A DNA stretch of 64,000 nucleotides from Hyphomonadaceae bacterium (GTDB lineage: Bacteria; Pseudomonadota; Alphaproteobacteria; Caulobacterales; Aquidulcibacteraceae): assembly GCA_009773395.1 (NCBI GenBank), contig WRPI01000003.1, positions 1-64,000 of the forward strand. The letters are read 5' to 3'. Each line of letters starts with the position of its first letter. Position 1 is the first letter of the stretch. The notes under the pieces were generated by a model. The model was not told where the DNA came from. It saw only the letters and a list, made by a program, of their open reading frames with translations, and searched no databases. A program made the translations under genes and the position numbers. Positions 1 to 64,000 of this stretch are shown in pieces.

Positions 1-41
1 TGTATTGGAAAAATTGCTTGTGTAAAGCAAATTCATATTGT

Positions 42-118
42 CGGAGTGTAGCGCAGCTTGGTAGCGCACTTGTCTGGGGGACAAGGGGTCGTGGGTTCAA
101 ATCCCGCCACTCCGACCA
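42..118 (+). tRNA. tRNA-Pro (GGG)
   Basis: The sequence folds as a standard 77-nt cloverleaf with encoded CCA. The acceptor stem CGGAGTG pairs with CACTCCG, the anticodon arm CTTGT/ACAAG holds the loop CTGGGGG, so the anticodon is GGG, and the T arm contains GGTTCAAATC. It reads CCC and CCU proline codons. Nothing can be called in the 41 bases before it. Confidence 0.97.
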
Positions 119-131
119 TTAATGCAAACAT

Positions 132-389
132 TCACTTTTTTACTCGCGAAACCAATGGAGCAGTTTCTTTTTCTTCGATTTCGCCCGGTCGAACCCGCAT
201 CCATTTGAACAAAGGATAAAGCGGAAATACCCAAATAATCCCGGCAAAAGCAAAGAATAGGAACTTAACCAGCGACGGCTTGTTTTCAAATAAATTGCCT
301 ATTCCCAATGCAAAAAAGACATAGAAAAGCATGAAGATGAAAGTCAAAATAAGGGCTATGGCGCGTCTTGCAGTTGGTTTCATGAGCAT
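132..389 (-). CDS. DUF2842 small membrane protein
   Basis: An 85-residue protein with two hydrophobic segments (about residues 10-32 and 41-62), the second ending in WVFPLYPLFKWM, followed by a short charged tail. This layout matches DUF2842, a small alphaproteobacterial inner-membrane family of unknown function. The ATG at 389 has GGAAAA six bases upstream; an ATG two codons later (383) is possible but further from that site. It is divergent from heme A synthase. The family match is from memory of its pattern; no biochemical role is known to me. Confidence 0.75.
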   Translation of the reverse strand: MLMKPTARRAIALILTFIFMLFYVFFALGIGNLFENKPSLVKFLFFAFAGIIWVFPLYPLFKWMRVRPGEIEEKETAPLVSRVKK

Positions 390-487
390 TGTTTTCCAAT
401 AATGTGCAGACAGCTTGATTATCGTTCAATAGTGTTTGAAAGAATTTTCAAATATCCGCCGCGCTAGTTTGATTAGGTGATTAGAAA

Positions 488-1561
488 ATGAAGTCAAGTG
501 ATTTGCGTATAGCCCGCCCGCGAAACGGAAAGACTATCGCCATTTGGTTATATTGCGTTGCATTTTTGGTTTTCTTGATAATCATGGTTGGCGGCGCTAC
601 GCGGCTTACCAATTCTGGGCTTTCGATTGTCCATTGGTCACCGATAAGCGGTGTAATACCGCCCCTAAACGCCTCCGATTGGCAACAAGAATTCGAATTA
701 TACCAAAAAATCCCCGAATATATTTTGCAAAACCAAGGCATGAACCTAGCCGAGTTTAAGCGGATTTTTTGGTGGGAATGGGCGCATCGATTATTGGGGC
801 GCGTCATTGGTTTTGCGGTTCTAATCCCGTTGCTAGTTTTGGGGCTTGGGAAAAAGCTAAGCACAAACGACGTCGCACCACTTTTCATAATTACGCTCCT
901 CGTCGGCTTGCAGGGCCTTATTGGCTGGTGGATGGTAAGTTCAGGGCTTGACGCCGGAAGGGTGGATGTGGCTTCCTATCGTTTGGCCGCGCATTTGGGT
1001 ATGGGTTTTTTCCTTTTGGGTTTACTCCTGAAACTGGCTACTGAATATTGGGGTGCTGTCAAAATTTCGCCGCTAAAATCCAATTTTTGGACGGCAATAT
1101 TGTCGCTGGTGTTCATTCAAGTCATTTTGGGAGCCTTTACCGCAGGTTCACATGCGGGGCTTGTTCACAATGATTGGCCCAAAATTGATGGTCATTGGCT
1201 GCCGCAAGAATATTTGCGCTTACAGCCGATTTGGGAAAATTTCAGCCAAAACACGCAAACAATACAATTTAATCACCGCATTATGGCCTATGTCATATTT
1301 GGGCTATTGGCCTTTGACCGCGTGAAGCACAGATTCAACGCATCAAATGCCACCCAAAAAACTGCAAATTGGGCATTTTTCGCATGTTTGGCCCAAGTGA
1401 TATTGGGCATTTCATTATTATCGATATTTGGCAAATACACCCCGCCGCATGTAATCGGCGTGAATATGGGGGTCGCGCATCAGGCTTTGGCAGCAATATT
1501 TTTCGGATTAGTGGTTTTGGCGTGGCTAAGCAGTCATAAATCCGACAAGCAACACACATAA
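488..1561 (+). CDS. ctaA: heme A synthase (COX15/CtaA)
   Basis: Converts heme O to heme A for aa3-type cytochrome oxidases, in the inner membrane. The 357-residue protein has about eight membrane segments in two homologous halves. The four heme-ligand histidines of the family are present: H100 (WEWAHRLLGR), H169 (RLAAHLGMG), H263 (FNHRIMAY) and H331 (GVAHQAL). The N-terminal VGGATRLTNSGLS motif is typical of the proteobacterial/mitochondrial COX15 type. Its presence implies an aerobic organism with an aa3 oxidase. No other oxidase assembly gene lies nearby. Length is normal for the family. Confidence 0.95.
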   Translation: MKSSDLRIARPRNGKTIAIWLYCVAFLVFLIIMVGGATRLTNSGLSIVHWSPISGVIPPLNASDWQQEFELYQKIPEYILQNQGMNLAEFKRIFWWEWAHRLLGRVIGFAVLIPLLVLGLGKKLSTNDVAPLFIITLLVGLQGLIGWWMVSSGLDAGRVDVASYRLAAHLGMGFFLLGLLLKLATEYWGAVKISPLKSNFWTAILSLVFIQVILGAFTAGSHAGLVHNDWPKIDGHWLPQEYLRLQPIWENFSQNTQTIQFNHRIMAYVIFGLLAFDRVKHRFNASNATQKTANWAFFACLAQVILGISLLSIFGKYTPPHVIGVNMGVAHQALAAIFFGLVVLAWLSSHKSDKQHT

Positions 1562-1591
1562 TTACTTCCCAAAACCACCAACAATTGCTAA

Positions 1592-2877
<1,286 letters not shown>

Positions 2878-2953
2878 TTTTTGGTAGCGCTCGCCGCAAC
2901 ACATTATTCACAAGTTTTCGCTAGGTTTCGATTCAAACATTGAAGCGAGAAAA

Positions 2954-3316
2954 ATGGCAGCTAGTTCAAGAACCCTAAAACCAAGTGCGATTTTCAAATT
3001 GCCGTGGCTGTTGATTTCGCCTGCAAAAATGGGGCTTGCCATCATTTTAGTATTTTTTGTGTTTCAAGCATTCACTGGTAAACAGGGGCTATTGTCGTGG
3101 CGGCAATATGCAATTGAAGCCGAAGCGTTGGAAATTCAGAAAGCGGAATTGCTTCGACGCAAAACCCATCTTCAAGATGCCGTTACCCGATTAAGTTCCG
3201 CTCGTGCTGATTCTGATTTTATCGAAGAACGAGCCATTCGTGACATGAATATGGCGGACCCGCGCGATATAGAAATAAAAATACCCACACCACCGCCCGA
3301 AACAGCGCCAAATTAG
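2954..3316 (+). CDS. ftsB: FtsB/DivIC-like septum formation initiator
   Basis: A bitopic cell-division protein of the FtsB/DivIC family, which links FtsQ and FtsL in the divisome. The 120 residues comprise a short cytoplasmic N-terminus, one membrane segment (about 25-42), then a charged helix with coiled-coil character (about 52-88). The family's ERAIRDMNMADPRDIE-type segment follows, with a Pro-rich tail. Location between eno and pdhA is the conserved alphaproteobacterial context and supports the call more strongly than the short sequence alone. The ATG at 2954 follows GAAGCGAG. Confidence 0.85.
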   Translation: MAASSRTLKPSAIFKLPWLLISPAKMGLAIILVFFVFQAFTGKQGLLSWRQYAIEAEALEIQKAELLRRKTHLQDAVTRLSSARADSDFIEERAIRDMNMADPRDIEIKIPTPPPETAPN

Positions 3317-3422
3317 CCCGATTTCGCATATGCACAATGCAAAAATTGCTGTTAGGCATGTATATTAGAACGCCAATATCGTGCTAGTTTGCTTTTGATA
3401 AACTGCATCTAAGGAAATGTGA

Positions 3423-4427
3423 ATGGCGGCCGAAAAAGCAGCAGCTCCAAAAGTGAAAGCTCAAGACATAGCTTCGCGCGAAGAATTATTGGAATATTAC
3501 CGCCAAATGCTCTTGATACGGCGGTTTGAGGAAAAAGCTGGGCAGCTTTATGGCATGGGTCTGATTGCGGGTTTTTGCCATCTTTATATTGGCCAAGAAG
3601 CGGTTGTCGTTGGCATTGTCGCCGCGCAAAATGCTACTGATACTGTTATCACCGGCTACCGAGATCATGGTCATATGTTGGCAATGGGGATTTCGGCACG
3701 CGAAATAATGGCCGAATTGACAGGCCGTGCGACTGGTTGCTCACGTGGCAAAGGCGGCTCTATGCACATGTTCTCACGTGAGAAACGTTTTTATGGTGGC
3801 CACGGGATTGTTGGCGCACAAGTATCATTGGGCACAGGTTTGGCGTTTGCCCATCGTTATCGTGAAGATAATGGGGTTTCACTGGCATATTTTGGCGATG
3901 GTGCTGCAAATCAGGGCCAGGTTTATGAAAGTTTCAATATGGCAAGTCTTTGGAATTTGCCGGTGGTCTATGTCATCGAAAATAATCAATATGCGATGGG
4001 GACAGCAATTGCCCGTGCTTCTGCCGAAGTTGAATTATATAAGCGCGGCATAAGTTTTGAAATTAAGGGTGAGCAAGTCGATGGTATGGACGTTTTGGCG
4101 GTTCGTGCGGCGGCGCAAAAAGCGCTAGATCATGCAAGAAGCGGCCAAGGCCCATATTTGCTGGAAATGAAAACTTATCGTTATCGCGGTCATTCCATGT
4201 CTGACCCAGCAAAATATCGCCCGAAGGATGAATCAAGGATTGTGCGCGAGACTTCAGACCCTATTGATCACATAAAAAACCTTGGCCTTGAAAATGGCAT
4301 ATTTAGCGAAGATGATTTGAAAACTATTGATGCCGAAGTAAAAGCAATTGTTGCCGACGCCGCTGAGTTTGCGCAAACCAGCCCAGAGCCATCGGTAGAT
4401 GAATTGATGACAGATATTTATTTATAA
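3423..4427 (+). CDS. pdhA: pyruvate dehydrogenase E1 alpha subunit
   Basis: E1 alpha of the pyruvate dehydrogenase complex, which decarboxylates pyruvate with thiamine diphosphate and loads the acetyl group onto the lipoyl arm of E2. At 334 residues it is the usual alphaproteobacterial length. The ThDP/Mg motif runs from GDG (158-160) to NN (187-188). The substrate loop has YRDHGHMLAMG (79-89) and the C-terminal half has the YRYRGHSMSDP signature. The start at 3423 has AAGGAA upstream. It begins the pdh operon, but pdhB does not follow directly: a secreted protein gene and a repeat element lie between them. Confidence 0.96.
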   Translation: MAAEKAAAPKVKAQDIASREELLEYYRQMLLIRRFEEKAGQLYGMGLIAGFCHLYIGQEAVVVGIVAAQNATDTVITGYRDHGHMLAMGISAREIMAELTGRATGCSRGKGGSMHMFSREKRFYGGHGIVGAQVSLGTGLAFAHRYREDNGVSLAYFGDGAANQGQVYESFNMASLWNLPVVYVIENNQYAMGTAIARASAEVELYKRGISFEIKGEQVDGMDVLAVRAAAQKALDHARSGQGPYLLEMKTYRYRGHSMSDPAKYRPKDESRIVRETSDPIDHIKNLGLENGIFSEDDLKTIDAEVKAIVADAAEFAQTSPEPSVDELMTDIYL

Positions 4428-4459
4428 AATTCACATTTTGAGAAATGATGGAGTTGAAG

Positions 4460-5419
4460 ATGAAAACAAATAAGAAACTAGCATTTATTAGCTTAGGCGC
4501 AGTTGCAATGGCGATAATTGGTGCTTATTCCTATTCAAACGGCGCCAACGCACAAGCGGCGCAGGAGCCAGCCGCGCCAAAAGCCTCGAGCATTCCTCGC
4601 CATGTGGGTTCATTTAGTGCGGGACTGATAAACGCGATTACATACACCCCAAGTTGCCCAGGCTATGTTTTTCCAATGGATGCAGCCGCAATTCAGGAAA
4701 GCCGTTCACGCGCTTTTGTCGAAGCCGAAGTAATTCGCTTCCGCAATATTCGTGAAGGCATGGATAATTATGAAGATTGCATGATCGAAAATGCCCGCCG
4801 CGATATTGACGTTATTTCGGGCAAATTGAGCGCTTATTTGACTGCCGAAGCTGGCAAAGAAGCTGCAAATTACTCAGCACTCGGCGAAGCCGCGCGGGCG
4901 AATGCTGATCGCATCAGAAGTGGCGGCGGCGGTGCTGCCAAAAAGAAGAAAGGCGCACCTGCGACCGCTGCGCCTGCTGAGACGGGTGTATTTGTGTCAA
5001 CTTATACGAAACCAACTGGCCGTCAAATCGGCTCGATTACGGCGGGAACTGCCGATGCTATTAATTATAGCAACCCGTGTGGCGCTTTTCTTGGTGAAGT
5101 TAGTGCCAATCATTTCGCAAATGTAGTTGGTTCGGCGGCTTTTAATTCATTGGTCGATTATTTGCAGCATATGCCCGAAAAAATTGAAGAATTTAGGGCT
5201 TGTCGCAACGAGCAAACCAACGAAGATTATGATTTAATTCAGCTAAAAGTCCAAGATGGCGTGAATGCGGTATTTGTCCCCGTCAAAACCAATTTTGAAC
5301 GCCAATATAATTTGGTCAATACTCAATTGAATTTACATCGCCAACCTGGTGGCCTTTTGGCTCCTGCTTCGACTCCACGTCCAAAAGCGCCGGCGCCAGC
5401 TAAGAAAAAGCGCGGCTAA
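4460..5419 (+). CDS. secreted protein of unknown function with two tandem repeats
   Basis: I do not recognise a family. The start at ATG 4460 is preferred over 4445 because GGAG at 4450-4453 is six bases upstream and a clean signal peptide begins there (cleavage near ANAQA, about 32). The mature protein holds two related domains of about 85 residues (about 46-128 and 187-272), each opening with a GS(F/I)(S/T)AG--(N/D)AI-Y motif. Each has two cysteines exactly 41 residues apart (C66/C107 and C207/C248), suggesting one disulfide per domain. A Gly/Lys/Ala-rich linker (about 155-175) joins them and a Pro/Ala/Lys tail ends the protein. It sits 32 bp after pdhA in the pdh operon, where no family member of PDH is expected. 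A periplasmic location is inferred from the signal. Confidence 0.8.
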   Translation: MKTNKKLAFISLGAVAMAIIGAYSYSNGANAQAAQEPAAPKASSIPRHVGSFSAGLINAITYTPSCPGYVFPMDAAAIQESRSRAFVEAEVIRFRNIREGMDNYEDCMIENARRDIDVISGKLSAYLTAEAGKEAANYSALGEAARANADRIRSGGGGAAKKKKGAPATAAPAETGVFVSTYTKPTGRQIGSITAGTADAINYSNPCGAFLGEVSANHFANVVGSAAFNSLVDYLQHMPEKIEEFRACRNEQTNEDYDLIQLKVQDGVNAVFVPVKTNFERQYNLVNTQLNLHRQPGGLLAPASTPRPKAPAPAKKKRG

Positions 5420-5431
5420 GTAACAATCTGT

Positions 5432-5601
5432 TCTCCTCCCCTTGTGGGAGGGGTTAAGGGTGGGGTAGAGCAAGAATGCGGTTGGGCGTTAACCCCGCCC
5501 CGAAATCTTCGGGGAAACCCCTCAGAATCTCGGTATTTTTTCGGGGAAAACAGTCCCCCAGACTGTTTTCTTATTCCCGAAAAATCCCACAAGGGGGCAG
5601 C
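5432..5601. repeat. intergenic hairpin repeat, copy 1
   Basis: A GC-rich palindromic element lies between the secreted-protein gene and pdhB. It begins with a CCTCCCC/GGGGAGG-type hairpin, continues with a GGGTGGGGTA and GTTAACCCC block, then CCTCAGAATCTC. It ends in a long hairpin at about 5534-5588 whose inner arms are AAAACAGTC and GACTGTTTT. The first half recurs at 9039-9170 and the terminal hairpin almost exactly at 57628-57680. It has no coding potential of its own. Confidence 0.85.
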
Positions 5602-5624
5602 AAGAAATACGATGGAGTTTGAAT

Positions 5625-6971
5625 TTGTTAATTGATATTATTATGCCCGCACTGTCACCCACTATGGAGGAAGGTGGCTTAACGAAATGGCTTGTGAAAG
5701 TTGGTGATGTCATTAAATCGGGTGACCTCCTTGCGGAAATCGAAACCGACAAAGCCACTATGGAAGTTGAGGCCGTGGACGAAGGCGTGGTCGAGGAATT
5801 ATTGGTCGCTGAAGGCTCGCTTGGTATTAAAGTCAATACTCCAATTGCACGGATTAGAGGTGAGGGTGACGCAAGTGCCGCGCCTGCGCCAATGCCAGTT
5901 TCAGCACCGCCAGTCGCGCCAGCAATCGCGCCGCCTCCAAGCGCGATGCAAGTTGCAACAGCTCCCGAACCTGCAATATTTGACGGCCCAACCACAAAAA
6001 CGACAGTGCGTGATGCGCTTCGTGATGCCATGGCCGAAGAGATGCGGCGCGATTCAGACGTATTTTTAATCGGTGAAGAAGTCGCGGAATACCAAGGGGC
6101 ATATAAAGTAAGCCGTGGCCTTTTGGAAGAATTTGGTCCAAAGCGCGTGATTGATACGCCAATTACTGAACATGGCTTTGCCGGGCTTGCGGTGGGTGCG
6201 GCTATGGCTGGCTTAAAGCCAATTGTTGAGTTTATGACTTTTAACTTTGCGATGCAAGCTATTGATCATATTATCAATTCTTCGGCCAAGGTTTTATATA
6301 TGTCGGGTGGGCAAATATCAACTTCAATCGTGTTTCGTGGGCCAAATGGAGCAGCATCACGGGTTGGCGCACAGCATAGCCATGATTATTCGTCATGGTA
6401 TGGTAATGTTCCGGGGCTCAAAGTAATTGCGCCTTACGATGCCGCCGATGCCAAAGGATTGCTCAAAGCGGCAATTCGCGACCCTAACCCGGTGGTATTT
6501 TTGGAACATGAAATGCTCTATGGCACTGAGTTTGATGTTCCAGATGGCGATGATCATATCGTGCCAATTGGCAAAGCCAAAATTCGACGCGAAGGCAGTG
6601 ATGTAACGATTACCGCGCATTCGCGTATGGTTGGTCATGCCTTGATTGCCGCAGAACAGCTGGCGACAGTCGGGATTTCTGCCGAAGTGATTGACCTAAG
6701 AACCATTCGGCCGCTTGATAGCGACACAATCGTGACTTCAGTTATGAAAACCAATCATTTGGTTAGCGTCGAAGAGGGCTGGGGGCCAATGGGTGTTGGT
6801 GCCGAAGTTGTGGCAATTATCATTGATAAAGCTTTTGATTGGCTCGACGCGCCGCCAATGCGCGTCCACCAAAAAGATACACCACTTGCTTATGCAGCTA
6901 ATTTGGAGGCTTTATCATTGCCGCAAGTTGATGATATTGTGGCTATGGTTCGTAAAGCCTGTAATAAATAA
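5625..6971 (+). CDS. pdhB: pyruvate dehydrogenase E1 beta subunit with N-terminal lipoyl domain
   Basis: E1 beta forms the E1 heterotetramer with PdhA. Residues 1-78 are a biotinyl/lipoyl domain (lipoyl lysine in [12 protein letters not shown], about K43), followed by a Pro/Ala linker and the transketolase-type E1 beta domain from about residue 125. Fusion of a lipoyl domain to E1 beta is common in alphaproteobacteria. No in-frame ATG lies at the 5' end. I choose TTG 5625, because GGAG at 5614-5617 is seven bases upstream and the resulting N-terminus lines up residue for residue with that of PdhC (M[16 protein letters not shown]). TTG 5619 lies too close to that site. The start abuts the repeat element. 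Confidence 0.95.
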
Positions 6972-6992
6972 TTTCAAAAAGAGAATGAACAA

Positions 6993-8252
6993 ATGCCAAT
7001 TGATATAATAATGCCAGCTTTATCGCCCACGATGGAAGAAGGCGTGCTTGCAAAATGGCACGTTAAAATCGGTGATAAGCTTAAATCTGGTGATATTATT
7101 GCCGAAATCGAAACCGATAAAGCAACAATGGAAATTGAAGCAGTTGATGAAGGCGTCGTCAGCGAAATTTTGGTCGCCGAAGATACTCAAGGCGTTAAAA
7201 TCAATACGGTTATTGCCCGTATTATTGGCGACGATGAAGGCACTGCGCCGCCAAAAGCGGCTGCTCCAAAAATTGAACAGCCTGTGGTGGCGACACCCCC
7301 TGCTGCGCCAGCCGCTGTACCCCCACCAATTCCTGCCGCTATTTCAGCCAAAACTGGTGAAAGATTACTCGCGTCTCCACTTGCTCGCAGGCTTGCTGCA
7401 CAAAGCAACATTGATATAGCCACCATCAAAGGCAGTGGGCCCAATGGGCGGATTATTAAAATTGATTTGATGAATGCAAAACCAAGCGCGGCGGCAGCGG
7501 CAACGCCTGCAACTCCTGCCACGCCGCCACCAGCGACAATTGCAGGCCTGCCTTATGAAGCTGGCCGTTATGACATCCAAAAACTCGATGGAATGCGCCG
7601 CACAATCGCGCGCCGCCTCACTGAAAGTGCCCGCGATGTGCCGCATTTCCCGCTACAAGTGGATATTGAAATCGACAAATTACTGGAAGCCCGAAAAGGG
7701 ATTAATATCCAGGCTGAAGCATTGGGCGGCAAAGTTTCGGTCAATGATTTGATTATCAAAGCTACTGCGCTTGCCTGCAAAGCTGTTCCCGCCGCCAACG
7801 CCACATTCACCGATGAAGGCATATTGCTGCATCACCACGCCGATATTGCTGTGGCGGTGGCAATTGACGGCGGCTTGATTACACCAGTTATTCGCAATGC
7901 AGAAACCAAAGGCCTATTGCAAATTTCCAATGAAATTAAAGCACTCGCCGCCAAAGCCAAAGCCAAGAAACTCATGCCCGAAGAATATTCAGGCGGCACT
8001 TTTTCAGTTTCCAACCTTGGCATGTTCGGCATTAAGAGCTTCAGTTCCATCATTAACCAACCACAGGGATGCATTTTATCGGTAGGGGCGGGTGAGCCAA
8101 GGCCAATAGTCAAAAATGGCCAAGTCGTAGTGGCAAATGTGATGACTGTAACCCTAACATGCGATCACCGAGTGGTGGATGGCTCTATCGGTGCGGCCTG
8201 GGTAGTCGCATTCAAAGGCTTCATTGAAGAACCAATGAGCATGATGTTGTAG
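6993..8252 (+). CDS. pdhC: pyruvate dehydrogenase E2, dihydrolipoyl acetyltransferase
   Basis: E2 core of the PDH complex; transfers acetyl from lipoyl to CoA. Domain order in 419 residues: a lipoyl domain (1-78, lysine in [11 protein letters not shown]), a Pro/Ala-rich linker, the peripheral subunit-binding domain (about 125-160, [10 protein letters not shown] and GSGPNGRI), a second linker, and the catalytic domain (about 190-419). The active-site DHRVVDG motif is near the C-terminus. Its lipoyl domain closely resembles that of PdhB, pointing to duplication. It starts 21 bp after pdhB. Confidence 0.97.
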
Positions 8253-8274
8253 TGCAGAAAACAATTTGACAATC

Positions 8275-8312
8275 ATCCTTTAGTGTATTACTACTACAAC
8301 ACACTAAAGGAT
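8275..8312 (+). promoter_or_regulatory. 12-bp perfect inverted repeat over promoter and RBS of the DUF6326 gene
   Basis: The arms ATCCTTTAGTGT (8275-8286) and ACACTAAAGGAT (8301-8312) are exact complements separated by 14 nt. TTGACA at 8266-8271 is a consensus -35 box, so the left arm lies in the promoter spacer. The right arm contains AAAGGA, the probable ribosome-binding site eight bases before ATG 8320. It could be a repressor operator (DNA level) or a hairpin hiding the RBS (RNA level). Confidence 0.6.
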
Positions 8313-8319
8313 ATCGTCC

Positions 8320-8745
8320 ATGCCAAATCAAAAATTGCCGCTTAAAAATTACGTGCCGCCGATAAATATTAAACTGTCAGCTTTATGGGCATCTTTGATG
8401 TTTCTTTATATTTACGCGGATTATTTTATGCTCTTCATGAAAGGGCATATCCTTAAAATGAACGATGGCATTATGGGGCCACTCGGACCTGCTACGCCGC
8501 AAATAATGCTTGGGGTTTCGGTATTGATGATTATCCCTAGCCTTATGATTGCCGCCTGCATAATTTTGCCCCCAAAAATAAATCGTATCGTAAATATTCT
8601 GTTCGGGGTAATTTATACTTTGGTGATATTTGCCGCAGCTTATGGCGACGATACGCCTTTTTGGATTTTATTTTCGGTTATTGAAATGGCAATAACCCTT
8701 GCGATTTGCTATTTTGCATTCAAATGGCCACGTGAAACGCAATAG
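8320..8745 (+). CDS. DUF6326-like four-helix membrane protein
   Basis: A 141-residue protein with four hydrophobic segments (about 20-38, 60-82, 88-106 and 112-133). The first carries the LSALWASLMFLYIYADYF pattern typical of DUF6326. The function of that family is unknown to me. It has its own promoter, with TTGACA at 8266, and a striking inverted repeat reaching to the RBS, so it is likely expressed separately from the pdh genes. No partner gene is evident nearby. Confidence 0.65.
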   Translation: MPNQKLPLKNYVPPINIKLSALWASLMFLYIYADYFMLFMKGHILKMNDGIMGPLGPATPQIMLGVSVLMIIPSLMIAACIILPPKINRIVNILFGVIYTLVIFAAAYGDDTPFWILFSVIEMAITLAICYFAFKWPRETQ

Positions 8746-8834
8746 CAAACATGGTTAACGCCGCCTAAAATCCATGCAAACCTGATTGTAACCAAATTGC
8801 TATAACATCCCCATCACGAAACGGAGATTTCGAT

Positions 8835-9014
8835 ATGGGTTGGTGGAATAAAGAAACGGCACAAAAAAGGCCGACAGATAAATCGCGTCAAACTGATTGG
8901 CGCGGCAGTGAAATTGTCGAGGCAGAAATTGTGGACAGGCGCGGACCGCGCTCGCAATTGCCGAAGGACAGGTTACGCCGCGTGGATGTGCAGGGCCGTT
9001 ATAGCTATCGTTAG
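8835..9014 (+). CDS. 59-residue hydrophilic protein, unknown
   Basis: This short ORF begins MGWWNKETAQKRP, is strongly charged, and ends with RYSYR. GGAG at 8823-8826 lies eight bases before the ATG, a good ribosome-binding site, and the ORF fills the gap between the DUF6326 gene and a repeat element. The central RGSEIVEAEIVDRRGPR stretch looks like ordered coding sequence rather than noise. No signal peptide, membrane segment or known motif is visible. Existence as a gene is inferred from RBS, composition and position only. Confidence 0.5.
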   Translation: MGWWNKETAQKRPTDKSRQTDWRGSEIVEAEIVDRRGPRSQLPKDRLRRVDVQGRYSYR

Positions 9015-9038
9015 GGTGAATTAGTGTCTCCATCGTTT

Positions 9039-9170
9039 CCCCGCCCCTTGTGGGCGGGGTAGGGGTGGGGTAAAACAAATAATGTGGTGGGGTGTTAACC
9101 CCACCCCGAATTCTTCGGGCAAAGCCCTCAGAATCTCCGCCCTCCCAAAAGGAGAGGGCAAAGACCCTCC
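9039..9170. repeat. intergenic hairpin repeat, copy 2
   Basis: It opens with the hairpin CCCCGCCC-CTTGT-GGGCGGGG, then GGGGTGGGGTA, GTTAACCCC, an ATTCTTCGGG block and CCTCAGAATCTC, in the same order as copy 1 at 5432-5601. It ends with the arms CCCTCC and GGAGAGGG. It separates the 59-residue ORF from marC and could also stop transcription. Confidence 0.8.
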
Positions 9171-9251
9171 CAATCCTCGGCTACAAAATCCACAAACCAA
9201 ACAGCAATTAAAGCGTGACCTAACCTTGCGAAGTCTCTATGACATCTCGCT

Positions 9252-9890
9252 ATGATAGAGATTTTCCTTGCTTCATTCGCGACATTTTTTGTGGTTATAG
9301 ATCCACCTGGCATTGCGCCAATGTTTGCGACTTTAACCGATCATACTTCACGCGCGTGGCAACGCAAAATGGCTGTAAAGTCGGTAGTTATTGCCAGTAT
9401 CATTTTGGTGGGTTTTGCATTTGGTGGCCCGTGGCTTTTGCAAAAACTTCATGTTTCGCTTGATAGTTTTCGAATTGCAGGCGGCACTTTATTGTTCTTA
9501 ATCGCGGTTGACATGCTGTTCGAGAAACGCAGCGAAAGACGCGAGGAGCGCAACGAAAAAGTCCTGTCCGAAGCCCGTCTGCACCCCGAACGCTTTGAAG
9601 ATATTTCAGTATTTCCAATGGCGATTCCCTTAATTGCTGGCCCAGGAGCCATCGCATCAATCATGCTGCAAATTGGGCAAAATGCTGAAATTGGCGGTAA
9701 AATGGTGGTTTTGGCAGGGGCAGGCGCGAACTTGATTTTATGCCTAGTTGGCTTTTTGGTGGCAGGCAAAATCACAAAAATCATGGGCCCAACCATTGCA
9801 ACAATGATAGAGCGAGTTTTTGGCATTATCTTGTCGGCTTTGGCGGCACAATTTATTGTCGATGGCATTCGCGGCGCTTTTAATCTTTAG
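9252..9890 (+). CDS. MarC family integral membrane protein
   Basis: A 212-residue protein with six predicted membrane helices and the MarC/YchE signature: the N-terminal FVVIDPPGIAPMFATLT segment and the central FPMAIPLIAGPGAIASIML motif. MarC proteins are inner-membrane proteins of unsettled function, and the old link to multiple antibiotic resistance has not held up. A hydrophilic loop rich in Arg and Glu (about 92-115) separates the halves. It ends nine bases before lpdA and is probably cotranscribed with it. Confidence 0.9.
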   Translation: MIEIFLASFATFFVVIDPPGIAPMFATLTDHTSRAWQRKMAVKSVVIASIILVGFAFGGPWLLQKLHVSLDSFRIAGGTLLFLIAVDMLFEKRSERREERNEKVLSEARLHPERFEDISVFPMAIPLIAGPGAIASIMLQIGQNAEIGGKMVVLAGAGANLILCLVGFLVAGKITKIMGPTIATMIERVFGIILSALAAQFIVDGIRGAFNL

Positions 9891-9899
9891 GGAAATAAT

Positions 9900-11309
9900 A
9901 TGAGTAATTCTTTCGATTTAATCGTTATTGGTGGTGGCCCGGGCGGCTATGTTGCGGCAATACGCGCTGCGCAATTGGGTATGAAAACTGCAGTGGTGGA
10001 GCGTGAGCATTTAGGCGGTATATGTCTCAATTGGGGCTGTATTCCTACCAAAGCGCTTTTGGCTTCGGCGGATGTGTTTGAAAAAATGCAGCACGCAGAG
10101 GATTATGGTCTAAGCAGCCAAAATGTGGGTTTTGATTTGGAAAAAATTGTTGCTCGTTCGCGCGCCATTTCCAAACAACTCGCTGGTGGTGTTGCCTATT
10201 TGCTCAAGAAAAATAGAGTCACAGTATTTGATGCTGAAGCCAGTCTCAAAAAAGGCGCAGCAGCTCCAATTGTGATTGCCAAATCCAAAGATGGCAAGAC
10301 CCAAGAATTAACCGCAGCCAATGTAATTATCGCCACAGGCGCACGTGCGCGCACAATTCCTGCTGCGGGGCTGGTTCCTGATGGCAAAATGGTTTGGACT
10401 TATAAAGAAGCAATGGTTCCAACCGAGTTCCCCAAACGGCTTTTGGTGATTGGATCTGGCGCTATTGGCATTGAATTTGCGAGCTTCTATCGCTCACTTG
10501 GTGCCGAAGTCACAGTTGTGGAGGCGCTGGACAGGATTATGCCAGTCGAAGACGCCGAAATATCCGAATTGGCAGCAAAAGCGTTCAAAAAACGCGGCTT
10601 TAACATTCTGACCTCAGCAAGCGTTAAATCCCTTTCGAAAAATGCAAATGAGGTCACGGCAACAGTTGAGAGTGGCGGTAAATCAACGCAAATAATTGCC
10701 GATAGAGTGATTTTAGCAATCGGCATTGTCCCAAATACTGAAAGCTTGGGTCTTGAAGAATTGGGCGTAAAGACAGATCGTGGTCACATTGTTACGGATG
10801 GGATGGGCACTACCAATGTCAAAGGCCTTCACGCGATTGGCGATGTCGCTGGTGCGCCATGGCTCGCCCATAAAGCCTCGCACGAAGGCATTGCATGTGT
10901 TGAGAAAATCAAAGGCCTGAACGCGCACCCAATAAACCCATTAAAAGTGCCGGGTTGCACTTATGCCCACCCGCAAGTCGCCAGTGTCGGCCTAACCGAG
11001 GCCAATGCTAAAGCGCGCGGATTTGAAATTAAAGTCGGTAAATTCCCTTTCCACGGCAACGGCAAAGCAATTGCTTTGGGCGAGCCTGATGGTTTGATAA
11101 AAACCATTTTTGACGCAAAAACTGGCGAGCTATTGGGCGCACATATGATTGGCGCAGAAGTCACCGAAATGGTGCAGGGCTATGTCGTGGCAATGGGGCT
11201 TGAAACTACCGAGCATGAATTGATGGAAACCATTTTCGCGCATCCGACTTTATCAGAAATGATGCACGAATCGGTGCTTGCCGCATATGGACGCGCAATT
11301 CATATTTGA
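9900..11309 (+). CDS. lpdA: dihydrolipoyl dehydrogenase (E3)
   Basis: The FAD enzyme that reoxidises dihydrolipoyl groups of PDH and reduces NAD. The 469 residues show the N-terminal FAD-binding GGGPGGYVAA, the redox disulfide motif GGICLNWGCIPTK, the NAD-binding GSGAIGIEFAS, the second FAD motif (HAIGDVAG) and the C-terminal catalytic AHPTLSEMMHES. All catalytic residues are present. It follows pdhC after three intervening genes; in many relatives the E3 gene is closer, so the cluster has been loosened by insertions. Confidence 0.97.
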   Translation: MSNSFDLIVIGGGPGGYVAAIRAAQLGMKTAVVEREHLGGICLNWGCIPTKALLASADVFEKMQHAEDYGLSSQNVGFDLEKIVARSRAISKQLAGGVAYLLKKNRVTVFDAEASLKKGAAAPIVIAKSKDGKTQELTAANVIIATGARARTIPAAGLVPDGKMVWTYKEAMVPTEFPKRLLVIGSGAIGIEFASFYRSLGAEVTVVEALDRIMPVEDAEISELAAKAFKKRGFNILTSASVKSLSKNANEVTATVESGGKSTQIIADRVILAIGIVPNTESLGLEELGVKTDRGHIVTDGMGTTNVKGLHAIGDVAGAPWLAHKASHEGIACVEKIKGLNAHPINPLKVPGCTYAHPQVASVGLTEANAKARGFEIKVGKFPFHGNGKAIALGEPDGLIKTIFDAKTGELLGAHMIGAEVTEMVQGYVVAMGLETTEHELMETIFAHPTLSEMMHESVLAAYGRAIHI

Positions 11310-11470
11310 TCTACCACCAATATGGGCATAATTTAATGTTTACTTGCTTGCCTAATTTGCCAACTATGGCAAAAGCGTATTGGCGTAAGCACATGCTATT
11401 GTTGCAGGCTTTGTTTGTTTAGTTTATGGGCTGATGTATTAGCGTTTCGCGCCCAATTGGAGTTTATGTT

Positions 11471-12484
11471 TTGTCTGATTTAATGGTTGAAGCCAAAGAA
11501 GAATTGCGCCGTGAAAATGCAGAAAAAGCGGCCAAAAAAGCTGCGCCTTTTGTAATTGGTGCGCTGATTTTAGCAATTGCCGGCGCAGGTGGTTATCAAT
11601 TTTGGCAGAAAAACCAAGCCGAAGCCACTTCAAACGCCTCGGTTGCTTATTATGAAGCCATGAAAAAAATGCAAACTGGCGATGTTTCTGGTGGTATTGC
11701 AGCACTTAAGGAAATTTCTAAAACTGCGCCAAATGGCATGGCGAGCCTTGCTGCTTTGCAATATGCGTCGGCTTTGCAATCCGAAGGGCAAACCCAAAAT
11801 GCCTTGGCGGCTTTTGATGAAGCGGCCAAGAAAACCCGCGATGCTGATTTGGCCGATATAGCCAGAATGCGCGCCGCCTACATCGCTTCATCCGTCGAAA
11901 CCCAAGAAAAACTAATCGCTAGGCTCGATTTTATTATTGGCCGTAAAGGGCCGTTTGCACTTTTGGCGCGCGAATTAAAAGCCGCCAATGCAATGGCACA
12001 TGGCAATGCCACTGCTGCAAAAAGCGAGTATCAATTATTGCAATTAGACCCTAATGCACCAAAAGGCTTACGCATTCGCGCTTCCCAAGCGATTGCAGTT
12101 ATAGAAGCAGGTGCTGTTGGCGGTGCACCCGCCGCCGCCGCCGCACCAAATGACCCGAATGTTGAAATTGGCGCCGATGGCAAACGCATTATCCGCTTGC
12201 CGCCCGGTGTGAAATTGCCGCCCGGCTTTCAAGTTCCGCCAAATACGAGATTTATCGAGACCCCGCTTCCAGCAGGTGCAGCCGCCCCTGCCAATAGCGC
12301 TGACATGGCGCGCGAAATTGAGGCCGAAAGGCGGCGCGCGATGGCGGAGCAAGAAGCACTGACCAAAAGCCAACAAAAACAAGTCGATGCAATTGCCAAC
12401 GCCTCAAAAGCGCCAGTTCCTGCGCCAGAGCCGCAAGCCCCTGAAGTCCCAACTGAACCTACCAAGCAAGAGGGCGTAAATTGA
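11471..12484 (+). CDS. YfgM-like membrane-anchored tetratricopeptide protein
   Basis: A 337-residue protein with a charged cytoplasmic N-terminus, one membrane segment (about 26-45) and a periplasmic helical region with TPR-like pairs (about 57-205), then a Pro/Ala-rich tail. It sits directly before bamB and der, as yfgM does in enterobacteria, where YfgM associates with the Sec translocon and periplasmic chaperones. The start codon is TTG 11471, because GGAG at 11459-11462 is eight bases upstream and the SDL--EAKEELRR beginning fits the family. The nearby ATG at 11466 is out of frame. The C-terminal tail has no recognised domain. Confidence 0.75.
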   Translation: MSDLMVEAKEELRRENAEKAAKKAAPFVIGALILAIAGAGGYQFWQKNQAEATSNASVAYYEAMKKMQTGDVSGGIAALKEISKTAPNGMASLAALQYASALQSEGQTQNALAAFDEAAKKTRDADLADIARMRAAYIASSVETQEKLIARLDFIIGRKGPFALLARELKAANAMAHGNATAAKSEYQLLQLDPNAPKGLRIRASQAIAVIEAGAVGGAPAAAAAPNDPNVEIGADGKRIIRLPPGVKLPPGFQVPPNTRFIETPLPAGAAAPANSADMAREIEAERRRAMAEQEALTKSQQKQVDAIANASKAPVPAPEPQAPEVPTEPTKQEGVN

Positions 12485-13872
12485 TGCGAAAATATGCTGT
12501 TACAATTCGCGCTATTTGCGCAATAGCTTTGATTTCCACTATTGCTGGTTGCGCGAGTTTGCGTGAAAGATTGCCGTTCGGCAATCGCGGTGATGGTTCG
12601 GGTGTTGCTGGTTCGGCAAAAGAAAATAGCGACAGAATTGCTGTCCTTCCGTCGGATCAAGGCCTTGCAAGTGACCCCGCATTGGCGACAATTGAAGTTA
12701 CAATTCCCGCAGTCATGCAATTATCGTCATGGCCCAATAGTGGTGGTATTCCAACCAATGCGCCGCAAAACCTCGCTGGCGATGGCAGTTTAAGTGTCGC
12801 GTGGCGCACCAAAATGGGGGCGGGCGCTGGCAAATCGCAAGCCCTTGTGTCCAAGCCAATAATTGCTGATGGCAAAATCTACACTATGGATTCGCATTTA
12901 ACGGTTCACGCATCTGCTCAAGCAACTGGGCGCAGGGCATGGTCAAGATCGGTAAGCGGCGCGACAGGTTCGCGTTTCAAGCGCCGTGGTGATAGCGACA
13001 TTATGGGCGGCGGCATCGCGTTTGATAATGGCCAGATTATTGCGACCACTGGCGCAGGTGCAGTCGTCGCGCTTGATGGCGCAACTGGCGCGGTAAAATG
13101 GCAAATCAACCTCGGCTCGCCCGTGCATGCAGCGCCATTTGCGCATAATGGCCGCATTTATGTTGTTGCGACTAATTCTGAATATTTTGCCCTTGATGCG
13201 CGAAATGGTGAAATAGTTTGGACGCAATCGGCGCTCCCTGAAACCACAAGAGTGCTAACAAGTGCAAGTTCGGCAATTTTTGGCGAAACTTTGGTGACGC
13301 CATTTCCTTCAGGCGAAATGATTGCAAGCCTTCCAGCCAATGGTCGTAAATTATGGTCAGATAATTTGGCACGAACCAATAGTGGCACATCGCTTTCGGC
13401 AATCAATGATATTGCGGGGCATCCTGTAATTTTTGAAGGCGTGGTTTATGGAGCGTCACAATCAGGTGTTGTGGTCGCTATTGATTTAAGAACTGGAATA
13501 CGGTCTTGGCAAGCCTCATTTGGCTCAATTCAAAGCCCTTGGGTGTCCGGTAACTCGGTTTATGTAGTTTCTACGGATTCGGAACTGATTTGTATCAATC
13601 GTGAAACTGGCACCATTAAATGGCTGAAACAACTGGCGTCGTTTGAAAATGTCCGCAAACATAAAGACCGCATTACATGGTCGGGGCCGATCATGGTTGC
13701 AGGGCGCTTGGTATTGGGTTCGTCCAAAGGGCAAATCATTGAAGTTAACCCGCAAGACGGCACGATTTTGAATACGATTGCTGCGCGTGGGCAGTTTTTC
13801 ATACCACCGATTTCAGTTGATGGCGTGGTATATTTCTATGCCAATGATGGCGATATAGTCGCACTACGATAA
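12484..13872 (+). CDS. bamB: outer membrane assembly lipoprotein BamB
   Basis: BamB is the beta-propeller lipoprotein of the BAM complex that inserts outer-membrane proteins. The N-terminus is a lipoprotein signal with lipobox ending STIAGC (about C21). The remaining 440 residues contain repeated PQQ-like blades, for example VVALDGATGAVKW, YFALDARNGEIVW and LICINRETGTIKW. ATG 12484 overlaps the TGA of the upstream gene by one base, so the two are translationally coupled. The preceding TTG at 12481 is unlikely as start. The order yfgM-bamB-der is conserved widely in proteobacteria. Confidence 0.93.
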   Translation: MRKYAVTIRAICAIALISTIAGCASLRERLPFGNRGDGSGVAGSAKENSDRIAVLPSDQGLASDPALATIEVTIPAVMQLSSWPNSGGIPTNAPQNLAGDGSLSVAWRTKMGAGAGKSQALVSKPIIADGKIYTMDSHLTVHASAQATGRRAWSRSVSGATGSRFKRRGDSDIMGGGIAFDNGQIIATTGAGAVVALDGATGAVKWQINLGSPVHAAPFAHNGRIYVVATNSEYFALDARNGEIVWTQSALPETTRVLTSASSAIFGETLVTPFPSGEMIASLPANGRKLWSDNLARTNSGTSLSAINDIAGHPVIFEGVVYGASQSGVVVAIDLRTGIRSWQASFGSIQSPWVSGNSVYVVSTDSELICINRETGTIKWLKQLASFENVRKHKDRITWSGPIMVAGRLVLGSSKGQIIEVNPQDGTILNTIAARGQFFIPPISVDGVVYFYANDGDIVALR

Positions 13873-13890
13873 GGACACTCAGGCTTTGTA

Positions 13891-15471
13891 ATGGCAATAA
13901 AAACCGCGATTCTTGGCCGTCCCAATGTCGGAAAATCAACATTGTTCAATCGTTTGGCAGGGCGCAAACTGGCCATTGTCGATGATATGCCTGGCGTTAC
14001 CCGCGATAGGCGCGAGGCCAAAGGCCGGCTTGGCGATTTGGATTTAGCATTGATTGACACTGCGGGTTTTGAAGAAGCCAGCGATGAAAGCCTTGAATCG
14101 CGAATGCGCGAACAAACCGAAGCTGCAATCGCCGAAGCCGAAATTTGTTTGTTTGTGGTAGATGCCCGCAGCGGAATTACCCCAATTGATGAGCAATTTG
14201 CAGCGCTCCTTCGTAAGTCCGAAAAGCCAGTATTGGTGCTTGCCAATAAATCCGAAAGCAAAAGCTCTGAAGCAGGCGTAATGGAAGCCTATTCGCTTGG
14301 TTTGGGTGAACCAATTCCAGTTTCCGCCGAACATGGTGAAGGAATGTCGGATTTATATTCTGCCATTTTGAACGCTTTGGGCGAAAAAGCTGGTGCCGAT
14401 TTGGGCCATGGTGAAGATGAAGAAAACCCACCTTTACGCCTTGCAATAATTGGTCGCCCGAACGCCGGCAAATCAACGCTTATCAATGCGATGCTGGGTG
14501 ATGAAAGGGTCATTACTGGCGCAGAAGCTGGCATTACCCGCGATTCGATTGGTATTGATTGGGAATATGAAGGCAAACAAGTTCGCCTTGTTGATACTGC
14601 TGGAATGCGCCGCAAATCTAAGGTTCAAGCGAAGTTAGAAGTGCTTTCGGTTGCCGATACAATTCGCACAATAAGATTTGCCGAAATTTGTGTCTTGGTT
14701 ATGGGTGCCGATGAAGCATTTGAAAAGCAAGACATGCAAATTGCCGATTTGGTTGCGCGTGAGGGTAGGGGGCTGATATATTTGGTTTCCAAATGGGATA
14801 CGGTTGAAAACCCCGCCGAAAAGCTGATTGAACTAAAAGAAAAATCGGAAAAAGCACTGCCCGAATTGCGCGGCGCACCAATGATTGTGGTTTCGTCTTT
14901 GTCTGGCATTGGCCTTGAAAAACTAATGCCTGCCGTCCTTAATGTTCATGAAGATTGGAACGCAAGAATCAAAACCCGAGATCTGAATGATTGGCTCAAA
15001 GAAGCAGTTGCCAAACAGCCACCACCAAGTGTTGAGGGTAAACGCATAAAGCCGCGCTATATTGCGCAAATAAAGGCGCGACCACCGACTTTTGTTCTAT
15101 TGGCATCTCGGGCTGCGCAATTGCCCGAAACCTATGTAAGATACCTTACAAATGGCATAAGGGTTGCGTTTGATATGCCAGCAGTGCCAATTCGCTTTTT
15201 TGTGCGCGCACCAAAAAACCCTTTCATTGATGGTGATGATGGCGCACCGCGCCCACGAGTTTCCAATACCAAAGGCGCGAGCATTCCTAAGCCTGAAAAA
15301 ATATCAGTCGAGCGAGCCCGAAAAGCGGCAGGCGCAAAAAATGCAATGTCACCAAAGCGGCGGGCAAAGAAAGAACTTGAAAAAACGGGTGGCGCATTTA
15401 GCGCTCGAAATTTACGTGCAAAAGATGCTAGAAAGCGAGTTACAGCGAAACCGCGAAATAAAGGGAAATGA
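13891..15471 (+). CDS. der: ribosome-associated GTPase Der with long basic tail
   Basis: Der (EngA) is a double GTPase needed for 50S subunit maturation. G domain 1 has GRPNVGKST, DTAG and NKSE (a variant of NKxD). G domain 2 has GRPNAGKST, DTAGMRR and SKWD. A KH-like domain with AVAKQPPPS and IRFFVRAPKNP follows. The protein is 526 residues, longer than usual; the extra length is a Lys/Arg/Ala-rich tail of about 70 residues that could contact rRNA. It starts 18 bp after bamB, and its stop lies one base before fabG. Confidence 0.95.
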   Translation: MAIKTAILGRPNVGKSTLFNRLAGRKLAIVDDMPGVTRDRREAKGRLGDLDLALIDTAGFEEASDESLESRMREQTEAAIAEAEICLFVVDARSGITPIDEQFAALLRKSEKPVLVLANKSESKSSEAGVMEAYSLGLGEPIPVSAEHGEGMSDLYSAILNALGEKAGADLGHGEDEENPPLRLAIIGRPNAGKSTLINAMLGDERVITGAEAGITRDSIGIDWEYEGKQVRLVDTAGMRRKSKVQAKLEVLSVADTIRTIRFAEICVLVMGADEAFEKQDMQIADLVAREGRGLIYLVSKWDTVENPAEKLIELKEKSEKALPELRGAPMIVVSSLSGIGLEKLMPAVLNVHEDWNARIKTRDLNDWLKEAVAKQPPPSVEGKRIKPRYIAQIKARPPTFVLLASRAAQLPETYVRYLTNGIRVAFDMPAVPIRFFVRAPKNPFIDGDDGAPRPRVSNTKGASIPKPEKISVERARKAAGAKNAMSPKRRAKKELEKTGGAFSARNLRAKDARKRVTAKPRNKGK

Positions 15472-15472
15472 A

Positions 15473-16207
15473 ATGTTTGATTTAACTGGCAAAAAAGCAT
15501 TGGTTACTGGCGCAACTGGTGGGCTTGGCGCCGCAATTGCAAGAGCGCTAAATGCCCAAGGCGCACAAGTCGCAATTTCTGGCACGCGCGAAGCGGTTTT
15601 GAATGACCTAAAATCAGAACTTAATAATGCAATTCCATTGGTCGCCAATTTATCGCAAGAAGGCGCTGCCGAGGATTTGGTAACACGGGCCGAAGCAGAA
15701 CTTGGCGGGCTTGATATTTTGGTGGCAAATGCTGGCGTGACCCGCGATGGTTTGTTGCTGCGTATGAAAAATGAAGATTTTGACGATGTAATGAAAATCA
15801 ATCTCTATAGCTATTTTGCAATGTGCCGCACCGCCATGAAAGGCATGATGAAGCGCCGCCACGGGCGAATTATTGGGATAGCTTCGATTGTTGGCGTAAC
15901 CGGCAATGGTGGACAAGCCAATTATGCGGCGTCCAAAGCGGGTATGATTGGTTTCACCAAATCCATTGCCCAGGAAGTTGCGACTCGAGGCATAACTGCC
16001 AATTGCATTGCGCCCGGCTTTATTACTTCACCCATGACAGATGTTTTGAATGATGCGCAAAAGGCAGGGATTTTATCCACTATTCCGTCAGGCCGCATGG
16101 GTGAAGCAGGTGAGATTGCTGCTGGTGTGGTTTATTTAAGCTCGGATGAAGCTGCATATATGACGGGTCAAACTTTGCATATCAATGGCGGCATGGCGAT
16201 GATATAA
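15473..16207 (+). CDS. fabG: 3-oxoacyl-[ACP] reductase
   Basis: NADPH-dependent reductase of the fatty-acid elongation cycle, of the short-chain dehydrogenase family. In 244 residues it has the cofactor motif TGATGGLG (12-19), NAG near 87 and the catalytic tetrad N110, S138, Y151, K155 (YAASK). The ATG at 15473 fits the family N-terminus (MFDLTGKKALVTG). The open frame continues upstream into der, but that extension is only a shadow of der. In many relatives fabD precedes fabG; here der does. Confidence 0.95.
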   Translation: MFDLTGKKALVTGATGGLGAAIARALNAQGAQVAISGTREAVLNDLKSELNNAIPLVANLSQEGAAEDLVTRAEAELGGLDILVANAGVTRDGLLLRMKNEDFDDVMKINLYSYFAMCRTAMKGMMKRRHGRIIGIASIVGVTGNGGQANYAASKAGMIGFTKSIAQEVATRGITANCIAPGFITSPMTDVLNDAQKAGILSTIPSGRMGEAGEIAAGVVYLSSDEAAYMTGQTLHINGGMAMI

Positions 16208-16235
16208 GGAGCTTTGCTGGGCAACGGAGGCAATC

Positions 16236-17027
16236 ATGAAGCGAATAGTGTTTTTGATATCTGGCATTGTATTCGCGGCGGCATTATTGGCGCAAACAAT
16301 GGTGCACTCACAGCCAAATTCGCCGACCAATAAAATCGGCAGATCGTTGAAGGCAGCATATCCGAAATATGTTTCCGCCTATGATGATGCATCAATCACG
16401 CTGAATAATGGTCAAAAACTGAATTATTCTGACGATATTGCAAATAAAACCCATGAAGCGAGATTAGAATCACCAGACCTTGATGACATGTTTTGGCAAA
16501 CCTATCCATTTGGGGTAGGGGCGACAGTCCCGGCAACAGATTTCGACCCCGGCCGCTACAGAAATTCTCCTTTTTTTGACGCAGTTTATGGCAATTGTTT
16601 TAATGGAGCAGTTGATAATAAAATGGTGTCGGTGCGCTGGGTGAATGGGGCAAATGTCCGCTTCACATCAGCAAATGGGGCTAATATCGCATTGGAAAGG
16701 GTTGCGCGTGAATTGGAACGGCTCGGCCCTTCATTTGTGCGCTATTTAGTGCCAACTTCGGGAACTTATAATTGCCGTGTGATAGCGGGCACAAATACGC
16801 GTTCGATGCACGCTTATGGCGCGGCAATTGATCTTAATAGCTCTTATGGCGAATATTGGCGGTGGCAAAAGGACAAGAGCAAGGGAATTAGATATAATAA
16901 CCGAATGCCCATGGAAATTGTGCGCATTTTCGAAAATAACGGCTTTATTTGGGGCGGCAGGTGGTATCATTACGATACTTTCCATTTCGAATACCGCCCC
17001 GAGTTTAGGGAATATGCGGGAAATTGA
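16236..17027 (+). CDS. M15-family D-Ala-D-Ala carboxypeptidase-like protein, secreted
   Basis: A 263-residue protein with an N-terminal signal segment (about 1-26) and an M15 peptidase domain at the C-terminus. The zinc motif SMHAYGAAIDLN supplies His and Asp, and HYDTFHFEYRPE supplies the second His region with the conserved Glu. Enzymes of this family trim peptidoglycan stem peptides. GGAGG lies eight bases before the ATG. Its place inside the fabG-acpP-fabF series is unusual and suggests an insertion, though all genes point the same way. Substrate is inferred from the family. Confidence 0.8.
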   Translation: MKRIVFLISGIVFAAALLAQTMVHSQPNSPTNKIGRSLKAAYPKYVSAYDDASITLNNGQKLNYSDDIANKTHEARLESPDLDDMFWQTYPFGVGATVPATDFDPGRYRNSPFFDAVYGNCFNGAVDNKMVSVRWVNGANVRFTSANGANIALERVARELERLGPSFVRYLVPTSGTYNCRVIAGTNTRSMHAYGAAIDLNSSYGEYWRWQKDKSKGIRYNNRMPMEIVRIFENNGFIWGGRWYHYDTFHFEYRPEFREYAGN

Positions 17028-17166
17028 CGCAAACATCGTTTGCCAATGCGCAAACCTGCAATCGGGGCTTCCATTGTTTGTTAAAAAATGACAATAGGTA
17101 TTTGGTACAAATTTCGGCATTAAATGCGTTATTTGCGGGTAAGTTTAACATAAGGTGAGGGCAAAG

Positions 17167-17406
17167 ATGTCTGAAGTTTTAGAAAAAGTAAAAGCAATCG
17201 TAGTTGACCATTTGGGTGCGGACGCTGAGAAAGTTGTCGAAAATGCAAGTTTCATTGATGATTTGGGCGCGGACAGCCTTGATATTGTTGAACTTGTTAT
17301 GGCTTTTGAGGAGGCTTTTGGCGTTGAAATTCCTGATGATGCTGCCGAAAAAATCCAAACGGTTGGCGACGCAGTTAAATTCATTGCTGAGAAAACCAAG
17401 GGTTAG
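17167..17406 (+). CDS. acpP: acyl carrier protein
   Basis: A 79-residue acidic carrier of growing acyl chains. The phosphopantetheine attachment serine is S37 in [10 protein letters not shown], and the following helix contains the typical [16 protein letters not shown] 17167 is preceded by AAGGTGAGGG; the in-frame extension to 17155 is not needed. It ends six bases before fabF, the standard order. Confidence 0.97.
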
Positions 17407-17412
17407 TCCTAT

Positions 17413-18693
17413 ATGCGGCGAGTTGTCGTAACTGGTATCGGCCTCGTAACTCCGCTTGGAGTCGGGGCCGATTTCGTATGGGGCAAACTTATTGCAGGTT
17501 ATTCGGGTGCAGGCGCAGTCACGAGGTTTGACGCAAGCGAGCTGGGCGTTAGATATGCCTGCGAAGTGCCGCAAGTAAACGGCTTTGGCGGTGGCGGCGT
17601 TGATGTCCCTGGATCTTTTGATCCCGACACTGTTTTAAGCCACCGCGATAGGCGCAGAGTTGATGATTTCATTCTATATGGAATTGCTGCCGCCGAAGAA
17701 GCCATAAAAGATTCAGGCTGGATTGCGCAAATCGATGATGACCAAGAACGAACAGGCGTTATGATCGGCTCGGGCATTGGCGGCTTATCGACCATTGCCG
17801 AAACTGCACTTTTGTTAGAGCGCGAAGGGCCGCGCAAAATTAGTCCGTTTTTCGTGCCATCGGCACTAATCAATCTAATTTCTGGCCATGTGTCCATTCG
17901 CCACCAATTCAAAGGCCCAAATCATTCGGTGGTTACAGCCTGCGCAACCGGCGCACATGCAATTGGCGATGCGGCGCGGATAATTAAATATGGCGATGCC
18001 GATGTGATGGTCGCTGGTGGAGCTGAAGCTGGGGTTTGCAAAATAGGGATTGCTGGCTTTGCGGCTTCACGTGCTTTGTCATCGGGCTATCATGATGACC
18101 CAACTCAAGCGTCACGGCCATATGACAAAGATCGCGATGGTTTTGTATTGGGGGAAGGCGCGGGCGTTGTTGTTCTCGAAGAATTTGAACACGCCAAAGC
18201 GCGCGGCGCAAAAATTTATGGCGAAGTTGTTGGCTATGGTATGTCGGGCGATGCTCACCATATTACTGCCCCTGCCGAAGATGGCAATGGTGGATATCGG
18301 GCGATGCGGGCGGCATTGAAAGATGCAAAATTGGAAGCCAAAGACATTCAATATGTGAATTCCCATGGCACTTCGACACCATTGGGTGATGAAATTGAAC
18401 TAAAAGCAATAGAAAGGCTTTTTGGGGAAAACTCTGCGAATTTGACAGTTTCTTCCACTAAATCGGCAATCGGCCATTTATTGGGCGCGGCGGGGGCAGT
18501 TGAAGCGATTTTCACTTTGCTTGCGATGCGTGATGGCATTGCGCCGCCGACATTGAATTTGAACGCGCCGTCAGTGGAAACCAAGATTGATTTAGTTCCA
18601 AAAATTGCCAAGAAAATGGAAATTAAGGCTGCGATGTCCAATTCCTTTGGCTTTGGCGGAACCAATGCCGCTTTAGTATTTGCGAAATTGTAA
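17413..18693 (+). CDS. fabF: 3-oxoacyl-[ACP] synthase II
   Basis: Condensing enzyme that extends acyl-ACP with malonyl-ACP. The 426 residues include the Cys-His-His triad: C177 in VVTACATGAHA, His in NSHGTSTPLGD and His in SAIGHLLGAAG. The C-terminal NSFGFGGTNAAL is also characteristic. It is slightly longer than the enterobacterial enzyme because of a Gly-rich insertion near residue 60 (FGGGGVD). It follows acpP by six bases and its stop is one base before mltG. Confidence 0.97.
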   Translation: MRRVVVTGIGLVTPLGVGADFVWGKLIAGYSGAGAVTRFDASELGVRYACEVPQVNGFGGGGVDVPGSFDPDTVLSHRDRRRVDDFILYGIAAAEEAIKDSGWIAQIDDDQERTGVMIGSGIGGLSTIAETALLLEREGPRKISPFFVPSALINLISGHVSIRHQFKGPNHSVVTACATGAHAIGDAARIIKYGDADVMVAGGAEAGVCKIGIAGFAASRALSSGYHDDPTQASRPYDKDRDGFVLGEGAGVVVLEEFEHAKARGAKIYGEVVGYGMSGDAHHITAPAEDGNGGYRAMRAALKDAKLEAKDIQYVNSHGTSTPLGDEIELKAIERLFGENSANLTVSSTKSAIGHLLGAAGAVEAIFTLLAMRDGIAPPTLNLNAPSVETKIDLVPKIAKKMEIKAAMSNSFGFGGTNAALVFAKL

Positions 18694-18694
18694 A

Positions 18695-19765
18695 ATGGAC
18701 GCTGCAAAAGAATTTCGTCGCCAAAAAAAGACCGAAAAGCGGGAAAAAATCCGCTTTTTTCAACGCGCAGGTGTATTGATAATTATCGCATTGGTCTGCA
18801 TCGAAATTCTTCTATTATTGGGTTTGTTTTTTGGCCCCGGTCCCAAAGCTGCAAATGGCGATAAATCAGTGTTTTATGTGGCTTCTGGCGATGGGGCTGC
18901 AAAAATCGCCAAAAACCTTGGCGATGGTCATTTGGTAAGAACTCCGTTTGCATTCAAGGTGTTGGTAGTTTTGACGGGCGCGGGCTCGAAATTCCAAATT
19001 GGCGAGTTTGAAATTCCCAACCGCGCTTCGCCATCAAAAATATTGCGCATTCTTACCAAAGGCGCGGCGATTGCCCATAATGTCACAATTCCCGAAGGTT
19101 GGACCAATGGCATGGCTTATGAGCGTATCGCTGCAAATCCAATTTTGGTTGGCGAAATGCCGCCAATGGTGCGCGAGGGAAGCCTTGCTGCCGATACCTA
19201 CCAGGTGCAAAGGGGCGACACTCGTGCGACCCTAGTTAATCGCATGGTGCAAGCGCAAACAAGGATAATTGATGAATTATGGCTCAAACGCGCCGCAAAT
19301 TTGCCATTTCGCAGCAAAGATGAGGCCATAATTTTGGCTTCAATTGTTGAAAAAGAAACTGGCAAAGCCGAAGAGCGACCGAAAGTAGCCGCAGTTTTTG
19401 TGAACCGTTTGCGCCTTGGAATGAAACTTCAGTCAGATCCTACCATTATTTATGGCGTGACGCGCGGTTTGCCAATCGGCCGTAAGATTTTGCGAAGTGA
19501 AATCAACCAAAATCATCCGTGGAATACTTATGTTATTGCAGGCCTGCCGCCAACACCAATTGCAAACCCGGGGCGAGCTTCAATTGAAGCGGTGCTAAAT
19601 CCGCCGAATTCCAAGGATTTGTTTTTTGTGGCTGATGGCACGGGTGGCCATGTATTTGCCGAAACTTATGCCGAGCACGAGCGCAATGTCGCTAGGTGGC
19701 GCGAATTTCGGGCGCAAAGCGAAATCCAAGAACAGCATTTAGAAGGCGCACGCGGGTCAAAATAA
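18695..19765 (+). CDS. mltG: endolytic murein transglycosylase MltG
   Basis: MltG cleaves nascent peptidoglycan strands at the inner membrane and thereby sets glycan length. Of 356 residues, the first 25 are charged, followed by one membrane segment (about 26-48), a LysM-like domain and the YceG catalytic domain. The latter contains SIVEKETGKAEERP with the catalytic Glu, and SDPTIIYG. ATG 18695 lies right after the fabF stop codon. The fabF-mltG pair is conserved in alphaproteobacteria, and gmk follows after 40 bp. Confidence 0.93.
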   Translation: MDAAKEFRRQKKTEKREKIRFFQRAGVLIIIALVCIEILLLLGLFFGPGPKAANGDKSVFYVASGDGAAKIAKNLGDGHLVRTPFAFKVLVVLTGAGSKFQIGEFEIPNRASPSKILRILTKGAAIAHNVTIPEGWTNGMAYERIAANPILVGEMPPMVREGSLAADTYQVQRGDTRATLVNRMVQAQTRIIDELWLKRAANLPFRSKDEAIILASIVEKETGKAEERPKVAAVFVNRLRLGMKLQSDPTIIYGVTRGLPIGRKILRSEINQNHPWNTYVIAGLPPTPIANPGRASIEAVLNPPNSKDLFFVADGTGGHVFAETYAEHERNVARWREFRAQSEIQEQHLEGARGSK

Positions 19766-19805
19766 AAACTAATGACTTGAAGCAATTCTAATAGTAACTA
19801 AATAC

Positions 19806-20459
19806 ATGACCACTGATTCCCAAAACAAAATTCGCAAACGTCGCGGCTTAATGCTGGTGCTTTCAAGCCCGTCTGGCACTGGAAAAACTTCTCTTTCACG
19901 GCATTTGGTCAATGACGACAAGGAAATCAGCCTGTCTGTTTCTTGGACAACGCGCCCGATGCGCGATGGTGAAATTGATGGCAATCATTATCACTTTGTT
20001 TCTAAAGACGAATTTCGTAAAATGCGGGCAGCAGACGGCTTTCTTGAATGGGCCGAAGTTCATGATTTTTATTATGGGTCGCCAAAAGAACCAATTTTGA
20101 GAACTTTGGAAAGCGGCCTTGATATAATTTTCGATATTGATTGGCAAGGCGCGCAACAATTGGCAAATTCGGCGCCATCTGATGTCGTTAGAGTATTTAT
20201 TTTACCTCCTTCAATGAAGGAATTAAAACGTCGGCTCGATAAACGCGGGCAAGATAGCGAAACGGTTGTTAGCAAGCGCATGACCAATGCTTATGGTGAA
20301 ATCAGTCGTTATGATTCTTATGAATATGTATTGGTTAATGAAGATTTTGACGAGACTTACGAGCATTTGAAAACCATAATCGCCGCCGAAAGATTGCAGC
20401 GCCATCGCCAACCCTGGATAGGCCAATTCGCGCTGGATTTGCTTGAGGAAGATGCTTAG
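19806..20459 (+). CDS. gmk: guanylate kinase
   Basis: Phosphorylates GMP to GDP with ATP. The 217 residues show the P-loop SSPSGTGKTS (about 20-29), the GMP-binding region with SWTTRPMRDGEIDGNHYHFV, and DIDWQGAQQL. Length is normal. In many alphaproteobacteria it lies in the same neighbourhood as mltG and rsmA, which here converges from the other strand. Confidence 0.97.
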   Translation: MTTDSQNKIRKRRGLMLVLSSPSGTGKTSLSRHLVNDDKEISLSVSWTTRPMRDGEIDGNHYHFVSKDEFRKMRAADGFLEWAEVHDFYYGSPKEPILRTLESGLDIIFDIDWQGAQQLANSAPSDVVRVFILPPSMKELKRRLDKRGQDSETVVSKRMTNAYGEISRYDSYEYVLVNEDFDETYEHLKTIIAAERLQRHRQPWIGQFALDLLEEDA

Positions 20460-20514
20460 AACTAAGCCGCCCAGTTGCCAACACGCTACCCCCCAGTCTC
20501 GCGGAGCTCGACAG

Positions 20515-20534
20515 CCCCCCTATAAATAGGGGGG
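20515..20534. terminator. hairpin between convergent gmk and rsmA
   Basis: CCCCCCTAT and ATAGGGGGG form a perfect stem in the short gap between two convergent genes. There is no T-run, so it may be a fragment of the intergenic hairpin family rather than a classical terminator. It could still act in both directions. Confidence 0.5.
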
Positions 20535-20538
20535 CGGC

Positions 20539-21375
20539 TCAAGACGTTGCTTTATACGCGTTTGCCAATGCGAAAAATTGTTCGGGGGTGAGGGTTTCGG
20601 CGCGTTTTGTTGGGTCAATATCAGCGGCGGTACAGAGGGCAAGTGCGTTGCCAATCTGACCCAGGCTGGAGCGCAACATTTTGCGCCTTTGCCCGAAAGC
20701 TGCCGCAGTCACTTTTCCTAATGCCGCAATATCATCAAATTGCACCTGTTTTTCACTTAAAACCACAACTGCACTCTCGACTTTTGGTGGCGGGGTGAAT
20801 GCCAAACGCGGGACATGCAGGGCAATATGGGCATCGCATTTTGCTGCGACCAATATCGCCAATCTGCCATAAGCGCTCTGCCCAACATTGGCACAAATCC
20901 GCGTTGCAACTTCGCTTTGAAACATCAATATCATCGGCCAAGCGGCTTCAATGCCATGCAGCCAATTTACTAAAAGCGCGGTGCCAACATTATAGGGCAA
21001 ATTGGAAATTATTTTACCGTGGTAATTTGTAAGCCCATGCTCGGCCAATATTTCGGACAGCGAAATTTTCAAAGCATCGCCTTCGATAATAATTAGTCTG
21101 CCCATGTCGTCGGCGAAATAATCGCGCAAATGCCTAGCAAAGCGTGGGTCTTTTTCAATCACAATTATTTTATGCGCTGGGCCATCCAATAATGCGCGGG
21201 TAAGTCCACCAGGCCCCGGGCCAATTTCAAAAACCACATCATTTTCGCTAATTGCGCCCAATTTTGCAATTTTAGAGGTTAAATTCAAATCGAGCAAAAA
21301 ATGCTGCCCAAGCCCCTTTTTTGCAAATAGATCATTGGTTTTTAGGACTTCGCCCAAACTTGATTTATTTGCCAT
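20539..21375 (-). CDS. rsmA: 16S rRNA dimethyladenosine transferase (KsgA)
   Basis: Methylates the two adjacent adenines near the 3' end of 16S rRNA, using SAM, late in 30S assembly. Motifs seen: GLGQHFLLD at the N-terminus, SAM motif FEIGPGPGGLTRALL and catalytic NLPYNVGT. I choose ATG 21375 (MANKSSLG), which overlaps the pdxA stop codon by 11 bases. An upstream in-frame TTG at 21399 would overlap more and has no clear RBS. It is probably translated by coupling to pdxA. About 278 residues is normal for the family. Confidence 0.95.
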   Translation of the reverse strand: MANKSSLGEVLKTNDLFAKKGLGQHFLLDLNLTSKIAKLGAISENDVVFEIGPGPGGLTRALLDGPAHKIIVIEKDPRFARHLRDYFADDMGRLIIIEGDALKISLSEILAEHGLTNYHGKIISNLPYNVGTALLVNWLHGIEAAWPMILMFQSEVATRICANVGQSAYGRLAILVAAKCDAHIALHVPRLAFTPPPKVESAVVVLSEKQVQFDDIAALGKVTAAAFGQRRKMLRSSLGQIGNALALCTAADIDPTKRAETLTPEQFFALANAYKATS

Positions 21376-22384
21376 TGTTTTTGGCTCGGTTATCGGCAAT
21401 GTCTGCGGCCATTTTTATTGCTGCGATCAAACTATCGGGTTTTGCAATATTTTTGCCAGCAATATCAAATCCAGTTCCGTGGTCTGGCGATGTGCGAACA
21501 ATCGGCAAACCCAAAGTGACATTGACGCCGCCCCAAAAATCCAATGCTTTGATTGGTATAAGCCCTTGGTCGTGATACATGGCAATGAAACAATCATTAT
21601 GGGCGCGCGAATGTGGCGAAAATGCACTATCGGCGGGCAGGGCATCGGAACAATCAATCCCGCCTTCACGCAATAGTTGGGCTGCTGGGTTTATGATTTC
21701 CATTTCTTCACGGCCAATTGCGCCATTTTCGCCGGCGTGAGGATTAAGCCCCAAGAGCGCAATTCGTGGATTTGGAATGCCAAAATCATTTTTCAATGAT
21801 GAATTTACAACGCGAACCACATCCATAATTTTATCAATAGTGAGCAAAGACGGCACTACCGATATTGGCGCGTGGATTGTCACCAACGCGACTTTCAACC
21901 CATCAATGCCAAGCATCATAACTGGGCCACGCGCATGATGAAATGGCATTGTGCGGACTTCATGCGCCACAAATTCAGTATGGCCCGCAAATTCAAAACC
22001 AGCTTCATAAAGAACCGACTTTGCGATTGGCAAAGTCACAAGGGCTTTGGCATTGCCCTCCTTGACCAAGCCTATTGCTTGTTTAATTGCTTCAATAATT
22101 GCTGGTGCATTTTTTGGGCTTGGCCTACCCAATATTGCTTTTTCATTCAATTTGGCGGTGTGCAAAATTGGCAAAGCATTTGGAAAATAATGTGCAGTTT
22201 CAGCGATATCCGCGATAATCCTAATTTCAATATTCGCGGCATCGGCAGCTCGCAAAAATGGCTCAGCATCGCCAATAATTGCGAAATGGTGTTCAGTGGC
22301 GTGAAGTATTTGCCATGCCTTAATCGCGATTTCTGGCGCTATGCCAGACGGTTCACCCATGGAGACAATGATTGGCTTATTCAC
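21365..22384 (-). CDS. pdxA: 4-hydroxythreonine-4-phosphate dehydrogenase
   Basis: NAD-dependent enzyme of the DXP-dependent pyridoxal phosphate pathway. The 339 residues carry the three metal-ligand histidine segments: GHTEFVAHEV, LNPHAGENG and AMYHDQGLIPIK. The MGEPSGIAPEI N-terminus and the RTSPDHGTGFDIAG C-terminus are typical. It lies between surA and rsmA, the classical proteobacterial order. Confidence 0.97.
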   Translation of the reverse strand: MNKPIIVSMGEPSGIAPEIAIKAWQILHATEHHFAIIGDAEPFLRAADAANIEIRIIADIAETAHYFPNALPILHTAKLNEKAILGRPSPKNAPAIIEAIKQAIGLVKEGNAKALVTLPIAKSVLYEAGFEFAGHTEFVAHEVRTMPFHHARGPVMMLGIDGLKVALVTIHAPISVVPSLLTIDKIMDVVRVVNSSLKNDFGIPNPRIALLGLNPHAGENGAIGREEMEIINPAAQLLREGGIDCSDALPADSAFSPHSRAHNDCFIAMYHDQGLIPIKALDFWGGVNVTLGLPIVRTSPDHGTGFDIAGKNIAKPDSLIAAIKMAADIADNRAKNNGK

Positions 22385-22405
22385 TGCCCCACTCCCAAAA
22401 TATTG

Positions 22406-23722
22406 TTAGAACCGAGTATTAACCGCAGCTTCACGGCGCAAATCGCGCAAATATCTGCGGGCAATAAGGCTAAGTTCCTGATCTGTAAGTTGGTCTTCAA
22501 TTTGTTCTCGCGTTGGGATATCTGGCCCTGACAGCACTACATCGCAAACCACGAGAACATGAACGCCCTGCGCTGACCTAAAGACATTGGTCGATTGGTT
22601 CTGCCGTAAATTCTGCAAATTGCTGTTGAAAACTTCCGATAATTCGATGGCCGCGACTTGGCCCAAATCGAGCGCCGAAATATTATTGCGTGCAGCAGCC
22701 CGAGTGACACCATCGCAACCACCACGCAAGCCAGTTTTGGCGGCGCGAACTTGTTCCTCGGCATGTCGCCACACGGTTTCAGATGCATCGGCAGCAACTG
22801 ATTTGGACATTTCTTTTAATTTATAGGTCGCCAACGGAATTTGCCCTTCGCGTTTGGCGCGAATTGCAAAAATCATTACCCCGCCTTGCACCGAAATCGG
22901 ATCTGACACTTGGCCAACTGGCACTTGGTCAATAATAGTCGCTACTTCTGGCCGCAATTCGCCTTGGATTACCCAACCTAAATCACCGCCAGAAGCCGCA
23001 GTTGACGCAAACGAAAATTGCTGAGCAATTCGTGCGAAACTCGCGCCAGATCTAATTTGCGCGACTAATGTAGCAGCGCCTGCCAATGCTTCTTCGGTTT
23101 CAGTTGAATTTGCAACTTCGATGAAAATTTCCGACATTTGATATTGTGGGCGATTGGAAGTTGCTAAAACGCGGTTCAAAAATTCATCAATACGGCCGCG
23201 CGAAATTTTTATACGGCTGCCGTAACGACCCGAGACAATGCGCTGCCACAATACTTCGGCCCTGGTTTTATCGCGATAACTTTGTATTGAAATGCCAGCT
23301 TCGAGTAATTCGGTATAAAAAGCTTCAAGAGTTTGCCCATTTTGGCGCGCCTGATTTGCTAAAATGCGATCCACATCGGCATCGCCCATATAAACTTTGA
23401 ACTTCGCCGCTTCCTGGATTTGTAAACGCTCATTGATAAGTTGACTGAGTGCCTGTTGGGATGCTTGTTGCACAATTTCGGGCGTTGCTTGGGTTATGCC
23501 GCTTGTAATCAACAAAAATCTGGTTCTTTGCCGTAAATCGAAACTAGTAATTGGTTGATCGTTCACAATTGCCGCAACGCCCTCACCAGTAGCCGCCGCT
23601 TGCGCCCATGCTTGTTTCGCACTTATCGCCATTACACCGACAATAAAGGCGATTAGCGCAATTCTAATTATACGCCCAAATCCTGCCGCTAAATTGCCTA
23701 TTGTGACTCTTTCAATTTTCAT
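22406..23722 (-). CDS. surA: periplasmic chaperone / peptidylprolyl isomerase SurA
   Basis: SurA escorts unfolded outer-membrane proteins across the periplasm. ATG 23722 gives 438 residues beginning with a signal segment (about 10-37, ending QAWAQA). A SurA N-terminal chaperone region follows (about 45-180), then one parvulin domain with ASTAASGGDLGWV and the VGQVSDPISVQGG motif. Only one parvulin domain is apparent, whereas E. coli SurA has two; single-domain forms are common in alphaproteobacteria. An upstream GTG at 23743 is in frame but less convincing. It is 21 bp before pdxA. Confidence 0.9.
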   Translation of the reverse strand: MKIERVTIGNLAAGFGRIIRIALIAFIVGVMAISAKQAWAQAAATGEGVAAIVNDQPITSFDLRQRTRFLLITSGITQATPEIVQQASQQALSQLINERLQIQEAAKFKVYMGDADVDRILANQARQNGQTLEAFYTELLEAGISIQSYRDKTRAEVLWQRIVSGRYGSRIKISRGRIDEFLNRVLATSNRPQYQMSEIFIEVANSTETEEALAGAATLVAQIRSGASFARIAQQFSFASTAASGGDLGWVIQGELRPEVATIIDQVPVGQVSDPISVQGGVMIFAIRAKREGQIPLATYKLKEMSKSVAADASETVWRHAEEQVRAAKTGLRGGCDGVTRAAARNNISALDLGQVAAIELSEVFNSNLQNLRQNQSTNVFRSAQGVHVLVVCDVVLSGPDIPTREQIEDQLTDQELSLIARRYLRDLRREAAVNTRF

Positions 23723-23860
23723 CTTCACTTTGCCCCAAAGCACAATCTATCAATATTGCCCTATTAGCCCTCATTAGCCAATGTCGTGCCATAATAAAAC
23801 CTAATTGGCGCAAAATAAGGCAGTTAAATTAAACTTCCTCAAACTGTCCACATGATCATC

Positions 23861-23985
23861 TCCTTCCCCAATTGCAATTGGGGAAGGTGGCCGCGAAGCG
23901 GACGGAAGGGGTTAAAACTCTTTGAAATCAACCCCTTCAGTCAGAGCGCTACGCACTCTGCCAGCTTCCCCAGCTTGGGGAAGCA
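23861..23985. repeat. intergenic hairpin repeat, copy 3
   Basis: A palindromic element in the 340-bp gap between lptD and surA. It starts CCTTCCCCAATT/AATTGGGGAAGG and continues with a GCGAAGCGGACGGAAGGGG block. It ends with an AGAGCG-CTACG-CACTCT-type stem and GCTTCCCC/GGGGAAGC. The style matches repeats widely seen between alphaproteobacterial genes; it is related in design, though not closely in sequence, to the copies at 5432 and 9039. The rest of the gap is AT-rich and shows no ORF; the surA promoter presumably lies at 23740-23860. Confidence 0.75.
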
Positions 23986-24063
23986 GAAAAGCAATCTTTG
24001 TCATCAACCTGAGTTAAAATAATTTAATTCGTAAATATTAAAACCTATCATTGGCAAATTCAA

Positions 24064-26313
24064 TCACTCAAACGGTTCTTCATTTATCAAGCCAATGGTT
24101 TTGAAAGCAATTTGGATTTTGAATCCCGACGACGGGGTGATGAAGCGATTGGTTGTATTGGTTTCTTCATAATAAACCAGAACTTCGGTACAATCATCAC
24201 CAAAGCCACCGCCTATCCTTGAACGCAAATTAGAATTAGTTCTAAAATCATACCAATTATCTGCAAAAATGCGTGTCTTTTCGCCAAAACGATAACTCGC
24301 GCGGGTTACAAGTTCGCGGTTTGCCCGTTCAGTGCCGCCTATTCGCAACGGCATTTCATGATAGCGAAATGACAAACCTGCGCCGGCGTAAGAAAGCCTT
24401 GCTGCAAGTTCAGCGCGCACTAATTCGCCCGTAATTGCGTCCATTCTGATATTGCCATCGAAACTTAGATTTGCATTGACATTAATTGTCAAATTTGAGA
24501 CCCAATCGCCGTCCTCACGATCAAGATTTGTCAGCCTATCAAGAAATGGATTGGAGTTATCACGATATTGTTTGCCGACAAACCAATCAAACGAACTATT
24601 GCCCGAATTGGCGATTACATTAACCCCAATGGTTGCGCGGTTGCCACTGTCCCAAATATCATAATTACTGCTGGGTGTTTGGTTGAAATATGAGCTAAAA
24701 TTATTGTCATAGCCGTTGGAATCTTCAATTGAAATTTGATTGGAAAGGTCCGCTTTGCTTGAGGCCGCCAAATTCACCCTCGGTATAATCATCAAATTCA
24801 GATTATCCATTTGCCGCACTAATGGCCATTTTAAGTCAAGCGACACAGTGCCTAATGTGCGTGTAAGTTGGCGCGAACCAATTGCAACTCCGGCTGCAAG
24901 CCTTTGATTAGTGTATGAATAAGCATCACTTCTTACAGAAACCAAGGGCGCAACGACAAGGCCATTCCCAATAATTGTTTGCGCGCGCCAATTGAGGCCG
25001 CCACTAATACGCCCAGAATCTTGGCGTCCATTGTTGCGGTCTAGATAAATTGCAGAGCCCGAAGCCGATAATGTGCCGTTCCATGGGCCAATTTTCCAAT
25101 TCCTATGGGCTTCAATAGCGGGTGCGATATGGGGCGTGTTTTTGCGTCTTTCGCCAATTGTCAAATCTTGAAACGAAGCTGCATAGCCGCGGACGAAGTA
25201 ATTTTCATCGCTGCCTTCGACATATATTTGGCTCATTAGCCTGGTGTCATTGGTGCGCAAAATGCCACGTTGTAAGCTTTGCCCACCAATTGAATAGCGC
25301 TCGAGATATAAATCATCAGAGGCGGTTTCGACGCCAAAACCCCAATCCCATTCGCTATTTATTGCAAATCGCCCTTCGCCAAAAACGTGACCCCGCCAAT
25401 CTTCAGCGCCATAAAATACATGACGCCCGCCAAATCTGCGCTCTTTGGTTACGGACCCTGCTAATTTCAAATTGCCAGAAAAGAAATTGCGGCGATATTG
25501 CGCTGACAAAAGCGGGTTTACAAATTGGCTGATCATTGGTGAGACAATTAAATCGGAATAATCATCAATAATATAAACAAAAGGCTGTTCCCAATAGACG
25601 CCAATTCGTGATGAGCGACCAGGTTTTGGTTGCAAAAATCCAGTTTGGCGCCCAAAAGTGGGGTCCGAATGCGTGAACACCGGTAAATATAAGACCGGCA
25701 CGCCTTTAATTTCAAAAACAACATCGCGATATGAAATGATGTTGGTTGCTAAGTTTTGGGTCGCAGATTTCGCCCGCAATTCCCAAGTTGGGCGTTTATC
25801 AACGCAAATCGGGCAGGCGGTGTAAATCACATGGTTAAGTGAATTTCGGTTGTCTGAGCGCCGCAAAATACTTGTGGCGGCAATAACCCCACCATTGGCA
25901 AGCCTTGAAGAAAATCCATTTATCACTCCCGTTGCTAACCTATCATCAACCACCAAACTTTCGGCATAGCTATTGGTGCCATCGGGGTCTATCATCAAGA
26001 CATTGCCATTGGCGCTTATTATTCCTGTGGTTCTGTCATATTTAAGGCGATCTGCGCGCAATCGGCGACCAAGATTAAACGCCTGCACATTGCCAGTGGC
26101 TTCAACGCTATTATCAGCCGTGGAAGTTCCGATCGCGTCAGCCGACAATAAAATTGCGTCGCCGAATTCGCTGGGGTTCGGATTGGGTGAAATAATCGTT
26201 TCGCTCACATCTGGTTTTGCGACCTCTTGGGCATTCGCGCACGGCGCAGCACATGCCGCCAATCCAAAACTCGCGGCAGCCCAAAAATGTTTCGGCAAAA
26301 ATTTAACAAACAT
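24064..26313 (-). CDS. lptD: LPS-assembly protein LptD
   Basis: Outer-membrane translocon that inserts lipopolysaccharide together with LptE. The 749 residues contain a signal peptide (1-28, ending CANAQ), the periplasmic OstA/jelly-roll domain (about 55-150, with VEATGNVQAFNLGRRLRAD), and a large beta-barrel domain with alternating aromatic residues. It heads the lptD-surA-pdxA-rsmA run. LptF and LptG, which often precede it, are absent from the window. Its presence implies an LPS-bearing outer membrane. Confidence 0.93.
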   Translation of the reverse strand: MFVKFLPKHFWAAASFGLAACAAPCANAQEVAKPDVSETIISPNPNPSEFGDAILLSADAIGTSTADNSVEATGNVQAFNLGRRLRADRLKYDRTTGIISANGNVLMIDPDGTNSYAESLVVDDRLATGVINGFSSRLANGGVIAATSILRRSDNRNSLNHVIYTACPICVDKRPTWELRAKSATQNLATNIISYRDVVFEIKGVPVLYLPVFTHSDPTFGRQTGFLQPKPGRSSRIGVYWEQPFVYIIDDYSDLIVSPMISQFVNPLLSAQYRRNFFSGNLKLAGSVTKERRFGGRHVFYGAEDWRGHVFGEGRFAINSEWDWGFGVETASDDLYLERYSIGGQSLQRGILRTNDTRLMSQIYVEGSDENYFVRGYAASFQDLTIGERRKNTPHIAPAIEAHRNWKIGPWNGTLSASGSAIYLDRNNGRQDSGRISGGLNWRAQTIIGNGLVVAPLVSVRSDAYSYTNQRLAAGVAIGSRQLTRTLGTVSLDLKWPLVRQMDNLNLMIIPRVNLAASSKADLSNQISIEDSNGYDNNFSSYFNQTPSSNYDIWDSGNRATIGVNVIANSGNSSFDWFVGKQYRDNSNPFLDRLTNLDREDGDWVSNLTINVNANLSFDGNIRMDAITGELVRAELAARLSYAGAGLSFRYHEMPLRIGGTERANRELVTRASYRFGEKTRIFADNWYDFRTNSNLRSRIGGGFGDDCTEVLVYYEETNTTNRFITPSSGFKIQIAFKTIGLINEEPFE

Positions 26314-26437
26314 TGATTTGACTTAATATTGTTTGACGAAATAGCGCAACTGCTTTGTAACACAATATTACCATTGTTTAATAATGCAGAGTTCCAAATT
26401 GGCGCAGTTGTTAACCGAAAACAGCCTAGGGGAATCT

Positions 26438-26511
26438 TGGAGGCCTCACCCAGAATCGAACTGGGGTACACGGATTTGCAATCCGCTGCGTCACCACTCC
26501 GCCATGAGGCC
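26438..26511 (-). tRNA. tRNA-Cys (GCA)
   Basis: Read on the minus strand, the 74-nt cloverleaf has acceptor arms GGCCTCA and TGAGGCC, discriminator T and encoded CCA. The anticodon arm GCGGA-TTGCAAA-TCCG contains anticodon GCA, and the T arm contains GTTCGATTC. It sits in the gap of about 380 bp between divergent lptD and the PCMT-family gene; the rest of that gap is AT-rich upstream sequence without an ORF I would support. Confidence 0.96.
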
Positions 26512-26696
26512 TCATATAAGTGGTCGCCACGCATCTATCAGATTGAAACATAAGGTTCAATTAAAGAGAATGCAAAACGCAGTATATTTAACTGCGACTT
26601 TTTGCCAATTTGTAGCACCTTGACGCTTTAGTCATGCTAAATTGTAGTGTAATGAATCTACTGCAATGTGATTTGTTTTAGTTAGAGGTGGGCAAA

Positions 26697-27320
26697 GTGG
26701 CGGTAGATTTTCAAATTCAGCGTGCGAATATGATTGAAAGTCAAGTTCGCACTAATGATGTTAGTGACGCAAAACTAATCGCGGCCATAAGCAAGGTAAA
26801 ACGCGAAGATTTTGTCGATGAAGCAAGCGCGAATTTTGCCTATGCCGAAGTTGCGGTAAAAAGCAAAAGCGGGCGTTTTCTGCTCAAACCGCGTGATTTT
26901 GCAAAACTCGCGCAAGCTACAATGATAGAAAGTGGCGATGAGGTTTTGGTAATAGCTGGCTCGGGTGGATATTCGTCGGCTGTATTTAATGCAATGGGGG
27001 CTAAAACAACTGTCATTGACAATATATCCATAGCAGCGAGTGAAAACGAAATTACTATCGGCAATATTGAAACTCTCGCGGAACTGCAAGATGGGATGTT
27101 TGACATTATTTTTGTTGATGGCGGCGTCCCGCGCATTCCCACTAGTTGGGGCAATAAACTCAAAGAAAATGGTCGCTTGTGCGTTATCGTAATGGCGGAT
27201 GGGATTGGACATGCCAAAATCTTTGTAAAATCCAATGGTCAATTATCGGGACGCACGATTTTTGACACCAAGCCGCCAATTTTGACTGAATTAAACCTTT
27301 CGCCCGAGTTTGTTTTTTAA
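26697..27320 (+). CDS. protein-L-isoaspartate O-methyltransferase family protein
   Basis: A SAM-fold protein of the PCMT family (207 residues). It shows the family N-terminus VDF--QR-NMIESQVRTNDV, the glycine-rich region VLVIAGSGGYSSAVF and FVDGGVPRIPTSW. In alphaproteobacteria this branch usually sits just before tolC and is not proven to repair isoaspartate. Start is GTG 26697, giving MAVDF as in relatives, with GAGGTG seven bases upstream; GTG 26688 is also in frame. Here tolC is missing and popZ follows. The SAM motif is weaker (AGSGGYS) than in true Pcm (GTGSGY). Confidence 0.85.
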   Translation: MAVDFQIQRANMIESQVRTNDVSDAKLIAAISKVKREDFVDEASANFAYAEVAVKSKSGRFLLKPRDFAKLAQATMIESGDEVLVIAGSGGYSSAVFNAMGAKTTVIDNISIAASENEITIGNIETLAELQDGMFDIIFVDGGVPRIPTSWGNKLKENGRLCVIVMADGIGHAKIFVKSNGQLSGRTIFDTKPPILTELNLSPEFVF

Positions 27321-27463
27321 TCAATCAGTCATCATTTCACTCCATCTATAGACCTGCGATATAAATTGGGATTATCATTTCGATTGGACAAATGATTCGC
27401 AATTTGCAATTTGTCGAATTAAGCCCATAGATAATGGGTAAGTAAAAGCATTGAGGGGCTAAT

Positions 27464-28132
27464 ATGAGCGCAGCCGAAGCACAAGCCGAACCAACGATGG
27501 AAGAAATCTTGGCTTCGATTCGCCGTATCATCTCGGAAGATGATGCGCCGCCTGCAACTGAACATGCACCAAGCGACGGCAGTGATGTCTTGGATCTGGT
27601 TGAAACAGCGCCCGAGCCTGCTGAAGAAACACATGTCAGCAGTGATTTTGATTTCGATGCTCTGGGCGAAGAAGAAGAGCCAGCTTTTGCCGAAACGCCC
27701 GCGCCCGAGCCAATGGCGATTGATGATGATTTTGGGGCGTCGCCTGACGAAATCATAATTGTTGACCGTGAACCTGATCCGCCTGAACCGGTTTATTCGT
27801 TTGACCCTGAGCCTGAGGAATTGGCACCGGCGCCCGCACCATCTTATCACGAGCCTGCGGCCTATGAACCACGCCCGATGGCACCATTGCCGCCGCAACT
27901 GGCACACACTCTAGGCCTTGTTGGTGACGAGGCATCACGCGCAGCCGCCGACGCTTTTGCCAAAGTTGGGCCAATGCTACCTGGGCATTTTGCCAATGGC
28001 GTTAGTGTCGAAGAATTAACCGCACATATGCTCAAGCCAATGCTCAAAGAATGGCTCGACAAGCACTTGCCGCGCATTGTTGAAGAACGGGTGGAAGCAG
28101 AGCTCGCAAGGATTGCAAGACGCGGGTTTTAG
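27464..28132 (+). CDS. popZ: polar organizing protein PopZ (DUF2497)
   Basis: PopZ self-assembles at cell poles and tethers the ParB-parS complex in Caulobacter and other alphaproteobacteria. The 222 residues have the usual three parts. The N-terminal helix EPTMEEILASIRRIISED (about 9-26) binds partners. A long acidic, Pro-rich disordered region spans about 27-140. The conserved C-terminal oligomerisation helices contain LKPMLKEWLDKHLPRIVEERV. Position before valS is the usual context. The gene is strong evidence for an alphaproteobacterial host with polar organisation. Confidence 0.92.
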   Translation: MSAAEAQAEPTMEEILASIRRIISEDDAPPATEHAPSDGSDVLDLVETAPEPAEETHVSSDFDFDALGEEEEPAFAETPAPEPMAIDDDFGASPDEIIIVDREPDPPEPVYSFDPEPEELAPAPAPSYHEPAAYEPRPMAPLPPQLAHTLGLVGDEASRAAADAFAKVGPMLPGHFANGVSVEELTAHMLKPMLKEWLDKHLPRIVEERVEAELARIARRGF

Positions 28133-28158
28133 AAGTTGCTTTACTCTGAGTAATTAAC

Positions 28159-28818
28159 ATGTTTATTGGCCATTATTGCGCGGCATTTGCTGCGCGCGCT
28201 CATGCTCCAGATGCACCAAAGCTTGGATTGCTGTTTCTTGCCGCACAAGCTGTCGATATCGGCTTTTTCACTTTACTGGCTGGCGGCATTGAACGGGTTT
28301 CGCATGACGAAAATATTCGCGGAATAATGCCGATTATTCTTGAATATATGCCGTTTACCCATTCTCTTGTAGCAACTTCTATTTGGGCAGCGGGGGCATT
28401 TTTCTTAACCAAAAATCTTGTTTTCAAAGGCCAAGCAAAACCCGCACTAATTTTTGCAATTGTTGTGGCTAGTCATTGGTTTTTGGATCTGCCCGTTCAC
28501 CGCGCTGATTTGCCGATTTGGGGCAATGAAATGAAACAGGGGTTCGGGCTTTGGAATTTTCCAATAGTGGCAATGATTTTTGAGCTTTCGCTGCTTTGGG
28601 CTTCAATTTATTATTACATTATCAAGCGTGGCATGGCACAAATTTCAAGGCCGTGGTTCATCGGATTATTGACATTCTTGCTTTTGGCGCAAGCAATAAA
28701 TTGGTTTTCGCCGTCTGCATCCAATGTGTTGCAATTATCTATCATGGGTATTGCAGCTTATTTGGTGGCTGCATATTTGGCACTCAAAAGTGAACTGCGT
28801 TCGCCAAGTCGCCAGTAA
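28159..28818 (+). CDS. multi-pass membrane protein with YdjM/DUF457-like histidine motifs
   Basis: A 219-residue protein with about six membrane segments. Histidine-containing motifs GHYCAAFAARAHAP (N-terminus), MPFTHSLVA (centre) and ASHWFLDLPVHR resemble the pattern of YdjM/DUF457-type membrane proteins, sometimes labelled metal-dependent hydrolases. No activity is established for these. It lies between popZ and valS, 26 bp after popZ, and may be in the same transcript. The family link is by motif only. Confidence 0.6.
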   Translation: MFIGHYCAAFAARAHAPDAPKLGLLFLAAQAVDIGFFTLLAGGIERVSHDENIRGIMPIILEYMPFTHSLVATSIWAAGAFFLTKNLVFKGQAKPALIFAIVVASHWFLDLPVHRADLPIWGNEMKQGFGLWNFPIVAMIFELSLLWASIYYYIIKRGMAQISRPWFIGLLTFLLLAQAINWFSPSASNVLQLSIMGIAAYLVAAYLALKSELRSPSRQ

Positions 28819-28913
28819 ATTTCCGATAAAAGGACAGTTATTGGCTTTTGTTTGCTGGTGTTTTATTGCATAGCAAAACTCGCAAACTCCATACGAACGC
28901 AAAAAACAAGATA

Positions 28914-31640
28914 ATGATAGACCAAAACTTCAATTCACTAAGTTCTGAACCCAAAATTTACAAAAAATGGGAAGAAAGCGGCGCATTTAAGCCCAGCGAT
29001 GCTGCAAATGCTGAGGCGTTTTCAATGGTTATTCCGCCACCAAACGTAACAGGCTCGTTGCACCTTGGCCATGCGCTCAATAATACATTGCAAGACATTT
29101 TGGCGCGGTTTGAGCGGATGCGCGGCAAATCAGTTTTATGGCAACCTGGATTGGATCATGCTGGCATCGCAACACAAATGGTGGTTGAGCGCCAGTTAGC
29201 AGAAGCAAAAAATAATGAAAGCCGCGCTAGTTTGGGGCGCGATGAATTCGTAAAAAGAGTGTGGGACTGGAAAGCAACCTCGGGCGGCACAATTAACAAC
29301 CAATTGCGGCGGCTTGGCGCATCGTGCGATTGGTCGCGAGAGCGTTTTACGATGGACGAGGGGCTTAGCGCCGCCGTGCGCAAGGTCTTCGTGCAATTGC
29401 ATAAAGAAGGGCTAATTTACCGCGATAAACGCCTCGTAAATTGGGATCCATATTTTGAAACAGCGGTTTCGGATCTTGAAGTCGTAAATGAAGAAAAAGA
29501 CGGTCATTTTTGGCATTTCAAATACCCACTTGAAAACGGCGAAACTTATGAGTTCCCAATTGCTTTTGACGATGAAGGCCAGCCAACAGAATTTGAAGTT
29601 CGCGACTATATTTCTATCGCTACGACCCGCCCCGAAACAATGCTCGGTGACGGTGCAGTTGCGGTAAACCCAAAAGACGCGCGTTATGCGCCAATTATTG
29701 GCAAAAAATGCCTTTTGCCACTTGCCGATAGATATATTCCCATCATTACTGACGAATATCCTGATCCTGATTTCGGTTCGGGTGCAGTCAAAATTACTGG
29801 CGCACATGATTTCAACGATTACAAAGTTGCCAAAAAACACAATATTCCGCTTTATATTTTGCTCGATAGCAAAGCGAAAATGCTCGATGCCGAATATATT
29901 CCAAGCAAATATCGTGGGCTGGACAGGTTTGAAGCGCGCAAACAAATTGTGTCCGATATTGATGAGCGTGGATTATTAATCACAGTTGAAAACAAGAAAA
30001 TCATGCAACCCCTTGGCGATAGATCGGGCGTGGTTATCGAGCCGATGTTGACAGATCAATGGTATGTTGACGCGCAAAAACTCGCGATACCTGCGATTGA
30101 AGCTGTAAAATCGGGTGAAGTGCGGTTTTCACCCGATAGTTGGAAAGAAACCTATTTCCAGTGGATGGAAAATATTGAGCCTTGGTGCGTATCGCGGCAA
30201 TTATGGTGGGGTCATCGGATTCCCGCTTGGTATGACGAAACTGGCAATATTTTTGTTGAGGACACGAAGGAGGCAGCCCAAGAAGCGGCCAATAATTTTC
30301 ATTCCAAACCAGTCATTATTTCGCAAGATACTGACGTTCTCGACACTTGGTTCTCCTCTGGCCTTTGGCCGTTTTCGACCATGGGTTGGCCCGAGCAAAC
30401 GCCCGAACTTGCGAAGTTTTACCCCACCACAACATTGGTCACAATGTTTGATATTATCTTTTTTTGGGTTGCCCGAATGATGATGATGGGTATTCATTTT
30501 ACGGGAAAAGCACCTTTCAAAAATGTGATAATTCACTCGCGCGTGGTTGATGAATTTGGCAAGAAAATGTCAAAATCCAAAGGCAATATCATCGACCCAG
30601 TGCCGCTTATTGACGAGTATGGCGCCGATGCCTTGCGCTTCTCTTTGGCAATCGCTGCAGGGCCGGGGCGTGATATTCGCATGAGCCCAAAACGGGTTGA
30701 AGGCTATCGCAATTTTTCGACAAAATTATGGAATGCAGCGCGCTTTTGCCAAATGAATGAATGTATGGCGTCCGAAACATACACGCCGACTTGCGCCAAA
30801 CATACGCTTAACAAATGGATAATTTCGCAAATTGGGCGGGCAACGCACGATGTTGAAAAAGCGATTATTAATCACCGCTTTGATGAAGCCGCCAGCGCGA
30901 TTTATTCGTTGATTTGGGCAGTTTTTTGCGATTGGTATTTGGAACTAATAAAGCCAATTCTTAATGGTGACGATGAAGAAGCAAAATCTGAAACTCGCGA
31001 GACTGCGGCCTGGGCGCTCGATGCAATATTGAAATTGCTGCACCCATTCATGCCTTTTGTCACCGAAGAATTATGGGAAAAAACCGCCGAATTTACGCCC
31101 AAACGCGAAAATTTATTGATTTCTGAGAGTTGGCCCAGAATTGATAATTCACTGCAAAATGAAGATGCGGAAAGCGAAATTGGCTGGGTTATTGATATTA
31201 TTTCTGGCATTCGCTCATTGCGGGCTGAAACCAATATTCCCGCAGGCGCAAAAATTCCCGCTGTCATGGTTGGTGCAAATCAATATACGAGGAATTTGCT
31301 CGAAAAATATCAAAACGAAATCGACAGATTGGCGAGGCTGGACTATTCAACATCGTCCGATGAAATGCCAAAAGGGGCGGTAAGTTTTGTGTTAGATGAA
31401 GCCATTATTGCCCTCCCTTTGACTGGCATTTTGGACGTAGCTGCGGAAAAAACACGTTTGCAAAAGGAAATTTCTAGGTGCGAAACCGAAGCCGCTAAAA
31501 TCAATGGAAAATTAGCCAATCCGCAGTTTGTCGAACGCGCACCTGAAAACGTGATTGAAGAACAAAAAAACCGTTTGGCTGATTATCAAAATGAACAGCT
31601 AAAATACCAAAATGTTCTGGCTAAACTGGATGAAATATAA
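28914..31640 (+). CDS. valS: valyl-tRNA synthetase
   Basis: Class I enzyme charging tRNA-Val. ATG 28914 gives 908 residues and the usual N-terminus; the open frame runs further upstream to 28848 without family similarity. Motifs: [15 protein letters not shown] (HIGH type), the editing domain with [19 protein letters not shown], and a C-terminal coiled coil with [10 protein letters not shown]. Its TAA overlaps the ATG of ilvD by one base, so the two are coupled. Pairing with ilvD is not a pathway relation beyond valine itself. Confidence 0.97.
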
Positions 31641-33364
31641 TGAGCAATCATAAATGGGATAAATCTAAATTACCAAGCCGCCATGTATCAATTGGGCCGT
31701 CAAAAGCACCGCATCGATCATATTATTATGCGATGGGCCTTGGCACACTTGATATTGAAGCGCCATTTGTCGGCGTCGCGAGTTGCTGGAACGAATCTGC
31801 GCCGTGCAATACTGCGCTCATGCGGCAAGCCCACGCGGTTTCCCAAGGTGTGAAAGAAGCAGGCGCAACTCCGCGCGAGTTTTGCACAATTACTGTAACT
31901 GACGGCATTGCCATGGGCCATGAAGGTATGCGTTCAAGCCTTGTTTCGCGTGATGTGATTGCCGATAGTGTCGAGCTTTCAATGCGTGGCCACAGCTATG
32001 ATGCGCTGGTTGGGATTGCGGGTTGCGATAAGAGCTTACCTGGCATGATGATGGCGATGTTGCGCCTTAATGTGCCGAGCGTGTTTCTTTATGGTGGTTC
32101 AATTTTACCGGGGTCATACAAGGGCAAAGACATAACGGTGCAAGAAGTATTTGAAGCGGTTGGTTCATTTGCGGCAGGGCGGATAGATTTCCCTGAATTA
32201 TGCGAAATTGAACGCCATGCTTGCCCATCCGATGGGGCATGTGGTGGGCAGTTCACAGCCAATACTATGGCATGTGTCGCCGAAGCTATTGGCTTGGCTT
32301 TGCCATTATCATCGGCTTTACCCGCGCCATATTTGGCACGTGATCAATATGCAATTGCCTCGGGCAAAGGCGTTGTCGATTTAATCCTCCGCAATCTAAA
32401 GCCGCGCGATATTTGCACGCGTGAAGCCTTCATCAATGCCGCAGTTGTAGTCGCGGCAACGGGCGGCAGCACCAATGGCGCGTTGCATTTACCCGCCATG
32501 GCGTCTGAAGCGGGAATTGTCTTCACCTTGCGCGACGTTGCCGAGGCATTCAAGACTACGCCGTGGATTGTCGATTTGAAACCCGGTGGGCAATATGTCG
32601 CCAAGGATTTGGGCGAAGCGGGCGGTATGCCGATGGTTTTGAAAACTTTGCTAGATAATGACCTTATCAATGGCAATTGCATGACTGTGACTGGCAAAAC
32701 TTTGGGTGAAAACCTTGAAGAAGTGACATGGAACCCAGATCAAAAAGTAATTCACAGCGTCAAAACCCCAATCACTGAAAATGGTGGCGTTGTTGGCCTA
32801 TGGGGTTCACTTGCGCCCGAAGGAGCAATTGTGAAAATTGCCGGCATGGAAAAATTGCAATTCCGTGGCCCCGCACGCGTATTTGAAGGTGAAGAAGCCT
32901 GTTTTGAAGCCGTAACCGCGCAAAATTACGAAAAAGGCGAAGTGTTTGTAATCCGCTATGAAGGCCCAAAAGGTGGCCCTGGGATGCGCGAAATGCTCTC
33001 AACAACTGCGGCTTTATATGGCCAAGGAACAGGTGGTGAAATCGCGCTTATTACCGATGGACGCTTTTCAGGGGCAACACGCGGGATGTGCATTGGCCAC
33101 GTCGGCCCCGAAGCCGCACTTGGTGGCCCAATTGCCCTGATTGAAAACGGTGATGTTATTGCCATTGACGCTGAAGCTGGCACAATTGAACTTGAAGTTT
33201 CAGACGATGTTCTGGCCGACCGCCGCAAGAACTGGCGACCCCGCAAAACCAATTATAACAGCGGTGCAATCTGGAAATACGCGCAACTAGTTGGCCCTGC
33301 TTATTTAGGCGCATTAACCCACCCAGGCGCGGCTGAAGAAACCCATGTTTATGCGGATATATGA
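31640..33364 (+). CDS. ilvD: dihydroxy-acid dehydratase
   Basis: Iron-sulfur enzyme that makes the 2-oxo acids of valine and isoleucine synthesis. The 574 residues have the cluster ligands in [25 protein letters not shown] and [16 protein letters not shown], plus the C-terminal [11 protein letters not shown] motif. It is directly coupled to valS (one-base overlap). Its own TGA overlaps the next ATG by four bases. Confidence 0.97.
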
Positions 33365-34437
33365 ACTTGAAAATCGATTTTCAGCGCCACTACATTTCCA
33401 TGGAGACGAGAGAAAGCTTAGATCAAGTAGCAAATACATTTCTGGAACAATTCAATAAAAATAAAAGCCCAACTTTTGAGCTGAATTCTGAAATGGCAAA
33501 TAACGTCGCGGCGATTAATTTCGAAGCATCACTTCAGCATCCAATCAACATTATTGAACAGAAATTCAAAAGTAGTTTTTCAAGATCAATTCAGACATAC
33601 TTTGTTACAGGACCAATAGATTACGTTTCTTGGATAAATGGTGATTGGAAAGAAAGAGTGAGACTTTATCAAGAGTGCTTAATCGCGGCTATTTCTCTTC
33701 TACCAAAATCCAGATTTAGTTCGAGTTTCAAAGAAGAATTGAAAACTATTTTCCAAGAAGTAGGAAAGGAAGCCACAAAGTTTGAACCTTTGGAATTAGC
33801 GAAAATTCGGCCAATTTACTTAATGCGTGATGAAAATGGCAAATGTATCGCATTCGGTTTCGAGCCACTGAATAATGTTTTTGGTTGGGAAGCCGAAACC
33901 ATTGAACCAAGTGAAGCTTATAAATGGTGTGGAAAATCGCCATTTGAATACGACAATACGAAATTCGCAAAGAAATATTACAAGAAAAATATCGGAATCA
34001 TCCAATATCGAGAAATTTGGTACGACGGCAAAGCAGTTACCAAACATTTCGGCGTTTGCGGCCAAACTGGTGAAACCGAAGTTGAAGAAATTGCAGACTC
34101 GCAAGAATTACTACGAGCGAGTCAGGAATTTGAAAGGAAGGCTTTGGGGGACGGGTTCAAGGAAATTGGAGACAACAAACTACATTATTTAGTTATAGAA
34201 TACGATTACAAGGCCGTTGATGCCACTTCCATGTTAACGAAGAGGCATCAAATGGAAGATGACTATAATAATCTTATTGGTTGGCACGGCCTAGGTCATT
34301 TGGATGGCGGTTCAATAAGCGCAAATTCAATTGAAATTGCTTTGATGGTCGTTGATTTTGAAATTGCAAAAAAGACGATTATTGAGTTCACCAAAGGGAC
34401 TTCGCTTGCAGGCTATTCTCGGATAAAGCATGAGTGA
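33361..34437 (+). CDS. unknown 358-residue protein with WGR-like segment
   Basis: I do not recognise a family for the whole protein. There is no signal peptide or membrane helix; the N-terminal half is helical and Lys/Glu-rich. Residues about 215-270 ([41 protein letters not shown]) resemble the layout of a WGR domain, in which an edge strand with Trp/Tyr and GxxG is followed by a helix and a gY-like end. The last 80 residues contain [14 protein letters not shown] followed by a helix. It overlaps ilvD by ATGA, yet its sequence looks more AT-rich than ilvD, so it may be an acquired gene captured by the operon. Cytoplasmic location is inferred. Confidence 0.7.
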
Positions 34438-34472
34438 CCACTTTGAATTTCGCCACTTAATTCCGTAAGCCG

Positions 34473-35939
34473 CTAATACCCCCCATATTCCATCTGCCGA
34501 GTGTTTGGCACTTCGCGCCACGTGCCTTTCATGGTTTGACAGGCCACAAAGCTGATACTTACGCGATCGCCACGGAATTGGTCTTGCGATGCTAAACGCA
34601 TGCAATTATCGCCATATTGCCCAAAATAGCGCTGGAAATAAGGGTCAAATGAATAGTTGGAATAGCTGAAACCAAGCTGGTTATTTGGGTAACGCAAATA
34701 AGGGCTTTGTCCCCATTGGTTATCGTTGGGATAATTCCTGTCATCATTGTAAACATAAAATGAGAACCAACCACCCCATTCGGACCACTGACTTGGGTTC
34801 GAATACCAACGGTTACCACGTAACCAACCACGATAAGGGTCATAGGCATCAAAACCCCAACGCAAAGCCCAAGCGAATGGGTCACCCCAATTATCGTTCC
34901 AACGGCTCCAATTGCCATTTGGCCCCATAAAATTGCGACCAGCATGGCGATTAAAATCAAATGCGGGATTTTGGTTTTGATTTTGGTTATATTGATTGTA
35001 ATTTGGCGACTGCGAATAGCGCGGTGGCTCATTATAGCCTTGCCAGCCGCGTGTCATATCAAATAGCCACAAATATGTAGGCGAATAATTATAGACCCAA
35101 CCCGGTTGATAATTATTGTGCAGGCCGCGATTATTATCATAATAGCCGCGGCGGTCACGCCGATAATTGTCGCTATGGCGGTTATCGCGCGGTGGCGGCT
35201 GCACAACAGGCGGTAATGGCGGCGCTGGCGGCGGATTATGAACCACTGGCGGTGGTGGCCGTGGCGTTGCCACTGGCGGTGTTGGACAGTCACCAATTTC
35301 TGGCAAACGCGGCGTTGCATGTGGCCAATAGGGGACGGGGTTACACGGCACTGGTGCAGGATTTTGCGCTGCAGGCGGTTCATTTACACGGGCATTGCGC
35401 GGTTGTTCGGCCCGATTGGGCTGTTCTTCGCGATTTCGCCTTTGCTCGGGTGGGTTTTCACGGGCAAAAATGGGTGCAGTATATTGTGGAACTGGCGCTG
35501 GTGGCGGCGGTGGCGGCGCAACATTTCGCTGTGGCACATCGCCATTTTCGGGTAAACGAGGTGTCGCATGTTGCCAAGCAGGTGCTTGGGGCTGCGGCGC
35601 GACATACTGCGGTGGCGGCGGCGGCGCTTGATTTATTTCTTCATTGCGCGGGTTATGATGCGAACGAATTTGCTCCTCGCGATTTTGGCGATATTCATTG
35701 CTGGTGTCATTATTATTTTGTTGGCTTGGCACGCTAGGTTGCGCTTGCGGTGTCGGCGCGCTCACTCTTGGTGGTGGTGGCGGAGCTGGCGGGTTCTCGG
35801 GCAACATTGGGGTTGGTGCGTTGACGGGCGGTGCTTGATCAACTTCTTCTGGCAAATTGGGAACATGGGCATAAGCAGCATTTCCCAAGCCAGCAGCAAG
35901 CCCAATTGCGATAAGCGAAACCAAAACAGATTTTTTCAT
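34473..35939 (-). CDS. secreted proline-rich protein with Asn/Tyr/Trp-rich C-terminal half
   Basis: A 488-residue protein from ATG 35939, preceded by AAAAGG. A signal peptide (1-24, ending AAYA) is followed by a long low-complexity region (about 25-265). There, poly-Pro blocks alternate with four LPE-containing units: VPNLPEE, PTPMLPEN, HATPRLPENGD and HATPRLPEIGD. The C-terminal half is rich in Asn, Tyr, Trp and Arg (for example NYNQYNQNQNQN) and ends in a Cys-containing domain (DNCMRLAS, FVACQTMKGTW) that looks folded. No family is recognised. A cell-envelope or surface role is inferred from composition. Confidence 0.75.
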   Translation of the reverse strand: MKKSVLVSLIAIGLAAGLGNAAYAHVPNLPEEVDQAPPVNAPTPMLPENPPAPPPPPRVSAPTPQAQPSVPSQQNNNDTSNEYRQNREEQIRSHHNPRNEEINQAPPPPPQYVAPQPQAPAWQHATPRLPENGDVPQRNVAPPPPPPAPVPQYTAPIFARENPPEQRRNREEQPNRAEQPRNARVNEPPAAQNPAPVPCNPVPYWPHATPRLPEIGDCPTPPVATPRPPPPVVHNPPPAPPLPPVVQPPPRDNRHSDNYRRDRRGYYDNNRGLHNNYQPGWVYNYSPTYLWLFDMTRGWQGYNEPPRYSQSPNYNQYNQNQNQNPAFDFNRHAGRNFMGPNGNWSRWNDNWGDPFAWALRWGFDAYDPYRGWLRGNRWYSNPSQWSEWGGWFSFYVYNDDRNYPNDNQWGQSPYLRYPNNQLGFSYSNYSFDPYFQRYFGQYGDNCMRLASQDQFRGDRVSISFVACQTMKGTWREVPNTRQMEYGGY

Positions 35940-36093
35940 TTTCCACCTTTTCATATGCTTCTGACAGCGCGAATATTGCGGACATGTTACCCAGCGCAAT
36001 ATGAGTGCAGCCTGAACAAAACTGAACTGTTGCAAATATTCATATTAAATTTTGTTCAAAATAAGGATGGAATAGAAACAAATTGTCGCACTA

Positions 36094-36834
36094 TTACACC
36101 TTACAAGGCGAAGTCGCGCTTCTGGTATCTGGCCCCCACGACCTATATCCACGCGTATCAATATGGATCAAGCCCACGCCATAAAAACCCATACCGATTT
36201 TCGCGGTTTTGCCTTTGGCACGAAATGCCGAACACATGAGACGCTCAATTTTCGCGGGATCGTGCATTTCCATTGGCACAAAATCAATTGCCGAATTTGC
36301 TGGGTGGACAGGAGAGCGCGAGCCACAGGCTTTATTGGCATCAGGGTTGCGATAGCCATGATAGAGGCGAACCTTGCCAATTATTGGCCGAGCATTTGCA
36401 TCAAACCATTTCAAAGTCGGCACGATATTGGGCCAAAGCGCTTTTGGCGGCACATCAAATGCCAATTCTGGTTTAAGCGGATTATCGGCGCAGCCTTGCA
36501 ATAATTCACGCATCGGGATTATCTCGCCAACATTATTGTCGTTCAAAAAGCTCTGATATTGCCGCACCATTTCGGCTTTCGCTGGGTTTTCTTCAAGCCA
36601 TTTGCGATAAGCCCGTTCAGATTGCAGCCGTGGCGTTCGCCGCCGATACATTATGGCCGCCGCTGGGTAAAATGGAAATTCCTGGTTGGCCCGCAAGCCA
36701 AAACCGACTTTTACTGGGGTTTTGTGATCAAATTTTGCCAAGCTATTTCGTGCGATATTAACCCCAGTTGGAATAAATAGAACCAAGACCAAAGCACACA
36801 GAAAAAGCATTACAAAAAGCAATTTCCTAAACAT
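36094..36834 (-). CDS. M15-type peptidase-like protein, membrane-anchored
   Basis: ATG 36834 overlaps the rnhA stop by eight bases and gives a 246-residue protein. It has an N-terminal membrane segment or signal (about 3-24) and a C-terminal M15-like zinc peptidase domain. The ligands are apparent in [14 protein letters not shown] (His, Asp) and [14 protein letters not shown] (His). These proteins act on peptidoglycan peptides or D-Ala-D-Ala bonds. It is distinct from the M15 protein at 16236. Translational coupling to rnhA is inferred from the overlap. Confidence 0.75.
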
Positions 36835-37282
36835 CGTTCGCCGCCAAAATTGCCATTCGCGCCAATTCATCGCAGCGTTCATTTTCAACATGCCCCGAAT
36901 GACCTTTTACCCATTTCCACGCAACTTTATGGCGACTATTTGCGGCATCAAGCCGTTGCCACAAATCGACATTGATAACAGGCTTATTATCGGCGCGTTT
37001 CCAATTTTTCTTTTTCCAAGCAAAGATCCATTTTGTGATTCCCTCCATCACATATTTGCTGTCGGTAGTTAGTGTCACTTCGCATGGGCGAGTTAGGGCT
37101 TCAAGTGCCGCAATAGCTGCCATCAATTCCATGCGGTTATTGGTGGTCATAATTTCTGCGCCCGAAAACTCCTTTACCAAACCATTGTATTTAAGGACTG
37201 CGCCCCAACCACCAGGGCCTGGATTGCCTGAACAAGCACCATCAGTAAATATTTCTACAGTTTTCAAGCCTTGGATCTCCAA
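36827..37282 (-). CDS. rnhA: ribonuclease HI
   Basis: Cuts the RNA strand of RNA-DNA hybrids. The 151 residues have the complete catalytic set D14 ([14 protein letters not shown]), E52 (NNRMELMA), D74 (TTDSKYV) and D138, plus H128 in KGHSGH. Length and motif order match the bacterial enzyme. It is divergent from the ArsR-methyltransferase gene. Confidence 0.97.
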
Positions 37283-37338
37283 CTTCTTGTCTAAATTACA
37301 ATTTCAGCGAATTCAATCAGAATTAATGCTTGCCAAAT

Positions 37339-37360
37339 CACTTAACGATATGTTTAAGTG
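37339..37360. promoter_or_regulatory. inverted repeat, candidate operator of the ArsR-type regulator
   Basis: CACTTAA (37339-37345) and TTAAGTG (37354-37360) flank eight bases, 39 bp before the ATG of the ArsR-methyltransferase gene and in the divergent gap to rnhA. Size and symmetry suit a dimeric winged-helix repressor. The role is inferred. Confidence 0.5.
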
Positions 37361-37398
37361 TTTTTGTTAATTTAGCAAAGTCGGAATCCAAAATCGCA

Positions 37399-38346
37399 AT
37401 GAAAACAACCATAGACATTTTGCGCGCGGCAGGTGAGGTTACAAGGCTAAGGATATTGGCACTATTATCCTATGGCGAGCTTACTGCGGGTGAATTATCG
37501 AGTGTTTTGGGGCAAAGCCAACCACGAGTTTCGAGGCATCTAAAACTATTGGTGGAAGCAAATATCATTAATCGTCGTCCCGAAGGCGCGTGGGTATTTG
37601 TGCGTTTATCCAATCAAGAGCCAGCGAGCGGGCTCATCAAAACCATATTATCGACTTTGAACAAAAATGACGAACTTCTGGTGCGCGACAATGCCCGTTT
37701 GCATGAAATCAAAAACCAACGCGAAGCACAGGCCAAAGCCTATTTTGAAACCATCGCTGGCGAATGGCAAAGTCTGCGCAAATTGCATCAACCCGAAGCC
37801 GCAGTTGAAAAAGCAATGTTGCAATTGGTCAAGGGTAAGCGTTTTGATTTCCACCTCGATTTAGGCTCGGGTTTTGGTGATTTGCTAGAAGCTTTCGCAA
37901 AACAAACCAAAAGCGGTGAGGGGATTGATAGGTCACGCGGCATGTTGGCAATGGCGCGCGCGCGTTTTGATGATAGGAATGATAGCCATATTTGCGTCCG
38001 CATGGGTGATATAATGGCCCTGCCTTACCAAGTTGGCGCTGCCGATTTAATCACAATTCATCAAGTTTTACATTATTTAAGCAATCCACAAGCCGCAATA
38101 AAGGAAGCAGCAAGAGTTTTGAAACCGAACGGCGTTTTATTGATTGCCGATTTCGCGCAACATGAATTTGAAGAATTGCGCGAAAAATTTGGCCATTTGC
38201 GGCTTGGCTTTGACCCGCAAGAAATAAGTGATTGGTGCAAGGAAGCCGGCCTAAAAGTCGAGAAAATTATCAATGTAAAAGACAGTGAAAACCAGACTTC
38301 CTTGGCAGTTAATGTTTTCGCAGCAACCATCAATGGACAGGCATAA
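37399..38346 (+). CDS. ArsR-family regulator fused to SAM-dependent methyltransferase
   Basis: A 315-residue two-domain protein. Residues about 1-95 form an ArsR/SmtB winged helix (TRLRILALLSYGELTAGELS, QSQPRVSRHLKLL) without the metal-binding cysteines of arsenic sensors. Residues about 140-300 form a class I methyltransferase fold with HLDLGSGFGDLLE. Such fusions lie immediately before metF and metH in many alphaproteobacteria and probably regulate them, perhaps by sensing SAM or SAH through the methyltransferase-like domain. The start at 37399 is chosen because the ArsR domain begins there; the upstream extension crosses the inverted repeat. The stop abuts the metF ATG. Confidence 0.85.
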   Translation: MKTTIDILRAAGEVTRLRILALLSYGELTAGELSSVLGQSQPRVSRHLKLLVEANIINRRPEGAWVFVRLSNQEPASGLIKTILSTLNKNDELLVRDNARLHEIKNQREAQAKAYFETIAGEWQSLRKLHQPEAAVEKAMLQLVKGKRFDFHLDLGSGFGDLLEAFAKQTKSGEGIDRSRGMLAMARARFDDRNDSHICVRMGDIMALPYQVGAADLITIHQVLHYLSNPQAAIKEAARVLKPNGVLLIADFAQHEFEELREKFGHLRLGFDPQEISDWCKEAGLKVEKIINVKDSENQTSLAVNVFAATINGQA

Positions 38347-39207
38347 ATGAACACTCCCATTATTTCATTTGAATTTTTCCCACCCAAAACCGAAGCGATG
38401 GAAGAAAAACTTTGGGATAGCGTCAAGCAATTGGCGCCATTTAACCCTGATTTTGTTTCTGTGACTTACGGCGCGGGCGGTTCGACGCGTGAGCGCACCC
38501 ACCGCACGGTCAAACGTATTTTGGACGAAACCACTCTGCGCCCCGTTGCCCATTTAACCTGCGTTGATGCCAGCAAGGACCAAGTCGATGAAGTTTTGCG
38601 CGAATATTGGGCATCGGGCGTGAAAAGCATTGTCGCATTACGCGGCGACCCACCCACTGGCGTTGGCACAAAATTTGTGGCCAATGCTGACGGCTATCAA
38701 AACGCCACCGAAGTAGTAAGGGCCGCAAAGAAAATTGCTGATTTTGATATATCGGTAAGCTTTTACCCCGAAAAACACCCTGAATCACCAAATCTAATGC
38801 ATGATATCGACGTGTTGAAAGCGAAAATTGACGAGGGCGCAAGCCGAGCGATTTCGCAATTTTTCTGCGAGCCCGATAAATATTTGCGCTTTCGTGATTT
38901 AGCGGTAAAAAATGGCATCAACATTCCTTTATTGCCAGGGATTATGCCAGTTGGATCGGTAAAAGGCTATATGCGCATGGCAGCAGGTTGCAACACCGAT
39001 GTCCCACAATGGTTTATTGATGCTTTTGAAGGGCTTGATGACAATCCCGAAGTTCGTGATTTGGTCGCCGCATCAGTTGCATCGGATTTATGCACTAAAT
39101 TACAAGCTGAAGGCGTTAATCATTTTCACTTTTATACACTAAACAAAGCGGGCCTTGCTTCGGCGACTTGTCGCCGCCTTGGGGTGAAATTGGGGGTAAA
39201 GCCATGA
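38347..39207 (+). CDS. metF: methylenetetrahydrofolate reductase
   Basis: FAD enzyme that makes 5-methyltetrahydrofolate for methionine synthase. The 286 residues carry the family features SFEFFPPKTE, SVTYGAGGSTRERT, LRGDPP and QFFCEPDKYL. The gene directly abuts the regulator stop codon and overlaps the next gene by ATGA, so the three are one translational unit. Confidence 0.96.
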   Translation: MNTPIISFEFFPPKTEAMEEKLWDSVKQLAPFNPDFVSVTYGAGGSTRERTHRTVKRILDETTLRPVAHLTCVDASKDQVDEVLREYWASGVKSIVALRGDPPTGVGTKFVANADGYQNATEVVRAAKKIADFDISVSFYPEKHPESPNLMHDIDVLKAKIDEGASRAISQFFCEPDKYLRFRDLAVKNGINIPLLPGIMPVGSVKGYMRMAAGCNTDVPQWFIDAFEGLDDNPEVRDLVAASVASDLCTKLQAEGVNHFHFYTLNKAGLASATCRRLGVKLGVKP

Positions 39208-40271
39208 GTGCGTTCAAAAGCCGTGCGGAAAGATTTGCGGCAATCGAAGAATTGGCCAAAACCAAAATATTGATACTCGATGGCGCAATGGGTTCACTTA
39301 TTCAGGGTTTGGGGTTTAAGGAAGCTGATTTTCGCGGCGCGCATTTTGTAAATCACAATATGCCGCTCCAAGGCAATAATGATATTTTAAGCATCACCCA
39401 AAGTGCGGCAATTCAGCAATTGCACGAAGATTATTTTGAAGCCGGCATTGATATTGTTGAAACCAATACATTTAATGCGCAACGAATTTCCCAAGCCGAT
39501 TATGGCATGGAAAAATATAGCTATGAAATGAACAAAGCCTCGGCCGAAATTGCTCGCGCGGCGGCGGATAAATATGAAACTAAATCAGCGCCGAAATTAG
39601 TGGCTGGCGCACTTGGGCCAACGAATAAAACCCTCTCAATGTCACCCAAAGTAGCCGACCCTGCATACCGTGATGTCAGCTATGATGAGATAGTCGATGC
39701 ATATCGAGAGCAAGTTTTGGGGCTTATTGATGGTGGCGCCGATGTTTTATTGGTGGAAACAATTTTCGACACCTTAAACGCCAAAGCCGCTATTTTCGCA
39801 ATCCAAACTATTTTTGATGAACGCGGCGAAGCTCTGCCGATAATGATTTCTGGCACAATCACCGATATGTCGGGCCGCACGCTTTCGGGGCAGACTGTGG
39901 AAGCATTTTACAATAGTGTCCGCCACGCTAAACCATGGTCCATTGGCCTTAATTGCGCACTTGGGCCTAAGCAAATGCGGCAATTTTTGGCGGATTTGGC
40001 ACGTGTGGCGCAGACCAAAATTTCCTGCCACCCCAACGCTGGTTTGCCCAATGCATTTGGTGGCTATGACGAAACACCGCACGATATGTGCGAAGTTATT
40101 AGTGATTGGGCAACCCATAATATGGTCAATATTGTCGGGGGTTGCTGCGGCACGACACCTGCGCATATCAAATACATTGCCGAAGGTGTGGCGGGTATTG
40201 CGCCGCGCATAATTCCAACAAGAGATACTGCTTTAAGGCTGGCAGGCCTTGAACCATTTGTTCACGCTTAA
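39204..40271 (+). CDS. methionine synthase, homocysteine-binding part of a split MetH
   Basis: A 355-residue protein equivalent to the N-terminal module of cobalamin-dependent MetH: a zinc barrel that activates homocysteine. It has [14 protein letters not shown] at the start, [16 protein letters not shown], and the zinc ligands in GLNCALG and [11 protein letters not shown] 39204 overlaps the metF stop. The remaining MetH modules are encoded by the next gene. This two-gene arrangement is known in several alphaproteobacteria, so it is not a frameshift: each part has its own start and a natural domain boundary. Confidence 0.93.
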
Positions 40272-40284
40272 AATAAAGATTATT

Positions 40285-42942
40285 ATGTCAGAGCCAAATT
40301 CCAAAATATCAAACAGCACTTTCGTTATTGTCGGTGAACGCACCAATGTTACTGGCTCGGCCAAATTTCGCAAATTGATTGAAAATGAAGATTATGTCGG
40401 CGCTTTGGCAGTTGCGCGTCAGCAAGTGGAATCTGGAGCAAATGTACTGGACGTTAATCTTGATGCCGCAATGATTGATGGCGTTAAGGCAATGACGACT
40501 TTCCTCAATTTAGTCGCGACCGAGCCTGATATTGCGAAAATCCCGCTAATGATTGACAGTTCCAAATGGGAAATTATTGAAGCTGGACTTAAATGCACCC
40601 AAGGCAAACCAATTGTAAATTCGATTTCCCTCAAAGAAGGCGAAGCCCAATTTCTTGCCCATGCCCGCAAAGTAATGCGCTATGGCGCGGCGGCGGTGGT
40701 GATGGCATTTGATGAAGCAGGCCAAGCCGACACCAAAGCGCGCAAAGTCGAAATTTGCACCCGCGCTTATCATTTATTGGTTGATGAAGTTGGCTTTGCG
40801 CCCGAAGACATTATTTTTGACCCCAATATTTTCGCGGTCGCAACTGGCATTGAGGAGCATAATAATTATGCTGTTGACTTCATCGAAGCCACAAGAATTA
40901 TCCGTGAGAGTTTGCCCCATTGCCATGTTTCTGGCGGCGTTTCCAATGTCTCATTTTCCTTCCGTGGCAATGAAATTGTCCGCGAAGCCATGCACACGGT
41001 TTTCCTTTATCATGCCATTAAAGCTGGCATGGATATGGGCATTGTTAACGCTGGACAATTGGGGATTTATGACGAAATCCTCCCTGAATTGCGTGATGCT
41101 TGCGAAGATGTAATCCTAAATCGCCGCAATGACGCCACCGACAGATTATTGGATTTAGCGCAAAAATATATCGGGCGAGCGGGTAAAAAAGAAACTGGCC
41201 CCGATTTGGCTTGGCGCGAATTACCAGTCAATGAACGGCTTTCACACGCAATGGTCAAAGGTATAAATGAGTTTATTGTCGCAGATACCGAAGAAGCGCG
41301 GCAACAATATGAGCGCCCTTTGCATGTCATTGAAGGCCCTTTAATGGCGGGCATGAGCGTGGTTGGTGATTTGTTCGGCTCGGGCAAAATGTTCTTGCCG
41401 CAAGTCGTTAAATCGGCGCGGGTGATGAAAGAAGCAGTCGCGCATTTAATCCCATTTCTTGAAGAAGAAAAACTCCGCACTGGCATGGTCGGGAAATCTA
41501 ACGGCAAAGTCCTAATGGCGACTGTCAAAGGCGATGTCCATGATATTGGCAAAAATATTGTTGGCGTTGTTTTGGGCTGTAATGGTTTTGACATTATTGA
41601 CATGGGCGTAATGGTTCCTACTGAAGCGATTATTGAAAGGGCGCGCGAAGAAAATGTCGATATAATCGGGCTGTCAGGCTTAATCACGCCTTCACTTGAT
41701 GAAATGTGTTATGTCGCGCAAGAAATGGAACGCGCAGGGCTACAAAATATCCCGCTCCTAATCGGCGGAGCGACCACTTCGCGCACCCATACTGCGGTGA
41801 AAATTGCGCCAAATTTCACGGGCGCGACTATTTATGTAACCGATGCTAGCCGCGCCGTTCCAGTCGTGCAAAAACTTATGGGCGAAGAGCGCAAATCATA
41901 TGAAGACGCCAATAGTTTGGACCAGGAACAAGCTCGCTCGGCGCATCTTGCGAGCCAAGACAAGCGCCCGCGTGCGCCAATTGGCGATGCCCGTGCCAAT
42001 GCCGCGAAATTGGAATTTGCCCCCCACAAACCTTCATTCTTGGGCGTAAAGAAATTTGAAAATTATCCATTGGCTGAAATTGCGCAATTTATTGATTGGA
42101 CACCGTTTTTTGCATCGTGGGAATTGGCAGGTTCGTATCCCGCAATTTTGAGCGATGATATTGTCGGTGAGGCGGCAAGCGGTTTATTCAAAGACGGCCA
42201 AGCAATGCTCACAAAAATTATCGAAAATAATTGGACCAAAGCCAATGCAGTTATCGGTTTTTGGCCGGCGAATCGCCATGGCGATGATATTATTGTATTT
42301 GCGGATGAAAATTGTGACGCGCAAATTGGCAAGTTTCATACCCTGCGCCAGCAAATGATAAAATCGGAAAATCGTCCAAATTATGCATTGTCCGATTTTG
42401 TCGCACCAACAGGAACTGCCGATTATATTGGCGGTTTTGCGGTTACTACTGGCTTAGGTGAACATGATAAAGTCAATGAATTCAAGGCCAAGCATGATGA
42501 TTATTCGGCGATTTTATTCCAATCAATTTGTGACAGATTGGCCGAGGCGTTCGCTGAATTGATGCATAAGCGGGTGCGCACCGAATTTTGGGGTTATGCG
42601 CCTAACGAAAATTTGAGTGTAGATGATATTATCAAGGAAAAATATATCGGCATTCGCCCTGCACCCGGCTATCCCGCCCAGCCAGACCATACCGAAAAGC
42701 GTATGCTGTTTTCGCTTTTGAATGCTGAAGCCAATAGCGGCATTACACTCACGTCGTCTTTGGCAATGAACCCGCCATCATCAGTGTCGGGCCTATATTT
42801 TGCACACGAAAGTTGTGAATATTTTGGGGTGGGCCGCATTGATAGGGATCAAGTCGCTGATTATGCCAAGCGCAAAAATTGGGGAATCCACGAGGCCGAA
42901 AAATGGCTTGCGCCAATATTGGCTTATGACCCAAAGCCTTAG
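40285..42942 (+). CDS. metH: methionine synthase, folate/cobalamin/activation part of split MetH
   Basis: An 885-residue protein carrying the other three modules. The methyltetrahydrofolate-binding barrel begins near [16 protein letters not shown]. The cobalamin module has the cap and the histidine motif [10 protein letters not shown]. The C-terminal reactivation domain has [15 protein letters not shown], for SAM-dependent repair of cob(II)alamin. With the preceding gene it makes a full MetH. ATG 40285 is 13 bp after the upstream stop. Its presence means the cell needs cobalamin for this route; no cobalamin riboswitch is visible upstream. Confidence 0.95.
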
Positions 42943-42948
42943 CGCGAT

Positions 42949-43263
42949 TTAGCGACCAGTAAAATAAGCGGGATTCAAATATTGCGGCGGAGCGCGATTA
43001 ATATAGGTTTGATAACCCGTGTAAGTCATTGAAACAATCAATATTAACGAACAAAGACTAGCAATTGTTGGTGACCCTTGGGATTCGATTTTCATGCCTT
43101 TCCACGCGCCTGATGCATGGAGTTTTTGGCGCGATTCACTTGATTTCATTATTTGAAGCGCGAGCGCCAAGGAAATTGGCCCCAAAAATATCACCGCTGG
43201 TGGTATTTGGAAATAGTTCGCGTATTGTTGCACCATATCCATTAGGTTCATATTTTGCCCCAT
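42949..43263 (-). CDS. small membrane protein, unknown
   Basis: A 104-residue protein with two hydrophobic segments (about 21-40 and 65-85) and a C-terminal Asn/Pro/Tyr-rich tail (YINRAPPQYLNP). No family recognised. ATG 43263 is used, but ATG 43251 is equally possible. It converges on metH with a gap of only six bases. It resembles the neighbour at 43334 in size and topology, and the two may be functionally linked, though I see no sequence similarity. Confidence 0.6.
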   Translation of the reverse strand: MGQNMNLMDMVQQYANYFQIPPAVIFLGPISLALALQIMKSSESRQKLHASGAWKGMKIESQGSPTIASLCSLILIVSMTYTGYQTYINRAPPQYLNPAYFTGR

Positions 43264-43333
43264 TTTTTGAGGACATTAACGCAAAAAAATGAATATATGG
43301 TAAGTATAAATGTAAACCCGCAATTGACTTAAT

Positions 43334-43621
43334 TTACATATTAAAACCAGCGATAAAATAATTAGTAAAATTCATTCCAAACAATTCGTCAATCGTGGCC
43401 AAACCAACAAAACAAATAGCCAAACCAAACAATGCACTGGCGGCGAATTTAGGTAGCCATAATGCGTCGCCGCGCCTTCTCATAACTAAAGTCGGCGATT
43501 TCGCGCCTAACCGTGAGTACATGCCAAGCAGCAAAGTTAGGCTCAAGGGCACAGCTAACATGCCAAAAAATTCTTGGGACGTTAATAATGTGAGCCATTT
43601 TGGGTCAATAAAGTCTATCAT
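43334..43621 (-). CDS. small membrane protein, unknown
   Basis: A 95-residue protein with hydrophobic stretches at about 18-33 and 58-78, separated by a basic loop (SRLGAKSPTLVMRRRGD). No family recognised. It lies 70 bp upstream of the other small membrane protein on the same strand. Coding status rests on the membrane topology and clean ORF. Confidence 0.55.
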   Translation of the reverse strand: MIDFIDPKWLTLLTSQEFFGMLAVPLSLTLLLGMYSRLGAKSPTLVMRRRGDALWLPKFAASALFGLAICFVGLATIDELFGMNFTNYFIAGFNM

Positions 43622-43648
43622 AGGCGTGGTAGCGCAATCCGCGTGCCA

Positions 43649-43688
43649 CTAGCGCAAATGTCCAAGATGACTTGAACATTTGCGCTAG
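43649..43688. repeat. 13-bp perfect inverted repeat (hairpin)
   Basis: CTAGCGCAAATGT (43649-43661) is exactly complementary to ACATTTGCGCTAG (43676-43688). Inside, CAAG and CTTG add four more pairs around an ATGA loop, after one mismatch. It stands alone between the small membrane gene and the djlA-like gene. Followed by a T-rich run on the plus strand, it may be a terminator or an operator. It does not match the other repeat family here. Confidence 0.7.
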
Positions 43689-43704
43689 TTCGTTTTTGCT
43701 TGCC

Positions 43705-43821
43705 CTACCGCTTGCGCTGTTTGAGGGCGGTGTTTTGGCGCTCCTTTTTACCCTTCAAGTCTATCAACCTGAAGAGGCGTCGCTTTAATCGCGCAATTGG
43801 TGTGTTGCCAAAAACTTCCAA
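43705..43821 (-). CDS. possible 38-residue very basic protein
   Basis: An open frame from TTG 43821 to TAG at 43705 encodes a Lys/Arg-rich peptide (EVFGNTPIARLKRRLFRL, then KGKKERQNTALKQRKR). It fills most of an otherwise empty gap of about 220 bp and is followed, in its own direction, by the strong hairpin at 43649-43688. The ribosome-binding site is weak and the start is not ATG, so this is tentative. The pattern of basic residues is unlike random sequence. Confidence 0.3.
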   Translation of the reverse strand: MEVFGNTPIARLKRRLFRLIDLKGKKERQNTALKQRKR

Positions 43822-43839
43822 TGCTTTATTGTAACTTGC

Positions 43840-44544
43840 ATGTCGATTTGGAAACGCTTAATTGAAAATGCGGCTTTGCCTTTTCAGGTTCTTGCCAAAA
43901 ATAGTAAATCCAAAGCGATAGCGCATCTCGACCCCGTAATTGACACAGATTTTGCGGCGGCGGTTGTTGCTTTGGCCGCTAAAATGGCAAAGGCCGATGG
44001 AGTGGCGACCCTTGATGAAACACTGGCATTTCGCGCTGCTTTTCCGATTGCCAAAGAAGACGAAGAAGCATTTGAGCGACTTTTCGCTTTGGCCAAAACT
44101 TCTGTGCTTGGTTATGAAGGTTACGCAAAACAAATTGGCAAAAAATATAAAAGCCAAAAACAAATATTGGTTGATGTTTTGGCGATTCTCTTTCTTGTTG
44201 CCGCAGCTGATGGCGCAATTACCAAGTCTGAAGAAAACTATCTCGCCGATGTTGCGGTTCACATGGGCATTAAAGGTTCCGAATATTCACGCATTTCCAT
44301 GCAATATTTCCCAGATCGTGAGCCAAGTCCCTATTTAATATTGGGAATTGACGAAGCCGCAAGTGATCAAGAGCTGAAATCGGCTTGGCTTAAAATTGTG
44401 AATTCAATGCACCCCGATAATTTTATTGCTAGAGGCGAACCAATTGAGTTTGTAAAACTTGCGAACCAGCATACAGCGCTGGCAAACGATGCGTATCGGC
44501 AAATAAAGGCGATGCGAACCCAATCAAAAAACGAAAAAATTTAA
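43840..44544 (+). CDS. DjlA-like protein: TerB domain plus J domain
   Basis: A 234-residue protein. Residues about 35-150 form a TerB-type helical domain (AAKMAKADGVATLDE and AAADGAITKSEENYL, two acidic helix-loop motifs). Residues about 165-230 form a J domain with the HPD tripeptide in SMHPDNF, which would stimulate a DnaK ATPase. Unlike E. coli DjlA, no clear N-terminal membrane helix is seen. Its last base overlaps the next gene. The pairing with a cell-wall amidase two genes on recurs in alphaproteobacteria. Confidence 0.85.
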   Translation: MSIWKRLIENAALPFQVLAKNSKSKAIAHLDPVIDTDFAAAVVALAAKMAKADGVATLDETLAFRAAFPIAKEDEEAFERLFALAKTSVLGYEGYAKQIGKKYKSQKQILVDVLAILFLVAAADGAITKSEENYLADVAVHMGIKGSEYSRISMQYFPDREPSPYLILGIDEAASDQELKSAWLKIVNSMHPDNFIARGEPIEFVKLANQHTALANDAYRQIKAMRTQSKNEKI

Positions 44545-45440
44545 TGCGGCTTCTCGATATATTATTAATTTCATTATGCTGCATTATCTGGGGTGCAAAT
44601 GTGCCAGTCACCAGATGGTGCATAGATTTTGTGCCGCCAGTATTCTTAGTTTTGTTGCGGATTGGTTCAGTTGCGCTTTTGCTTATCCCATATTTGCGGC
44701 CTTTTCCTAAGCAATTTTGGTTGGTTTTTTTGATTTCGAACTGCATTGGCGGCGTGAATTTTGTATTGCTTTTTTTGGCATTGAAATACGCCAATGCTAG
44801 TTCTGTTGCCATTGTCGGGCAAGTCGGTTTGCCGATTGCGACTGTTTTATCGGTGATATTTTTGAAAGAACAAGTGAAATGGCGGCGCACAATTGGCATA
44901 ATATTGGCGCTGATTGGCGTGATTATCGTAATTTACAAACCAAGTGGTGCGAAACTTGAAATCGGGCTGTTTTTCGCTTGTGGCAGTGCCGCAGCCGGGG
45001 CAATTGGCACAATTTTGATGAAAAGACTGATACCAATTGGCGCTTTACATTTGCAGGCATGGGTCTCCCTCCTGTCAGTCATACCGTTGGCGATCGGCAC
45101 ATATTTTTTCGAGCAAAATCAATGGCAGGGCCTTATGAACGGCGGGCTGTTGCTATGGGTAGCGATTGTCTTCTCGGTGATCGCGGTATCCATTGTTGGC
45201 CATAGTGCCTATTATTCTTTGGTGAAAAAATATGATGTTACACTTGTGATGCCTTTCACCTTGATGGTTCCAATTTGGGCCGTAATCGCTTCGGTTATAT
45301 TCCTAAACGAACAAGTGACTTTGCAATTGGTGCTTGGCGGTCTAATATGTCTTGCGGGGGTCGGCCTTATTGCAATGCGGCAAAATAAGTCACTGGGCAA
45401 AGAAGGTTTGGCAACTACTCGCGAAACTTTGGGGCTTTAA
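44544..45440 (+). CDS. EamA/DMT-family transporter
   Basis: A 298-residue protein with ten membrane segments in two EamA repeats, characteristic of drug/metabolite exporters. The first half shows CCIIWGANVPVTRW and the second TLMVPIWAVIASVIFLNEQV. Substrate cannot be told from sequence. ATG overlaps the TAA of the djlA-like gene, and its stop touches the start of the amidase gene, so all three form a tight operon. Confidence 0.88.
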   Translation: MRLLDILLISLCCIIWGANVPVTRWCIDFVPPVFLVLLRIGSVALLLIPYLRPFPKQFWLVFLISNCIGGVNFVLLFLALKYANASSVAIVGQVGLPIATVLSVIFLKEQVKWRRTIGIILALIGVIIVIYKPSGAKLEIGLFFACGSAAAGAIGTILMKRLIPIGALHLQAWVSLLSVIPLAIGTYFFEQNQWQGLMNGGLLLWVAIVFSVIAVSIVGHSAYYSLVKKYDVTLVMPFTLMVPIWAVIASVIFLNEQVTLQLVLGGLICLAGVGLIAMRQNKSLGKEGLATTRETLGL

Positions 45441-46325
45441 ATGTTTCCATACTCAACAAATAGTCCACGTCCGACGCGAAGAATGAGGGTTGTCGTGCCG
45501 AAATTGGATTTTATCGACGCGCCATCGCAGAATTTTGATGATCGCCATCGGCCAATTCGTTTTTGTATGCTTCATTATACTGGCATGGAAACCGCCGAAG
45601 AAGCGCTGAATGCTTTGCGATTTCCGACGCCACGTTATGCGCCACCACCACCGCCAAGCGAAAACTCAACTGCACCAATTGCAGCGCCAACTGAACGAGT
45701 TCAAATTGGCACTCGCCGCGTTTCAAGTCATTATTTAGTTTACCCCGATGGGCGCATTTTTTCGCTGGTGCCAGAACATAAGCGCGCATGGCACGCGGGC
45801 GCAGGCGCTTATGGTGGCGAAACCGATATGAATTCGGCCTCAATCGGCATTGAAATCCAAAATGGCGGGCATGATTTTGGCTTGCCACCCTATCCCGATA
45901 TGCAAATTGAAGCTGTTATGGCCTTGGTGCAGGGCATAAAACTACGTCATGGCCTCGATAAGCAGCATGTCATTGGCCATGCAGATTGGGCTCCGGGGCG
46001 CAAACTTGACCCTGGCGAACATTTCCCGTGGGAAAGGCTGGCCCATGCGGGCATTTCGCTTCATATTCCCGTCGGGGAAGGCGATGGCAATCATCAAATT
46101 TTGGTGCAAACTGAAAACGCTTCGAATGATTTTGTAAGCCGCGCGCAAATTGGCCTTCGTAAAATCGGTTATGGCCTGCCGCAAACCGACATTTTTGATA
46201 TAAAAACCAAAGACACCATAATTGCCTTCCAACGCCGATTTCGGCAAGCGGATGTTGCTGGCAATTTGGACGTTGAAACTTTGGCAAAAATTGAACGTCT
46301 TGCCGATATTGTGTTACCTAGTTGA
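45441..46325 (+). CDS. N-acetylmuramoyl-L-alanine amidase (AmiD-like, PGRP fold)
   Basis: Cleaves the bond between MurNAc and the stem peptide. The 294 residues comprise an amidase_2 domain with zinc ligands in CMLHYTGM (His), KRAWHAGAG and VIGHADWAPGRKLDPG (His and catalytic Lys/Asp region). A C-terminal peptidoglycan-binding helix bundle follows (about 235-290, FVSRAQIGLRKIGYG). No clear signal peptide is visible, so it may act on recycled wall fragments in the cytoplasm or use a start at 45483. It starts directly at the end of the transporter gene. Confidence 0.88.
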   Translation: MFPYSTNSPRPTRRMRVVVPKLDFIDAPSQNFDDRHRPIRFCMLHYTGMETAEEALNALRFPTPRYAPPPPPSENSTAPIAAPTERVQIGTRRVSSHYLVYPDGRIFSLVPEHKRAWHAGAGAYGGETDMNSASIGIEIQNGGHDFGLPPYPDMQIEAVMALVQGIKLRHGLDKQHVIGHADWAPGRKLDPGEHFPWERLAHAGISLHIPVGEGDGNHQILVQTENASNDFVSRAQIGLRKIGYGLPQTDIFDIKTKDTIIAFQRRFRQADVAGNLDVETLAKIERLADIVLPS

Positions 46326-46350
46326 AATTTGCCCGACAAAGGCGCACATA
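46322..46350 (+). promoter_or_regulatory. candidate sigma70-type promoter of rnpB
   Basis: TTGAAA at 46322-46327 and CACATA at 46345-46350 are 17 bp apart, and the predicted 5' end of RNase P RNA (46357) lies seven bases past the -10 box. It overlaps the amidase stop codon. The -10 match is only fair. Confidence 0.45.
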
Positions 46351-46356
46351 GCAATT

Positions 46357-46740
46357 ACCAGATGGTCGGGTGATTGCTTTTTCATGCGCCGAAAGGCCGA
46401 ATAAGAGGAAAGTCCGGGCTCCAAGCAAATATGACGGCGGATAACGTCCGCCAAGGGCAACTTTAGGGAAAGTGCCACAGAAAACAAACCGCCTGATTTA
46501 TCGGGTAAGGGTGAAAAGGTGGGGTAAGAGCCCACCGCTTTTATGGTAACATAAAGGGCATGGTAAACCCCGTCAGGAGCAAGACCGAATAGGAACACGT
46601 TGCGGCGCAAGCCAAAGGCCGATTTGCAGGCAGATGTTCGGGTAGGTCGCGTGAGGGCTTGAGTAACCAAGCCCCAAGATGAATAATCGCCACCATTGCT
46701 TCGGCAATGATACAGAACCCGGCTTATAGACCATCTGGTA
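46357..46740 (+). ncRNA. rnpB: RNase P RNA, class A
   Basis: The catalytic RNA of RNase P, which trims tRNA 5' ends. The universally conserved core is present: GAGGAAAGTCCGGGCTCC near the 5' end, GGTAAACCCC in the middle, and the 3' segment with TACAGAACCCGGCTTATAGACC. The ends ACCAGATGGTC and GACCATCTGGT pair as helix P1. A run of six T follows directly and probably terminates transcription. Length of about 384 nt is normal. Confidence 0.97.
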
Positions 46741-46784
46741 TTTTTTCTTTGTGGCGTCCACGAGTTTTTGTGATAGCTTGCCCT

Positions 46785-47243
46785 ATGTCAACCAATTCGG
46801 ATCTATTGAATAGCCTCAAATATATTTGCAAAATTACGCAGAAATTGGAGGGCGATTGGGTCATAATTGGATCGGTGGCGGCATGTTTGAGTGGTGCAGA
46901 CTTAGTGCCAAAGGATGTCGATTTTTGTGCTTCGGCGCTATTTGTGGAAACCCTAATCGGCTGTGAGATTGGGCAAAATGCTATTAAAACTGGTCAAAAA
47001 ATATTTTCAAACCCCTACGTTACAATTCCAATCGAAAGGGGATTACCAATTGATTTCATGGGTGATTTAAGTGTTTTCGATGGAAATAAATGGCAAAAAC
47101 TTGTTTTCAAATCCCGCAAAACAATCAAATTCGATTTTGGCGATATTTACATTCCCGAAATTTGGGAACAAATTGAAATATTGAAGACATTTGGACGGGC
47201 CAAAGATTTGGCAAAATTGCCTTTACTGCAAAAATTATTGTGA
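46785..47243 (+). CDS. nucleotidyltransferase-like protein
   Basis: A 152-residue protein with the layout of the minimal nucleotidyltransferase fold. WVIIGSVAACLSG gives the GS-type motif, followed by PKDVDF with the Asp-x-Asp metal pair and a third Asp in LPIDFMGDL. A C-terminal GRAKDLAKLPLLQ is like the R-KDL segment of MNT/AbiEii-type proteins. The ATG at 46785 is used because the upstream extension runs back into rnpB. No partner HEPN or AbiEi-like gene is adjacent, so a toxin-antitoxin role is not supported by context. It lies 12 bp before the gamma-glutamyltransferase gene. Confidence 0.65.
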   Translation: MSTNSDLLNSLKYICKITQKLEGDWVIIGSVAACLSGADLVPKDVDFCASALFVETLIGCEIGQNAIKTGQKIFSNPYVTIPIERGLPIDFMGDLSVFDGNKWQKLVFKSRKTIKFDFGDIYIPEIWEQIEILKTFGRAKDLAKLPLLQKLL

Positions 47244-47255
47244 ATTGGAGTGGAT

Positions 47256-49004
47256 ATGCTTCGACGTAATTTTATTTCGAGCTTTTCGTCACTGGCGGTT
47301 TTATCTGGCTTTGCCGGTGCAGCATTCGCCCAAAGTCGAGGCGGCGACAGAATAACGGGCGCACAATTTGCTTCGCGCTCAACAGTTTGGGGCGTCGAAG
47401 GCGCGGCGGCGACCGCGCATCCAATTGCGACTTTGATTGGTATTGAAATCCTTAAAAAAGGCGGCAGCGCAATTGATGCTGCAATCGCCATAAATGCCGC
47501 TTTGGGTTTTCTTGAACCAATTGCTTGCGGCATTGGCGGCGATGCTTATTGCATAGTCAATGACCCGCAAACTGGCGAAGTGCTAGGTTTCAATGGTTCG
47601 GGACGTTCCCCAAGCGGCATGAGCCTTGAATATGTGCGCTCAAGGGCCATAAATGGCCATATACCCGCTTATGGCACTGTGCCAGTGTCAATTCCAGGAA
47701 CAGTCGATGCTTGGGGCAAATTGCACACCCGTTGGGGCAAATTGGCATTTGCCGATGTTTTAACGCCAGCAATTGAGTTAGCCGAACGCGGTGTGCCAAT
47801 CGCCCAAAATATCGCCCATTATTTAGCGGCGAGTGCGCGGCGTTTTACCAACCCAGCATCAAATATCGAAGAAACCGAAAACTTCCTAAAGACCTATACC
47901 AAGGATGGCCGAACACCGCGCGAAGGCGAAATGTTTCGTAATCCTGATTTAGCGCGCACATTGCGCTATATTGCGCAAAATGGCGCGAGGGCTTTTTATG
48001 AAGGCGATATTGCGACAACAATCGAGAATTATTTCAAACGCATTGGCGGATTTATCACCAAGGCAGATTTAACCCGCCATCAAGGAGAATTTGTAACTCC
48101 AATTCATACAAATTACCGAGGGATTGAAGTTTATGGTTTGGGCGAAAACACTCAAGGTCTAAGCACTTTGCAAATGCTCAATATATTGGAGAATTTTGAC
48201 TTAAAGGCAATGGGGTTTCAATCGGTTCAATCTATACATACTCAAGTCGAAGCAAAACGGCTGGCATTTGAAGATAGAGCCAAGTTTTTTGGCGACCCAG
48301 CTTTTTCCCACATTCCTATTTCGCACTTACTTTCAAAACCTTATGCACGTGAGCTCGCAAATAAAATTAAGCCAAATGAAATTCTACTTCGTGTAACACC
48401 ATACGAAGCACCAACGACTGGCGACACCACATATTTCACTGTCGCAGATAAATACGGCATGATGGTTAGCTTCATTCAATCCAATTATCGCGGCATGGGT
48501 TCAGGCTTAGTTGCTGATGGCCTTGGCTTTATGTTTCAAGATAGGGGTGAGCTTTTCTCGCTTCGTGACGGTTCACCAAATATTTATGCGCCAAACAAAC
48601 GGCCTTTTCACACAATTATCCCCGGCTTTGCGATGAAAAATGACGCACCTTGGCTCTCATTTGGGGTAATGGGCGGCGATATGCAGCCGCAAGGCCAAGC
48701 ACAAATAATTGTGAACCTCAAAGATTATGAATTAGGCTTGCAAGAGGCTGGTGACGCGCCAAGGTGGCACCACGAAGGCTCATCTGAACCAACTGGTGAA
48801 ATGGCGCACGGCATCGGGCTTTTGCGACTAGAAACTGGTGTGACGCAAGCCACCAAGGAGGGACTGGCAGCTTTGGGTTGGCTGCTTGGCGCGTCTGATG
48901 GCGGGTTCGGCGGCTATCAAGCGATTATCCGCCCTAACCAAAATGAACAAATCTATGGCGCGGCAAGCGAAATGCGTAAGGATGGTTTGGCGCTCGCTTA
49001 TTGA
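47256..49004 (+). CDS. gamma-glutamyltransferase family protein, exported
   Basis: An Ntn-hydrolase that self-cleaves into two subunits and transfers or hydrolyses gamma-glutamyl (or related acyl) groups. The 582 residues begin with a signal containing RRNF (possibly Tat) and ending AAFAQ (about 26). The autoprocessing nucleophile is T391 in GDTTYFTVAD, and the substrate region contains GGDMQPQGQ. Classical glutathione GGT has a THYS-type motif after the Thr, so the substrate here may differ. ATG 47256 follows GGAG by five bases. It converges on the next gene with no spacer at all. Confidence 0.88.
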   Translation: MLRRNFISSFSSLAVLSGFAGAAFAQSRGGDRITGAQFASRSTVWGVEGAAATAHPIATLIGIEILKKGGSAIDAAIAINAALGFLEPIACGIGGDAYCIVNDPQTGEVLGFNGSGRSPSGMSLEYVRSRAINGHIPAYGTVPVSIPGTVDAWGKLHTRWGKLAFADVLTPAIELAERGVPIAQNIAHYLAASARRFTNPASNIEETENFLKTYTKDGRTPREGEMFRNPDLARTLRYIAQNGARAFYEGDIATTIENYFKRIGGFITKADLTRHQGEFVTPIHTNYRGIEVYGLGENTQGLSTLQMLNILENFDLKAMGFQSVQSIHTQVEAKRLAFEDRAKFFGDPAFSHIPISHLLSKPYARELANKIKPNEILLRVTPYEAPTTGDTTYFTVADKYGMMVSFIQSNYRGMGSGLVADGLGFMFQDRGELFSLRDGSPNIYAPNKRPFHTIIPGFAMKNDAPWLSFGVMGGDMQPQGQAQIIVNLKDYELGLQEAGDAPRWHHEGSSEPTGEMAHGIGLLRLETGVTQATKEGLAALGWLLGASDGGFGGYQAIIRPNQNEQIYGAASEMRKDGLALAY

Positions 49005-50558
49005 TTATTTCACGCTCGCCTCCGCGAGTTTTTGGGAGTTCACATAATCGACTTTGCCAGTGCCGAGAATGGGGATTTCTTTGGCGTAAATAATCCGCTT
49101 AGGTAGGGATAATTCGCTGGCACCATTGGCGCGATACCAATTTTGCAGCGCCGATTTTTCGGCATTTTGCAAATCACTAAGTAGGACAATTTGCTCGCCT
49201 TTTTTTGGATCATTGAGTGAAATTGCAACATGCGTATTATTGGGCCAAAGCGCAGTGGCATAACCTTCAACCGCAGTAAGCGACACCATTTCACCGCCAA
49301 TTTTTGCAAAACGCTTTAGCCGCCCGCGAATTGTGATATAGCCTTCATCATCAATTGAAACCACATCGCCAGTATCGTGCCAGCCATCGGCATAGGGTTG
49401 AATTTCGCCAGGTGCATCGACCCTAACATAGCCTTTCATGACGTTTGGCCCTTTGACATAAAGCCTGCCGCCGCCACCAATCCCAGGAATCGACTCGAGC
49501 TTCCATTGCATTGCCGGCACAAAACGTCCAACTGTCCCTGGGCGGTTTTTGGCATCTGGGGTGTTGATGGCGATTACGGGAGAGGCTTCAGTTGCGCCAT
49601 AGCCTTCAACAATTGGCACTCCAAAACGGGTCATCAATAAATCACGAGTTTCTGGTTTGACTTTTTCCGCGCCCGCAACAATAAATTTCAAAGTGCTCAA
49701 ATCACCCTCATCGGCGACCCGCGTATATTGGTTGATGAAAGTATCAGTACCAAAAAGAATTGACGCTTCAATTTCCTTGACCAATTTCACAATGACTTTT
49801 GACTGCAAAGGTGAGGGGAATAAGAACCCGCGCATTCCCGAAATAAGGGGTAAAAGCGCGCCACCAGTTAAGCCCATGGAGTGGAATATTGGCAAGGGGC
49901 ATAAAGTTAAATAAGTCGGCAATAAATCAATTGTCGCGGCGACTTGTTCAATATTTGCGAGTAAGTTGGCATGACTTAGGGCAACCCCCTTGGGTGCGCC
50001 TTCGGTGCCAGAGGTAAATAGCATTACGGCCACGGCATCGGGGTCAGTTTTGGCAATTACCATTTTGGGGAATGTGGCATCGCTTAAACCGCGAACTTTG
50101 TCGATTGCACTTATGGATTCTCTAATATCCTCAAGATAAATCACGTTAAAGTGCTTGTCCAAAACCGCAATCAATGGCTCGAGGCCCGCATGGGCTATAA
50201 ATCTGCGCGCGGTGATAATCGTTTTAATTTGCGCAGCCTCACAGGCCGAGCGAATATTGCGGTGGCCAGCAGTGAAATTCAACATCGCAGCAGTTCGGCC
50301 AAAAGCCATCATGCCAAAAAATGAAACTACGGCCCCAACCGAGCTTGCAATCAATAAGCCAACAACTTCGTTTGGAGCAGTGACTTTGGCTATTTTGCGC
50401 CCCAAAACCATCGAGCTTAGAACGACTTTGTCATAATCAAGAGGATTTCGGTCAATGTCTTCAATTATTATTTTTTTGCCACCAAATTTTTTCTTCGCGT
50501 CCAATAATGCCTCAAATAATGATAGCCGCGTGCGCGAATAATCAAATTGCTTTGCCAT
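49005..50558 (-). CDS. AMP-binding acyl-activating enzyme, Aas-like
   Basis: A 517-residue adenylate-forming enzyme. Motifs: MLFTSGTEGAPKGVALSH (P-loop), YGATEASP, DGWHDTGDVVSIDDEGY and the C-terminal lysine region PILGTGKVDYV. The overall pattern (FHSMGLTGG, GRLKRFAKIGGEMVS) is closest to the acyl-ACP synthetase half of Aas, which recycles lysophospholipid. The acyltransferase half is missing, so it may work with a separate acyltransferase or load fatty acids on ACP or CoA. It is divergent from the M1 peptidase gene. Confidence 0.85.
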   Translation of the reverse strand: MAKQFDYSRTRLSLFEALLDAKKKFGGKKIIIEDIDRNPLDYDKVVLSSMVLGRKIAKVTAPNEVVGLLIASSVGAVVSFFGMMAFGRTAAMLNFTAGHRNIRSACEAAQIKTIITARRFIAHAGLEPLIAVLDKHFNVIYLEDIRESISAIDKVRGLSDATFPKMVIAKTDPDAVAVMLFTSGTEGAPKGVALSHANLLANIEQVAATIDLLPTYLTLCPLPIFHSMGLTGGALLPLISGMRGFLFPSPLQSKVIVKLVKEIEASILFGTDTFINQYTRVADEGDLSTLKFIVAGAEKVKPETRDLLMTRFGVPIVEGYGATEASPVIAINTPDAKNRPGTVGRFVPAMQWKLESIPGIGGGGRLYVKGPNVMKGYVRVDAPGEIQPYADGWHDTGDVVSIDDEGYITIRGRLKRFAKIGGEMVSLTAVEGYATALWPNNTHVAISLNDPKKGEQIVLLSDLQNAEKSALQNWYRANGASELSLPKRIIYAKEIPILGTGKVDYVNSQKLAEASVK

Positions 50559-50728
50559 TTTCCATACCCTTAAGTGCCAATATTCTTTGTTTTGGCTTGT
50601 AATGTTTTGTAACAAAAGGTGACTTTTAGAACACAAATAGCCTTGTGCCAAACACAAAGACAGGTTTGAAGTGCAATTTGAACAGTAACATTCTTGTTAT
50701 TTGCTCAAAACCCAATAGAAATATTGGC

Positions 50729-53137
50729 ATGAAAAATTATTTACGCTTATTGCTCGTCACATTGGCATTGGCAATGCCATTCCTGTTTTCCCCATTTGCA
50801 GATGCTGAAGCACTGCGGCAAACCAAAGGGACATTTCGCGATGCTTTTCGCCAACTCGACCCCGAAGAATTGCCCACCCCCAATGATTTTCGCAGCGCAT
50901 CAGGCGCACCAGGTTCACGTTATTGGCAACAACAAGTGGACTATAAAATCCAAATCCGCCTCGATGAAACCAATCGATCCTTAAGCGGTCGCGAAGTCAT
51001 TAAATATAAGAATAATTCGCCCGATACAATTACGTATCTTTGGCTGTTGTTGGATCAAAATAATTATCGCCGCAATTCGATCGCCCAGCTAACAAGAACC
51101 ACTGCCGAAACTGGGCGGATTAGCTTTGATGAAGTTCGCCGCATGGCGAGGATGCAGGAATGGGAAGGCGGCTTTAATATCAAAGCTGTCGCGACCACAA
51201 GTGGCGCAGGGCTTCGCCATAATATTGTCGATACTCTTTTAAGGATTGATTTGGCAGCCCCACTTGCCCCTGGGCAAGAAGTTGAATTTGTTATCGAGTT
51301 TGATTTGCCAATGGTTGACAATAAACTTGTTGGTGGTCGCTCGGGTTATGAGTGTTTCACCGCAGCTGGCCAAGACGGAAATTGCATTTTTGAAGCTGCC
51401 CAATGGTTTCCACGGCTCGCTGTCTATTCGGACTATGAAGGTTGGCACAATAAAGCGTTTTTGGGCGCGGGCGAATTTACTTTGGAATTCGGTAGTTACG
51501 ACGTTGAAATCACCGTTCCATCAGATTTTGTAGTCGCTTCCACTGGTGAATTGGTCAATGCCAACGCGATATTATCGCCAGCCCAAGCGCAAAGGTTAGC
51601 TGCGGCGCGCGTGAAATATGATAGGCCATCATTTATCGTCACCCCAGCCGAAGCATTAGCCGCTCAAACCCGCCGCGCGACCACAAGCAAAACTTGGCAA
51701 TTCCGCGCCAATAATGTCCGTGATTTCGCTTGGGCAGGCTCACGCAAATTCATTTGGGACGCAATGGGAGTTCGCCAAACTCGCAATAATAATGGTGAGC
51801 CAAATAATGTTTTAGCCATGAGTTTCTACCCAAATGAGGCCGAGCCTTTATGGTCAACTTATTCAACCCAAGCAATTGCCCATACAATCAATATTTATGG
51901 TCGTATGGCGTTTCCTTACCCATACCCAAGCGCGCAATCAGTTAATGGGCCGGTGGGCGGCATGGAATACCCAATGATAACTTTTAACGGCCCAAGACCC
52001 GTGAAAGATAACAAAGGCAATATTACTTATACTGACCGCGTGAAATATGGTCTGATTTCGGTGATAATCCATGAAGTTGGACATATTTGGTTCCCGATGA
52101 CGGTCAATTCGGATGAACGTCAATGGACTTGGATGGACGAGGGGCTGAACACTTTCGTTCAATATATTGCAGAGCAAGAATGGTCTGATGACTACCCGTC
52201 ACGGCGCGGAGATCCGCGCGATTTGACCGAATATATGGTTGGTGAAAACCAAGTTCCGATTATGACGCAATCAGATTCGGTGCTGCAATTGGGCAATAAT
52301 GCTTATGGCAAACCCGCAACTGCTTTGGTGATTTTGCGCGAGACCATTATGGGCCGCGAGAATTTCGATAGGGCATTTCGTGAATATTCAATGCGCTGGC
52401 GTTTCAAACGTCCAACTCCTGCTGATTTCTTTCGCACAATGGAAGAAAGTAGTGGCGTGGATCTTGATTGGTTTTGGCGTGGTTGGTTTTATTCAACCGA
52501 CCATGTAGATATCGCGCTGACGGCGGTGCGTGAAGGAACTATCGACACCCAAAACCCCAGCATTGAAGCCAATCGCCGCATCGCCGAGCGTGATGCACGG
52601 CCAGTTGAACACGGCGTTGCCAGGGTTGCCGATATTGACAAAATTATTGAGCTTCACCCCGAACTTAAGGATTATTACGACAGCGTAGACCCGTTAGCGG
52701 ACACTCAATCCGAGCGCGAAGCAGCAGCTAGGGCATTAGCTGCCTTAACGCAAGATGAGCGCGCGGTTTTGGCAAGGTCGGAAAAAATCTATGTCATCAG
52801 CCTTGAAAATAAAGGCGGGCTGGTAATGCCTGTGATATTGAAATTCACTTTTGCCGATAATAGCAGCCAAATCGTAGAAATTCCTGCCGAAATTTGGCGT
52901 CAAAATGCCAAAAATGTCAATTGGAGCTTTATGACGCTTAAAACACTAACCTCGGTTGAATTGGATCCGCGCCAAGAAACTGCTGACGCAGATCGCAATA
53001 ATAATTATTTCCCGCCGAGAATAGAGCCAAGCAGGCTGCAAATCTTTAAGGAAAAAGGGCCAAGAAACCAAATGCGTGACAATAATTTGACCGTTGCCCC
53101 AAACACTACGCAAACAAGCTCGGCGAAGGAAAAATAA
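50729..53137 (+). CDS. M1-family metallopeptidase, secreted
   Basis: A zinc aminopeptidase-type protein (802 residues). It has a signal peptide (1-27, ending ADAEA), a beta-sheet N-terminal domain, and the M1 catalytic domain with GGMEYP (substrate N-terminus recognition) and HEVGH (448-452). The third ligand E471 follows at the expected spacing of 18 residues. The C-terminal part has a long unclassified region. ATG 50729 starts the signal peptide; the open frame extends upstream without similarity. It is coupled to a DUF6702 gene, a recurrent pair. Exported location is inferred from the signal. Confidence 0.9.
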   Translation: MKNYLRLLLVTLALAMPFLFSPFADAEALRQTKGTFRDAFRQLDPEELPTPNDFRSASGAPGSRYWQQQVDYKIQIRLDETNRSLSGREVIKYKNNSPDTITYLWLLLDQNNYRRNSIAQLTRTTAETGRISFDEVRRMARMQEWEGGFNIKAVATTSGAGLRHNIVDTLLRIDLAAPLAPGQEVEFVIEFDLPMVDNKLVGGRSGYECFTAAGQDGNCIFEAAQWFPRLAVYSDYEGWHNKAFLGAGEFTLEFGSYDVEITVPSDFVVASTGELVNANAILSPAQAQRLAAARVKYDRPSFIVTPAEALAAQTRRATTSKTWQFRANNVRDFAWAGSRKFIWDAMGVRQTRNNNGEPNNVLAMSFYPNEAEPLWSTYSTQAIAHTINIYGRMAFPYPYPSAQSVNGPVGGMEYPMITFNGPRPVKDNKGNITYTDRVKYGLISVIIHEVGHIWFPMTVNSDERQWTWMDEGLNTFVQYIAEQEWSDDYPSRRGDPRDLTEYMVGENQVPIMTQSDSVLQLGNNAYGKPATALVILRETIMGRENFDRAFREYSMRWRFKRPTPADFFRTMEESSGVDLDWFWRGWFYSTDHVDIALTAVREGTIDTQNPSIEANRRIAERDARPVEHGVARVADIDKIIELHPELKDYYDSVDPLADTQSEREAAARALAALTQDERAVLARSEKIYVISLENKGGLVMPVILKFTFADNSSQIVEIPAEIWRQNAKNVNWSFMTLKTLTSVELDPRQETADADRNNNYFPPRIEPSRLQIFKEKGPRNQMRDNNLTVAPNTTQTSSAKEK

Positions 53138-53644
53138 GTGGCGCGGTTTTGGGGTTTTGCCGCCCTTATATTGGTTGAGTTTTTGATGTTTGCCACACCA
53201 AACATTGCCATGGCCCACAAAATGGATAGTGCGTTATCGACCATCAATGTCAGCGAAAACGGTGCGGTTGAAATTACCCATCGCATTTTCGCGCATGACA
53301 TTGAGCATCAATTTGAGCTTTCCAATATTGGTATGGATTATTTTGAAACCGCTGCGGGACAGCAACAAATTGAAACTTATTTGCGGCAAGCTTTTGTTTT
53401 CAACGATGGCCAGAACCAACCAATCGCGCTTAGTTTTGTCGGCGCGCAAATTGAAGGTGATTTGCTATATGTTTATTTTGAAGGGCAAATTGCCCAAAAC
53501 CGCGAATTTATGATTGATTCCAATATTTTGAACCTCTTCTCTGCCACTCAAACCAATTTTGTAAATCTGCATTTTGGCGAGATTACAAAATCAATCGTGT
53601 TTAGCGGCGGGCAGGGAGAAACGCGGATCTCACTGGGGCAATAG
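53138..53644 (+). CDS. DUF6702 family secreted protein
   Basis: A 168-residue protein with a signal peptide (1-26, ending IAMA) right before AHKMDSALSTINV, the pattern of DUF6702, whose members start their mature form with a His-rich segment and contain HRIFAHDIEH. Function is unknown; the family is commonly found beside M1 peptidases. Start is GTG 53138, immediately after the M1 stop codon, so it is cotranslated. Confidence 0.8.
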   Translation: MARFWGFAALILVEFLMFATPNIAMAHKMDSALSTINVSENGAVEITHRIFAHDIEHQFELSNIGMDYFETAAGQQQIETYLRQAFVFNDGQNQPIALSFVGAQIEGDLLYVYFEGQIAQNREFMIDSNILNLFSATQTNFVNLHFGEITKSIVFSGGQGETRISLGQ

Positions 53645-53691
53645 CACCAATATTGCTTTTGTTTTGACTTCAAACCAATTATAGCGAAAAC

Positions 53692-54645
53692 ATGGTTACT
53701 ATGATTGATAAATTGGGTAAAGCCCGCCCGCGCCACCCCGAAAAGCAAAAAAATCCTGACAGCGAAATCTTGCGCAAACCAGATTGGTTGCGGGTTCGAG
53801 CGCCAGGGTTAGGCGAATATCAAAATACTGCCAAATTGGTGAAAAACCTCGGCCTTCACACAGTTTGCGAAGAAGCGGCTTGTCCAAATATCGGCGAATG
53901 CTGGTCCAAAAAACACGCAACCATGATGATTTTGGGCGATACTTGCACAAGAGCTTGCGCCTTTTGCAATGTCAAAACTGGCAAGCCTGGGCCAATAGAC
54001 ATTGATGAGCCGAAAAAAGTTGCCGAAGCTGTCGCCCAAATGGGGTTAAGCCATATTGTGATAACTTCGGTAGATCGTGATGATCTTGACGATGGCGGGG
54101 CATTACATTTTGCCAATACAATTCAAGAAATTCGCAAAGCCACACCACATACCACGATTGAAGTTCTAACCCCCGATTTCTTGCGTAAAAAAAACGCGGT
54201 TGAAATCGTTATTGATGCGAAGCCTGACGTTTTCAACCATAATATTGAAACCGTGCCACGTTTATATTTATCAATCCGCCCAGGCGCGCGTTATTATAGT
54301 TCGATACGGCTATTGGAGCGGGTCAAAGAGCGAGATGCCTGTATTTTTACCAAATCTGGATTGATGGTGGGCCTTGGCGAAGACAAACAAGAAGTGATGC
54401 AAGTTATGGACGATATGGTCGCGGCGGGCGTTGATTTTCTTACCATTGGCCAATATTTGCAACCGACCCGCAAACATGCCCCAATTGACAGGTTTGTTAC
54501 GCCTGATGAATTTAAGTCGCTTGAAGTTATTGCATATTCCAAAGGTTTTCATATGGTTTCTTCGTCGCCTCTAACCCGCTCAAGCCACCATGCAGGTGAC
54601 GATTTTGAAAAATTGCGGCAAAATCGCATGTCAGCGCAAAAATGA
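53692..54645 (+). CDS. lipA: lipoyl synthase
   Basis: Radical-SAM enzyme that inserts the two sulfurs into octanoyl groups on lipoyl domains. The 317 residues have both cluster motifs: the auxiliary cluster C59/C64/C70 ([12 protein letters not shown]) and the radical-SAM cluster C85/C89/C92 (CTRACAFC). The C-terminal [12 protein letters not shown] is typical. Its substrates include the lipoyl domains of PdhB and PdhC encoded at 5.6-8.3 kb. Confidence 0.97.
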
Positions 54646-54646
54646 C

Positions 54647-55120
54647 ATGAACTTGCGCAAAATCGAAATCAAAGAAATAGTGGCGTTTAGCCTCAACCAA
54701 TTGATGGAATTGGTTGGCGATGTCGCCAATTACCCTGATTTTTTGCCTTGGGTAAAAGCTGCCAAAATCTGGGATATGGATGAAGATAAGAGCAGTTTTA
54801 GTGCCCAATTATTGATTGGTTACAAAGCCTTTCGTGCGACTTTTTCGACGAAAGTGACAATTGATACTCAAAACCAAACCGTCAGAACCCACTTAATTGA
54901 GGACGGCAAATCTGCGAGAGGGATATTTTCACGGCCTCTCAAATCACTTGATTGCAAATGGGCTTTTTCACCAAATGAAAATGGAACTGAAATTCATCTT
55001 GTCATTGAATTAGAATTTGCGGACATGATGTTGGCAAAATTGGTTGGCAATAATTTGCATAAAGCCAGCGCGCGAATAATGAACGCATTCATAGAAGAAG
55101 CGAAAAAGCGCTATCATTAA
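54647..55120 (+). CDS. COQ10-like START-domain protein
   Basis: A 157-residue member of the COQ10/RatA family, helix-grip proteins thought to bind ubiquinone and help respiration. Features: VGDVANYPDFLPWVKAAKI near the N-terminus and a long C-terminal helix. ATG 54647 is one base after the lipA stop; this lipA pairing is conserved in alphaproteobacteria. A toxin role (RatA) is less likely in this context. Confidence 0.88.
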   Translation: MNLRKIEIKEIVAFSLNQLMELVGDVANYPDFLPWVKAAKIWDMDEDKSSFSAQLLIGYKAFRATFSTKVTIDTQNQTVRTHLIEDGKSARGIFSRPLKSLDCKWAFSPNENGTEIHLVIELEFADMMLAKLVGNNLHKASARIMNAFIEEAKKRYH

Positions 55121-55167
55121 TGCTCAGAATCCTCTAACTCAAAAAACGCGACAAAAAAGGAATAAAA

Positions 55168-57453
55168 ATGGCAACTCAGGCGGCGAAAAACAACCTTTCT
55201 ACAAATAACATTGACAATAATTTCTTCATGAAGTCTGCCAATTGGACCTATCCCGCCGTGACGTTTTTATCGGCGTGTTTGATGTTTACTTTGCAACCCA
55301 TGTTCGCAAAAATGCTAACCCCATTGATGGGCGGCACACCTGCGGTTTGGAATACTGCCTTGGTATTTTACCAAGGCACGCTTTTAATTGGCTATTTTTA
55401 CGCCCATATCATCGCCACCAAATTTGATTTGAAACAACAATTGCTGATTCATGGCGGATTATTATTGATTGGCGCATTGTTTTTGCCAGTTCGTGTTACC
55501 CAATTGATGGGCGCACCCAATGTGAATATTCCCGTTATTTGGACATTTGGCGCTTTGTTCCTCTCAATCGGCGCGCCAATAATTGCGATTTCGGCTACTG
55601 CGCCTTTGGTGCAAGCATGGCGGGCGCGAATTGGCGATAAGGTTGACCCATATCCGCTTTATGCAGCCTCCAACCTTGGCAGTTTCTTGGCGCTTGCGGC
55701 CTATCCATTTTTGATTGAACCTTTAATGGGCGCGAAAATGCAAAGCTTTGTTTGGGCTGGGGTTTTTGGCGTTTTGGCGCTTTTATTATTTATGGCTATT
55801 CGCGCTGTCCCGCTTGATTCCAAGCCGCCAGTAGAAGTTGCGGAGCATAAAACAAATTGGCAAGAACGCCTCAAATGGATTGGCTTTGCCGCGCCGCCAT
55901 CGGCACTTTTGGTTGCGGTTACAACCCATATTGTGACCGATGTTGCGTCGGTGCCATTATTATGGATACCGCCGCTTGCGTTATTTCTATTGACCTTTGT
56001 CATAGCCTTCGGGAAATTAGGTGACAAAATATGGGAAATCGCTGCGCCATTGAAATTTTTGGTCGTGTTTATACTAGCAGCCACTATGGCGGCAAATGTT
56101 GACGATGAATATTTGGGGCTGGCAATTCACGTTTTTGCATTTTTCCTTATCGTATTATGCTGCCATCTCGAACTGGCACACACGAGGCCCGAGCCTGCGA
56201 GATTAACTGAATTTTATTTATGGATGTCGGTTGGCGGCGTATTGGGCGGCGCATTCGCGGCACTTTTGGCACCAGTGATTTTTAATACCACCATTGAATA
56301 TCAAATAATATTGGCAATTGCTTTATTGATTGCGCCTTGGGAAAAAATGGAAATGCGTTGGGCATTGCCGGCTGCCATCATCGGCGTTTTGGCGGCGCTT
56401 TGGTTTGTTTATCGTGAACCTATTGCTTTATCCATGGACGCAACTTTTCCAATCGGTGCCGAGGCAGGCAAGAGTTTTTTCTGGCAAAATCTAAGACTAG
56501 TTTGGGATTCGCAATTCGCAGGTGCAATGCTGGTGGCTTTGCTCGCGGTTGCGGCATCATTTGTAACGCGATCGTCAATTTTGGTGGCGACGTTTGGCGG
56601 CTTGGCGCTATTGCTACCGATTTTGCATGAAGATGGCGAATTTATTAAATTCCGAGATCGCAGTTTTTTCGGGGTTTTGGAAATTGAGGATAGTGGCAAT
56701 AGCTTCGATGCTTGGCGCTTTTTGTCCAACGGCACAACATTGCACGGCGTCATGAGCCTTAACCCAAGGCGCAACCGTGAGCCAATGTCCTATTATTGGC
56801 ACGAAACCCCAATTGGCCTTTTGTATGAAGAAGCCACTGAAGCCAAACCGACGACACTCCACGCTGGCGTAATTGGCCTCGGTATGGGTTCCACCACTTG
56901 TTACGCGAAACCCGGCCAAGATTGGAAGGTTTTTGAAATTAACCAACAAGTGATTGATGTATCAGTCAATTCGGATTTGGTTGGCTTTGTTAAACGCTGC
57001 GCCCCGCAAACCAAAGTTGTTTTGGGCGATGCACGTCTTAGTATGGCCAAAGAAGCCAATGGTTGGTTTGATATTGTTTTGGTTGACGCATTCACGTCTG
57101 ACGCAATTCCGACCCATATGATTACCCAAGAAGCGATTGCAATGATGATGAGCAAAATTAGACCCGATGGTGTTCTGGTGGTTCATATTTCCAACCGTTA
57201 TTTGGGATTGCAAAATATTGTCGCCGATGGCGCACATGCCGGCGGCTTTGCCGTAATGGAAGGCAGCCGTGATGGTAATGATGCGAACCCAAATGCAGAC
57301 ACTGGGGTGCGGGCTATAATTTTGGCGCATAATGAAGAACGCTTGGCAAGATACCACGGACCAGTTTGGACCCACATGTATCCAAGACCAAACCCAAGAC
57401 CATGGACTGATGACCACACCGACATTATGACTGCGATAAGGGATAATTATTAG
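55168..57453 (+). CDS. fused multi-pass membrane protein / spermidine synthase-like
   Basis: A 761-residue fusion. Residues about 25-500 contain some twelve to fourteen membrane segments. The remainder is a spermidine-synthase-like methyltransferase fold with GLGMGSTTCYA, KVFEINQQVIDVS, VLGDARLSM and VDAFTSDAIPTHM. The aspartate of the aminopropyltransferase motif is recognisable (VDAF), so polyamine chemistry coupled to transport is possible. The family (fused MFS/spermidine synthase) is common in bacteria but its activity is unproven. It stands alone, 48 bp after the COQ10-like gene. Confidence 0.85.
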   Translation: MATQAAKNNLSTNNIDNNFFMKSANWTYPAVTFLSACLMFTLQPMFAKMLTPLMGGTPAVWNTALVFYQGTLLIGYFYAHIIATKFDLKQQLLIHGGLLLIGALFLPVRVTQLMGAPNVNIPVIWTFGALFLSIGAPIIAISATAPLVQAWRARIGDKVDPYPLYAASNLGSFLALAAYPFLIEPLMGAKMQSFVWAGVFGVLALLLFMAIRAVPLDSKPPVEVAEHKTNWQERLKWIGFAAPPSALLVAVTTHIVTDVASVPLLWIPPLALFLLTFVIAFGKLGDKIWEIAAPLKFLVVFILAATMAANVDDEYLGLAIHVFAFFLIVLCCHLELAHTRPEPARLTEFYLWMSVGGVLGGAFAALLAPVIFNTTIEYQIILAIALLIAPWEKMEMRWALPAAIIGVLAALWFVYREPIALSMDATFPIGAEAGKSFFWQNLRLVWDSQFAGAMLVALLAVAASFVTRSSILVATFGGLALLLPILHEDGEFIKFRDRSFFGVLEIEDSGNSFDAWRFLSNGTTLHGVMSLNPRRNREPMSYYWHETPIGLLYEEATEAKPTTLHAGVIGLGMGSTTCYAKPGQDWKVFEINQQVIDVSVNSDLVGFVKRCAPQTKVVLGDARLSMAKEANGWFDIVLVDAFTSDAIPTHMITQEAIAMMMSKIRPDGVLVVHISNRYLGLQNIVADGAHAGGFAVMEGSRDGNDANPNADTGVRAIILAHNEERLARYHGPVWTHMYPRPNPRPWTDDHTDIMTAIRDNY

Positions 57454-57501
57454 ATACCCAGCATTTGCTCTCCCAATAGGGCAATACAAGTGCAATCTGT
57501 T

Positions 57502-57735
57502 CCACCCCTTAAGTGCTTCCCTAGAGGGAAGCTGGCGCGCGAATGCGCGACGACAAGGTGAAAACGGTTGGGCGCACGTCAATGTTTGTTATAGCGGCAC
57601 GAACACCCTTCCGCCCCTTCGGGGCACATTTTTCCGGGGAAAACAGTCCTCCAGACTGTTTTCTATTTCCCGAAAAATCCCTCAAGGGAAGGACTTAACC
57701 AGCGCTACCTTTAAGTGTTTCCCTCGTGAGAAGCC
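57502..57735. repeat. intergenic hairpin repeat, copy 4
   Basis: A compound palindromic element filling most of the 300-bp gap between the spermidine-synthase fusion and cinA. It holds a GCTTCCCT/AGGGAAGC stem, a GCGCGCGAATGCGCG stem and a CCGCCCCTTCGGGGC segment. At 57628-57680 it has the same long hairpin as copy 1 (AAAACAGTC and GACTGTTTT with flanking CGGGG/CCCG arms). No gene is visible in it. It may stop convergent transcription. Confidence 0.8.
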
Positions 57736-57748
57736 AGAACAGCCCAAG

Positions 57749-58237
57749 TCACAACGCCCTTTCAAACAACCCCAGTGCCACCTTAACTGCCATAAGTCGG
57801 ATTGCGCCTCGGCCGATTTCGCCGAAATTATGTTCAAAATTGCGAGTTAAATGGCCTTTTTTGGCGAGGCCAAAATAGACTAGGCCGACAGGTTTTTCTG
57901 CGCTGCCACCACTTGGGCCAGCAACGCCAGTTATTGAAACCGCTATATCGCCGTTTGAATTTTTCAATGCGCCCGCTGCCATTGAATTGGCAACTTGCGG
58001 CGAAACGGCGCCATAAGTTTCAATCATTTCCCACGGCACATTAAGGCTTTGGTGTTTTGCAAGATTTGAATAAGTAACAAAACCGCGCTCGAACACAGCC
58101 GATGAGCCCGCGATGGAAGTTAGAAGCGATGCCACCATGCCGCCCGTGCAGCTTTCGGCGGTAACGAATTGCATGTTTTTGGCGGCGGCGGCGGCGATTA
58201 GTCTTTCGGCTTGCTCCAATAAATCTTCTTCAAACAT
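57749..58237 (-). CDS. CinA C-terminal domain protein (NMN amidohydrolase-like)
   Basis: A 162-residue stand-alone PncC domain, which in other bacteria deamidates nicotinamide mononucleotide for NAD recycling. The motifs TAESCTGGMVASLLT and ITGVAGPSGGSAEKPVG are present. ATG 58237 has GGGGG five bases upstream; ATG 58249 is an alternative. It follows ispDF by a few bases, the usual order. Confidence 0.92.
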   Translation of the reverse strand: MFEEDLLEQAERLIAAAAAKNMQFVTAESCTGGMVASLLTSIAGSSAVFERGFVTYSNLAKHQSLNVPWEMIETYGAVSPQVANSMAAGALKNSNGDIAVSITGVAGPSGGSAEKPVGLVYFGLAKKGHLTRNFEHNFGEIGRGAIRLMAVKVALGLFERAL

Positions 58238-58252
58238 TATAACCCCCATTGC

Positions 58253-59413
58253 CTATATTGAGATATTAACCAACGCCTGTGCAGCAATTCCTTCTTTACG
58301 ACCCGTGAAACCCATTTGTTCAGTGGTGGTCGCTTTTATGCTGACGCAGCTTTCATCAATGCCACAAGCGATGGCGGTTGAATGCACAAGCGCGGCGCTT
58401 ATGGGCGAAATTTTCGGTTCTTCGCAAATAATGGTCAAATCCAGATTGGCGATTTTGCCACCCCGCGCCGCAATTCTATCAATTGCAAATTTGAGGAAAA
58501 TTTCCGAGCTTGCGCCGCGCCATTTGTTGTCATTTGGGGGAAATGCCCGGCCGATATCACCTTCGGCAAGCGCACCCAGAATTGCATCAACCAAAGCATG
58601 CCAAGCTACATCAGCGTCAGAATGGCCAATAAGGCCACGCGAATGCGGCACTTTGACGCCGCACAAAGTCACAAAATCACCATCGCCAAATTTATGCGCA
58701 TCAAAGCCCATTCCCAGTCGAAATTGTGGCGTGTTTTGTGGGCAAATTAAGTTTTCCATACGCGCAAAATCGCTGGCAAATGTCACCTTGTCAAGGGCAG
58801 GGGAGCCTTCGACAATTGCCACTTTAATCCCTGCATTAACCGCAATTTCAGCATCATCAGCAAATGCTGCCCCAGCTTCAAGCCGCGAATAGGCGTTCAA
58901 AAGCGCTGGCAATGCGAAGGCTTGCGGGGTTTGCACTCGGACTTTGTTTGAACGATTTATACCGTGCGCGAGGATCTTGGTTTCGCCATCTATTTCCCAA
59001 AGCGCGTCGGCCATTGCAATTGCGGGAACAGCGCCCGCATAGCCTTCTGCCAATGACACAAACAAACGATCGATTGTGCCACTATCAACACCGGGGCGAG
59101 CCGCATCATGGATAAAGACAAAATCAGCGCCAATTTCATTCGCGCGAATAAGCCCGTTGCGGCAACTTGCGCTGCGGGTTTCGCCGCCCTGCACCAAATG
59201 CAACCCTTTATTTGCACTAAGTGCCGCCAGTATTTCGGCACGAACCTGCTCATTATGTACTAAAATTACGTCTTGAAAGCGATTGTCAAGCATAAAGTAA
59301 TCAATGGCCCATTTAACCATCATTTTGCCGCCAAAACTCGCATATTGTTTCGGCGCTCCAAGGCCACTTCTTTGGCCCACGCCGCCCGCAACAATTATAG
59401 CAATCGACCGCAT
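58253..59413 (-). CDS. ispDF: bifunctional IspD/IspF isoprenoid enzyme
   Basis: Two steps of the MEP pathway in one protein of 386 residues. The N-terminal IspD domain (about 1-225) has AGGVGQRSGLGAPKQY and loads CTP on methylerythritol phosphate. The C-terminal IspF domain (about 228-386) has GFDAHKFG and GHSDADVAWHALVDA with the zinc ligands and makes the cyclic diphosphate. Fusion is standard in alphaproteobacteria. It is transcribed away from ntrB. Confidence 0.96.
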   Translation of the reverse strand: MRSIAIIVAGGVGQRSGLGAPKQYASFGGKMMVKWAIDYFMLDNRFQDVILVHNEQVRAEILAALSANKGLHLVQGGETRSASCRNGLIRANEIGADFVFIHDAARPGVDSGTIDRLFVSLAEGYAGAVPAIAMADALWEIDGETKILAHGINRSNKVRVQTPQAFALPALLNAYSRLEAGAAFADDAEIAVNAGIKVAIVEGSPALDKVTFASDFARMENLICPQNTPQFRLGMGFDAHKFGDGDFVTLCGVKVPHSRGLIGHSDADVAWHALVDAILGALAEGDIGRAFPPNDNKWRGASSEIFLKFAIDRIAARGGKIANLDLTIICEEPKISPISAALVHSTAIACGIDESCVSIKATTTEQMGFTGRKEGIAAQALVNISI

Positions 59414-59536
59414 TAAATTCTCCCGCTTCTCTTCATAGTCAATTTCTTTTCTAGCTAATTATTTGCGAAATGAAAGTGGGAAGGTTTGTGTAGTTTTGTA
59501 GTCTGAATAATTCGAATTGCCTGCAATAAGTGCAGA

Positions 59537-59553
59537 TGCTTCTTTTATGTGCA
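59537..59553. promoter_or_regulatory. candidate NtrC binding site 1
   Basis: TGCTTCTTTTATGTGCA matches the 17-bp outline of NtrC sites (TGC, nine bases, GTGCA; enteric consensus TGCACCNNNNNGGTGCA). It lies 107 bp before the ntrB start and 63 bp from site 2, about six helical turns, so both sites face the same side of the DNA. Role is inferred. Confidence 0.45.
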
Positions 59554-59599
59554 TTATTTGGTTTGAATTTTGCAGTGCAGCAATATCCCGCTAGACATT

Positions 59600-59616
59600 T
59601 GCCTATTTTTTGTGCA
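59600..59616. promoter_or_regulatory. candidate NtrC binding site 2
   Basis: TGCCTATTTTTTGTGCA has the same outline as site 1 and lies 44 bp before the ntrB start codon. With site 1 it would make a tandem pair as used by NtrC-type regulators. The gap 59414-59659 holds no gene. Confidence 0.45.
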
Positions 59617-59659
59617 TTCTAGCAATTAGACTTTTAGCCGAAGCGCAAATGGAATTTAA

Positions 59660-60769
59660 TTGGAAGACACTATCGACAAAATAATTGCTGAAAGCGCACT
59701 CAAAGATTGCGAAATTTTTGATGGCTTGCATCTGCCTGTGCTAGTCGTCAATGAGACCGGTAAAATTGACTATGCCAATAATTTTGCGCTTGACGCGCTC
59801 GCTTCGTCGCTAAAAAATCTAAAAACACTGAATTTGTTTGAAATCGTTAGGCCACCCAAAGTATTGAATAATTTGGTTCAAGAAGTATTGAGTGACGGAA
59901 TTGACGCGTCGGCGTCAGAGATTGAAATAATTTCGCCTAATTTGACCAGTTTTTGTGGTGACGTATTGCTAACCCCACATATATCGCCAAAACATGCAAT
60001 TCTTATGTTTTGGCCACGCAATAAGGCGAGTAACTTCAAAAAACAGGCCTTGGCCAATGAACGCAATCAGAGTTTTGGGCGAATTGGCTTGGCATTGGCG
60101 CATGAAGTTAAAAATCCGTTGGCGGGAATAAGGGGCGCGGCGCAATTATTGATGCTCGACGCCAGCGATGAGCAAAAGCCTTTGGGAAATCTGATAATTG
60201 AGGAAACCGATAGAATTCACCGCCTAATGGACAAAGTCGAAAGCCTAGGTGATGGTACCAGCATTGAATTAAAACCTGTGAATATTCACGCGGTTTTGGA
60301 TACGGTGGTGAAATTAGCTGAAAATGGTTTCGCGTCGGACATCAATATTTCCTGCCAATTTGATGTGTCATTGCCGCAAATGATGGGCGACACCGATAGT
60401 CTAATTCAAATATTCCTCAATATCGCGAAAAATGCTGCCGAAGCCGCGCGAGAACGCGGTGACACGGCGCATATTATATTTTCGACCAATTATCGCCATG
60501 AACATAAAATGAAGAAAAGTGAACGTGGATTTGCGCATTTACCGCTGGAAGTCGCAATTGCCGACAATGGTTTTGGCATAGCCGATGATATACAGGACTT
60601 CTTGTTTGACCCGTTCGTGACGACCAAAGCAGCGGGCAGTGGAATGGGCCTCGCAATTATTCGAAAATTAATATCAGCGCATTCAGGCACAATTGAATTT
60701 GATAGCGAAAATGGTCGCACGGTTTTTAAGGTAAGGTTTCCACTCGCACCTTTGGATATTGGAGAATAG
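59660..60769 (+). CDS. ntrB: nitrogen regulation sensor kinase NtrB
   Basis: Sensor kinase/phosphatase that sets NtrC phosphorylation according to nitrogen status through PII. The 369 residues comprise a PAS domain (about 20-120, LPVLVVNETGKIDYAN) with no membrane segments, the phospho-acceptor helix with AHEVKNPLAGIRGAAQLL, and an ATPase domain with NIAKNAAEAA, DNGFGI and GSGMGLAI. The start codon is TTG 59660, since the nearby ATG 59649 is out of frame. Its stop lies three bases before ntrC. In many relatives dusB precedes it; here ispDF does, on the other strand. Confidence 0.93.
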   Translation: MEDTIDKIIAESALKDCEIFDGLHLPVLVVNETGKIDYANNFALDALASSLKNLKTLNLFEIVRPPKVLNNLVQEVLSDGIDASASEIEIISPNLTSFCGDVLLTPHISPKHAILMFWPRNKASNFKKQALANERNQSFGRIGLALAHEVKNPLAGIRGAAQLLMLDASDEQKPLGNLIIEETDRIHRLMDKVESLGDGTSIELKPVNIHAVLDTVVKLAENGFASDINISCQFDVSLPQMMGDTDSLIQIFLNIAKNAAEAARERGDTAHIIFSTNYRHEHKMKKSERGFAHLPLEVAIADNGFGIADDIQDFLFDPFVTTKAAGSGMGLAIIRKLISAHSGTIEFDSENGRTVFKVRFPLAPLDIGE

Positions 60770-60772
60770 TGA

Positions 60773-62203
60773 ATGAAAGAAATATCGAAAGTGAACGCCG
60801 ACCATCATCGCGCTGCCGCCAACAATCGTGGAAGAATGATTCTAATTGCCGATGATGACGCATCAATTCGCACAGTATTATCACAAGCTTTAACGCGTGC
60901 TGGCTTTCAAGTTCGTTCCACTACCAATGCGGCGACCTTGTGGAAATGGGTGAAAGATGGCGAGGGTGATTTGGTGCTAACCGACGTTATGATGCCTGAT
61001 GGCAGCGTATTTGAATTTTTGCCGCGAATAAGGCGGGAAAGACCAAAACTCCCAATCATTGTAATGTCGGCACAAAACACGCTTTTGACGGCGATATCGG
61101 CAGTCGAACAAGGCGCCTATGAATATTTGCCCAAACCATTTGACCTCGGAAAAATGATTGATTTGGTGACAAGGGCGTTGGAGCCAATTTCGCAACACCG
61201 CAGTGAAAGCCAAAACCGCAAAGTCCTTAAAGACAAAAATCTGCCTTTAATTGGTCGCTCGATGCAAATGCAAGAAGTGTATCGAACCATTTCACGGGTC
61301 AGCCCGACCGATTTACCAATTGTGATTCAAGGCGAAGTTGGCGTTGGTAAGAAGCTGGTGGCGCAAACAATCCATGATTTTTCCAAACGAAAATCGGCTA
61401 ATTTTGCTCATTTTAATATTGCCGGCCTCGAAGCGCATGAACTCTCTCAAACATTATTGGGTGATGGCAAATCGCAAATTGGGCTTTTGCAAGAATGTGA
61501 CAATGGCACAATTTTTATTGAATCGGTTGATGAAGCAACAAGTTCGGCTCAGTCGCGTTTATTTAGTTTAGTTTCGAGCAGCAAAACCGATAACATCAGA
61601 TTTATTTTCTCGGCGACGAGGGAACTTGGCGCACTTGTAAGGGAAAGCGCATTTAGGACCGATTTGTATCATTTGATAAATATAATTGGCCTTGTCATAC
61701 CACCCTTGAGAGAGAGAATAGACGACATAGGCGATCTTGCGCGGCTTTTTATCGAAAAAGCCTCCGAGAGCGCGAACAGCCAAAAATTATTGGACAAAAG
61801 CGCGATAGCCGAATTAGCTAATTATTCTTGGCCAGGAAATGTTCGGGAATTGGAAAATTTGATGAAGCGCATGGCAGTATTGTTTCCCGACACCAATATT
61901 GATGGCCAAGCAATTGCTGCAAGTCTAGCGGAGCAACAAGTGCAAATTGTAACAAATGAAGACACAGGCAATAGCGATTTATCTGGTGTCGCGAAAGTCG
62001 CATTGGCGCAATTGTTTGTGCAATATAAAGGCCAAGGCGTAACACCACATGATTTATATGAAATAGTCCTGAAAGCCGTCGAAAAGCCGCTTTTTGAACT
62101 AACCCTCAAAGAGACCAAAGGCAATCAAATACGCGCTGCTAGCCTTTTGGGGCTTAATCGCAACACTCTTCGCAAACGACTGACCGAACTTAATTTGCAA
62201 TAA
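60773..62203 (+). CDS. ntrC: nitrogen response regulator NtrC lacking GAFTGA
   Basis: A 476-residue response regulator. The receiver domain has D27-D29, phospho-acceptor D71 and K121. The AAA+ domain (about 160-385) keeps Walker A (G187 to K193, GEVGVGK) and sensor II (WPGNVREL). Between about E223 and G245, the GAFTGA loop that touches sigma54 is absent and the segment is shortened. Walker B reads GTIFIES where DE is expected, and one arginine-finger position is Leu (DLYHLIN). The C-terminal Fis helix-turn-helix is intact. It therefore probably does not drive sigma54 transcription and may act with sigma70, as known for Rhodobacter capsulatus NtrC. Confidence 0.92.
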   Translation: MKEISKVNADHHRAAANNRGRMILIADDDASIRTVLSQALTRAGFQVRSTTNAATLWKWVKDGEGDLVLTDVMMPDGSVFEFLPRIRRERPKLPIIVMSAQNTLLTAISAVEQGAYEYLPKPFDLGKMIDLVTRALEPISQHRSESQNRKVLKDKNLPLIGRSMQMQEVYRTISRVSPTDLPIVIQGEVGVGKKLVAQTIHDFSKRKSANFAHFNIAGLEAHELSQTLLGDGKSQIGLLQECDNGTIFIESVDEATSSAQSRLFSLVSSSKTDNIRFIFSATRELGALVRESAFRTDLYHLINIIGLVIPPLRERIDDIGDLARLFIEKASESANSQKLLDKSAIAELANYSWPGNVRELENLMKRMAVLFPDTNIDGQAIAASLAEQQVQIVTNEDTGNSDLSGVAKVALAQLFVQYKGQGVTPHDLYEIVLKAVEKPLFELTLKETKGNQIRAASLLGLNRNTLRKRLTELNLQ

Positions 62204-62306
62204 AATCAAAGTTAGTGTTGCAATCCAAACACTATTGTGGCAAGAATGCAACGTGATAACCGAGAACCACATCGACAGTGACGGCGCTTTGGAGCCGCAT
62301 ATTGCA

Positions 62307-64000
62307 ATGACTTCGAGCATTAAGGACGCTACCGAAGCGAACTCAGGCGGCATACAAACATTTGAAGTCACTAAATTTAGCAGCATTCAAATTGTCGCCT
62401 ATGTCCTAAGCCTAATTGTAACTTTCATCGCATTATATCTCGCGGTTTCAGGCGGTGATGTAATAAATCCTGCATCGCGCTGGATTTTTGGGCTGTTGTT
62501 TTTCAATTTCGCCGTAATATCTTATTTTGCAATTGGCTTGGTCGGGCAAATATCCAAGCTTTTGAAGCAAGGCAAAGAGGCTAAAACTGGCGCCCGGTTG
62601 CACATTTATTATGTAAGATTGTTCATTTTTGCGGCTGCAATGCCAGCAATTTTGATTGCGGTTTTTTCGGCTTTCACAATTGGACGCGGGGTTCAAACTT
62701 GGCTTTCTGGGCAAGTAGCTTCGGCAATTGAAGCAACATCAAGTTTCGGCAAAGAAACAATTCAGCAAACTAGTGATGCCGCAAGGGTCGATATTTTGGC
62801 GATGGCATCAGATTTGAACGCTGCTGCCGCGCAATATAGTTCGTCGCCCAATATTTATCGCAGTTATTTGACAAGCCAAACTGGGCGTCGTGGTTTTGTC
62901 GCCGCATATTTATACAATAGCAATGGCGCGATAATTGAAAAAGTCGAAAGACCCACCGGCGCGCCCGCGCCACTTAAGCCCAAGCCAGAAGATTTCGCAA
63001 CTGCCCGCGCTGGCGATGTTTATGTCAATATTGACCATGATCTGATTGTCAGAACTTTGTTCAAACTTAACGGCTATCAAGACATTTATTTGCAAGCTGT
63101 TAGGCTACCCAAGCCCGAACAATTGCGGCTTGTGCAACAGGCTGAGCAAATTGTTGGCGCATATCGGCTTTTGGAAACCCGTCAGACGCAATTGCAAGTC
63201 GTATTCGCGCTCGCATATTTGGAGACAGTTTTATTGGTGGCAATTGGGGCGGGCTGGTTGGGCCTTGCGTCGGCGACCAATATTTCAATGCCAATTGCGC
63301 GCCTAGCATCGGCGGCGGAGCGGGTAAGAGCTGGGGATTTGTCGGTTCAAGTTTCGCCAGACTATAAATTGGGAGAGCTAACCACTCTGATTTTGACTTT
63401 TAATCGAATGACGACTGATATTCAAAATCAAAGGGATGCGATTGAAAAGTCGAGAATACAAGCCGAAACCCGTTCGGCATTTATTCAAGCACTTTTTGAA
63501 GGGGTTAGCGCGGGTATTATTAGTTTGGACGCGGATCACAAAATATTGGCCGCCAATAGTGCTGCTGCGCGCCTGCTCGATGTATCAATGCCCGAATTAT
63601 TCGCCAAAGGGCTGTTTGAAATTGCGCCAGAATTTGCGCCCATTATTAGTGATGTAACGCGTAATGTTGGGGCGCAAGGCCATGTGGAGCGTTTAACTGG
63701 AAATCGCACCCTGATTTTCGATATTCGCGCGACTTATGCCGGCAATGATTTGGTCGTGACTTTTGATGATATTTCAAGCCAAATCGCGGCGCAACGCCAA
63801 GCTGCATGGAAAGATGTGGCAAGGCGTATTGCCCATGAAATCAAAAACCCACTAACCCCTATTCAATTATCCGCCGAAAGATTGGCGAGTAAGTTTGCCA
63901 AGGAAATAACTACCGACCGCGAAGTTTTTGTAAAAATGACTGACACAATTGTCCGCCAAGTTGCAGACATTGGGCGCATGGTAGATGAGTTTTCAGATTT
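62307..64000 (+). CDS. ntrY: nitrogen sensor kinase NtrY, 5' part (runs off window)
   Basis: An open frame without stop to the window end, so at least 564 residues. It has three N-terminal membrane segments (about 27-47, 54-76 and 96-118), a periplasmic or extracytoplasmic region, a fourth segment near 310, and a HAMP domain (SMPIARLASAAERVRAGD). A PAS domain and the histidine box AHEIKNPLTPIQLSAERL (His about 510) follow. This domain order is that of NtrY, the membrane partner of NtrX. ATG 62307 has GGAG twelve bases upstream; GTG 62253 is an in-frame alternative. The ATPase domain and ntrX would follow beyond the window. Confidence 0.92.
   Translation, partial: MTSSIKDATEANSGGIQTFEVTKFSSIQIVAYVLSLIVTFIALYLAVSGGDVINPASRWIFGLLFFNFAVISYFAIGLVGQISKLLKQGKEAKTGARLHIYYVRLFIFAAAMPAILIAVFSAFTIGRGVQTWLSGQVASAIEATSSFGKETIQQTSDAARVDILAMASDLNAAAAQYSSSPNIYRSYLTSQTGRRGFVAAYLYNSNGAIIEKVERPTGAPAPLKPKPEDFATARAGDVYVNIDHDLIVRTLFKLNGYQDIYLQAVRLPKPEQLRLVQQAEQIVGAYRLLETRQTQLQVVFALAYLETVLLVAIGAGWLGLASATNISMPIARLASAAERVRAGDLSVQVSPDYKLGELTTLILTFNRMTTDIQNQRDAIEKSRIQAETRSAFIQALFEGVSAGIISLDADHKILAANSAAARLLDVSMPELFAKGLFEIAPEFAPIISDVTRNVGAQGHVERLTGNRTLIFDIRATYAGNDLVVTFDDISSQIAAQRQAAWKDVARRIAHEIKNPLTPIQLSAERLASKFAKEITTDREVFVKMTDTIVRQVADIGRMVDEFSD

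Follow-up and report, generated by a model that had tools for sequence, protein, structure and literature searches.

The window analysed here is a 64,000-nucleotide stretch of DNA (46.6% GC) from a 2.63 Mb Caulobacterales genome that is 99.9% complete, in which it opens contig 6 (C6). Near its end lies ntrC, an uninterrupted open reading frame that begins with ATG and encodes 476 amino acids. The gene order is ntrB-ntrC-(ntrY)-ntrX: as expected of NtrC, an NtrB-type kinase precedes it and a kinase paired with NtrX follows, and ntrB ends 3 bases 5' of ntrC. The genes and the features of the encoded protein are as follows.

59660..60769, + strand: ntrB, sensor kinase with HisKA and HATPase_c domains (best NCBIfam family NR(II), 176.6 bits, below the cut-off of 240)
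60773..62203, + strand: ntrC, 476 amino acids, the subject gene
60839..61168, + strand: receiver domain, residues 23-132, with the phospho-acceptor D71 (60983-60985) retained
61331..61354, + strand: Walker A GEVGVGKK, residues 187-194, with Lys193
61415..61417, + strand: N215, position of the glutamate-switch Asn, present here and often altered in other NtrC proteins without GAFTGA
61442..61492, + strand: shortened loop L1, residues 224-240, without GAFTGA
61508..61525, + strand: Walker B TIFIES, residues 246-251, with D replaced by E250 and E by S251
61565..61597, + strand: pre-sensor-I loop L2, residues 265-275, cut by 10 residues relative to E. coli NtrC
61655..61657, + strand: arginine finger 1, R295, retained
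61673..61675, + strand: position of arginine finger 2, here Leu301
61844..61846, + strand: sensor II Arg, R358
62069..62188, + strand: Fis-type helix-turn-helix (HTH), residues 433-472
62235..64000, continuing past the window end, + strand: sensor kinase at the ntrY position (763 amino acids in the genome; named from its position alone)

Four Pfam domains were assigned to the protein: a receiver (residues 23-132), Sigma54_activat (159-306), an AAA lid (313-391) and a Fis HTH (433-472). A receiver, an AAA+ domain and a Fis HTH are thereby combined in one protein, as in NtrC. NtrC was the best NCBIfam family by a wide margin, yet the score of 405.8 bits lay below the TIGR01818 equivalog cut-off of 558.6; the NtrX encoded downstream, outside the window, scored 721 bits against a cut-off of 600. 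In trees built without paralogs such as NtrX, the protein was placed with its own genus inside the NtrC of Caulobacterales, and the NtrC of another family of the same order (f3) grouped with Caulobacter and Phenylobacterium sequences. The His, N and G boxes of ntrB are complete by eye. The gap at 59413-59660, 5' of ntrB, lacks dusB, which precedes ntrB/ntrC in Sinorhizobium and Paracoccus records, and an ispD-ispF fusion and a cinA/pncC-type gene lie divergent from ntrB at this gap.

In a BLASTP alignment with E. coli K-12 NtrC (32% identity), the protein lacks 8 residues opposite TGANTIRQ in L1 and 10 residues ahead of sensor I, the latter corresponding to the L2 hairpin. Both pore loops, L1 and L2, are therefore cut, and the L1 deletion that removes GAFTGA, proposed in the original prediction, is of the kind found in NtrC of Rhodobacter capsulatus and Caulobacter. 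FIES (residues 248-251) paired gaplessly with FLDE of the E. coli protein, and the NtrC1 structures aligned alike. The bacterial enhancer-binding protein (bEBP) hallmarks of a GAFTGA loop and a Walker B DE are thus both missing, and the Walker B pair is ES. Loss of both Walker B acids had been predicted; this is correct for the catalytic Glu, which is replaced by Ser (S251), but not for the Asp, which has undergone a conservative change to Glu (E250) and remains an acid. No DE pair was found elsewhere in the domain in the alignments with E. coli NtrC and NtrC1. A displaced Walker B at VDE (252-254) was considered and rejected, since VDE lies gaplessly under the canonical I-G-D, the residues that follow DE. 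The predicted retention of the receiver, Walker A and the Fis domain agrees with the presence of D71, Lys193 and the HTH at 433-472. An AlphaFold model computed with 30 own-family sequences had a mean pLDDT of 80.4 and a pTM of 0.50, and in it strand 246-250 ends at E250, where the Walker B strand is expected to end. Comparison of the modelled AAA+ domain by VIA-align gave as the top AAA+-only chain 3m0e (Z 25.4, rmsd 2.1, 228 residues aligned; tied with other bEBPs), an ATP-bound Walker B mutant of NtrC1 according to its PDB title. The AAA+ fold is preserved in the model, and this fold match says nothing on activity. The NtrX of the same genome (L003, C6:64946-65437) also has no GAFTGA, but retains the Walker B DE.

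NtrC was sought in genomes of the own family (60), the order (120) and the class (289), in 18 chosen genomes of the class and in named records, from which 80 loci were retained. Sequences were fetched and aligned for part of the matches, a chosen subset made up mostly of the best-scoring ones, and NtrX, FlbD and other paralogs were removed by hand. The 272 NtrC sequences gathered were reduced to 264 by leaving out two shorter than 380 amino acids (L138, L168) and six identical ones; L167 (36% identical, on a long branch) and L077 were retained in the 264 and may be non-orthologs. GAFTGA, or GSFTGA, was present in 148 of these 264 distinct sequences of at least 380 amino acids, and all 148 carried DE. 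Among the 116 sequences without GAFTGA, DE was retained in 54 and lost in 62. In the own family DE was absent from all 56 readable NtrC sequences (60 genomes searched), compared with none of the 148 that bear GAFTGA. The pairs at this position in the 56 were ED (28), DG (13), DD (4), DC (2) and KG (2), with ES, QS, KD, SG, RH, QH and RG found once each. In the five genomes of the own genus, G, C or S replaces the catalytic Glu, and Leu or Ile stands at the finger 2 position.

Three other families retained DE in most or all sequences (f2, 24/24; f3, 11/11; f4, 7/9). Six DE-less sequences lay outside the own family: two from f4, one from f113, one from f90, that of Paracoccus ferrooxidans and one from a Rhodobacteraceae MAG. 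These GAFTGA-less, DE-less NtrC proteins of distant lineages are L129, L206, L147, L281, L075 and L076. The f113 sequence, which falls outside the thinned sets described below, has also lost the first Walker A Gly. In three of the 60 own-family genomes the only matches were at NtrX level, and ntrC therefore seems absent there; one further genome (G424) yielded a fragment in which L1 is unreadable. In one family of the order (f5) and one genus of f3 (g9) the best match likewise did not rise above that expected for NtrX, with E values of roughly 1e-46 to 1e-57, and ntrC seems absent.

The residues associated with ATP binding followed a different course from Walker B. The Walker A Lys and the sensor II Arg were present in 264 of 264 sequences and arginine finger 1 in 263; all three were retained in each of the 56 own-family proteins. 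Invariant residues were also observed in the receiver and the HTH. When the sequences were thinned to below 85% identity, 112 with GAFTGA, 27 without GAFTGA and with DE, and 33 from the own family remained. Walker A G187, G192 and K193 and sensor II showed no variation across the three thinned sets, and finger 1 showed a single variant, in the set of 27. In the own family these columns, finger 1 among them, had zero entropy while both Walker B columns varied, and Walker B was variable in this set only, the set of 27 having DE by definition. Position N215 is presumably the equivalent of PspF N64, judging from the alignment and the PspF sequence; Asn occupied this column in 112/112 sequences with GAFTGA, 11/27 without GAFTGA and with DE, and 10/33 of the own family. 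Directly behind the Lys of Walker A, Glu was found in 112/112 thinned GAFTGA-bearing sequences versus 19/33 in the own family, and sensor I drifts too; the nucleotide pocket is therefore only partly fixed.

These columns bear on the original proposal that the protein is a DNA-binding switch driven by phosphorylation, and on a reading of it in which ATP is not used at all and the AAA+ domain is a passive spacer or dimerisation platform. The loss of Walker B, of both pore loops and, in the own genus, of finger 2 would fit such a protein, and VpsR, a bEBP without GAFTGA, is cited in PMC10274813 as not needing ATP. Against it, the Lys of Walker A, the Arg of sensor II and finger 1 are present in 56 of 56 own-family sequences and fixed in the thinned set in which Walker B varies. 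The proposal is thus incomplete in that it omits these family-invariant residues, and their invariance argues that ATP binding still matters. We therefore judge a switch governed by phosphorylation without ATP to be quite improbable. The residue pattern agrees with a protein in which ATP is bound and its hydrolysis is not needed.

Two NtrC trees were used to place the losses, one of all 264 rows and one of 121 rows (80 of the 116 without GAFTGA and 41 of the 148 with it). Parsimony required five changes for GAFTGA and eight for DE on the 121-row tree, and seven and eight, respectively, on the 264-row tree. On the larger tree the eight DE changes were reconstructed as six losses and two regains (in f2 and f4); repeated loss of DE seems to us likelier than regain. 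The own family was split over more than one clade in both trees, and the number of losses is therefore uncertain. Each DE change on the 264-row tree fell within a lineage without GAFTGA or on a branch of loop loss, and such branches make up about 40% of the tree length (29.3 and 2.6 of 79.0). A sign test of whether DE loss depends on the loss of GAFTGA found only five supported pairs on the 121-row tree (median p 1); with so few pairs, the association rests on the counts and on the placement of the changes on the tree.

Among own-family relatives, NG86 dN/dS was 0.011-0.095 over the whole gene in 11 pairs and 0.009-0.083 over the AAA+ part in the 10 computable pairs; dS exceeded 1 in several pairs, and the source gene, too diverged, is in none of the pairs. 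Strong purifying selection among close relatives, together with the open frame, rules out a pseudogene. A gene decaying en route to loss could be read from the three family genomes with matches only at NtrX level. Against this stand the open frame, the retained gene cluster, the invariant receiver and HTH residues and the low dN/dS of the relatives (about 0.01-0.10, including the AAA+ part), and we find gradual decay scarcely credible.

The promoter of glnBA provided a second line of evidence. The 300 bases upstream of glnB were scanned for TGGCACR-N4-TTGCW at 12 scored positions, with GG and the last G required. The 89 loci came from 30 of the 60 family genomes, 29 further class genomes and 30 loci (28 genomes) picked as lacking GAFTGA; the class genomes were those with the best-scoring glnB matches, 84 of 115 having matched. 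Two loci without glnA nearby (L384, L385) were left out of the count, and four genomes without an assigned NtrC status (three with a site, one without) fell in neither group. Of the 23 genomes with GAFTGA-bearing NtrC, 22 have a -24/-12 site scoring at least 10/12, versus 1 of the 60 whose NtrC is without GAFTGA (Fisher p 7.5e-18, kinship ignored), or 1 of 59 when G424, with its NtrC fragment, is left out. The exceptions were G155, which has GAFTGA and no site, and G435 (L314), an own-family member without GAFTGA whose site scores 11 and whose NtrC reads ED. Grouped by hand into lineages, the site occurred in 22 of 23 GAFTGA-bearing families versus none of six lineages without GAFTGA (p 1.5e-5, with G435 inside Caulobacterales ignored).

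In the source genome no -24/-12 site was found in the 300 bases upstream of glnBA, where the best score, 6/12, was no better than in shuffled sequences, and none was seen by eye upstream of glnK. The core target glnBA thus lacks the -24/-12 promoter typical of bEBP regulation, which lends independent support to the loss of sigma54 coupling. A genome-wide count of -24/-12 sites was discarded, as the loose pattern gave 390 hits and the reversed control was poorly matched in composition. Absence of rpoN was ruled out as an explanation, the gene being present in the source genome and its sigma54 having all three domains. The genome also encodes a FlbD-like protein with GAFTGA and DE (743.8 bits against a cut-off of 750) and a further response regulator/activator with GSFTGA and DE, so that sigma54 has other work.

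An NtrC that still acts with sigma54 would also fit the gene content, which includes rpoN, FlbD and another activator carrying an L1 motif and DE. NtrC would then be the hydrolysis-dead subunit of mixed rings shared with one of the other activators, FlbD for example. HTH mutants of Caulobacter NtrC have some sigma54 transcripts raised and activate sigma54 flagellar genes (PMC12421884), and by analogy some link between NtrC and sigma54 may exist. Mixed rings are difficult to reconcile with a glnBA that has no -24/-12 site in 59 of 60 genomes without GAFTGA, and with the cutting of both L1 and L2, and we regard them as very unlikely.

Two candidate NtrC sites lie upstream of ntrB.

59537..59553, no strand assigned: TGC-N11-GCA dyad TGCTTCTTTTATGTGCA, candidate NtrC site 5' of ntrB, the best dyad score in the upstream stretch (shuffle p 0.0075)
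59600..59616, no strand assigned: second candidate dyad TGCCTATTTTTTGTGCA 5' of ntrB, 63 bp centre to centre from the first, or six helical turns

This pair (59537-59616) is possibly a set of autoregulatory NtrC sites. The pattern TGCMYANNNNNTRKGCA occurs at eight exact places in the source genome, that at 59600..59616 included, and its reversed control at none. By the open reading frame map, these are the ntrB site, a site at a permease gene, two more outside the listed frames and four inside; the pattern was drawn up after the ntrB site had been seen and is therefore a lead only. The perfect dyad TGCCTATAATTTAGGCA (C8:367487-367503; L411:1501-1517) has its centre 113 bases ahead of an amino-acid permease frame, and some 2 kb further downstream a glutamine-synthetase-like gene starts, with the same orientation (C8:369555). 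This locus is possibly a nitrogen-scavenging operon under NtrC.

Upstream of glnBA in the source genome there is an imperfect dyad, TGCCTATGTTTTAAGCT (shuffle p 0.225). Dyads of the form TGC-N11-GCA with shuffle p no greater than 0.05 were found upstream of glnB in 19/60 genomes without GAFTGA and 10/23 with it, and upstream of ntrB in 9/96 and 14/112, respectively, where chance would give about 5 and 6; these counts are suggestive only. In the window, the one-mismatch dyad pattern was not enriched (5 found, 3.6 expected). A scan for the E. coli type NtrC box, which we take to be TGCACC-N5-GGTGCA, gave scores of 9/12 at most, in 3 of 15 glnB upstream regions.

Loss of GAFTGA and action with sigma70 are already known for NtrC. 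According to citations in PMC10274813, R. capsulatus NtrC acts with sigma70 and needs ATP binding rather than hydrolysis; its lack of GAFTGA and its sigma70 action had been mentioned in the original prediction, as had the lack of GAFTGA in Caulobacter NtrC, which agrees with the same source. Like the protein studied here, R. capsulatus NtrC is an alphaproteobacterial NtrC without GAFTGA, a likeness drawn from published descriptions, and a Paracoccus (Rhodobacterales) record shares the order kinase-regulator-kinase-regulator. Unlike the own family, the relatives of R. capsulatus show a separate loop loss on the tree, and three f27 sequences that group with Paracoccus retain DE; Paracoccus itself has IED. 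Caulobacter crescentus NtrC has the same gene order, the 8-residue L1 deletion and the REC-AAA+-HTH architecture, and differs in its Walker B Asp, which is present (PMC10274813). The Caulobacteraceae NtrC sequences aligned here also have no GAFTGA, but L2 is almost complete in them and both DE and finger 2 are retained. That paper further reports that Caulobacter NtrC activates glnBA directly and regulates sigma70 promoters, and that a Walker B change, D235A, leaves it unable to support growth on ammonium. The growth failure of D235A indicates that at least one NtrC without GAFTGA cannot do without hydrolysis, and the two published cases therefore differ.

Several systems outside nitrogen NtrC are also comparable. 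VpsR, E. coli TyrR, DhaR and R. capsulatus HupR are NtrC-type proteins with no usable GAFTGA that act with sigma70 (PMC3162934 and PMC10274813), but they belong to other subfamilies. PMC4132715 reports that PspF E108Q forms hexamers in the absence of nucleotide, with less than 1% ATPase activity and an ATP affinity raised 30-fold, that E108D and E108A have reduced ATPase, and that N64 pairs with the Walker B Glu in a 'glutamate switch'. E108Q and the Walker B mutants of NtrC1 (the latter from the 3m0e title) resemble the present protein in that the Walker B Glu is removed and ATP binding retained. Those mutants were made by hand in sigma54 activators, whereas the changes here are natural and occur only in proteins without GAFTGA. 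A literature search of titles and abstract openings, with few subscription papers, returned no report of natural NtrC Walker B loss or of loss of the glnBA sigma54 promoter; within that search, the family-wide Walker B loss and the matching glnBA promoter loss have no earlier report.

The acidic E250 and the ED pair in 28 of 56 family proteins suggest that slow turnover might be retained. An enzyme of this kind, its activity low but useful, would hold Mg with E250, use another acid to activate water and act at sigma70 promoters, and would thus stand nearer to the Caulobacter protein. The swapped ED (28/56) and DD (4/56) pairs of the own family, the reduced ATPase of PspF E108D and E108A and the ammonium growth defect of Caulobacter D235A can all be cited for it (PMC4132715 and PMC10274813). 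Set against these are the G, C or S at the catalytic Glu position and the Leu or Ile at finger 2 in the five genomes of the own genus, and the pairs QS, SG, KG, RH, QH, KD and RG elsewhere in the family, which leave no acid fixed at either position. A slow ATPase is on balance unlikely.

Most likely, judging from the conserved and varying residues, ATP hydrolysis has been given up in own-family NtrC, with ATP binding and phosphorylation under selection. We favour, with a probability of roughly 60%, reading the protein as an NtrC ortholog detached from sigma54 and driven by phosphorylation, with ATP bound but hardly or not hydrolysed and with the housekeeping RNA polymerase as its partner. NtrB would phosphorylate D71, and the receiver would then permit assembly of the AAA+ domains with ATP. 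Walker A, sensor II and arginine finger 1 would bind the nucleotide, which would serve as a structural ligand and undergo little or no hydrolysis. Once assembled, NtrC would occupy dyad sites, the pair upstream of ntrB and probably others at further nitrogen genes, and would raise or lower transcription by the housekeeping RNA polymerase. ATP binding without hydrolysis, the oligomer on DNA and the sigma70 partner are inferred here from knowledge of AAA+ proteins and from the published relatives.

A broader proposal, to which we would give even odds, is that NtrC decays in a set order once contact with sigma54 ends. L1, L2 and often the switch Asn would be lost first, along with the -24/-12 site at glnBA. 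The acids of Walker B would go next, as would finger 2, throughout the own family and in several other lineages, and the Lys of Walker A and the Arg of sensor II would stay. The own family would then contain an enhancer-binding protein that is by nature ATPase-dead and ATP-locked and that works with the housekeeping RNA polymerase to activate nitrogen genes.

The role of ATP hydrolysis in an enhancer-binding protein that does not remodel sigma54 is at issue here, R. capsulatus NtrC being reportedly independent of it and Caulobacter NtrC apparently dependent. The own family, in which the hydrolysis residues are gone and the main ATP-binding residues retained, stands beside sister families that have both, and the question becomes testable by comparison and by swapping. 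Loss of the glnBA sigma54 promoter, seen in six lineages by hand grouping, would flag NtrC proteins that have left sigma54, and own-family NtrC would be the natural extreme beside the two published cases.
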